Below, one piece after another: positions 1 through 36,574 of a stretch of DNA of 36,574 nucleotides. Source of the stretch: Alphaproteobacteria bacterium (GTDB lineage: Bacteria > Pseudomonadota > Alphaproteobacteria > WRAU01 > Hepatincolaceae). Numbering within the stretch: the stretch's first letter is position 1; every line of letters begins with the position of its first letter. A model generated the notes under the pieces. It was not told the DNA's origin. It saw only the letters and a list, made by a program, of their open reading frames with translations, and ran no database searches. The stretch spans positions 1 through 36,574 of the forward strand of contig CANHGT010000005.1 in NCBI GenBank assembly GCA_947460385.1, written 5' to 3'. Made by a program: the position numbers and the translations under genes.

Positions 1-466
1 CATTAATAATAAAAATTATAGCCTGTATATCTATAATCTTTTTTTCTTGTTCTAATGTTTTAATTTCTTTATTATTTTTTTTAATTATTTTCTTGTCATG
101 TTCTTTTTCATTTTCTTCTTTTAATTGATTTATTTTATTATTTATTTTTTCTTCTATGCTTAGTTCACCATCTTTTGTATTGCAATAAGTAAAATAATCA
201 TCAATGCTATCATCTTCATTATGATAAGTTGTATTTTTTACGATTTTTACAAATTGTTTTAAAAGCTCATTAGGGTTATCAATAACATGATGTTTTAATC
301 CTTTTTCATTAATACTGTCAGTTGAGAATTTAGGGCTATTTTTAGCTTCATTGATATGATTGTTTAATGCTGTTGATAGCTCTTCTTTTAATTTATCATT
401 ACTATCTTTTTTATTCATAGATAAGTTAAAAATTTTATTTGTTTTACTTATAAGATATATTTTCAT
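1..466 (-). CDS. Unknown coiled-coil protein, 3' end outside window
   Basis: An open frame runs from an ATG at 466 to the left window edge without a stop (155 codons visible). The start overlaps the stop of the upstream gene (463-954) as ATGA, a classic arrangement for translational coupling. A second in-frame ATG lies at 418. The visible protein is strongly charged. Residues of roughly 95-145 are rich in Lys, Glu and Asn with a heptad-like pattern (INQLKEENEKEHDKK), suggesting a coiled coil. The last visible residues turn hydrophobic (IIDIQAIIFII), perhaps the start of a membrane segment. I do not recognise the family. The coupling and the membrane-protein partner suggest the two products act together; that is inference. 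Confidence 0.6.
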   Translation of the reverse strand, partial: MKIYLISKTNKIFNLSMNKKDSNDKLKEELSTALNNHINEAKNSPKFSTDSINEKGLKHHVIDNPNELLKQFVKIVKNTTYHNEDDSIDDYFTYCNTKDGELSIEEKINNKINQLKEENEKEHDKKIIKKNNKEIKTLEQEKKIIDIQAIIFIIN

Positions 467-954
467 TCTTCACCTATATAAAATATAATATTACTTTGTT
501 TAACTCTTCTTAGAGCAATGGTCTCTTTATCTTTAATTTTTATCCAAGTATTATCATAATAAAATTGGTAAGATTTATTTTTAATTTTGATGATACTTCT
601 TTGCAATCCATATAGTTTAATAAGATCATAAGAAGGATCAGTACTTTCTACTTTAATATCTGATTTAATATATTGTTCTATAGTTAATTGTCTTATTATG
701 CAATACCCTGATTTTTTTAATCCAAATATTTTTGTAAAGAAACTGAATGTAATTAGAATATTTTTACTTAACAAAAATGATATCAAGCCGAAGACTACAC
801 TACTAATTACAGAGTTACCCTTTAATGAGGTATAAATTATACTCCAATTATAGTAAGCAAGGAAGAATAATATTAATGTTAATAATATAGGAGCAATGCT
901 AGCGTTGTATTTTAACAGTTTTAAAAATATAGTATCAGTTATCATTGTAATCAT
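463..954 (-). CDS. Unknown small membrane protein
   Basis: 163 residues. Two hydrophobic stretches, about residues 17-40 and 49-77, look like a pair of membrane helices. They are followed by a soluble C-terminal half of about 80 residues rich in Lys, Ile and Tyr. No recognisable motif was seen. Start: ATG at 954, or the second Met at 945; neither has a clear Shine-Dalgarno sequence, so the start is uncertain. The stop overlaps the start of the next gene by four bases (ATGA), so the two form a coupled pair. Function unknown. Real coding is supported by the coupling and the organised two-helix pattern, not by any family match. Confidence 0.6.
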   Translation of the reverse strand: MITMITDTIFLKLLKYNASIAPILLTLILFFLAYYNWSIIYTSLKGNSVISSVVFGLISFLLSKNILITFSFFTKIFGLKKSGYCIIRQLTIEQYIKSDIKVESTDPSYDLIKLYGLQRSIIKIKNKSYQFYYDNTWIKIKDKETIALRRVKQSNIIFYIGEE

Positions 955-1486
955 ATTTTTATGTTAGTTATCAATCAACAATAAACATTATATTATTGCT
1001 AATTATAACATAAAATTGTTTAATTCTCTAATAAAAAAGAAGTATCAATTGTAACTTATGATTAATTTTATTGATTAAAGTATATATTACTTTATTATAG
1101 TTCTTGTTAAATATATCAATATATAAGGTATTGCATATCTATTATAAGAGGTAAGCCAACTAATATAGCTTGCTATAGACAACTCTTTACATTTTAATAG
1201 ATGTTTATCACTGAGTTTCTTTTGAGTATTTTGTAGCTTTTTTTACACATGTGATGTTGATAGTGGTTAAAATAACATCATTTAGTTATATAACATCTAC
1301 AATAACATAAAAAACAGGTATGCTATTTCTAACATACCTGTAGTTTTATAAAAGTTCATTTTTATATTGTGCAAAAGATTTTACATTATAGCTGTTATAT
1401 AAACATCAAATAATGAACGCCCTCTAAAATTTAACAAACTATATAGCTAAGGCTTAAATAATTAAGCAATTAGCTACTCTTGTCTA
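955..1486. other. Gene-free AT-rich stretch
   Basis: About 530 bases without a credible gene. It holds the terminator of the ppiD-like gene (1306-1341) and, toward its left end, whatever promoter drives the unknown pair at 1-954. I see no tRNA, no repeat shared with other parts of the window and no convincing small ORF. Confidence 0.5.
1306..1341 (-). terminator. Intrinsic terminator of the ppiD-like gene
   Basis: A perfect 9-bp stem, ACAGGTATG (1314-1322) with CATACCTGT (1333-1341), has a 10-base loop. On the minus strand it is followed by a run of T (complement of the A-run at 1308-1313). It lies about 145 bases downstream of the stop codon of the minus-strand gene at 1487-3379, the only gene that could use it. 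Confidence 0.7.
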
Positions 1487-3379
1487 TTACTGCCCTTCGG
1501 TTGGTTGCTGTGGAGACAATCTATCAATAATAGCTTTTTCATTAATTTTAACTTTATACTTGCTTTCTAAATTAGAAGCGTATCTTTCTAATAATCCTTG
1601 AACATAAGATTGATTAATATAATCGGTAAAGCCCACAAGTTCTTTACTTCTATTGTTCTTTTTATCTAAATACTCTTCTTTAGAATTTTTAATATTACTA
1701 ATTAAACCAATAAATATGTTCTTATTAATTAATGTTCCTTGAATAGCTTTGTTTTTTTCTAGGGAAAATAAATTATTAGAACTTTCTTCGGTAAATGTTT
1801 TATTCTGCTCGGTTCTTATTAGCTTGGTGGTTTGAATTTTATAACCTAATTTATCTAACTTTTTACCTGTAGCAATGTCCGACAAAATATTAGCTGCAAT
1901 AATATTAAGTTGCTCTTGGGTTTTATTTTCATTCCAAATTTTTAATAAGTCTGCTTTTACTTCATTTACTTCTAAAGTTCTTGGAGCATCTATTTTGCTT
2001 ACAAAAACTGCAAATAAATCACCATCTTTATTTTCAATTGCTTGAGAATAACCGTTTGCAGGAGTTTGAAAGATTACTTTGTTTATTTCATCGGCATCTT
2101 CAATCACCGCTTTAAATTCTTTATATTGTGGTTCTAAAACTTTATAAGAATCTTTCATTTTTTTCACAATATCTTTCAAAGGAGTTTTATTCGCCAATAA
2201 ATCATTGAATAGTTGTTTAACTTTTTCTACTGTTTCAGCTTTTTTCTTGTAAAGTAATTCTTGATTAATTTCATTTTTTACTTTTGTTAGAGGCATTGGT
2301 TTAGGTTCAATTTTTTCTTTAACAAAAAATACATGCCAACCAATAGTAGATTTTACAGGCTTTGCGAGTTTAGATGCTTTCATTTCAAAAACAGGTTTTG
2401 CTAAATCTTCTGGCAAGTCGTTATATTGTATGTGCCCTAAGCTGTTTAATCTGTCTTCTTTCATAATTTCAGCAGGAGCTAAATTTTTTATTTTGTCATA
2501 AAATGCTGTGGCATCTTTTTCGGTAGAAAAATTTGCTTGGTATACATCTAATTTAATTTCTTCCATGTAATTAGATTTATTATCTTCATAATATGTTTTA
2601 ACTTCTTCATTAGAAATTGTTATATTTTTACTTAAGTCGGCTAGAGATATAATTATACTTTCACCAGAGCGAAGTTCAGGCTTAGAGAATCGATCTTTAT
2701 TATCATCTCTAATTTTAACTAAATCTGCATCTTTAGGAGCATCTATTTTATTTTTTATCATGCTTTTTGTAATTTCTATGTATGAAATTGTACGTTCTTG
2801 CATAATAGATAAAAATTCAATATAAGCTAAGTAATTAGGTTCTTTTAACAAGCTAAATACAGGCTCTAACAATTCATCTTTTAGCATAGAATTTTTAATA
2901 TTGTTTAAAAATATTTCTTCTGAACCAAAAGATTCAGTGATTCTTTTTTGAAATTCTGCCTTGTTAAAAGTGCCATCAGGATTTTTAAATGAAGGGATAT
3001 TGGCTATTAATTGTAATAATGTTTGGTCGCTAATAGATAAATTTATACTTTCAGCTTCATTAGCAAACAATAAAGTAGATACATGTTGCCCTAGCAAGTT
3101 ATTTAAAAAAGAAACAAGCATGAATGGATTCTGTTGTAAGTACATATAGTTTTTTTGAATGAAACTGTTGTAATCGGCTAAAATAATAGAGTCATAAACT
3201 TCTTTAGAACCAACTTTTACCCATGCACCATCATCACGTAAATTATAGCTGTTTATAGCCCAAGGAATCATACTTAAAGATACAACAGCAATAATTGCTA
3301 TTAGCACTATTTTTTTAAATCCATTTTGTGATAAAGCTTTTAATTTCTCTTTCAAGCTAATTTTTTTATTAACAGACAT
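1487..3379 (-). CDS. ppiD: PpiD-like peptidyl-prolyl isomerase / periplasmic chaperone
   Basis: 630 residues, the usual size of PpiD (about 620-630). The N-terminus is basic and is followed by one membrane helix at about residues 23-44, anchoring a large periplasmic part. A SurA/PpiD N-terminal chaperone region follows (about 45-250). A parvulin (PpiC) domain is centred near 270-370, recognisable by LGHIQYNDLPEDLAKPVF and by the GWHVFFVKEKIEP end of the domain. The C-terminal region is a second helical chaperone part. PpiD assists folding of proteins leaving the Sec channel; secG lies close by on the other strand, as in many alphaproteobacteria. Start: ATG at 3379 with GGAAAAT upstream. Family assignment is firm. 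Whether the parvulin domain is catalytically active cannot be judged, as many PpiD parvulin domains are not. Confidence 0.88.
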   Translation of the reverse strand: MSVNKKISLKEKLKALSQNGFKKIVLIAIIAVVSLSMIPWAINSYNLRDDGAWVKVGSKEVYDSIILADYNSFIQKNYMYLQQNPFMLVSFLNNLLGQHVSTLLFANEAESINLSISDQTLLQLIANIPSFKNPDGTFNKAEFQKRITESFGSEEIFLNNIKNSMLKDELLEPVFSLLKEPNYLAYIEFLSIMQERTISYIEITKSMIKNKIDAPKDADLVKIRDDNKDRFSKPELRSGESIIISLADLSKNITISNEEVKTYYEDNKSNYMEEIKLDVYQANFSTEKDATAFYDKIKNLAPAEIMKEDRLNSLGHIQYNDLPEDLAKPVFEMKASKLAKPVKSTIGWHVFFVKEKIEPKPMPLTKVKNEINQELLYKKKAETVEKVKQLFNDLLANKTPLKDIVKKMKDSYKVLEPQYKEFKAVIEDADEINKVIFQTPANGYSQAIENKDGDLFAVFVSKIDAPRTLEVNEVKADLLKIWNENKTQEQLNIIAANILSDIATGKKLDKLGYKIQTTKLIRTEQNKTFTEESSNNLFSLEKNKAIQGTLINKNIFIGLISNIKNSKEEYLDKKNNRSKELVGFTDYINQSYVQGLLERYASNLESKYKVKINEKAIIDRLSPQQPTEGQ

Positions 3380-3590
3380 GATATGATCATTTTCCCTATT
3401 GTATATAAAAGTTGTAAAATATTATCAAATTAAATAATATAAAATATTTCATTGAAAATCAACGATTAAATTATCCTAATTTGATTATTGCAAGAAATGA
3501 AAATAATTGTTATTATTTATAGTAGTGCTAATTTTATATATAATATTATATAGTAAATAAAACAGCTACAAAGAAAGGATACAGAAAATA

Positions 3591-4346
3591 ATGACTAGAA
3601 TACAAATGGTTGCAGGCAATTGGAAAATGAGGGGAATAAAAGAAACCGCTCATAAAAGACTTACACAATTACAAGGTAAAATGCAGGGTTTACAAAAAAA
3701 CACCGAAGTAGTTGTTTGTACTCCATTTACATTAATAGATTATGCGTGTACATTAATGGTTGATAGCAATATTAAAGTAGGTGCGCAAGATTGTCATTAC
3801 GAGATAAGGGGAGCTCATACAGGTGATATTAGCCCTTCTATGCTTAAAGATTTAGGTTGTTTACATGTTATTTTAGGTCATTCCGAAAGAAGAGCTTCCT
3901 ACAATGAAACAAGTGATGTAGTTAGTAAAAAAGTAGCATTGGCGGTAGAAAAAGGCTTAACTGCCATTGTGTGTATTGGTGAAACTGAAAAAGAAAAAGA
4001 TGCAGGCAAAACCCTTGATGTTTTAAAAGATCAAATTACTAATTCTTTGCCTAAAAATGTAGACACAAATAAAATTGTTGTTGCTTATGAACCCATATGG
4101 GCAATTGGCACAGGACGTGTTCCAACCATTGAAGATATACAAAATATTCACGCTCAACTTCGTAAATTTGTGGCTGATAATTTTTCCCAAGATGTTGCAG
4201 ATAAAATGAGGTTGTTGTATGGTGGTTCTGTAAATGCTAAGAATTCTGCCGAGATTCTTGCTCTTAAAGATGTAGATGGAGCTTTAGTAGGTGGTGCTTC
4301 TTTGGAAGTAGATGATTTCTTTACAATTATTTCAAACGCTAAATAA
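3591..4346 (+). CDS. tpiA: Triosephosphate isomerase
   Basis: 251 residues, normal for the family. It interconverts dihydroxyacetone phosphate and glyceraldehyde 3-phosphate in the cytosol (glycolysis/gluconeogenesis). All catalytic landmarks are visible: Asn10 and Lys12 in NWKM, the electrophile His97 in LGHSERR, the catalytic base Glu167 in AYEPIWAIGTG, the flexible loop just after it (about 170-178), and the phosphate-binding GGS (211-213) and GG (234-235). An AAAGGA sequence lies 11 bases before the ATG. It is the first gene of the plus-strand run tpiA-secG-pyrG-kdsA and diverges from the ppiD-like gene over about 210 AT-rich bases that must contain both promoters. Confidence 0.97.
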   Translation: MTRIQMVAGNWKMRGIKETAHKRLTQLQGKMQGLQKNTEVVVCTPFTLIDYACTLMVDSNIKVGAQDCHYEIRGAHTGDISPSMLKDLGCLHVILGHSERRASYNETSDVVSKKVALAVEKGLTAIVCIGETEKEKDAGKTLDVLKDQITNSLPKNVDTNKIVVAYEPIWAIGTGRVPTIEDIQNIHAQLRKFVADNFSQDVADKMRLLYGGSVNAKNSAEILALKDVDGALVGGASLEVDDFFTIISNAK

Positions 4347-4374
4347 AATATAAATAATTAAGGTGAAAATATAA

Positions 4375-4755
4375 ATGTTAATGATTTTTTATGTGTTGCA
4401 AATAATTATTGCACTCTTGCTAATAGTATTCATTATGTTTCAAAAAAGTGAAGGTGGCACTAGCTTATTAAGTTCTAATGCTTATAACTCATTTTTTTCA
4501 GCGAAGTCTATGGTGCGAAATCCTTTAACCCGCATAACTATTATTTTGGGCGTGGCTTTTTTCTGTAACAGTGTGCTTATTGGAGCTTTAATTATTGGTA
4601 AGAATAAAAGCAATCAAGATGTTATTAATCAATTAGAAAAAATTGCAGAAGAAAAAGAAAGTAAAAACAAAGCGGTTAAAAAAGATACTAATACTTTATC
4701 TGTTCCTTTAGGAAGCAATGTGGCAGATACAAAAAAAGAACAAAAGAATAAATAA
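4375..4755 (+). CDS. secG: SecG, Sec translocon subunit
   Basis: 126 residues. SecG is the small third subunit of the SecYEG channel in the inner membrane. The protein has two membrane helices (about 2-22 and 52-74). The conserved loop between them contains FQKSEGG and the NPLTR-type sequence before helix 2. The C-terminal tail (about 78-126) is charged and low in complexity, rich in Lys, Glu and Asn, as in alphaproteobacterial SecG. The start at 4375 has AAGGTGA upstream with good spacing. It lies 28 bases after tpiA, and the tpiA-secG-pyrG order is common in alphaproteobacteria. Confidence 0.93.
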   Translation: MLMIFYVLQIIIALLLIVFIMFQKSEGGTSLLSSNAYNSFFSAKSMVRNPLTRITIILGVAFFCNSVLIGALIIGKNKSNQDVINQLEKIAEEKESKNKAVKKDTNTLSVPLGSNVADTKKEQKNK

Positions 4756-4841
4756 TTTTTTGCTCGGAAGTCTAAGTTGAATGCTATATAAGTGGCAAAA
4801 GAATATTTGTTATTTTTTTATAATATGGAGTCTTTAATTAC

Positions 4842-6479
4842 ATGCGATACATTTTTATTACAGGTGGTGTTACATCTTCTTTAGGGAAAGGAATTGTTTC
4901 TGCATCTCTTGGGGCTTTATTAAAATCTCGTGGATATAAAGTTAGAAATAAAAAAATGGATCCTTATTTGAATGTTGATCCCGGAACTATGAGCCCATAT
5001 CAACATGGTGAAGTTTTTGTAACAGATGATGGTGCAGAAACCGATTTAGACATTGGGCATTATGAAAGATTTACCAGTAATTCTTGCAATAAGCACGATA
5101 GCATATCTGCAGGAAGAATCTATTTTAATGTAATAGAAAAAGAAAGAAATGGCGATTATTTAGGAGACACTATCCAAGTTATTCCCCATGTAACCAATGA
5201 AATTAAAGCATTTATAGTTAATGATTTAAGTGATGAAGATTTTGTAATTTGTGAAATTGGTGGCACAGTAGGCGATATAGAAGCCACTCCATTTATTGAA
5301 TCAGTAAGACAATTTATTAATGAACAGGGCGAAAATAATGTTCTAGTTGTGCATTTAACCCTAATTCCTTATTTAGAATCAGCACAGGAAATTAAAACTA
5401 AACCAACCCAACATTCAGTAAGAGAGCTACAATCTTTAGGAATTAAACCTAATATTTTGTTATGTAGAAGTAGCCACGAAGTTACAGAAAACGAGAAAAG
5501 AAAAATTGCTTTATTTTGTAATGTAAATATTTTAGATGTTATTTGCGGTTATAATTGTTCAAGCATTTATAATGTTCCCTTGGCATATCATAACGAGTTG
5601 TTAGATGAAAGAGTTTTACATCATTTTAATATTGATGCTCCAAAAATAAATTTAGCCCCTTGGCAAGATATTGAACACAAAATTGCTAATTATATAGATA
5701 CAATAACAATTGCCTTAGTGGGCAAATATGTTATTTTAAGAGATGCTTATAAGTCTATTGTAGAAGCACTGAATCATTCGGGTATTCATCAATTTTTAAA
5801 AGTAGAAATTAAATGGGTTGATTCAGAAATATTAGAGGGTGATTGTGATTTTAGCCAAGTATTCAAAGGTGTAAATGGAGTTCTAGTAGCACCGGGTTTT
5901 GGTTCAAGGGGCATAGAAGGTAAAATTAATGCAATAACCTATATTAGAAATAACAATATTCCTTTTTTAGGAATTTGTTTTGGAATGCAGATGGCAATTA
6001 TAGAATTTGCTAGAAATGTTTTGGGAATTGCTAATGCAACATCTAGTGAATTTAGCAGTGAGGGGAGCCATGTTATTGGTTTAATTTCCGAATGGGTTAA
6101 AGATGGCAAGTTAGAGGTTAGAGACAGCGATTCTAAAAAAGGGGGAACCATGCGTCTTGGTTCATATCCTTGTTCTATAGAAGATGGTACTTTAGCTAAG
6201 GAAATTTACCAAAATAGCAATATAGAGGAAAGACACAGGCACAGATACGAGGTTAATTTAGCATATAAAGAACAACTAGAGCATGCAGGAATGATTTTTT
6301 CAGGTATGTCTCCCGATGCAACTTTAACAGAAATTATAGAATTAAAAGAGCATAGATTCTTTATTGGTGTGCAATTTCACCCTGAATTAAAATCTAAAAT
6401 ATTTATTCCCCACCCATTATTTAATTCATACGTAAAGGCTTGTTATAAATATAAGAAGGAAGTATTAAATGTTAAATAA
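4842..6479 (+). CDS. pyrG: CTP synthase
   Basis: 545 residues, the same length as the E. coli enzyme. It makes CTP from UTP, ATP and glutamine. The N-terminal synthetase domain has the P-loop [10 protein letters not shown] (8-17), the [20 protein letters not shown] region (41-60) and [10 protein letters not shown] (138-147). The C-terminal class I glutamine amidotransferase domain has its nucleophile Cys379 in GICFGMQ and its His513-Pro-Glu515 pair in FHPE, so the catalytic triad is intact. GGAG lies about a dozen bases before the ATG. The last 11 bases overlap the start of kdsA, implying one transcript and coupled translation. Confidence 0.98.
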
Positions 6480-7299
6480 AATTGTAAAATTAAACAATAT
6501 TAATATAGCAAATAACTTACCATTTGTATTAATAGCAGGACCATGTGTTCTTGAAAGTGCCGAGCATGCCGAATTTATGGTTACATCTATTTTGGCAATT
6601 ACAACAAAGCTAGGTATTCCTTTTATTTATAAAAGTTCTTTTGATAAAGCAAATAGAAGTAGTATAAGTGGCAATAGGGGTATTGGCTTAAAGCAAGCCT
6701 TAAAAGTTTTTCAAGATATTAAAACAAAGTACAATGTGCCAATTATTACCGATGTTCATGATGCGACCCAGTGTGGGGAGGTAGCTGAAGTTGTTGATGT
6801 TTTACAGATACCTGCTTTTTTGTGTCGTCAAACCGATTTACTGCTTTCAGCTGGAAACACAGGCAAAATTATTAATGTTAAGAAGGGGCAGTTTTTAGCT
6901 CCTTGGGATATGAAAAATATTGTTAAAAAAATAGAAAGTACAGGTAACACCAATATTTTACAGTGCGAACGTGGGGTTAGCTTTGGTTATAATAATTTAG
7001 TGGTAGATATGACCTCACTTCCTATTATGGCAGAAAATGGATATCCTGTAATTTTTGATGCCACCCATTCGGTGCAAAAGCCGGGAGGATTGGGCGATAA
7101 AACAGGTGGTAATCGTGAAATGGTGTTCCCACTAGCAAAATCAGCCGTAGCAATTGGGGTTGCGGGCTTATTTATGGAAGTTCACCAAGAACCAGATTCC
7201 GCACCAAGTGATGGTGCAAATATGCTCCACTTGCATAACCTAGAAAACATTTTAACCAAGCTTATGGCAATAGATTCTTTAGTTAAAAGTGATAGCTAA
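6469..7299 (+). CDS. kdsA: 3-deoxy-D-manno-octulosonate 8-phosphate synthase
   Basis: 276 residues. It condenses phosphoenolpyruvate with arabinose 5-phosphate to KDO 8-phosphate, the precursor of the inner-core sugar of lipopolysaccharide. Recognised by AGPCVLES (about 23-30), [56 protein letters not shown] and [12 protein letters not shown]. The Cys in AGPCVLES and the His and Glu-type metal positions ([14 protein letters not shown]) follow the family pattern. The start at 6469 overlaps the pyrG end by 11 bases and is preceded by AAGGAAG. Its presence implies that the organism makes LPS. In many alphaproteobacteria eno follows; here the restriction pair follows instead. Confidence 0.97.
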
Positions 7300-7302
7300 T
7301 TC

Positions 7303-7390
7303 TTTATATTTTGAGTACGTTGTTACTCTGTGGCTTCATGTAGTTTTACTACACTTCTCCAGTCGTTCCTAGTATCAAAATAAAATAATT
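7303..7390. repeat. Dispersed intergenic repeat, copy 1
   Basis: An 88-base element that starts with TTTATATTTTGAG, has CTACACTT 46 bases in, and ends with AAAATAAAATAATT. A second element (13243-13329) has the same ends, the same CTACACTT core one base earlier and nearly the same length, while the sequence between is diverged. This copy fills most of the gap between kdsA and the restriction pair. Family unknown. Confidence 0.55.
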
Positions 7391-7441
7391 TTAGCTATAG
7401 TAAAAATATCTTCAATAAATATTAATCTATTAGGGCAATAA

Positions 7442-9268
7442 ATGAATATACTAAATAAAATTTTTCAAAATCCACAAGATAGTTTATCTATCTTTACCAG
7501 TGAGGAAATTTCATTATTAAATTTTTTTACCAAAGATAATGAAAAATATTATTTGAAAAGTTTTTCAAATAAGCAAGAAGAAAAATTAATTTATTCAAAG
7601 TCTAAATCAGCCCCTGAAGAAATAGTAAGACAATTATTTGTTAATAGATTAATTAACAAATATAAATATCCTAAAGAATTAATAGAAATTGAAGTGTCTG
7701 TAAATTTTGGTCGTGAGACAAAAAGGGCAGATATTATTGTTTATAAAGACGATAAAATTACGCCATATATTCTTATTGAAGTTAAAAGTCCTAAAGAAAA
7801 AAATGATGTTAAACAACTTAAAAGCTATTTAAATGCAGAAGGGGCAGAATTAGGTATTACTATAAATGGGCTTACCCAAGAAATTTTGTATCGTCCATAT
7901 CCTAAAGATTTTTCAGCTTTACCTGATATTCCAGAATATAAACAAGAAGTAGAAGATGTTTTTGAAAAAACATTTAAGTATAGCCAATTAAAAGAACCAA
8001 GACAGTTAAAGCAAATTATTCAAAATTTAGAAGATTTAGTATTAGCCAATTCAGGTTTTGATAGTTTTGATGAAATATTCAAAATTATTTATGCTAAAAT
8101 ATACGATGAAGTACAAGGTATAGAAAAGTCCGACTATGTATTACAATTTAGAGCAAGAAAAAATATTGAAAGTACTAAATTATCTATAGATGCTTTATTT
8201 GAAGAAGCGAAAAAACAATGGAAAGACATATTTGAAGATAGCGATAAAATAAAATTAAAAGATACTCATTTAGCAATAATAGTAGCTAATTTACAAGAAT
8301 GGTCTTTAATGGGTTCCGATTTACAAATTATTGATGATACTTTTGAATATTTAATACCAGATGTTGCCAAAGGTAAAAAAGGGCAGTATTTTACTCCACG
8401 CCATGTTATAGATATGTGTGTAGCTATTATGAATCCTAAAGTTAATGAATATATTATAGATACCGCATGTGGCTCGGGTGGTTTTTTGATTCACGCCATG
8501 AATTATATAAGGGATGTATCTACTTTAAATACAGCAGGAGTACAAAATTATGCAGCAAAGCGATTATGGGGCATAGATTTTGATGAAAGAAGTTCAAAAA
8601 TATCAAAAGCTATGATGCTTATAGCAGGTGACGGTAAAAGCCATATATTTAAAGAAAATTCATTAGACCCAGAAGGTTGGGGAAGCAATATTAAGGTACA
8701 TTTTGAAGCTGAAAGGTTAAATGCAGATAAAAGTTATAAATTTTTTAATTTTGATGTGCTACTGGCAAATCCACCATTTGCAGGAGAAGTAAATGAACAA
8801 CATGTATTAAAACAGTATAATAATGTGGTTAAAGAGAAACAAACAAAAATATCAAGGCATTTACTATTTATAGAAAGAAATCTTAACTTTGTAAAAAGCG
8901 GTGGGCGTTTAGCTGTTGTTCTACCTCAGGGAGTTTTTAATAATACATCTGAGAAACATATTAGAGACTTTATGGCAAACAAAGCTAGAATACTTGGGGT
9001 TGTGGGCTTAGAGGTAAATACTTTTAAACCCCATACTGGAACTAAAACATCGGTTATATTTTTACAAAAATGGCATGAAACACTATGTCCGCAAGTAAAT
9101 GATTATAATATCTTTTTTGCAACAAGTGAAGTAAGTGGTAAAAACAATTCAGGTGAGTATATTAAAAAGATAGTTGATGGCAAAGAAATATTACAACATG
9201 ATTTATTTGATATTGTAGAAGCCTTTAAACAATTTGCTTTGAATGAAAACTTAAGTTTTTGGAAATAG
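7442..9268 (+). CDS. Restriction nuclease-DNA methyltransferase fusion (HsdR_N + HsdM)
   Basis: 608 residues. The N-terminal part (about 50-165) is an HsdR N-terminal-type PD-(D/E)xK nuclease domain: Asp97 in RADIIV, then Glu113 and Lys115 in IEVKSPK, with Glu60 as a possible helper. A helical linker (about 170-280) leads into an N6-adenine methyltransferase of HsdM type: GQYFTPR (314-320), the SAM-binding DTACGSGGFL (340-349) and the catalytic NPPF (443-446). One polypeptide therefore carries both cutting and methylating activity. No HsdR helicase gene is next to it. The next gene, 4 bases on, is the specificity subunit. The layout recalls type IIB enzymes (BcgI A plus B subunits). All key residues look intact, so I expect an active enzyme. 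AGGG precedes the ATG. Confidence 0.88.
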   Translation: MNILNKIFQNPQDSLSIFTSEEISLLNFFTKDNEKYYLKSFSNKQEEKLIYSKSKSAPEEIVRQLFVNRLINKYKYPKELIEIEVSVNFGRETKRADIIVYKDDKITPYILIEVKSPKEKNDVKQLKSYLNAEGAELGITINGLTQEILYRPYPKDFSALPDIPEYKQEVEDVFEKTFKYSQLKEPRQLKQIIQNLEDLVLANSGFDSFDEIFKIIYAKIYDEVQGIEKSDYVLQFRARKNIESTKLSIDALFEEAKKQWKDIFEDSDKIKLKDTHLAIIVANLQEWSLMGSDLQIIDDTFEYLIPDVAKGKKGQYFTPRHVIDMCVAIMNPKVNEYIIDTACGSGGFLIHAMNYIRDVSTLNTAGVQNYAAKRLWGIDFDERSSKISKAMMLIAGDGKSHIFKENSLDPEGWGSNIKVHFEAERLNADKSYKFFNFDVLLANPPFAGEVNEQHVLKQYNNVVKEKQTKISRHLLFIERNLNFVKSGGRLAVVLPQGVFNNTSEKHIRDFMANKARILGVVGLEVNTFKPHTGTKTSVIFLQKWHETLCPQVNDYNIFFATSEVSGKNNSGEYIKKIVDGKEILQHDLFDIVEAFKQFALNENLSFWK

Positions 9269-9272
9269 TAAA

Positions 9273-10688
9273 ATGCAGTATTCTATTGTAAAATTTAGTG
9301 AAGTGAAAAAACTAACCGATTCGCTCCGCTTAGATGCTGAATTTTTTCAAGATTTATCTATTATTAATTTTATGAATAATTTTGATTTATATTCAACAAG
9401 TGAATTATGTTTTATTACAGATGGTGAGCATGGTAGTCCAGACTGGGATCAAAATACAAACATTAAATATATAGTAGCAGAAAATATCAAACCTAATTAT
9501 ATTCTTGAAAATAATTTTAAAACTATATCTTTATTGCAACATACAAGGAATACACGTTCTATAATACAAGAAGATGATGTTTTAATTTATTCAGTTGGTG
9601 GAAGAGGATATGTTTCCAAGGCAGAAAAGCATTTATTCCCATGTAATATTCCTAGATCAGTAGCTATTTTAAGATTATTAAACAAAAATATAATGTTACC
9701 AGAATATTTATCATTATTTTTAAATTCAAAGTATGGTGCTTTTCAAATTCAAAGGTTACAAGCTGGTAATGTACAGCCTATGTTATCAATAGAAAATATA
9801 AAAAAAATTAACCTTATTTCTCTTACTATGGAGATGCAATCATTATTATCTTCATTGTATAATACCTCTTATATTTTAAGGCAAAAAGCCAAAGAGCAGT
9901 ATAAAAAAGCAGAAGATATTTTATTAGAAGAATTAGGTTTTAAAGACTATAAATTAAAGCATCAACTTTCTTATATAAAAACTTTTGCAGAGGTACAAAA
10001 GGAAGAACGCCTAGATGCTGAGTACTATCAACCTAAATATGAAGATATTATTCTTAAAATTAAAAACAAAAATTATGAATTATTATCAAATATAGTAAAT
10101 ATTAATAAGTGTATTGAACCAGGAAGTGAGGAATACCAAGAATATGGTATACCATTTATACGTGTTAGTAATTTATCAAAATTTGGATTAAGCAAGAATA
10201 ATCAAAAATATTTATCTGAATCATTTTATAATCAACATATATCACACCAACCACAGAAGGGAGATATTTTACTATCAAAAGATGGTACAGTGTGTGTTGC
10301 ATATTTTTTAGACTCTCAGCCAAATAAAATAATATGTTCAGGAGGTATTTTAAGGTTATCTATCAAACATGATAATGTACTACCAGAATATTTAACATTA
10401 TTGCTTAATTCCATTATTGTTTCTTCTCAGGCTGAAAGAGATTCAGGAGGAGCATTAATATCTCATTGGTTAATAGGTTCAATAGAAAATACTTTGATAC
10501 CTATAATTGATCTTGAACATCAAAAATCTATTTGCTCATTAATTAATTCTTGTACAAATGACAGAAATAAATCAAAACAACTCTTAGAAATAGCTACTAA
10601 AGCGGTAGAGATGGCAATTGAACAAAATGAAGAGATTGCTACAGAGTGGATTCATAGTCAACTGCAATCAATAGATGTAAAAATTTAA
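9273..10688 (+). CDS. hsdS: Restriction-modification specificity subunit (HsdS-like)
   Basis: 471 residues with the internal duplication typical of S subunits. Two target-recognition domains (about 30-190 and 260-425) are each preceded by a related sequence, SLRLDAEFFQ near residue 17 and ERLDAEYYQP near residue 247. Each is followed by a helical spacer (for example QKAKEQYKKAEDILLEELG at about 206-224). The two domains would read the two halves of a bipartite DNA site. It starts 4 bases after the nuclease-methyltransferase gene, so the two form an operon. The frame is intact. The recognition sequence cannot be predicted from the protein alone. Confidence 0.9.
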   Translation: MQYSIVKFSEVKKLTDSLRLDAEFFQDLSIINFMNNFDLYSTSELCFITDGEHGSPDWDQNTNIKYIVAENIKPNYILENNFKTISLLQHTRNTRSIIQEDDVLIYSVGGRGYVSKAEKHLFPCNIPRSVAILRLLNKNIMLPEYLSLFLNSKYGAFQIQRLQAGNVQPMLSIENIKKINLISLTMEMQSLLSSLYNTSYILRQKAKEQYKKAEDILLEELGFKDYKLKHQLSYIKTFAEVQKEERLDAEYYQPKYEDIILKIKNKNYELLSNIVNINKCIEPGSEEYQEYGIPFIRVSNLSKFGLSKNNQKYLSESFYNQHISHQPQKGDILLSKDGTVCVAYFLDSQPNKIICSGGILRLSIKHDNVLPEYLTLLLNSIIVSSQAERDSGGALISHWLIGSIENTLIPIIDLEHQKSICSLINSCTNDRNKSKQLLEIATKAVEMAIEQNEEIATEWIHSQLQSIDVKI

Positions 10689-10701
10689 GCATTAAAAAAC
10701 T

Positions 10702-10747
10702 AAAAGGAGCATCTGTTTTTTTATTACAAATACTCCTCATTTTGTTT
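10702..10747. terminator. Possible two-way terminator between hsdS and dapD
   Basis: AAAAGGAGCAT (10702-10712) can pair with ATACTCCTCATTTT (10730-10743): an 8-bp stem with one mismatch around a T-rich loop of about 18 bases, flanked by A-rich sequence on the left and T-rich on the right. It sits between two convergent genes. The stem is short, so this is only moderately convincing. Confidence 0.4.
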
Positions 10748-10764
10748 CTGTTAATTGTTAAATA

Positions 10765-11592
10765 TTATTCCTTAATGCGAACGTCCTCATTTATTGCGGT
10801 TTTGCTTGCTGTTTTTGCATCTTTTTGTTTTACAATTATTGCCCCAAGTGTTTGGTAATCGTTCTTATCACTTGGAATTAGCCCTGCCACAACAACACTA
10901 TTTTCAGGAATAACCTTATAAGAAATTTCCTTAGTTAAGGTGTTATAAATTTTTGTAGATGCAGTTAAATGCAATCCACTACTAATTACTGAGTTTTGCT
11001 TTACTATTACGCCCTCTACAATAGAACAATTTGCCCCAATGAAACAATCATCTTCTATAATTACAGGGTTTGCTTGCAATGGCTCTAAAACTCCACCAAT
11101 TACAGTATGTGCAGATATATGGCAATTACGCCCAATTCTAGCACAAGAACCAATGGTTACATAGCTATCTATGAGTGTGCCACTGTCTATATATGCACCC
11201 ACATTAATAAATGATGGCAATAAAATTACACCCTTGTTGATGAATGCCCCGTATCTTACAGATGTTTCAGGAGCCATACCTATACGTTGGTTCATTATTT
11301 GCTCAAAAGTCCAATTTTTGAACTTGTTGGTAATATTACCAAAAGATAATTCAGCATCATTTAAGCCTTTGCTTGAGTCATTTTGAAACTTAATATGTAA
11401 AACTAATACTTGTTTTAACCATACATTAATATTCCAATTTTCACCTACTTTTTCAGCTATAGCATGCTCACCACTATCTAAGGTTGCAAAGCCTTCTCGT
11501 ATTGCAGATATTATCATGTCTTTATTTTTTAAACAATAATCGTTATTGTCTTGATTTAACCAAATTTCATTAATTTTATTTTCTAAACTCAT
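10765..11592 (-). CDS. dapD: Tetrahydrodipicolinate N-succinyltransferase
   Basis: 275 residues from the chosen start. It transfers succinyl from succinyl-CoA to tetrahydrodipicolinate in the succinylase branch of the lysine/meso-diaminopimelate pathway, which feeds peptidoglycan. The helical N-terminal domain is followed by a left-handed beta-helix of hexapeptide repeats (about 105-225), with the family sequences FINVGAYIDSGTLIDSY, ISAHTVIGGVLEP and IEDDCFIGANCSIVEG. Start: the ATG at 11592 has GGAG six bases upstream. A longer reading from a TTG at 11604 would translate that very Shine-Dalgarno sequence and is rejected. It lies 26 bases after the dnaB stop, so the two are probably co-transcribed. 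Confidence 0.95.
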   Translation of the reverse strand: MSLENKINEIWLNQDNNDYCLKNKDMIISAIREGFATLDSGEHAIAEKVGENWNINVWLKQVLVLHIKFQNDSSKGLNDAELSFGNITNKFKNWTFEQIMNQRIGMAPETSVRYGAFINKGVILLPSFINVGAYIDSGTLIDSYVTIGSCARIGRNCHISAHTVIGGVLEPLQANPVIIEDDCFIGANCSIVEGVIVKQNSVISSGLHLTASTKIYNTLTKEISYKVIPENSVVVAGLIPSDKNDYQTLGAIIVKQKDAKTASKTAINEDVRIKE

Positions 11593-11618
11593 TGTTTTCT
11601 CCAATTTTTAAAAAAGGG

Positions 11619-13046
11619 TTAGTGCATTTTATCTAAATCGCCAAATTTTGTTCTAGCTGCATCAAAGTATAAGTCTACATTACCTATTGCTCCATGTCTA
11701 TTTTTTGCAAGAATTACCGTAGCTTTATTTTTAGAACGCTCGTAATTTTGCTTCCACATTTCATATCTTGCCTTAAATTTATCTTCGGTTTCGCCATCTC
11801 GTTGCATAGTTGGTTCGGCTTTTTCTAAATAATATTCTTCACGGAAAATAAAAGCTACTAAATCGGCATCTTGTTCTATGGAACCTGATTCTCTTAAATC
11901 AGATAGCATTGGCTTTTTATCGTCCCTACTTTCTACACCCCTTGATAGCTGTGAAAGGGCAATAATTGGAATATCTAATTCCTTAGCAATGCCTTTCAAA
12001 CCCCTTGTAATTTCACTAACTTCTGTAGTACGGTTGTTAGAATAACGTTCATTACCAATTAGTTGAATATAGTCTATTACTACCAGTCCTAAGCCATTTT
12101 TTCTTTTTACCCGCCTGCATTTAGCCCGTATTTGCCCCACTGTAATAGATGGAGTATCATCAATAAATAGGGGAGTATGTTTTAAGGTAGATACCGCACT
12201 TGCTAAGCGGTTAAAGCCTGCATCATCAATTGTACCTTTTCGTAGTACATCACTTGATACTCCAATTTCAGATGACAGTATACGAGCTGCAATTTGTTCT
12301 GAAGACATTTCCAGTGAAAAAATAAGTACAGGAGCTCCCGGATGCCCTTGTTGTTCTAAAAAACAACGGGCTGCATTATAAGCAATGTTTGTAGCTAGTG
12401 CTGTTTTCCCCATTGCTGGGCGTCCTGCTAGAATAATAAGGTCGGACCTTTGTAGCCCACCTGTTTTTTTATCAAAATCTTTTAAACCTGTAGTAATACC
12501 TGAAATACCATTTTTGAACGATCTTGCTAGTTCTACGGAAGTTAAGGCTTTTTCTAAAGAAGATTCAAAGCTTTGAACATCTTCCGCTCCCAAGCCTTTT
12601 TCCGACAAAGAGAAAATATCTTTTTCTAATTTTTCTATTTGTTCTAAAGAATTATCGCCCGAGGATAAATAAGTGTTAATATTATTTTGAATCTCTATAA
12701 TTTGTCTTTTAAGATATAAGTCATGAATTAAGAGGGCGTAATCTTTAGAACTAGAAGTACTAACCACAGAATTTGTTAATTCAACTAAATAATCAAAAGT
12801 AATATCTTTGTAGGCGGGGGTATAACTAGCTAAATTAGAAATTGTAATAACATCTGCCACTTGAGATTTATTGAACAATTTAATCATTATTTCAAAAATT
12901 TTAGCGTGCATATCTAAGAAGAAATAATCAGTTTTAATAACGTCTGAAATTTGTTCATAATTATTGTTATTAATTAATAAAAATCCTAAAATAGCTTTTT
13001 CTGCAGGAATATTAGAAAATTTTTCACTTGATGAATGAACGTCCAC
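11619..13046 (-). CDS. dnaB: Replicative DNA helicase DnaB
   Basis: 475 residues, normal for DnaB. It unwinds DNA ahead of the replication fork as a hexamer. The N-terminal domain (about 10-115, beginning IPAEKAILGFLL) is followed by a linker and a RecA-like motor: Walker A GRPAMGKT (208-215), the FSLEMS segment, Walker B in LVVIDYIQLI, and the SQLSRGVESRDDKKPMLSDLRESG region that ends with the arginine-finger area. No intein interrupts the P-loop. The start is GTG at 13046 preceded by GGG; this puts the family sequence IPAEKAILG at the usual distance from the N-terminus. The neighbourhood (rplI upstream on the same strand) is the usual rplI-dnaB order, here separated by 420 bases. Confidence 0.96.
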   Translation of the reverse strand: MDVHSSSEKFSNIPAEKAILGFLLINNNNYEQISDVIKTDYFFLDMHAKIFEIMIKLFNKSQVADVITISNLASYTPAYKDITFDYLVELTNSVVSTSSSKDYALLIHDLYLKRQIIEIQNNINTYLSSGDNSLEQIEKLEKDIFSLSEKGLGAEDVQSFESSLEKALTSVELARSFKNGISGITTGLKDFDKKTGGLQRSDLIILAGRPAMGKTALATNIAYNAARCFLEQQGHPGAPVLIFSLEMSSEQIAARILSSEIGVSSDVLRKGTIDDAGFNRLASAVSTLKHTPLFIDDTPSITVGQIRAKCRRVKRKNGLGLVVIDYIQLIGNERYSNNRTTEVSEITRGLKGIAKELDIPIIALSQLSRGVESRDDKKPMLSDLRESGSIEQDADLVAFIFREEYYLEKAEPTMQRDGETEDKFKARYEMWKQNYERSKNKATVILAKNRHGAIGNVDLYFDAARTKFGDLDKMH

Positions 13047-13410
13047 ATTTAACCCATATATTAATAAAGTAAAATAGAATTTTTACTATTGATAATTTTA
13101 ATGTAAAGAGATTATTACTCTTGTACCTGTATCTAGCAATTATTCAATAATAATGTATTTTAGTGAAAAAAACAAGTTAGCTATTAATTAGTTGTTTTTA
13201 TTTCCATAGTAATGAAAAAACTATTACTATTTTTTATAATTATTTATATTTTGAGAAAAGATTAGCCTTTTATTATTCGGTGTTTAGCTACACTTTGCAT
13301 ACGCATCATTGTGGAAAAATAAAATAATTGATTTATAGTGTTAACTATAAATAAGTTAGTTTTATAGTTAATATAATGAAAAAAACACATATCTATGATA
13401 CTTATATCTA
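13047..13410. other. Gap between rplI and dnaB
   Basis: About 360 AT-rich bases with no credible ORF. The stretch holds copy 2 of the dispersed repeat (13243-13329) and must contain the promoter of dnaB-dapD, because the terminator at 13411-13445 separates dnaB from rplI. I could not settle on a -35/-10 pair. Confidence 0.5.
13243..13329. repeat. Dispersed intergenic repeat, copy 2
   Basis: An 87-base element with the same start (TTTATATTTTGAG), CTACACTT core (13288-13295) and end (AAAATAAAATAATT) as 7303-7390. The distance from core to the A-rich end is 28 bases in both copies, which argues for common descent rather than chance in AT-rich DNA. Confidence 0.55.
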
Positions 13411-13445
13411 AAAAAAGCTCTTATATTATTACAAGAGCTTTTTTT
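13411..13445 (-). terminator. Intrinsic terminator of rplI
   Basis: AAAAAAGCTCTT (13411-13422) pairs with AAGAGCTTTTTT (13433-13444), a stem with the core AGCTCTT/AAGAGCT and A/T runs on both sides, loop about 10 bases. It lies 22 bases downstream of the rplI stop. The symmetric runs would let it work in both directions, but only rplI points at it. Confidence 0.82.
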
Positions 13446-13466
13446 ATTCAAATTTATAAAAAGCAA

Positions 13467-14003
13467 TTATTTATTTTCTAAATTTTCCTCTGTTTCACCA
13501 GAATCTTTTGGATTGTTTAACGCTTTTTTATATTTATCCATTTGCACTTCTGCTTCTTCAGAACTTCTAGCAATATTTACTAAAACATTTGTTTCTACTT
13601 CTGAATGAATCATTAATTTAATATTAAATACACCTAAGGTTTTCAAAGGTTCTGGAATAGCAACTTGATTTTTATCTAACACAAAAGATTTTACTTGAAA
13701 AGCATCTGCAATATCTTTAGGTTTTACAGAGCCATATAAATAGCCTGATTCACCAGCATTTCTAATAATTATTACACTTTGCCCTGCAATTTTTGCAGAA
13801 ACAACTTCAGCTTCTTTTTTACTGTTGATATGTTCTAGTTCTAAAGTAGCTTTTCTGCTTTCAAAGATAGTTTTATTTTCTTCTGTAGCTTTCAAGCATT
13901 TTTTATTAGGTATTAAATAGTTTTTTGCATAACCATTTTTTACATTTACTATATCACCAATAAAACCTAGTTTTTCAACTCTTTGTAATAAAATAACTTC
14001 CAT
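13467..14003 (-). CDS. rplI: 50S ribosomal protein L9
   Basis: 178 residues from the chosen start. L9 binds 23S rRNA near the L1 stalk and helps keep the reading frame. The N-terminal domain is unmistakable: MEVILLQRVEKLG, then VKNGYAKNYLIPNKKCLKAT. A long connecting helix (about 45-75) and the C-terminal domain follow, with a further acidic tail ending in ETEENLENK. Start: the ATG at 14003 has GAGGA five bases upstream and gives the standard N-terminus; the longer frame from 14021 overlaps the upstream stop and is rejected. It lies 17 bases after the DUF2232 gene. Confidence 0.95.
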   Translation of the reverse strand: MEVILLQRVEKLGFIGDIVNVKNGYAKNYLIPNKKCLKATEENKTIFESRKATLELEHINSKKEAEVVSAKIAGQSVIIIRNAGESGYLYGSVKPKDIADAFQVKSFVLDKNQVAIPEPLKTLGVFNIKLMIHSEVETNVLVNIARSSEEAEVQMDKYKKALNNPKDSGETEENLENK

Positions 14004-14020
14004 AATTTCCTCGTGTAACA

Positions 14021-14965
14021 TTAATTTTTTTTATATTTTCTAAAGACGTGTAAGTTTTCTAAAAAGCCAATGAAACTTATTAATAACATGATTTCTACAA
14101 AGGCAAAAATAAAAAATGCAATAAAAAGCAATTCCAATAGAATACTTTTTCTACTTTTAACTAATTTCCATGCTATGGAGTAACCAGGATAAAAATAGCA
14201 AATCCACAAAACTAACAAAATATTATACAGAGTATAGCATAAATTTTCTGCATCTACAAATATTTTATTTATAAGCAGTGTAGAAACTGCAATTATAATA
14301 AAAACATAGGTGTACCATGAAGGTAAAAAAATATTATTATGATTGTTTGTATATGATATTTCTGTTTTACTCATAACTAATAATGCTAATTTATAATTCA
14401 TATTAATCCATGCAATCCATAAAAATGAAGAGATAGCAGGAATTATAAATGATATAATTTTTATTGTATTTGTGGTATCCATTCCTTCAAATATATCTTT
14501 ATTACTACTAATGATTGATATAGATAAAAAGGTAAACAAGTCGTACAGATAACTATAAATAGACGAATCAATTCTATAGGAAAAGTATGTGAGCAATAAA
14601 GTATTGATGAAAATAATATAGAAAATTATAAAAATTATGGGTGAGCAATATTTATTAATGTTTTGATTTCTAGTAATTAACACCAGTAAACTACTAGGTA
14701 TAATGAATACTATTAATAAAACAGCGGTAGTAATAGGATTAATAAAATATATTGTAGAAGCAAATATTATTGGTAGTAAAACTGCTGTGTACCCTAGCCA
14801 TAACCCAGAAAGAATTAATGGAAAAAATAAAACTAATAATAATATTAAGGCAGTAACACCCACTTCTGAATTTGAATTATAAAACAAAAAGAATATGCCA
14901 AAAAACAATGAGCTTGTAAATATACTATAAGGTAGTTTTTTAAAAATGTCTTTAATGTTTTCCAT
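14021..14965 (-). CDS. DUF2232-type multi-pass membrane protein
   Basis: 314 residues, almost entirely hydrophobic, with about eight predicted membrane helices; the C-terminus is short and basic (HVFRKYKKN). A membrane protein of the DUF2232/YybS type lies between rpsR and rplI in many alphaproteobacteria, and the position here is exactly that. The family assignment rests on position and on the overall pattern rather than on a clear motif. Biochemical function unknown. Start: ATG at 14965; a longer frame from a GTG at 14989 starts inside the terminator hairpin (14979-15018) and is rejected. No strong Shine-Dalgarno is seen. Confidence 0.75.
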   Translation of the reverse strand: MENIKDIFKKLPYSIFTSSLFFGIFFLFYNSNSEVGVTALILLLVLFFPLILSGLWLGYTAVLLPIIFASTIYFINPITTAVLLIVFIIPSSLLVLITRNQNINKYCSPIIFIIFYIIFINTLLLTYFSYRIDSSIYSYLYDLFTFLSISIISSNKDIFEGMDTTNTIKIISFIIPAISSFLWIAWINMNYKLALLVMSKTEISYTNNHNNIFLPSWYTYVFIIIAVSTLLINKIFVDAENLCYTLYNILLVLWICYFYPGYSIAWKLVKSRKSILLELLFIAFFIFAFVEIMLLISFIGFLENLHVFRKYKKN

Positions 14966-14978
14966 GCTTTTTTTATTT

Positions 14979-15018
14979 AAAAAAAGCACACGCTATATTT
15001 GTAGAACAACGTGTGCTT
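14979..15018 (-). terminator. Intrinsic terminator between rpsF-rpsR and the DUF2232 gene
   Basis: A perfect 9-bp stem, AAGCACACG (14984-14992) with CGTGTGCTT (15010-15018), loop 17 bases. On the minus strand it is followed by seven T (complement of the A-run 14979-14985). It lies 12 bases after the S6-S18 stop and before the DUF2232 gene, so it should end or attenuate the ribosomal transcript inside what is otherwise an operon. Confidence 0.8.
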
Positions 15019-15029
15019 AATTTATAAGT

Positions 15030-15572
15030 TTATTTATATAATGGAGAAATAAGAGCTAAGAATCTTAATCTTTTGATTGCTTGTGCTATTTTTCTTTGAC
15101 CTTGTGAGTCTGACATTGTTAATCTTCTAGGTAAGATTTTTCCTCGTTCTGTGATAAATCTTTTAATATATTCAACATTTTTGTAGTTAACATTTTTTTC
15201 AATAAGAACATCATCATCATTTTGCGAATCTGAATGGTCGTTATGACCTTTAATTTCATTTAGCACAGGAGAAGGATTGTTGTCTAACTCATCTACTTTA
15301 ATCGTTAAGAATCTTAAAATATTTTCATTTACAGACATACTTTGTTGAACTTTCTTTAAAGTTTCCGGAGAAACATCTAAGTTCATTAGTGTGAAATAAG
15401 CTTTCTTATTTTTTTTCACCTTATATGCAAGATTCATTAAATCCCACTGTTCTATTTTGGTAACTTTACCTTGATCTGCTTCTATTATATCTTTAATTTT
15501 TTTGCTTATGTCTTCTACCTGAGATGCAGATAGGTCTTGCCTCATTAAAAAAACGTGTTCATAAAAAGCCAT
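15030..15572 (-). CDS. rpsF-rpsR: Fused ribosomal proteins S6 and S18
   Basis: 180 residues in one unbroken frame. Residues 1-98 are S6: MAFYEHVFLMRQDLS, the strand with WDLMNLAYKVKKNKKAYF, and ENILRFLTIKVDE. Residues about 99-127 are an acidic, Asp/Asn/His-rich linker. Residues about 128-180 are the conserved body of S18: YKNVEYIKRFITERGKILPRR followed by QRKIAQAIKRLRFLALI. Normally rpsF and rpsR are separate neighbouring genes whose products bind 16S rRNA as a heterodimer in the 30S platform. The S18 part lacks its usual basic N-terminal extension, and its TGT-type loop is altered (TMSDSQGQR). Start: the ATG at 15572 has GGGGAG at ideal spacing; the longer frame from 15599 is rejected. No stop or frameshift separates the halves. 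Confidence 0.9.
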   Translation of the reverse strand: MAFYEHVFLMRQDLSASQVEDISKKIKDIIEADQGKVTKIEQWDLMNLAYKVKKNKKAYFTLMNLDVSPETLKKVQQSMSVNENILRFLTIKVDELDNNPSPVLNEIKGHNDHSDSQNDDDVLIEKNVNYKNVEYIKRFITERGKILPRRLTMSDSQGQRKIAQAIKRLRFLALISPLYK

Positions 15573-15671
15573 ATTAGTTCTCCCCATTGGATTGTTCAAC
15601 TCTTAAAAACAAAGAGTATAGTATAATAATTGTAAAATGATACTAGGGAATGTTTTCCTGTAATATAAAAC

Positions 15672-15699
15672 ATTGTAACATAAATAAAACAGTTTGCAA
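15672..15699 (-). promoter_or_regulatory. Possible promoter of rpsF-rpsR
   Basis: Reading the minus strand, TTGCAA (15694-15699) and TACAAT (15672-15677) are 16 bases apart, about 100 bases before the S6 start. The -10 matches 5 of 6 consensus bases, the -35 only 4 of 6. In DNA this AT-rich such pairs arise easily, so confidence is low. Confidence 0.35.
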
Positions 15700-15761
15700 G
15701 ATTTTAATTTATCTATTAATATCTTAATAAGATTAAAAAACACAGTTAAAGGAGTTAAGAT

Positions 15762-16706
15762 TTGAAGTCATTTGTATTTCCGGGTCAAGGATCACAAAAA
15801 ATTGGTATGGGTAAAGATTTATACGATAATTTTCAAACTGCCAAATATGTATTTGAAGAAGTGAACAGTGTTTTAAGTCAAAACTTATCTACTTTAATGT
15901 TTGAGGGATTAGAATCAGAACTTGCCCTTACAGAAAATGCCCAGCCAGCACTTATGGCAGTATCTGTAGCAATTATTAGGGTTTTGGAAAAAGATTTTGG
16001 CTTTAATCTTAAAAATCATGCTAAATTTATATCAGGACACTCTTTAGGAGAATATTCTGCACTAACTGCAATTAACAGTATTAGTCTAACAGAATCTGCT
16101 AAACTTCTTAAACTTAGGGGTAAAGCGATGGAATCTGCTAATTCTATTACAAAGGGAAGCATGGTAGCTGTTTTAGGCATGACTGATTATGCAAAAATTC
16201 AAGATTTATTAAAAGAATCAACTTTACCTGGTGAGGTATGTGTTTTAGCCAATGATAATTGTATTGGGCAAGTAGTATTAAGTGGGCATTGTAATTCTGT
16301 TGATAATGTCATAAAAAATTGCAAAGATTTTGGTGCAAGAATGTCAATTAAATTAAATGTTAGCGGAGCTTTTCATAGCCCTTTAATGCAACCTGCATCT
16401 AACAAAATGGCAGAAGTATTAAGCAACGCAGATATTAAAGATGTTTCTATTCCATTAATATCTAATGTGTTAGCTCAAACCGTTGAAAGTGGGCAAAAAA
16501 TTAAGGAACTTTTAATAGAGCAAATAGTTAAACCAGTAAGATGGCGAGAAACTATGGATTTAATGATTGCAGACAATATTACAGAAATTATAGAAGTTGG
16601 TAGTGGTAATGTTTTAACAGGATTAATGAAGAAAACCAATGTAAAGATCAATAGAATCAATCTTCAAAATCATTTAGATATTGAAAATTTTATAAAATTT
16701 ATGTAA
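15762..16706 (+). CDS. fabD: Malonyl-CoA:ACP transacylase
   Basis: 314 residues. It loads malonyl onto acyl carrier protein, the entry step of fatty acid elongation. Motifs: GQGSQ (8-12), the nucleophile Ser94 in GHSLGEYSA, the conserved Arg-containing LRGKAM region, and the His of SGAFHSPLMQPA; the C-terminal IEVGSGNVLTGL is typical. The start codon is TTG at 15762. It is fixed by AAAGGAG seven bases upstream and by the family N-terminus MKSFVFPGQG; no ATG is available there. fabG follows after 40 bases and acpP after that, the standard order. Confidence 0.96.
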   Translation: MKSFVFPGQGSQKIGMGKDLYDNFQTAKYVFEEVNSVLSQNLSTLMFEGLESELALTENAQPALMAVSVAIIRVLEKDFGFNLKNHAKFISGHSLGEYSALTAINSISLTESAKLLKLRGKAMESANSITKGSMVAVLGMTDYAKIQDLLKESTLPGEVCVLANDNCIGQVVLSGHCNSVDNVIKNCKDFGARMSIKLNVSGAFHSPLMQPASNKMAEVLSNADIKDVSIPLISNVLAQTVESGQKIKELLIEQIVKPVRWRETMDLMIADNITEIIEVGSGNVLTGLMKKTNVKINRINLQNHLDIENFIKFM

Positions 16707-16746
16707 TATATTAAGTATTAAATAATGCAACAAGGAATATAACAAT

Positions 16747-17484
16747 ATGTTTTGTGACTTAACAGGTAAGAAAGCTTTAATTACAGGTGCTAGTGGAGGA
16801 ATAGGGCGTGAAATTGCAATATCTTTACATAAGCAAGGTGCTACATTAGCTTTATCATCTACCACAGATATTACAGACTTATTAAGCGAACTGAAAGAAC
16901 GTGTTTTTCTTATAAAAACTAACAACTTAATGAGTGAAGATTCCCTAGAATTACTCTTTAAACAAGCAGAAGAATCTTTAGGTCAGGTTGATATTTTAGT
17001 GAACAATGCAGGAATGACTAAAGATAACTTAAGTATTCGCATGTCTAAAAATGATTGGGATGACGTTATTGCCTTGAACCTAACAACTCCGTTTTTACTT
17101 TCAAAATTAGCTTTGTCAAAAATGATGAAACGTAAATCTGGGCGTATCATTAATATTAGCTCAGTTGTTGGGCATACAGGTAATTTTGGACAAGCTAATT
17201 ACACTGCATCAAAGGGTGGCTTAACCGCACTTACTAAAACCCTTGCTAAAGAGTTTGCACAAAGAGGTATAACTATAAATGCAGTAGCACCTGGCTTCAT
17301 TGAAACCAAAATGACGAAAGACCTTAGCGAAGATGTAAAAGCTAAAATCTTGTCTTCTATTCCCATGGGAAGAATGGGAACAACTAAAGAAGTAGCTGAT
17401 ACAGTAACTTTTTTATCTAGCAATGAAGCTTCTTATATTACTGGGGAAACAATCCATATAAATGGCGGTATGTTCATGGCTTAA
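16747..17484 (+). CDS. fabG: 3-oxoacyl-ACP reductase
   Basis: 245 residues, typical length. It reduces 3-oxoacyl-ACP with NADPH in the fatty acid cycle. It is a short-chain dehydrogenase: nucleotide-binding GASGGIGR (about 14-21), NNAGMTKDNL, the catalytic Ser in INISSVVG, Tyr and Lys in YTASKGG, then INAVAPGFIETKMT. The end GETIHINGGMFMA is the family C-terminus. All catalytic residues are present. AAGGA precedes the ATG. It lies between fabD and acpP. Confidence 0.97.
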   Translation: MFCDLTGKKALITGASGGIGREIAISLHKQGATLALSSTTDITDLLSELKERVFLIKTNNLMSEDSLELLFKQAEESLGQVDILVNNAGMTKDNLSIRMSKNDWDDVIALNLTTPFLLSKLALSKMMKRKSGRIINISSVVGHTGNFGQANYTASKGGLTALTKTLAKEFAQRGITINAVAPGFIETKMTKDLSEDVKAKILSSIPMGRMGTTKEVADTVTFLSSNEASYITGETIHINGGMFMA

Positions 17485-17506
17485 AAAATAGTTTTATTGT
17501 TTATTG

Positions 17507-17534
17507 TTGACAAAATAAATAATTATTTTATTAT
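17507..17534 (+). promoter_or_regulatory. Probable promoter of acpP
   Basis: A perfect -35 TTGACA (17507-17512) and a -10 TATTAT (17529-17534, 5 of 6 matches) are 16 bases apart, 114 bases before the acpP start. It would let acpP be transcribed separately from fabD-fabG, which fits the much higher demand for ACP. The transcript leader would include the 9-base tandem repeat at 17572-17607. Confidence 0.5.
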
Positions 17535-17571
17535 GTAGTTGTATTTATTAAATATAGCTAGATTTTTTGTG

Positions 17572-17607
17572 TAAGTTAAATAAGTTAAGTAAGTTAAGTA
17601 AGTTAAG
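17572..17607 (+). repeat. Four tandem 9-base repeats upstream of acpP
   Basis: TAAGTTAAA once and TAAGTTAAG three times, head to tail and otherwise exact. They lie in the presumed 5' leader of acpP, 40 bases before the start codon. Such a short perfect array is prone to slippage and may vary between strains. Confidence 0.9.
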
Positions 17608-17647
17608 TTTATGTTTAATAATTTATTGAAATATTAAGGAGTTTATT

Positions 17648-17902
17648 ATGAGTCAGAGTAAAGAAGAACTTTTGAATGGAATTAAAGAGATAATTAAAAA
17701 CCATTCTGATGTTGATGTATCTACAATTAAAGAAGATAGCAAGTTAAATGAAGATATAGGTTTAGATAGTTTAGACTTTGTTGAGTTAATAATGGCTTTA
17801 GAGGAAAAGTATGAAATTGAAATTCCTACCCAAGACGCTGAAAAAATAGATACAGTTAAGGGAACCTTAGATATTATTATGGCTCAATTAGCTAAAAAAT
17901 AG
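17648..17902 (+). CDS. acpP: Acyl carrier protein
   Basis: 84 residues, small and acidic. It carries the growing fatty acyl chain on a 4'-phosphopantetheine arm attached to Ser41 in the signature GLDSLDFVELIMALE. The downstream helix EIEIPTQDAEKIDTV is standard. The start at 17648 has AAGGAG upstream. It is the third gene of the fab cluster and is followed by a strong terminator. In many related genomes fabF comes next; here it is absent from this position. Confidence 0.97.
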   Translation: MSQSKEELLNGIKEIIKNHSDVDVSTIKEDSKLNEDIGLDSLDFVELIMALEEKYEIEIPTQDAEKIDTVKGTLDIIMAQLAKK

Positions 17903-17921
17903 TTTTTATATAATTTGAAAT

Positions 17922-17952
17922 AAGGCTAATGTGTTTTGCATTAGCCTTTTTT
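17922..17952 (+). terminator. Intrinsic terminator of acpP
   Basis: A perfect 10-bp stem, AAGGCTAATG (17922-17931) with CATTAGCCTT (17939-17948), 7-base loop and T-run. It lies 19 bases after the acpP stop. Confidence 0.92.
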
Positions 17953-18137
17953 AATAATTTAAGTCCTAAGAAATAAGCTTATGTTCTGTATAGGATGTTT
18001 TTCCACCCAATATATATTAAGTTAATAATTATCAAGCTTTTTAGATAGATAAATCACCACTTTAAGTATTAGATGTAAGAGGGTCATATTGTATAGATTA
18101 GTCTTCTATATTTTAAGTAAAGATATAGCTAATGTAT

Positions 18138-18168
18138 AAAGAGGATAATTATTACACATATCCTCTTT
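18138..18168 (-). terminator. Intrinsic terminator of rquA
   Basis: A perfect 10-bp stem, AAAGAGGATA (18138-18147) with TATCCTCTTT (18159-18168), 11-base loop. It lies 25 bases downstream of the rquA stop on the minus strand. The T-tail on that strand is short (TTTAT), so termination may be moderate. Confidence 0.65.
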
Positions 18169-18192
18169 ATAAAATTCTTTATTTGTTAAATG

Positions 18193-18969
18193 CTATGGTT
18201 TTCTTGTAACAACTACTTTCTGATACACACCGCCAAAGAACGTGGTTTTTTCCCAATGATATTTATGGGCTTGATTAGTAAATTCGTAAATTTCTTTATC
18301 CCACATTATATTTGCATAAGGCTCTAAAAAAATATTTACTAATTTTAAAATATTGCGTACAGGATTATACGGAGATGGATAATGATAGTCTATAAAAACT
18401 ACTTTAGCATTATTTTCATCTATTTGTTTTAAAGCGTTATCAATAATTTTACGCTTGATTGGATCAGGAACTTCATGCAATAAAAAGTATACTCCAACTA
18501 CATCGTATTGCCTATGATATGGCTGTGAAGCATCTTGAAGCCACATATCTACATTTTTAAAATCTACTAGCTTTTTTGCAGCTCTTTCTAGTTGATGAGG
18601 TACAACATCAATAATATCTAAAGTACCCTTAGAACCTACTTTTTCAGCCATTTTTTTTACTAAATTTCCGTATACATGGGCAACTTGTAGAACTCTATCA
18701 CCTTCTTTAATTTCTTGCAAATAGGCTTTCATTAGTCTCCAGCCCTGACCAAATAAAATAAAGTGATAAATAAATGAATTGTCTAATCTGTCTATATTTT
18801 TTGGGTTTACATAAGCCCAATTGTAAACACTAATAAGGTAATCTGGAATATTATGCTGTTTTAAGTTTTCTAGCATTTCATCTTCCAGTGTCATTAAAGA
18901 TAAATTTTCATCGGGTAGTTTATCTTTATTTTCACTAGATTTTTCAACATTAGAATTATCTTTATTCAT
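18193..18969 (-). CDS. rquA: RquA, rhodoquinone biosynthesis protein
   Basis: 258 residues. RquA converts ubiquinone to rhodoquinone by replacing a methoxy group with an amino group. Published work on the Rhodospirillum enzyme shows S-adenosylmethionine is the amino donor, although the fold is that of a methyltransferase. Diagnostic features: IPDYLISVYNWAYVNP (41-56), the altered SAM-site sequence VLQVAHVYG (93-101) in place of the usual Gly-rich motif, then LDIIDVVPHQLERA, YFLLHEVPDPIKR, VFIDYHYPSPYNP and the C-terminal TTFFGGVYQKVV. The N-terminal 35 residues are charged and of low complexity. It is transcribed alone, with its own terminator; no other quinone gene is adjacent. The identification is by recognised sequence pattern and is strong. 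Confidence 0.92.
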   Translation of the reverse strand: MNKDNSNVEKSSENKDKLPDENLSLMTLEDEMLENLKQHNIPDYLISVYNWAYVNPKNIDRLDNSFIYHFILFGQGWRLMKAYLQEIKEGDRVLQVAHVYGNLVKKMAEKVGSKGTLDIIDVVPHQLERAAKKLVDFKNVDMWLQDASQPYHRQYDVVGVYFLLHEVPDPIKRKIIDNALKQIDENNAKVVFIDYHYPSPYNPVRNILKLVNIFLEPYANIMWDKEIYEFTNQAHKYHWEKTTFFGGVYQKVVVTRKP

Positions 18970-19114
18970 TTTGGTTGCCTTTTTTTAAATTAAAACACAA
19001 TTACAGAAGATATATTTATATATAAATTTTACCATATTTTTTTTATTTATGATAAAATTAATTTTATTTTGTACACATAATTCATTGAAGCAGAAATATT
19101 TAGGATCAAACAAG

Positions 19115-20212
19115 GTGATAGATTTTATTAACGTAGATAAAAATGCCAAAATTATAGTAGCAATGTCGGGAGGTGTAGACAGTAGCCTTACTTTGGCACT
19201 GTTACAGGAGGCTGGATACACGAATATAGTAGGAATCACCTATGTTTTGTACGACAACGATATTGAAAGAGGTATTATAAGAAAAGATGTTACGGCATTG
19301 GAAGATGCGAAAAAAGTAGCAGATTTATTTAATATTCCACATATTGCGATTGAAAGTTTAAAAGATTCTTTTATGCAAGAAGTAATAACTCCATTTTTAG
19401 ATGGATATTCTAAAGGAATCACCTTAAATCCTTGTATTCGTTGCAACAGATTTATTAAGTTTGGGGCAATGTTTAATGAGCTAACCAAATTAGAAGGCGA
19501 TATTTTAGTTACAGGGCATTACATTAAATGGTTACCCGGAGAAACAGGGCTTGGAGAAATTTATGCAGGAGTTGACGGTAGAGATCAAAGCTATTTTTTA
19601 TCTCAAGTGCGTAGGGAAGTTTTGCAAAAAGTAAGATTCCCATTAGCCACATATAATAAAGATTTAGTAAGGGCTGAAGCATCAAGATTTGGTATTCATG
19701 TGGCAGAAAAAAAATCTTCTAGTGGCATATGCTTTAATGGTAAAGATTCTTATGCCAATATAGTAAGCCATACTTTTACAAGCGATACTAAAGGCAATAT
19801 TAAGACCGTAGATGGTAAAATTTTAGCAACCCATGAGGGCATTCATCATTTTACCGTGGGTCAAAGAAAAGGTATTGGTATTAGTGGCACAGAAGAGCCA
19901 TATTTTGTTATTGATATTAATCCAAACACTTTTGATGTTACAGTAGGTGCAAAAGAACATCTTGCCACTAGGGAAGTTATTTTAAGCGATGTTAATTGGT
20001 TAGGCGATGAGCCATTTACTACTAAAATGACACTTTTAGCAAAAGTAAGAGCCTCGCAACCGCCTATCATTGCAGAAATTATTCCTATGGATAATAATCA
20101 ATGCAAAGTAATTTTTAGCAAAGATGTTTACGGTGTAGCTAAAGGTCAAACCTGTGCATTTTATAAAGAAGTTGGTAATTATAAACGTTTAATGGGTGGA
20201 GGTTATATTTAG
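19115..20212 (+). CDS. mnmA: tRNA-specific 2-thiouridylase MnmA
   Basis: 365 residues from the chosen start. It thiolates uridine 34 of the tRNAs for Lys, Glu and Gln. The ATP-binding PP-loop SGGVDSS (18-24) is followed by the catalytic Cys in NPCIRCN, then GHYIKW, the DQSYFLS motif and the second catalytic Cys in SSGICFNG. HHFTVGQRKGIGISG marks the C-terminal domain. Start: a GTG at 19115 with AGGA nine bases upstream gives the family-like N-terminus (16 residues before VAMSGG). The longer frame from an ATG at 19049 has no Shine-Dalgarno and adds 22 residues; it cannot be fully excluded. The next gene starts 2 bases after the stop. Confidence 0.95.
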   Translation: MIDFINVDKNAKIIVAMSGGVDSSLTLALLQEAGYTNIVGITYVLYDNDIERGIIRKDVTALEDAKKVADLFNIPHIAIESLKDSFMQEVITPFLDGYSKGITLNPCIRCNRFIKFGAMFNELTKLEGDILVTGHYIKWLPGETGLGEIYAGVDGRDQSYFLSQVRREVLQKVRFPLATYNKDLVRAEASRFGIHVAEKKSSSGICFNGKDSYANIVSHTFTSDTKGNIKTVDGKILATHEGIHHFTVGQRKGIGISGTEEPYFVIDINPNTFDVTVGAKEHLATREVILSDVNWLGDEPFTTKMTLLAKVRASQPPIIAEIIPMDNNQCKVIFSKDVYGVAKGQTCAFYKEVGNYKRLMGGGYI

Positions 20213-20214
20213 TA

Positions 20215-21234
20215 ATGTTTAGTTATTTGCAACCTATTTTTAATAAAACATTAATTAATGTTTGGGATTTATTAAAATTTATGATCCCTATAATTATTTG
20301 TGTTAAATTGGCGGAAGAGTTAAATATATTAACCTATTTAACTTATCCTTTTATGCCCGTTATGGATTTTTTAGGTATTCCTCCCGTATATGCTGTGGTA
20401 TGGCTTGTTGCCATTTTCAACGGCAATTACGGTGCTTTTTCTATGATTTTAGTTCTTTTTCACGACTACGGGTTAACTTACGAGCAACTAACTGTCTTAT
20501 CTTTAGTTTGCTTAATTGCCCACAATTTATTTGTAGAATCAGCAATTGCATATAAATTAGGAGTAAAAACATCTTACATTGTTATTTTAAGAGTTTTTAC
20601 AGCATTGTTGCTTGGATTAATAGTACACTATTTTTGCACATATTTTTCTTACTTGCAAGAAGAAGTAAGTAATATTCTAATGCAAAACACAGGAGACAAG
20701 CAATTAAGTTTACTGAGTATTTGGAACTTAGCTGATTTTAATGTGCAGTTTCAAATTTGGCAATTAAACATCTACACATGGTTAATATCACAACTGAAGG
20801 TAGTGTTTTATATTTTTACTGTAATTTTTTTAGTTTTTATAATAGTACAAATACTAAAAGACCTAAATATAATGAATGCAATCAACAAGCATTTTAATGT
20901 TTTTGCTAAAACACTAAGAATCACCCGAAGTAATTCTATGATTACATTAATATGTTTTTTAATAGGTATATCATACGGCTGGGGGTTGTTAAATGAAGAG
21001 AGTAGCAGTAATAACACTTTCAAAAAAGAGCAATCTTTAAAGGTTGTTAGTTTTATTAGTATAGCACATGGTGTTGTAGAAGATAGCATGATTTTTATAA
21101 TACTCGGTAGCAATTGGTGGATAACAATTTTTGTAAGAATTATCTGGTGTTTCATAATAATTTGGATTCTAAGTAATTTTATTTTACCTAAATTGTCTAA
21201 GACTGTAAAACGTAAATATTTATATTTTAAATAA
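20215..21234 (+). CDS. Gate-domain (nucleoside recognition) membrane protein
   Basis: 339 residues with about eight membrane helices in two halves separated by a hydrophilic stretch (about 140-185). The first half has WDLLKFMIPIIICVKLAEEL and FNGNYGAFSMILVLF, which match the Gate/nucleoside-recognition family (SpmA/SpmB-like and concentrative nucleoside transporter relatives). The second half has AHGVVEDSMIF, a typical repeat of the same motif. The substrate is unknown. It starts two bases after the mnmA stop, so the two genes are translationally linked. No Shine-Dalgarno is needed or obvious. Confidence 0.72.
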   Translation: MFSYLQPIFNKTLINVWDLLKFMIPIIICVKLAEELNILTYLTYPFMPVMDFLGIPPVYAVVWLVAIFNGNYGAFSMILVLFHDYGLTYEQLTVLSLVCLIAHNLFVESAIAYKLGVKTSYIVILRVFTALLLGLIVHYFCTYFSYLQEEVSNILMQNTGDKQLSLLSIWNLADFNVQFQIWQLNIYTWLISQLKVVFYIFTVIFLVFIIVQILKDLNIMNAINKHFNVFAKTLRITRSNSMITLICFLIGISYGWGLLNEESSSNNTFKKEQSLKVVSFISIAHGVVEDSMIFIILGSNWWITIFVRIIWCFIIIWILSNFILPKLSKTVKRKYLYFK

Positions 21235-21286
21235 TATGTTATAATCCTAATAAAATTCTATTATTTACAAAAAATGGTGTGTATAA

Positions 21287-22555
21287 ATGTTAGATATAAA
21301 ATTAATTAGAAATAATCCTGAAATACTAGAAAAAGCTTTAAAAAGCAGGGGGATAGACTTCTCTTTGCAGGAATTATTAAATTTAGATTTAGAGGTAAGA
21401 AAATATCAAACAGAAAGCCAAAATTTATCATCTGTTAGAAATAAATTATCTAAAGATATAGGAGTTTTAAAAGCACAAAAACAAGATGCTACCGCTTTAA
21501 TGGAACAAGTAAGTAGTACAAAGGCTACCGAAGATGCTTTAGTAAGCAAAACAAAGGAATTAGAAGATAAAATTAAAAATATTTTAGCCAGTATTCCAAA
21601 TATACCAAATGTAGATGTTCCAGTAGGCGATGAAACACACAACAAAGAAGTTAAAAAGTATGGTGAAATAAAATCTTTAAATTTTCAACCTAAAGAACAT
21701 TTTGAATTGGGTGAAAACCTTAAAATGATGGATTTCAACAAAGCAACGGCAATGTCGGGTAGTAGATTCGTAATTTTAAAAAGTGAATTAGCACAACTAG
21801 AGCGAGCTTTAGCCAATTTTATGCTAGATGTTCATGTACAAGAAAATGGTTATAAAGAGCATGCTGTTCCCGTATTGTTAAATGAAGAAGCGTTGTTCAA
21901 CACGGGGCAACTTCCTAAATTTAAAGAAGATTTATTTAAAACTACCGATAATAAATGGTTAATATCTACCACAGAAATTCCCTTAACAAATATCGTAGCA
22001 GGAGATACCATTAATTATAATGACTTACCGTTAAGATATACAGGCTTAAGCTTATGTTTTCGCTCAGAAGCAGGCTCAACAGGGCGTGATACTAAGGGAA
22101 TGTTAAGACAACATCAATTTTATAAGGTTGAATTAGTATCTATATCTAGCCCTGAAGAATCGTTTAATGAATTAGAATATATGTTATTAAGTGCTGAAAA
22201 AATTCTGCAAAAATTAGAAATACCATACAGGGTTATGCTCTTATCTAGCCAAGATATGGGTTTCACTGCAGCAAAAACATACGACATAGAAGTATGGTTG
22301 CCAGGTCAAAACAAATATAGAGAAATCTCTAGTTGTTCAAATTGTACCGATTTTCAAGCAAGAAGAATGAACACAAAAATTCTCCAAGAAAATTCAAAAA
22401 ATGTATTAGTTCATACTTTAAATGGTTCAGGAGTAGCAGTAGGTAGAGCATTAATTGCCGTAATGGAAAATTATCAGCAAGAAGATGGCTCAATATTGAT
22501 ACCAAAGGTATTAATACCATACATGAATGGAAAAACATCTATAAAATCACATTAA
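21287..22555 (+). CDS. serS: Seryl-tRNA synthetase
   Basis: 422 residues, normal length. It charges tRNA-Ser with serine. The N-terminal coiled-coil arm (about 30-105) that grips the long variable arm of tRNA-Ser is followed by the class II core. Motif 2 is visible as FRSEAGSTGRDTKGMLRQHQ and motif 3 as GSGVAVGRALIAVMENYQ; the serine-binding TTEIPL and ISSCSNCTDFQARR are also present. The frame is complete. It heads the plus-strand run serS / LysM-LytM / yajC / secD / secF, an order shared by many alphaproteobacteria. Confidence 0.97.
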   Translation: MLDIKLIRNNPEILEKALKSRGIDFSLQELLNLDLEVRKYQTESQNLSSVRNKLSKDIGVLKAQKQDATALMEQVSSTKATEDALVSKTKELEDKIKNILASIPNIPNVDVPVGDETHNKEVKKYGEIKSLNFQPKEHFELGENLKMMDFNKATAMSGSRFVILKSELAQLERALANFMLDVHVQENGYKEHAVPVLLNEEALFNTGQLPKFKEDLFKTTDNKWLISTTEIPLTNIVAGDTINYNDLPLRYTGLSLCFRSEAGSTGRDTKGMLRQHQFYKVELVSISSPEESFNELEYMLLSAEKILQKLEIPYRVMLLSSQDMGFTAAKTYDIEVWLPGQNKYREISSCSNCTDFQARRMNTKILQENSKNVLVHTLNGSGVAVGRALIAVMENYQQEDGSILIPKVLIPYMNGKTSIKSH

Positions 22556-22637
22556 ATTAAATAATCTTTACTCTTTTTTTATATATATAATTTATAGTAT
22601 TAGATATATGATATTTATTTAACAGTTTGAGGCGTTT

Positions 22638-23801
22638 ATGAAGAAAAGTATTCAAGTGCAATTATTATTTGTTGTAGGATTTTTGTTTTTTACAATGGCT
22701 ATATTGTTTGCCGAGGAAGTGCAAAAAACAGAAGTTGTGAAAGAAGAAGTAAGTCCTGTTGCTGATAATTTAGAAAGTCAAGAGCAAGTTAAGCAATTAC
22801 AAAAATATCAGTCAATGACCAAATGGTTAGTAGGCAATAAAGATCGTTTTCAAGATGTAATTAAGGAAACTAGCAAAGAAACAAATACCAAGTGGTTTGT
22901 TAAAGAAGAGTTAGATGAACAATATACTTCTGCTTCAGATTCAAATGAATCACAACCAAAGGTAAAGGAAAACTCTGTAGATGTTATTAATACCAAAGAA
23001 ATAATTCATGTGGTTGCTCAAGGGGATACTTTATATAATTTGTCTAAAAAATACAAGGTTACCACCGAAAATATTATAAAGTGGAATAATTTAGATTCTA
23101 AACAATCTATTAAATTAAACCAACAATTAAAAATCTTGGTTCCAGTAGTAGAAGAATCTACAAAAGAGAATGCCGATGATGTTTACGAAGAGGAAGATAT
23201 TGTAGACCCAATAATGGATATTGATTCAAGTGTTCCCGATTACAAGTATTATAAAGTAAGAAAAGGCGACACCTTTTTTTCTATATCTAAAGCACACAGT
23301 ATGACAAGAGATGATTTACTAAGCTTAAATATGCTAGACAGATCGTCGGTATTAAGCGTTGACATGATTTTAAAGGTAAAAAGCAATTATAAATCTATTC
23401 GTTCTAATGCTTTAAAACAAGATGGTTTTTTATGGCCGGTAGTAGGTAGGTTGTTAATACCATTTGGCCCGCAAGAAGAAGGTGTAATAAATGAAGGTAT
23501 CAATATTGCAGCTAAAAAAGGTTCGTTAGTACGAGCTACTCAAACAGGTTTAGTAATTTATGTGGGGGAAGAACTTAAAGAATTTGGAACTTTATTATTA
23601 TTACAGCATAACAGTGAGTGGGTAAGTGCCTATGCACATTTATCTGAAGTATTAGTTAAAAAAGGTGATACCGTTAACAAAGGCGATGCTATTGCAAAGG
23701 TAGGGGATAGCGGAGGATTATCACAGCCACAATTACATTTTGAACTAAGAAGAGATGTAAAACCTGTTGACCCATTAGCATATTTAAATAGCTATAGGTA
23801 A
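22638..23801 (+). CDS. LysM-LytM envelope protein (NlpD-like, degenerate M23 domain)
   Basis: 387 residues. A signal peptide (about 1-26, ending near FAEE) suggests periplasmic or outer-membrane location. Two LysM peptidoglycan-binding domains follow, at about 119-165 (AQGDTLYNLSKKYKVT) and 199-243 (RKGDTFFSISKAHSMT), then a LytM/M23 domain (about 270-383). In the M23 domain the usual zinc and catalytic residues are mostly lost. The H-x-G-x-D pattern reads NEGIN, and the HLH pair reads QLH; only YAHL and the last His remain. This is the pattern of NlpD/EnvC-type activators, which switch on amidases during cell division rather than cut peptidoglycan. GAGGCG precedes the ATG. Confidence 0.88.
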   Translation: MKKSIQVQLLFVVGFLFFTMAILFAEEVQKTEVVKEEVSPVADNLESQEQVKQLQKYQSMTKWLVGNKDRFQDVIKETSKETNTKWFVKEELDEQYTSASDSNESQPKVKENSVDVINTKEIIHVVAQGDTLYNLSKKYKVTTENIIKWNNLDSKQSIKLNQQLKILVPVVEESTKENADDVYEEEDIVDPIMDIDSSVPDYKYYKVRKGDTFFSISKAHSMTRDDLLSLNMLDRSSVLSVDMILKVKSNYKSIRSNALKQDGFLWPVVGRLLIPFGPQEEGVINEGINIAAKKGSLVRATQTGLVIYVGEELKEFGTLLLLQHNSEWVSAYAHLSEVLVKKGDTVNKGDAIAKVGDSGGLSQPQLHFELRRDVKPVDPLAYLNSYR

Positions 23802-23913
23802 TATGTTTTTTATATTATTTGGCAAATATAAAATATTGTGTTATTATGGCTATATTAAAAGAATGTTATAAAGTTTTTATTTTATTAATCTATTAAACGT
23901 ATGGAGTTTTTTT

Positions 23914-24225
23914 ATGGTTTCAATATTAAATGCAGCTGAAGGTGCTGTTGTAGAATCTTCTAAGATACAAGTTTTATTAATGAACATACTTCCTTTTGTT
24001 TTTATTTTTGTTATTTTTTATTTTTTATTAATAAGACCACAAAAAAAGAAACAACAGCAACATGTTCTTATGGTGAATAATTTGAAATCTGGCGATAAAA
24101 TTCTTCTTAGTTCAGGCATAATTGGTACGGTTAAATCACTTAAAGAAGATCGTCTTATAATTGAAATTTCAAATAACGTTGAAATTGAAGTAATGAAAAC
24201 ATTTGTTGCTAGTATAATTAAATAA
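23914..24225 (+). CDS. yajC: YajC, preprotein translocase accessory subunit
   Basis: 103 residues. One membrane helix (about 23-43) is followed by the signature LLIRPQKKKQQQH and a small soluble domain beginning LKSGDKILLSSGIIGTV. YajC associates with SecD and SecF in the inner membrane and supports Sec-dependent export. GGAG lies before the ATG at good spacing. It is upstream of secD and secF, the standard order, with a 129-base gap to secD. Confidence 0.96.
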   Translation: MVSILNAAEGAVVESSKIQVLLMNILPFVFIFVIFYFLLIRPQKKKQQQHVLMVNNLKSGDKILLSSGIIGTVKSLKEDRLIIEISNNVEIEVMKTFVASIIK

Positions 24226-24354
24226 CTAATATTTTGTTATAGTAAATTATTTTACATTTGAAAATATATTTATTTTATATGGATTTTCATATTAAATTTA
24301 TAAAACGTATTTTTAAATTATAATAATGTAGCTATAGCTAGGTTTGATTTTAAA

Positions 24355-25899
24355 ATGCGCGATTTTCCTATTTGGAAGAGTGTTCTTACTCTCTGTCTTT
24401 TTGTTATAGCACTCTATGTTGTTGGGGCTGACTTTTATAAAAAAAGCAAAGACTCTGATAATTCAGGTGGTTTAAAGCTTGGGTTAGACCTACAAGGTGG
24501 AGCCTATTTGGTTTTAGAAGCAGATAATAATGTTTTTTTAAAAGACTATAGAAAAACTGCATATGAACTAGTTCGCTCAAGATTAATATCTAGTGGTGTA
24601 TCTTATAGCAATATAAGCGAACAAGATAATACTATAAGATTCACTCTTTCAAATAAGGAAGATTACTCTAAAATACAACAAGAAATATTAAATGCTAATA
24701 ATCTTCTAATTATAAAGCTTACTAATCAAGATGTTATAGTAGAAATAACAAGCATTTTGTACGAAAAACAATTAAGCAGTATTATAGAAAATTCTATAGA
24801 GATTATACGTAAAAGAATAGATCAAACAGGGGTTAATGAACCCACTATTAAACGTCAGGGAGATAATCAAATAGTGGTTGAATTGCCCGGTGTTGATGAT
24901 CCTGAAAGAATAAAAAGAATATTAGGTACTACTGCGGTATTAACATTTCACAAAGTAGATTCAGAGTCAACTTTTTCAGGTAGGAATCTTCCTATTGGTT
25001 TCAAATATATATCATCTAAAGATGGTTATACCAAAAATTATGCTGTTAAAATTGAGCCTGATTTGTATGGTAAAAATTTGGTTAATGCAAAATTAGAATT
25101 TCAAGATAATAATCCTGTGGTGGCATTTACTTTTGATACCGATGGTGGAAGTAAATTTGCTCGTCTTACCTCTGAGTATAAGGGGAAAATGTTAGCAATA
25201 GTAATGGATAATAAAGTCATTTCGGCCCCAATGGTTAATAGCCCAATTACAGGTGGTAGTGGAATTATTACAGGTAATTTTACCGTAGATGAAGCACAAG
25301 AATTAGCACTTCTTTTAAGGGCAGGTAGTTTGCCTGTACCTTTAAAAGTAGTAGAAGAACGCATAGTAGGGCCAACACTGGGTCAAGAATCGATTAATTC
25401 TGGATTGTATGCGGGTCTATTAGGATATTTAGTTGTTTTTGGTTTTATGATCTTTTTTTATAAAAAACTCGGATTAATAGCAAATGTAGCACTAATGATG
25501 AACGTAATATTTGTTTTATCTGGCTTATCTTTGCTAGGTGCAACTCTTACTTTGCCGGGCATAGCGGGAATTATCTTAACTGTTGGTATGGCGGTAGATT
25601 CTAATATTTTAGTGTATGAAAGGTTTGCATTTGAAATGAATCAGGGTAATAAGTCTTATAATTTGGCAATGTCCAATGCTTTTCAAAGGGTTTTTGTAAC
25701 TATCTTAGATTCTAATTTAACAACTTTATTTACTGCACTATTTTTGTTTGGCTTTGGTTCTGGTCCAATTCGTGGGTTTGCTATTACTTTAATTATAGGT
25801 ATTCTGTCTTCAATGTTTGGCATAGTTTTTGTTACAAGATGTTTGATAAGTTTATTGTTAATAAAAAATAATCAAAGAGCTAAAAGAAGGAGAGCCTAA
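24355..25899 (+). CDS. secD: SecD, proton-driven export motor subunit
   Basis: 514 residues, typical for alphaproteobacterial SecD. Membrane helix 1 (about 8-27) leads to a large periplasmic domain starting LKLGLDLQGGAYLVLEADN. IRKRIDQTGVNEPTIKRQG and IVVELPGVDDPERIK are family hallmarks. Five membrane helices follow, with GMAVDSNILVYER in helix 4, carrying the Asp required for proton flow. With SecF it uses the proton gradient to pull exported proteins out of the Sec channel. Its stop shares one base with the secF start (TAATG). Confidence 0.97.
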   Translation: MRDFPIWKSVLTLCLFVIALYVVGADFYKKSKDSDNSGGLKLGLDLQGGAYLVLEADNNVFLKDYRKTAYELVRSRLISSGVSYSNISEQDNTIRFTLSNKEDYSKIQQEILNANNLLIIKLTNQDVIVEITSILYEKQLSSIIENSIEIIRKRIDQTGVNEPTIKRQGDNQIVVELPGVDDPERIKRILGTTAVLTFHKVDSESTFSGRNLPIGFKYISSKDGYTKNYAVKIEPDLYGKNLVNAKLEFQDNNPVVAFTFDTDGGSKFARLTSEYKGKMLAIVMDNKVISAPMVNSPITGGSGIITGNFTVDEAQELALLLRAGSLPVPLKVVEERIVGPTLGQESINSGLYAGLLGYLVVFGFMIFFYKKLGLIANVALMMNVIFVLSGLSLLGATLTLPGIAGIILTVGMAVDSNILVYERFAFEMNQGNKSYNLAMSNAFQRVFVTILDSNLTTLFTALFLFGFGSGPIRGFAITLIIGILSSMFGIVFVTRCLISLLLIKNNQRAKRRRA

Positions 25900-26810
25900 T
25901 GCAACTGGGTTTATTAAAAGCAGGGGTAAATGTAGAAATTATAAAATATAGAAAAATATATTTTTTATTTTCTGCATCTTTAATATTGTTGTCTTTTATT
26001 TTCTTGTTTACTAAAGGTTTAAATTTAGGGATAGATTTTAAAGGTGGCATAGTTATAGATGCAGTAGGTCCTGCTACATATTCAAAAGATACTTTGTTAA
26101 ATAAAATTAAAGATATAAATATTAAAGATGTTACAATTAAAGATTTTGATAACAACAAAATTCAATTGTTAATTAATATAGATTCTTTAAATAATTTCAC
26201 AGATATTGCAACTTTAGTTAGTAGCGTAAAAAAAGTTATAGAACCATATAATTTTAAGATAGTTCAAAGTCAATTTGTTGGTCCAAGTATATCAAAAGAG
26301 TTGTTGCAAGGTGCAATTATATCTATAAGCTTATCTTTCTTAGGAATAATGATATATTTATGGATAAGGTTTGATTGGCAGTACGGATTAATTGGTGTTA
26401 TAGCATTAATTCACGATGTTGTAATTACATTACTATTTTTATCTATATCTTCATTTGAAGTTAATGTAAGTACAATTGCAGCACTATTAACAATTGTTGG
26501 TTATTCTATTAATGATACGGTGGTAATATTTGACCAAGTGCGTGAAAATATAAAAAAATATATTAAACAAGATGTATCTAAAATTTTAAAAATTAGTATG
26601 AATCAAATTTTATCCCGTAGTTTAGCTACCTCAATAACAGTTTTGTTAGTTTTATTTGCTATTTTTCTATTGGGAGGTGAGTCTCTTAAAAGTTTTAGCT
26701 TTACATTGTTAGTAGGAATTATATTTGGCACATATTCTTCTTTGTGTATTGCTGCACCTTTGTTGATGATATTTGGTGATGTTAAGTCAAAATTTTTACA
26801 GAAAAGATAA
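25899..26810 (+). CDS. secF: SecF, proton-driven export motor subunit
   Basis: 303 residues. It has membrane helix 1, then GLNLGIDFKGGIVIDAV, a small periplasmic domain and five further membrane helices with GYSINDTVVIFDQVREN, the SecF counterpart of the SecD proton site. It partners SecD. AAGGAG precedes the ATG and lies inside the secD end; the start overlaps the secD stop by one base. Complete and unremarkable. Confidence 0.97.
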   Translation: MQLGLLKAGVNVEIIKYRKIYFLFSASLILLSFIFLFTKGLNLGIDFKGGIVIDAVGPATYSKDTLLNKIKDINIKDVTIKDFDNNKIQLLINIDSLNNFTDIATLVSSVKKVIEPYNFKIVQSQFVGPSISKELLQGAIISISLSFLGIMIYLWIRFDWQYGLIGVIALIHDVVITLLFLSISSFEVNVSTIAALLTIVGYSINDTVVIFDQVRENIKKYIKQDVSKILKISMNQILSRSLATSITVLLVLFAIFLLGGESLKSFSFTLLVGIIFGTYSSLCIAAPLLMIFGDVKSKFLQKR

Positions 26811-26902
26811 AATGAATTATAATAGTTGCTTGTAAAGATATTATCTATTATAATAAAAATAAATAAAATTGTTTGGTTACATAAATAACACATGTGGGTA
26901 TA

Positions 26903-28024
26903 ATGCTTAAGGTACATCGTTGGTTTATTCTCTTAGGAGTTGTTTTTATAGTTTTTATAGCTTTCTCTATTGATTTTCAGGGCAATAAATTGCAGTCTGA
27001 TTTTAAGAGATGGTTAAAAGATTTTACTGTAGAGCTAGAAAATTCTGGAATTTCTGAACAGACTATAGAAAGTTTTAATAAGCAGGTGAAGGTTGTTACC
27101 GATTTAGACAAGACCCTTGAAAATAAAATGAATTTTCAAGAAGAATTGCGGTACACATTAACTGATTCTTTAATTCTTAAGGCTCAATTATTCTATAAAG
27201 ATAATGTTGGAGTGCTATCAGACAAAGAAAAATTAACAACTATTCCTGCAACTTTAGTGGTAGCAACAATGGGAGTTGGAAGTGATTTTGGCGATAAATA
27301 TGGTAACAATAAATTAATTGATATATTGTCTACTTATATAGTAATGGATAAAAGTGCTGAAAATAATTCTAAAGAATTATTATATTTTTTACAACTGGTT
27401 GATAAAGGTTATGTAAGTATAGATTCTTTAGGTAATAACGATGGTACCTTTACTTATTTAGGAATCTTACCTTCTTCATATTTGTTTTATGCAGTAGATG
27501 GAGACAAAGATGGCAATATAGATTTATATAACAATATTCAAGATATATTAGATTCTGCTTTTGCAATATATGTTAAACAGGGTTGGTCTTTAGGCTTTAG
27601 CTGGGGAGAAAAAGTTGATGTTCCTTTAGGAGTTGATGTATCTTCTAATCAGGGCTTAGAGAATGCTAAACCTATTAGCTTCTTTAAAAATATGGGTATT
27701 ACTAAAGAATTTGGAGAGCCTCTGTTAGATGATGGAAGTATTTCTACTTTAATGTTAACAGATGGTAAAAATAAAGGTGTTTTATTGTCTAATAACTTTA
27801 ATGTTGTTTTTAAAAGTAGTATGGATATATCAAGGGCTGTATCTACTGTACTTTTACACGATGAATTACAAAAATACAAGAGTCTAATGACTTACAAAGA
27901 AGAAAATGTAAGGTCAGAGCCTAAAAAACAGCCTCGCCAAAATAACTATTCAAATAAGAAAGTTAAAAAAATAGATGATTTACCACCTCCTGTAGAATAT
28001 AGAGATTTGGAAATGATCAAATAA
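26903..28024 (+). CDS. MltB-like lytic transglycosylase, catalytic Glu replaced
   Basis: 373 residues. An N-terminal membrane or signal segment (about 7-23) is followed by the SLT_2/MltB fold. The family landmarks are clear: the helical lead-in FKRWLKDFTVELENSGIS, the calcium-binding-like AVDGDKDGNIDLYN, and GWSLGFSWGEKVDVP. The active-site segment, however, reads MGVGSDFG (123-130), where the family has GxE-S-x-F-G. Gly126 (codon GGA, 27278-27280) occupies the place of the catalytic Glu. The second loop, usually GAMG-x-x-QFMPSS, reads DGTFTYLGILPSS. It therefore looks enzymatically inactive, perhaps a binding or structural protein. Start: ATG at 26903 with GTGGG just upstream; a GTG at 26894 is possible but lacks a ribosome site. 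Confidence 0.85.
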   Translation: MLKVHRWFILLGVVFIVFIAFSIDFQGNKLQSDFKRWLKDFTVELENSGISEQTIESFNKQVKVVTDLDKTLENKMNFQEELRYTLTDSLILKAQLFYKDNVGVLSDKEKLTTIPATLVVATMGVGSDFGDKYGNNKLIDILSTYIVMDKSAENNSKELLYFLQLVDKGYVSIDSLGNNDGTFTYLGILPSSYLFYAVDGDKDGNIDLYNNIQDILDSAFAIYVKQGWSLGFSWGEKVDVPLGVDVSSNQGLENAKPISFFKNMGITKEFGEPLLDDGSISTLMLTDGKNKGVLLSNNFNVVFKSSMDISRAVSTVLLHDELQKYKSLMTYKEENVRSEPKKQPRQNNYSNKKVKKIDDLPPPVEYRDLEMIK

Positions 28025-28043
28025 TATATAAATTATTCAATAA

Positions 28044-28088
28044 AGAAAATCCTATGTAATAGTTTGTTGCGTAGGATTTTCTATTTGT
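28044..28088 (+). terminator. Intrinsic terminator of the MltB-like gene
   Basis: A perfect 11-bp stem, AGAAAATCCTA (28044-28054) with TAGGATTTTCT (28072-28082), 17-base loop, followed by a weak T-rich tail. It lies 20 bases after the stop codon and closes the serS-secF run. Confidence 0.72.
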
Positions 28089-28250
28089 AACTATTATATG
28101 TTAATTAGTAAATTTATCCCCAATAGTAATAGAATCAATTTAGGGATATAAATGATCTTAAACACAAATAAAGTATTCAAATTATACAAAATTAGATATA
28201 TTTACTATGTTTGGTTTCCTTTAATTATGAATCCAAATCAATTTAATTAT

Positions 28251-28300
28251 ATCATTAAGCAATAACTTTACTTTTATCATTAAGCAATAACTTTACTTTT
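28251..28300. repeat. Exact 25-base tandem duplication
   Basis: The 25-base unit beginning ATCATTAAGCAATAAC is present twice head to tail without a mismatch (28251-28275 and 28276-28300). It ends directly before the ribosome-binding site of the symporter gene, so it may alter the leader or the promoter spacing of that gene. Exactness suggests a recent event. Confidence 0.95.
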
Positions 28301-28316
28301 ATTAAGGAGATATCTA

Positions 28317-29708
28317 TTGATATTATATAGCTTTATATTTATGTTACTACTCATTACAGCGGTAGGTTTATTATCTAGTATAAAAAAGAATAAAGATACT
28401 AGAGATTATGTATTAGCAAGTAATAACACTTCGCCTTGGTTGCTTGGTTTATCTACTTTTGCTACAAATAATAGTGGGTTTATGTTTACAGCAATAATAG
28501 GCTATGGCTATACTGTAGGATTATCAGCAATATGGATAACATTTCCATGGATTTTAGGTGATTTTTTAGCAAATTATATTTTTCTTAAAAGAATGTACAA
28601 TATTTCTAATAAGAATAACTCTTTAACTTACATTGATCTCTTAACTAAAAGTAACAATGAAAATTATAAATATTTACGTGTAATTGCAAGTATATTAGTT
28701 ATAGTTTTTTTAGGAGTACAAGCTTCTGCCCAATTTAAGGCTACTAGTTATGCTTTCTCTTCCCTGTTATCTTGGGGAGACTACACAGGGGCAATTATAA
28801 CAGCAATTATTGCTTTTTTATATTGTGTATTTGGTGGTTTGCGTGCAAGTATATGGACAGATTTTTTACAATCTATAATTATGTTCTGTGCCATGCTAAT
28901 TTTATGTGTGGTGTTAATTAATAAATTAGGTGGAATACAGCAATTATGGGTAGGAATGAATAGTGTATCACCAACTTTTATGAACTTTTTCCCTGAAAAT
29001 AATACAATAGGGGTTTTTTGGGGTGGTTTTTTCATTATTATTGGCTATATAATAGGCGGTGCAGGTTTTATAGGGCAACCTCATTTGGTGGTTCGTTATA
29101 TGGCAATGCGTTCGGTAAAAGATATTTGGATAGTTCGTGGTTCATATTATATTGGCTATATTGTATTTGCTTGTATTGTATTTACGGTAGCTTTTGCTAC
29201 GAAAGTATTCATAGGGAATATAGATGATTCACAAAAAGAATTTATGTTGTTTCTTGTATCTAAAGAATTACTTCCTGCAATTTTGGTTGGTGTAATTTTA
29301 GCAGGATTATTCTCCGCAGCGGTATCTACAATTGATTCCCAAGTACTAAGTTGTGCATCTACCCTAGTTAATGATTTAAACATAGGTAAAAAGAGTTATT
29401 TATATAATAAAATAGGCACATTTTTAATTATTTCCTTAGCATTATGCTTATCTATTATTAATGCTGACACTATTTTTAATATTATATTCTCTGCTTGGTC
29501 GGTGCTGTCGTGTGCATTTATGCCATTGATAATGGTAAGAAGTTTTAATGGTAGAATAAGTGAAAAGCTAAGTATTATTATGATTATAACTAGTTTAATA
29601 GGCATGTATGTTTGGGTTAATTTAGGATATTCAAGCACTTTATATGAAGTGTTACCTGGTGTTGTAGTTGGTATGTTGACATATTTTCTGTTATACAAAA
29701 GAGTTTAG
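28317..29708 (+). CDS. Sodium:solute symporter (PutP-like)
   Basis: 463 residues with about 12-13 membrane helices, of the SSF family that includes the proline carrier PutP. Supporting sequences: FATNNSGFMFTAIIGYGY (SSF sodium-site region near helix 1-2), VFGGLRASIWTDFLQSIIM (signature), GQPHLVVRYMA and DSQVLSCASTLVNDL. The likely substrate is proline or another small solute taken up with sodium; the sequence does not settle which. It is shorter than E. coli PutP (about 500). The start codon is TTG at 28317, fixed by AAGGAGA six bases upstream. Uptake of host amino acids would suit a host-associated life, an inference. Confidence 0.87.
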   Translation: MILYSFIFMLLLITAVGLLSSIKKNKDTRDYVLASNNTSPWLLGLSTFATNNSGFMFTAIIGYGYTVGLSAIWITFPWILGDFLANYIFLKRMYNISNKNNSLTYIDLLTKSNNENYKYLRVIASILVIVFLGVQASAQFKATSYAFSSLLSWGDYTGAIITAIIAFLYCVFGGLRASIWTDFLQSIIMFCAMLILCVVLINKLGGIQQLWVGMNSVSPTFMNFFPENNTIGVFWGGFFIIIGYIIGGAGFIGQPHLVVRYMAMRSVKDIWIVRGSYYIGYIVFACIVFTVAFATKVFIGNIDDSQKEFMLFLVSKELLPAILVGVILAGLFSAAVSTIDSQVLSCASTLVNDLNIGKKSYLYNKIGTFLIISLALCLSIINADTIFNIIFSAWSVLSCAFMPLIMVRSFNGRISEKLSIIMIITSLIGMYVWVNLGYSSTLYEVLPGVVVGMLTYFLLYKRV

Positions 29709-29750
29709 CCGTATATAAATTTTACAACTATATTTTTATATAATTAATTT

Positions 29751-30014
29751 ATGAGATTTTTGATGTCTTTTTTAAAACTAATTTTATTTATGTCTTTATT
29801 TGTGTTTGGTAGTTTCTCCTTAAATGCAAATGATATGCTAGCAATACCTGACGATGATATTTTTGCCGAGGAAGAAGATGATAATACTTTTAATGAAGAA
29901 ACAGACAACGAAATATTAAATGAAGATTCCCAATTAGATGAAACAACCCCACCACAAGAACAATATGAGCATATACCTGCAGAGGTAGTAGTTAATGCTA
30001 TAATTCAACAATGA
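29751..30014 (+). CDS. Small acidic secreted protein, unknown
   Basis: 87 residues. A hydrophobic N-terminus (about 5-23), with a likely signal peptidase site after SLNA (residue 26), points to export. The mature part of about 60 residues is extremely acidic, rich in Glu, Asp and Asn (DDDIFAEEEDDN), then has a short Pro/Gln segment and a more ordinary end (AEVVVNAIIQQ). No family recognised. No strong Shine-Dalgarno. It follows the symporter by 42 bases on the same strand. Coding is supported by the signal peptide and the consistent composition. Confidence 0.6.
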   Translation: MRFLMSFLKLILFMSLFVFGSFSLNANDMLAIPDDDIFAEEEDDNTFNEETDNEILNEDSQLDETTPPQEQYEHIPAEVVVNAIIQQ

Positions 30015-30253
30015 AAGTACAAATATCCCCATGCAGACGCAATAGTGCATATAAATAGTAATATGAAACATTAATATTATATATAATTATTTATATTTTA
30101 GATGCACCATCTAATAAGTTTACCTAACATTAAAACAGATCAATTTATAGGAATTATCTTTATATAGTTGTATTTTATAACATTATTTTTTGTTGCAATT
30201 TTTATACTTTTAATGTATAATTATGTTGTTATAATCAAAAAAGAGGTGTAATC

Positions 30254-31066
30254 ATGTTATTAAATAAGAAAAATATAACTTTAAATGCTAAAATAGAAGA
30301 CTTAACGGCTAAATTAGAAGGTGTAACTACCGAATTGTGTAGTTCTAAAGCTCAATTAAGCACAGTAAGTGTGGAATTAGCACATTTACAGCAAAAAGTA
30401 CAAAAAACAATAGAAGATCAAATAGAATCCATGGTTGGAATAGATAAATGGTTCAATACCGATAATCAACATAAAAACCAAGAAATAGTAAAAACAGGAG
30501 GGGCAAACTTTAGAAAAACATGGTTGTTAATGGATTCTAATAATATAGTTTATATAGATGATTATCCACTATTGTTTGAAGTGTTACAGGCAGAAGATAG
30601 GGGCGATGGCACTTTTGCAATGCCTGATTTTCATGATGGCACTTTAAGGCATATAAGAGTTGGCGACACACGGGAACTAGGTACTTTTGAAATGGATGCA
30701 ATGCAAAGCCATGTGCATAGTAATACCCATAGTCATACAGAAAATGCACATAATCACCCTATTAATGATATAAAGGGTGGGGTTGGTTCATGGCAAGCTA
30801 GTTTTATAAATCATAATACAGGAGCATTTAAAGATGAAGAAGGTGCATCGCTTAAGTTTGGAGGCTCGGGTAACTCTGAATGGTCAAGTTGGGCGTCTTT
30901 TTCTTCACACAGGGCAGGGGTTACGGCTACCAATAATACTACTGCTACAATCAACAATACAACTATTACAACAGATAGCGGAACAGGCAAGCAAGCCCAA
31001 GAAACCCGTATGAAAAACACAAGCGGGCAATGGTATATTTTAGCTAAAGTTTCCTATACTGCTTAA
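30254..31066 (+). CDS. Phage tail-collar/tail-fibre-like protein
   Basis: 270 residues. The N-terminal 60 residues form a probable coiled coil (LNAKIEDLTAKLEGVTTEL). A phage tail-collar-like segment follows at about 107-150 (TFAMPDFHDGTLRHIRVGD, RELGTFEMDAM). Next is a His-rich stretch (163-178) with HVH, HSH and HNH, reminiscent of the metal-binding HxH motifs in phage fibre tips. A Ser/Thr/Asn/Gly-rich region leads to a C-terminus ETRMKNTSGQWYILAKV, close to the usual ETRPKN ending of phage fibres. No other phage gene is nearby, so this is a lone gene, perhaps domesticated. AGAGGTG before the ATG and a strong terminator behind it suggest it is expressed. Confidence 0.72.
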   Translation: MLLNKKNITLNAKIEDLTAKLEGVTTELCSSKAQLSTVSVELAHLQQKVQKTIEDQIESMVGIDKWFNTDNQHKNQEIVKTGGANFRKTWLLMDSNNIVYIDDYPLLFEVLQAEDRGDGTFAMPDFHDGTLRHIRVGDTRELGTFEMDAMQSHVHSNTHSHTENAHNHPINDIKGGVGSWQASFINHNTGAFKDEEGASLKFGGSGNSEWSSWASFSSHRAGVTATNNTTATINNTTITTDSGTGKQAQETRMKNTSGQWYILAKVSYTA

Positions 31067-31090
31067 TTTTCTTAAACAGTCTTACCCAAG

Positions 31091-31126
31091 AAGCCCTTTA
31101 TTGTTTTAATAGGGGGCTTTTTTTAT
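31091..31126 (+). terminator. Intrinsic terminator of the tail-fibre-like gene
   Basis: AAGCCCTTTATT pairs with AATAGGGGGCTT (31108-31119), including two G-U pairs, and is followed by a run of T (31118-31124). It begins 25 bases after the stop codon. This is a clear standard terminator. Confidence 0.88.
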
Positions 31127-31204
31127 TGCATTTTACCATTTTTATAACTATAATTAACTTTCATAAGAACAATTATTACAACATCAACACCACTTAACAA
31201 AAAT

Positions 31205-33184
31205 ATGTATAATTTCATAAAATCAAAATTATACCAAAATACCACACACTTAACGAACTACAGGGCAGATATTACAGGGCTTCGGGCTTTAGCTGTTATA
31301 TCTGTTCTAATTTTTCATATATTCCCAAGCTATTTGCTTGGTGGCTACTTAGGGGTAGACATTTTCTTTGTAATTTCAGGGTTTTTAATAACCTCCCTCC
31401 TTTTAAAAGAACAGCAAGAAGCGGGCAAAGTATCTTTATTAAAATTTTACAAGCGTAGATTACTGCGTATTGCCCCTGCTACTATTTTTATTGTTACCAT
31501 TTCAATTGTATTTGCTAATTTGTGGCTAGGTAGCCTTGATATTAAAAAAATATCATTAAGTGCTATTTATTCTACTTTTGGCTTTGCTAATTTGTATTTT
31601 AAAAATCATTTAGCTACAGGTTATTTTGCCCCCGATGCTTCCCTAACCCCACTATTGCACCTTTGGTCTTTAGGGGTTGAGGAACAATTTTATTTATTGT
31701 TACCTGCCATGTTTTTATTACTTGGTAAATATAAAAGGCTATTTTTTGCCATACTGTTTATTTTATTTGTTGCCTCTGTGTTTTCCGCCTCTATTATGGT
31801 TGTAAATAATCAAAAATTTGCCTATTATATGCTACCAACTAGGGCTTTTGCCATTTTACTTGGTTGTTTGGTGGCAATGTACAGCTTCTATAAGCCTCTG
31901 AATTTAATAAAGAAGAACATGACGATTATAATTGTAAATGTTATAACATTGCTAGCTATGGCTTGTGTTTGCGGTGGTTTATGGTATTTAAAAGAAAGTT
32001 ATAATTTACCTAGTTATTTATCGTTAATAGTTGTATTTCCTACCAGTATTATTATATTACTTGGAAGCCATAAAAATATAGTAAGTAGAATACTTGGTTC
32101 AGTGATATTTAAACATATAGGTTTGTGGTCGTTCTCTATATATTTGGTGCATTGGCTTCTTTTAGCTATGTATAAGAATATTTATGGGATTAATATATCA
32201 ATACAAATAGGCTTAATAATACTTACAACATCAATTGTTCTTGGTGGTTTACAGTATTATTTAATAGAGCAGAAATTTAGATATAAAACTTGGGGCATAG
32301 GTAAAATATTATTAATATTAATAGTATTGCCTTGTTTAATTTATGTGGCTTCTTTGTATAGGGGTAAGATTTTATTTAATAAAGTTCAAGATATTAACCC
32401 CAGAGATATTAGTTCATATCATGGAGCAAATATCAATTTTGACAATATAGCTGTTATTACAGATGAACCAAATATATTATTAATAGGAGATAGCAATGCA
32501 GGACATTACTATCCTGCTCTTAGTAAAATTACGGGTGTTAAAATAAGAAGATTTTGGGATAGCGGGTGTTTGCCATTATTAAATCCAGATAATAAATTTA
32601 AACCACCTGGGGAGGCCTGTAACACATTATTTGAGAATTTACCCAATATTATCAAAGACTATGATGTGGTTATTATCGCTCAGCAAATGTGGTTTCAGAC
32701 GAATAGACAAAACATTTTAGAATATAATTTACAAAATATTTTAAAAGATAAGCTTGTTTTAATAATAGGAGAGGTTGTAAAATATAATCAACTTGATACA
32801 CGTTATATAATGCAAGATAATATTTGGTGGTTTAGTAAAAATCATACTGTAATGAATCCAGAACAAACACAAAATATATTAAATGGTAATAAAGCCATGC
32901 AAACCATAGCAGATAAACATAGCAATGTATATTATGTAGATTTTAACAATATTTTGTGTAATCCCAATTGTATTTATAATAAAGGAATCCATTCTTTATA
33001 TTTTAATAGGGATCACATTTCAGAATATGGTTCTAACTATATTGGTGAAAAATACTTAGAAAGGGGTAAAATAGACCCTGTATTTTATAAAATAAAGAAA
33101 TTATATAAGGAAAAAAAGGGTTATTTACTACAATTCAATGAAAAAACCAAGAGTTATGCCATAGAAAAAATTAAAGCAAAATAA
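31205..33184 (+). CDS. OafA/YrhL-type acyltransferase with SGNH domain
   Basis: 659 residues. The N-terminal half (about 20-390) is an integral membrane acyltransferase-3 domain of about ten helices: YRADITGLRALAVISVLIFH with the family Arg and His, GGYLGVDIFFVISGFLI, the RRLLRIAPA segment and LWSLGVEEQFYLL. The C-terminal half (about 420-625) is an SGNH hydrolase-like domain with GDSNAGH (Ser430) and the terminal block NRDHIS (Asp603, His604). Such proteins move acyl, usually acetyl, groups onto cell-surface glycans such as LPS O-antigen or peptidoglycan. The usual Asp-x-x-His reads Asn-Arg-Asp-His, so the catalytic Asp position is uncertain. The start ATG at 31205 lacks a clear Shine-Dalgarno. 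Confidence 0.9.
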   Translation: MYNFIKSKLYQNTTHLTNYRADITGLRALAVISVLIFHIFPSYLLGGYLGVDIFFVISGFLITSLLLKEQQEAGKVSLLKFYKRRLLRIAPATIFIVTISIVFANLWLGSLDIKKISLSAIYSTFGFANLYFKNHLATGYFAPDASLTPLLHLWSLGVEEQFYLLLPAMFLLLGKYKRLFFAILFILFVASVFSASIMVVNNQKFAYYMLPTRAFAILLGCLVAMYSFYKPLNLIKKNMTIIIVNVITLLAMACVCGGLWYLKESYNLPSYLSLIVVFPTSIIILLGSHKNIVSRILGSVIFKHIGLWSFSIYLVHWLLLAMYKNIYGINISIQIGLIILTTSIVLGGLQYYLIEQKFRYKTWGIGKILLILIVLPCLIYVASLYRGKILFNKVQDINPRDISSYHGANINFDNIAVITDEPNILLIGDSNAGHYYPALSKITGVKIRRFWDSGCLPLLNPDNKFKPPGEACNTLFENLPNIIKDYDVVIIAQQMWFQTNRQNILEYNLQNILKDKLVLIIGEVVKYNQLDTRYIMQDNIWWFSKNHTVMNPEQTQNILNGNKAMQTIADKHSNVYYVDFNNILCNPNCIYNKGIHSLYFNRDHISEYGSNYIGEKYLERGKIDPVFYKIKKLYKEKKGYLLQFNEKTKSYAIEKIKAK

Positions 33185-33200
33185 TTATAGTTTTATATAA

Positions 33201-33238
33201 CAATAGAGTTTTGATATATAGTATAACTCTATTGTTTA
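33201..33238 (+). terminator. AT-rich hairpin after the acyltransferase
   Basis: A perfect 10-bp stem, CAATAGAGTT (33201-33210) with AACTCTATTG (33225-33234), 14-base loop, followed by TTTAAC. It lies 17 bases after the stop. The low GC content and short T-run make it a weak terminator candidate. Confidence 0.5.
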
Positions 33239-33283
33239 ACTTTGAACACCTTATTCGCTTTTTACCCTTTAATTTAGTATAAG

Positions 33284-33343
33284 CTACACTTCATATCTAT
33301 ACTTCGCATGTTGCTTCTATCAGTACAAAACAAAATAAATAAA
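33284..33343. repeat. Possible diverged copy 3 of the intergenic repeat
   Basis: It has CTACACTT (33284-33291) and the A-rich end AAAACAAAATAAATAAA (33327-33343), as in copies 1 and 2. The distance between them is 43 rather than 28 bases, and the left end is not recognisable. It may be an older copy or a chance similarity. Confidence 0.25.
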
Positions 33344-33389
33344 CCTTAAGTAGTAATATTCAATAATAGAACATTTTATTTCTGTAATA

Positions 33390-34817
33390 CTAAATTACTC
33401 TATTTAATTTATTTAAGTAGGTGTCTATTTTGTTATCATCAGTATAAAAAATATTAAAAGATTTTTTTGCTTCAAGAAATTTATTTATTAATTTTGCTAA
33501 AACTGATTTATCTTGATGTTTATTATATACTAACCAATTAATTACCATAATACAGTATAACATTTTATATAAATTTGTTTGCCATAAGGCGTTCTTTCTA
33601 TAATAGGTATAAGGCTCTTGAATACTGATATAATACTTTTCAAAATTATCTTTTAATTTGTTCACACAATCTATATTTGTTTCCATATTGTATAAAATTT
33701 CACCATGTAAATTAGCTATATTATCTATTTCGGTTAAACTAATCCTGTCATTATAAGTATCCAAGTGTGTAAATAAATAGTTTGATATCTGTGTAAGGAG
33801 CTTATCTTTTTTATTAATATCTTCAATGATGTTAATAACTAGCATTAACACAGTAATAATTTCCATTTTGTTATGATGATTAAAATCGTTAATTAAAATG
33901 CTATCAATTATGCTTTCATTTAAATCTTGAAAAGTATCTGATAATTCAGTAATTTTTTGCTTAATTTCTTCGTTGTTATTAGGGTTATTAGGATTCATTT
34001 TATATAATAAAAATATTAATATTAACAATAATGTGTTTTTATCTTTAATGTAGTCTTTTAATGTAAAAAGAGAAAAACCGTTATCTATTTTGTATAATTC
34101 ATTTTCATTATAAAAATACAAAATAGAATGAATTTGAAAAAGATTTATTGTTGATGAATAATGATCTTCATTGAATATTATGTAACTGTTACTAGTTAAT
34201 AATAGATAAGTGGATATATGCTTTAAATCTGCACGTGGTGTTTCATTATACCAAGTTTGAAAATCATTAAAACAGTAATTTATTAAACTTGTTAAAAAAG
34301 GCTTTAAGCCACTTATATAATAGCCAGACTTAAATAGTCGCTCCTTGTTGACTTGTTGCCAAGCAATATTTGTGTAGCAATTTTGTAAAAAATTGAAATT
34401 AATATTATTGCTATCTTTTATAACCGTAGTTATACCAGAATGAGTTTGCATATTAAAAACATCTTTATTAATGTTATTATTTGTAAATAATTCATTTATT
34501 AATAAATTATTTAACTCACTAAAAATTATTTCTTTATTCTTAATTAAAACAGTATTATATAAATTATAAAATTCTAATTCAACATTAGATTCTTTTAATA
34601 CTTCTATAGCACACAGGAGTTCAACTGAAGTTTTATTATTCAATTCTTGAAATAATTTATTATTTTGAATAAACTCTTTAATAATATTTATACCAGTATC
34701 TGTTAATTTAAAAGATGGCACACTATTAACAAAGTAACTGTTATTATTACAATCTTTTATAGAGTTATTAAAAACATGGGTACACAATAATTGCAAAAAA
34801 TATTCTTTGTTAATCAT
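33390..34817 (-). CDS. Unknown helical protein, second gene of the uvrA-linked module
   Basis: 475 residues from the ATG at 34817, which overlaps the end of the upstream gene by 8 bases. A longer frame from a GTG at 34853 would overlap by 44 bases and is less likely. The protein is Asn/Ile/Leu-rich with a probable all-helical fold. One strongly hydrophobic stretch (about 260-277, KNTLLLILIFLLYKMNP) and a second near the C-terminus (YKMLYCIMVINWLVYNK) may be buried helices rather than membrane segments, since the rest is hydrophilic. I recognise no motif and no family. The overlap with the PLD-like gene means the two are co-translated and probably act as a pair. A weak AGAAA precedes the ATG. 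Confidence 0.75.
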   Translation of the reverse strand: MINKEYFLQLLCTHVFNNSIKDCNNNSYFVNSVPSFKLTDTGINIIKEFIQNNKLFQELNNKTSVELLCAIEVLKESNVELEFYNLYNTVLIKNKEIIFSELNNLLINELFTNNNINKDVFNMQTHSGITTVIKDSNNINFNFLQNCYTNIAWQQVNKERLFKSGYYISGLKPFLTSLINYCFNDFQTWYNETPRADLKHISTYLLLTSNSYIIFNEDHYSSTINLFQIHSILYFYNENELYKIDNGFSLFTLKDYIKDKNTLLLILIFLLYKMNPNNPNNNEEIKQKITELSDTFQDLNESIIDSILINDFNHHNKMEIITVLMLVINIIEDINKKDKLLTQISNYLFTHLDTYNDRISLTEIDNIANLHGEILYNMETNIDCVNKLKDNFEKYYISIQEPYTYYRKNALWQTNLYKMLYCIMVINWLVYNKHQDKSVLAKLINKFLEAKKSFNIFYTDDNKIDTYLNKLNRVI

Positions 34818-35967
34818 AAATATTTCTTTTTGTATGATACTTTGTATCTGCACTATCTATTATGCCATCAAGATAGTTTTTAACTTCATTACTTAAACTC
34901 TCTGGAATTTTAGTTATTAACAAATTATTAAAATTATTAATAAAATTACTAAAGCTATTAGATACGGAATAAATAACATAATTATTATTTTCACCATCTT
35001 TATATTTAATATAAATGTATCTATCATGAAAATTCTGTTTTGCTTTTAGGCAATTTAAATTATTGTAAAATGGTATTTTAAAATCTGCATTGTTTTTAAT
35101 ATGCTGAATAACATCAGGGTCACTTTTACCGCTACCTAAAAGAGTTATAGATTTAATAGATGTATGCTCTAAGCGTGTTAAATATTTAAATGATGGAATG
35201 ATTCCTGTGTCTGTTTTTTTAAACATATAAGGATCAATAATAACAACATCGCATAATTTTACTATATTATTAAAAAAATTAGTTATTTCTTGCTCATAAT
35301 CTATATTTTCTTCTTTACATATAAAGCACCCATCAATATTTTCAATTTGGTCTGGTAAAGTACCTATATATGAATAAGGAGAAACATGAGGTTTACCATC
35401 TTGATCTAGATAGGTGGCGTGAATATACTTCATATTATAAGTAATAGTGACATAATCTTTGTGAAATAATGGTCCACTCTCTTTTACTATTAATTTACCA
35501 TTACAATCATATATTTTTATAGTAGTTTCGGGATTAAACCCCTCTACAATAGTTTTAAAAGCATATTCACTTTCATTTTCTTTAATACATGCTAATTCAT
35601 CTATTAAAACATTGCCTGCTGAATTATAAACAACTAAGGAAATATGTAGAGCCTCAATCCATTTTTCATTACGTTTAAAAATATATTGAAAAGAAGAGTT
35701 ATTATTTATATCGTGAGCACGAAGAGAATAATTCATAGTACTTTCTTCTACCCATTCAGGAATATTGCAATACTCAAAACAACCTAATCTTTCTTTATAA
35801 AAATTTGTAAAATCTTGCCCTGTGTCTTGTTCTAAAATTTTACAAATACTATCTATATCTTTGAAATTTTTATTATAATCTTTATAATTTTCTGTATAGT
35901 ATACATCAATATAAGATACAACCTTACCAAAGAGTGAAGCAGGCTTATCTTTTTCCATGCCTTGCAT
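34810..35967 (-). CDS. PLD-like-domain protein, 3' part of a gene broken by a stop codon
   Basis: The open part from the first ATG after the break is 385 residues. The C-terminal third looks like a single phospholipase D-like fold: DVVIIDPYMF, a strand with SITLLGSG, then HDRYIYI and YSVSNSFSNF, resembling the HxD/H-D-R plus (G/S)-S-x-N patterns of PLD-type nucleases. The middle region (WIEALHISLVVYNSAG) recalls, from memory, VPA1262-type proteins, a family I would want checked. The same frame stays open upstream to 36123 and, past one TAA at 36124-36126, to an ATG at 36231, so this is very likely the larger part of a 473-residue gene. The ATG at 35967 has no Shine-Dalgarno, which fits. It may be a recent pseudogene or a shortened product made by reinitiation. 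Confidence 0.7.
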   Translation of the reverse strand: MQGMEKDKPASLFGKVVSYIDVYYTENYKDYNKNFKDIDSICKILEQDTGQDFTNFYKERLGCFEYCNIPEWVEESTMNYSLRAHDINNNSSFQYIFKRNEKWIEALHISLVVYNSAGNVLIDELACIKENESEYAFKTIVEGFNPETTIKIYDCNGKLIVKESGPLFHKDYVTITYNMKYIHATYLDQDGKPHVSPYSYIGTLPDQIENIDGCFICKEENIDYEQEITNFFNNIVKLCDVVIIDPYMFKKTDTGIIPSFKYLTRLEHTSIKSITLLGSGKSDPDVIQHIKNNADFKIPFYNNLNCLKAKQNFHDRYIYIKYKDGENNNYVIYSVSNSFSNFINNFNNLLITKIPESLSNEVKNYLDGIIDSADTKYHTKRNIYD

Positions 35968-36123
35968 TAAAGATGTTTTATTAATATATTTTAGTTTTAA
36001 TTTAGGTAAATTCTCATGTGAAATTACATTATTAGAGAAATTAAAGTTAGCTGAAGTAATGCTTGTTATAACATATATTTCATAACTATTATTATCATTG
36101 GGAAAAGTCTTCGGATTTTTTTC

Positions 36124-36231
36124 TTATGTCCAAGCATCACACTTGGTAGGTAAAGATAATCCATATAAAAATATAGGCTTATCTTTATTTTCTTTATATC
36201 GTAAAAAATATAACCAATTTATTCTGTTCAT
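36124..36231 (-). pseudogene. 5' fragment of the PLD-like gene, ending at an in-frame TAA
   Basis: 35 codons from an ATG at 36231 (begins MNRINWLYFLRYK, ends LPTKCDAWT) and then TAA at 36124-36126. The frame after the TAA is open for 52 more codons (EKNPKTFPNDNNSYE and on) and continues without a shift into the gene at 34810-35967. The simplest reading is a C-to-T change of a CAA (Gln) codon. The ATG lies 18 bases after the uvrA stop, with AAGGGA 14 bases upstream, so the original gene started here, directly behind uvrA. Confidence 0.65.
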
Positions 36232-36249
36232 ATATAATTTAGCTATCCC

Positions 36250-36574
36250 TTACAAATATCTTTTTAAATAAGCTCCTGTAATGCTTTTAGGATTATTACA
36301 AATCTCAAGTGGTGTGCCTTTGGCAATAATTGAACCGCCTTCTTTACCACCTTCAGGACCTACATCTATGATATAATCTGCCGTATTTATTACATCTAAA
36401 TTATGCTCTATAATAATTGCAGTATTACCTTGATCTACCAATTTATGCAATACCATTAACAAATTATTTACATCTTCAAAATGTAAGCCTGTTGTTGGTT
36501 CATCTAATATATATAAGGTTTTACCCGTAGATTTTTTTGCTAATTCTTTTGCCAATTTAACCCGTTGTGCTTCA
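36250..36574 (-). CDS. uvrA: UvrA, excision nuclease subunit A (C-terminal part)
   Basis: The last 107 or so codons of uvrA; the gene continues beyond the right window edge. Visible is the end of the second ATPase: [11 protein letters not shown] (just after the ABC signature), Walker [16 protein letters not shown], the switch His in [10 protein letters not shown], then [11 protein letters not shown] and the C-terminus [10 protein letters not shown]. UvrA finds bulky DNA damage with UvrB in nucleotide excision repair. The frame is open to the last base of the window, so the apparent start near 36555 is not real. Confidence 0.95.

Follow-up and report, generated by a model that had tools for sequence, protein, structure and literature searches.

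A single-frame fusion of ribosomal proteins S6 and S18 in two orders of Alphaproteobacteria

Introduction

Ribosomal proteins S6 (bS6) and S18 (bS18) are a textbook example of ribosome assembly that starts from a heterodimer. In other Alphaproteobacteria, they are encoded by two separate genes, rpsF and rpsR, with a stop codon between them. The two proteins pair before they join the rRNA-S15 complex and, in Escherichia coli, the S6:S18 complex represses rpsF via a structured leader that directly precedes the gene (PMC4647458).

Natural fusions that involve ribosomal proteins have been described. In the reduced genome of the host-associated Sulcia muelleri DMIN, L10 and L12 are fused, and this fusion is backed by several sequencing methods (PMC2859065). 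In eukaryotes, eS31 and eL40 are each made as a fusion with ubiquitin (PMC6721733). A description of an S6-S18 fusion was not found in the literature searched, where the L10-L12 fusion of Sulcia DMIN came nearest; a mention in primary endosymbiont papers is possible. Here we analyze an alphaproteobacterial locus in which S6 and S18 share one open frame. Domains, gene order, and neighborhood (rplI and dnaB downstream, fabD divergent) are the same as for the separate genes of other Alphaproteobacteria, and a leader that appears to be structured lies directly before the S6 start, as in the known rpsF system.

Results

One open frame is the only source of S6 and S18 found in the genome

The locus lies in a window (the whole stretch of DNA analyzed, 36,574 nucleotides) with a GC content of 27-30%. 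The corresponding genome, G000, is a draft of 1.09 Mb in 66 contigs that is 92.5% complete. A preliminary description of the window had proposed an in-frame S6-S18 fusion without an intervening stop, and our analysis confirms this: the frame running from 15572 to 15030 has no internal stop and encodes both proteins. The frame was correctly recognized there without its strand, which is the minus strand. The gene is organized as follows.

15030..15572, minus strand: rpsF-rpsR fusion gene, 180 aa, ATG at 15572 and stop at 15030-15032
15297..15563, minus strand: S6 (bS6) domain, residues 4-92, PF01250 and TIGR00166
15198..15296, minus strand: acidic linker, about residues 93-125, judged from a net charge of -8 over about residues 94-126, low pLDDT, and the S6 tails of relatives
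15048..15197, minus strand: S18 (bS18) core, residues 126-175, PF01084 and TIGR00165

Matches to Pfam and NCBIfam profiles were judged against the curated cut-offs, which all four exceed. PF01250 (Ribosomal_S6) matched residues 4-92 of the 180-aa protein (E = 2.2e-26, 92.3 bits, cut-off 27; profile positions 2-90 of 90) and PF01084 (Ribosomal_S18) matched residues 126-175 (E = 1.9e-18, 66.7 bits, cut-off 21; profile positions 3-52 of 52). The NCBIfam equivalogs TIGR00166 and TIGR00165 scored 64.9 bits (cut-off 42.9) and 61.6 bits (cut-off 38.75), respectively. The profile check that had been recommended for both families was thus positive within one protein, for which the domain limits first given were S6 1-98 and S18 128-180. 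A Pfam profile search of the whole genome returned one S6 match (E = 1.0e-26) and one S18 match (E = 5.5e-19), both inside the fusion frame. Neither a second S6 nor a second S18, including the separate rpsR whose search had been advised, was found by this search in the 92.5% complete genome, so that the fusion gene alone was identified as encoding S6 and S18 there. Two nearly full-length family matches in one frame, together with a relative that has the same arrangement (see below), exclude chance.

In a search of PDB sequences, S6 chains matched at most residues 1-115 and S18 chains matched residues 126-176, and none of the 60 matches listed spanned both halves. The AlphaFold model of the fusion (pLDDT 87.8, pTM 0.81) is confident for the S6 fold and the S18 core and weak only around the linker, where pLDDT is about 52-69 in blocks from residue 101 to 130. 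The S6 half adopts the ferredoxin-like order E-H-E-E-H-E and agrees with S6 chains of known structure (best E = 1.6e-9, TMt 0.93). The earlier view that such a fusion is structurally sensible is supported. Very probably, the gene encodes a natural S6-S18 fusion, that is, a covalently tethered S6:S18 heterodimer.

Downstream, the fusion gene is followed by two genes on the same strand.

14021..14989, minus strand: membrane protein between the fusion gene and rplI, with this neighborhood kept in each of the order's four genomes
13467..14003, minus strand: rplI (L9), identity from sequence

The membrane protein has no Pfam match. The gene rplI is the usual downstream partner of rpsF-rpsR. Elsewhere in the window, at 7442-10688, HsdM-like and HsdS-like type I restriction-modification genes adjoin, as read from the sequence, and no HsdR-like frame of at least 100 aa lies between this pair and the next gene; the pair is possibly an orphan methyltransferase. 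A frame at 30254-31066 contains a histidine-rich stretch (MQSHVHSNTHSHTENAHNH) and resembles phage tail-collar proteins.

A second genus of the family carries the same fusion

The order of G000 is represented in our collection by four genomes, G000 to G003. The related genomes, in which a search for the fusion had been proposed, include one with the same S6-S18 fusion: G002 (WRAU01000002.1, termite-gut MAG Lab288P1bin49), which belongs to another genus of the same family. Lab288 denotes the termite Labiotermes labralis (PMC7024585). The G002 protein (frame 212) has 186 aa and 49% identity to that of G000, and the profile search found one match per family in this genome as well. In G001 and G003, rpsF and rpsR are separate.

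The best tree of the order, calculated from 5596 alignment columns, is (((G000,G003),G002),G001) and splits the two fused genomes. The tree (((G000,G002),G003),G001) is not rejected by the AU test, with p values of 0.15 under LG+F+R4 and 0.31 under C20. Because a tree uniting G000 and G002 is not rejected, these sequences are compatible with a single fusion in the order, with two, or with one that was split again later. The viral contigs searched contained no relative.

The linker resembles an S6 tail followed by an S18 start

As had been noted before, the linker is acidic. It is poorly conserved between G000 and G002, whereas the domains are conserved. Its start (DELDNNPSPVL in G000) is similar to the S6 tails of the unfused relatives G003 (DILDNTPSIMM) and G001 (DSLNDSPTPMM), and its end is similar to an S18 start (NVNYKN, NIDYKD, VFDYKD). 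This succession of S6 tail and S18 start is as expected if a stop and a start were lost between neighboring genes. Probably, rpsF and rpsR lay next to each other and were fused when S6 lost its stop codon and S18 its start codon, and the acidic S6 tail and a remnant of the S18 N-terminus would have been left as a flexible linker. In many Proteobacteria (G641, G572, G822, G861, and others), the rpsF and rpsR matches share a reading frame and are separated by just one stop codon. Since the genes often share a frame and are one stop apart, a fusion is only a few mutations away.

Loss of the basic S18 N-terminus is not tied to the fusion

Alphaproteobacterial S18 typically has a basic N-terminal extension with a CPF motif, a usual and not a defining feature. 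The preliminary description interpreted the missing extension as an adaptation to tethering. We found that the basic/CPF N-terminus is missing in the fused G000 and G002 and equally in the free S18 of the unfused G001 (MEKDSVTAKTETTTAKDKKEVIKGKVFDYKDVETL...) and G003 (MTTENTNTKEKKNFSQFANIDYKDIEFL...), which argues against this interpretation. The free S18 of G033, a member of another family, likewise lacks the basic N-terminus. Most simply, these sequences suggest that the loss is older than the fusion. The same adaptive role had been suggested for the altered loop TMSDSQGQR and is not supported either, because this sequence is peculiar to G000 and differs in the fused G002 (TMATAQQQR); the loops of G001 and G003 read TLATAKEQR and TTATAKEQR, respectively.

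A candidate rpsF-type leader precedes the fusion gene

Upstream of the ATG, we annotated three elements.

15580..15585, minus strand: Shine-Dalgarno sequence GGGGAG, 7 nt before the ATG and largely within leader helix P1
15573..15649, minus strand: structured leader from alignment and folds, with P1 UCCCUA/UGGGGA, P2 AGUAU/AUACU, and P3 ACUC../..GAGU
15672..15699, minus strand: possible promoter TTGCAA-N16-TACAAT, its -10 element preceded by TG, 9 of 12 in a consensus scan in which the number of such sites is near chance

The preliminary description had called the Shine-Dalgarno sequence strong. Helix P1, which covers it, pairs UCCCUA with UGGGGA or UAGGGA and has four pairs in G002. P2 differs in sequence in each of the four genomes while its pairing is always kept, and P3 is formed by ACUC/GAGU or, in G002, by ACUU/AAGU. 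All three helices are kept in the four genomes of the order, fused and unfused, a comparison of four sequences only. Compared with shuffled sequences, the folds have z-scores from -0.35 to -2.9 and are weak in two of the four genomes; the window copy, at -0.35, is no more stable than its shuffled versions. No Rfam family matched the leader at E<=5, and by eye no comparable leader is evident in the second order described below. Since the three helices remain paired across fused and unfused members, these alignments support an rpsF-type leader as a candidate for S6:S18 binding.

Fused S6-S18 frames recur in a second order

A fusion profile was run against 289 alphaproteobacterial genomes. Among the better matches, which were those listed, uninterrupted S6-S18 frames occurred only in the order of G000 and in the order of G020. 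In the latter, at least four of eight genomes are fused, with G020, G150, G244, and G292 passing both Pfam cut-offs; in G291, S6 is above the cut-off and the C-terminal stretch is S18-like. In both length and sequence, their linkers are unlike those of G000 and G002. In a draft of this order (G295), we saw an S6 frame of 148 aa at 1477-1923 of contig L150 and no S18 there; this contig contains runs of unknown bases.

The fusions in the order of G020 stand on complete single-contig genomes, and the fused chromosomes measure 627,924, 622,257, 615,988, and 589,967 bp. Published sizes are 628 kb for Ca. Cytomitobacter indipagum, 622.4 kb for C. primus, 616.1 kb for Ca. Ignotibacter abundans, and 590 kb for Ca. 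Gromoviella agglomerans (PMC11909080). The fused genomes apparently belong to these reduced bacteria, Ca. Cytomitobacter, Ignotibacter, and Gromoviella, that live inside protists. The two orders are distant and the class contains many unfused families, so that the fusion apparently arose independently in each of them.

No further uninterrupted fusion was found among the strong matches in 399 genomes of the phylum or in 369 genomes of another proteobacterial class, both searched with strict score limits. As only the better matches were listed or strict score limits applied, divergent fusions could escape these surveys. Single matches that span S6 and S18 with an internal TAA, TAG, or TGA (e.g., G199, G172, G092, G099, G641, and G822) were rejected as ordinary separate genes that share a frame, four after reading their sequences and the others from stop counts.

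Alternative explanations for the joined frame

An error of assembly or base calling could have joined two genes, or the frame could be a decayed gene whose intact counterparts lie elsewhere, and the draft state of the 92.5% complete genome with its 66 contigs would permit such an error. However, G002 was obtained independently, represents another genus, and carries the same fusion; the two proteins share 49% identity, and their domains are conserved while the linker has diverged. Its occurrence there excludes an assembly error for practical purposes. In addition, a second copy was found neither in G000 nor in G002, and the fusion recurs on the complete single-contig genomes of another order, which leaves this explanation with a negligible probability. 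It is also highly improbable that S18 is additionally made on its own through re-initiation within the frame. The one in-frame GTG, codon 103, does lie inside the linker but has no Shine-Dalgarno sequence upstream (TAGACAACAATCCTTCTCCT); the same is true for the ATG at codon 103 of G002, for which the S6 tails of the unfused relatives have Met codons at the aligned position.

The least improbable alternative is that the fusion is made whole and then cut in the disordered linker, so that the ribosome holds separate S6 and S18 and equal amounts are the sole purpose of the joined gene. The acidic, poorly conserved, and low-confidence linker would fit this scenario, and the ubiquitin-ribosomal protein fusions of eukaryotes provide a precedent for such cutting (PMC6721733). 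On the other hand, neither a protease site nor a conserved linker motif is visible, and the linkers of the two orders differ in both length and sequence. We therefore regard cleavage as unlikely. Our inference is that the protein stays uncleaved, that it sits on the 30S subunit like the normal S6:S18 pair, and that it regulates itself.

Regarding other proteins connected with S6 and S18, the enzyme RimK glutamylates the free S6 C-terminus. The main PF08443 matches in the order of G000 are glutathione-synthetase-like by sequence and not clearly RimK. A loss of bS21, a neighbor of S18, was ruled out, as each of the genomes G000 to G003 has bS21.

Discussion

In the mechanism that we propose, the fusion would replace two subunits on the 30S platform as a tethered S6:S18 heterodimer, with S6 and S18 made in a strict 1:1 ratio. 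Following S15, it would assemble as a single unit on the 16S rRNA central domain, and the upstream leader would probably allow it to control its own translation by feedback. With S6:S18 permanently one polypeptide, these ribosomes would be one polypeptide short of the set that is standard in bacteria. Taken together, we think it probable, with some reserve, that reduced Alphaproteobacteria evolved the S6-S18 fusion on two or more occasions and that it acts there as a permanently tethered, self-regulating assembly subunit of a ribosome with one polypeptide fewer.

A conserved and recurring tether represents an evolutionary experiment on the question whether S6:S18 dissociation is ever needed, and the fusion could serve directly as a construct in tests of assembly and autoregulation. 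Annotation and marker-gene pipelines that expect separate S6 and S18 may misread such genomes, apparently including four published endosymbiont genomes. The general picture of ribosome function is unchanged by the fusion.

Compared with the described systems, the fused gene differs from rpsF and rpsR of other Alphaproteobacteria in having one frame instead of two genes with a stop between them. The leader differs from the known rpsF leader in that it has no Rfam match and that its putative effector, as deduced from the sequence, would be one fused protein. In the ubiquitin fusions of eS31 and eL40, the partner is non-ribosomal and is cleaved off (PMC6721733), whereas both partners of the S6-S18 fusion are ribosomal. 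The L10-L12 fusion of Sulcia DMIN affects the stalk of the large subunit and is missing from the other sharpshooter Sulcia compared (PMC2859065). In contrast, the S6-S18 fusion affects the small subunit, is common to two genera, and is present in a second order. While natural fusions of ribosomal proteins are known, it is unusual that this one is kept across genera and recurs in a second order.
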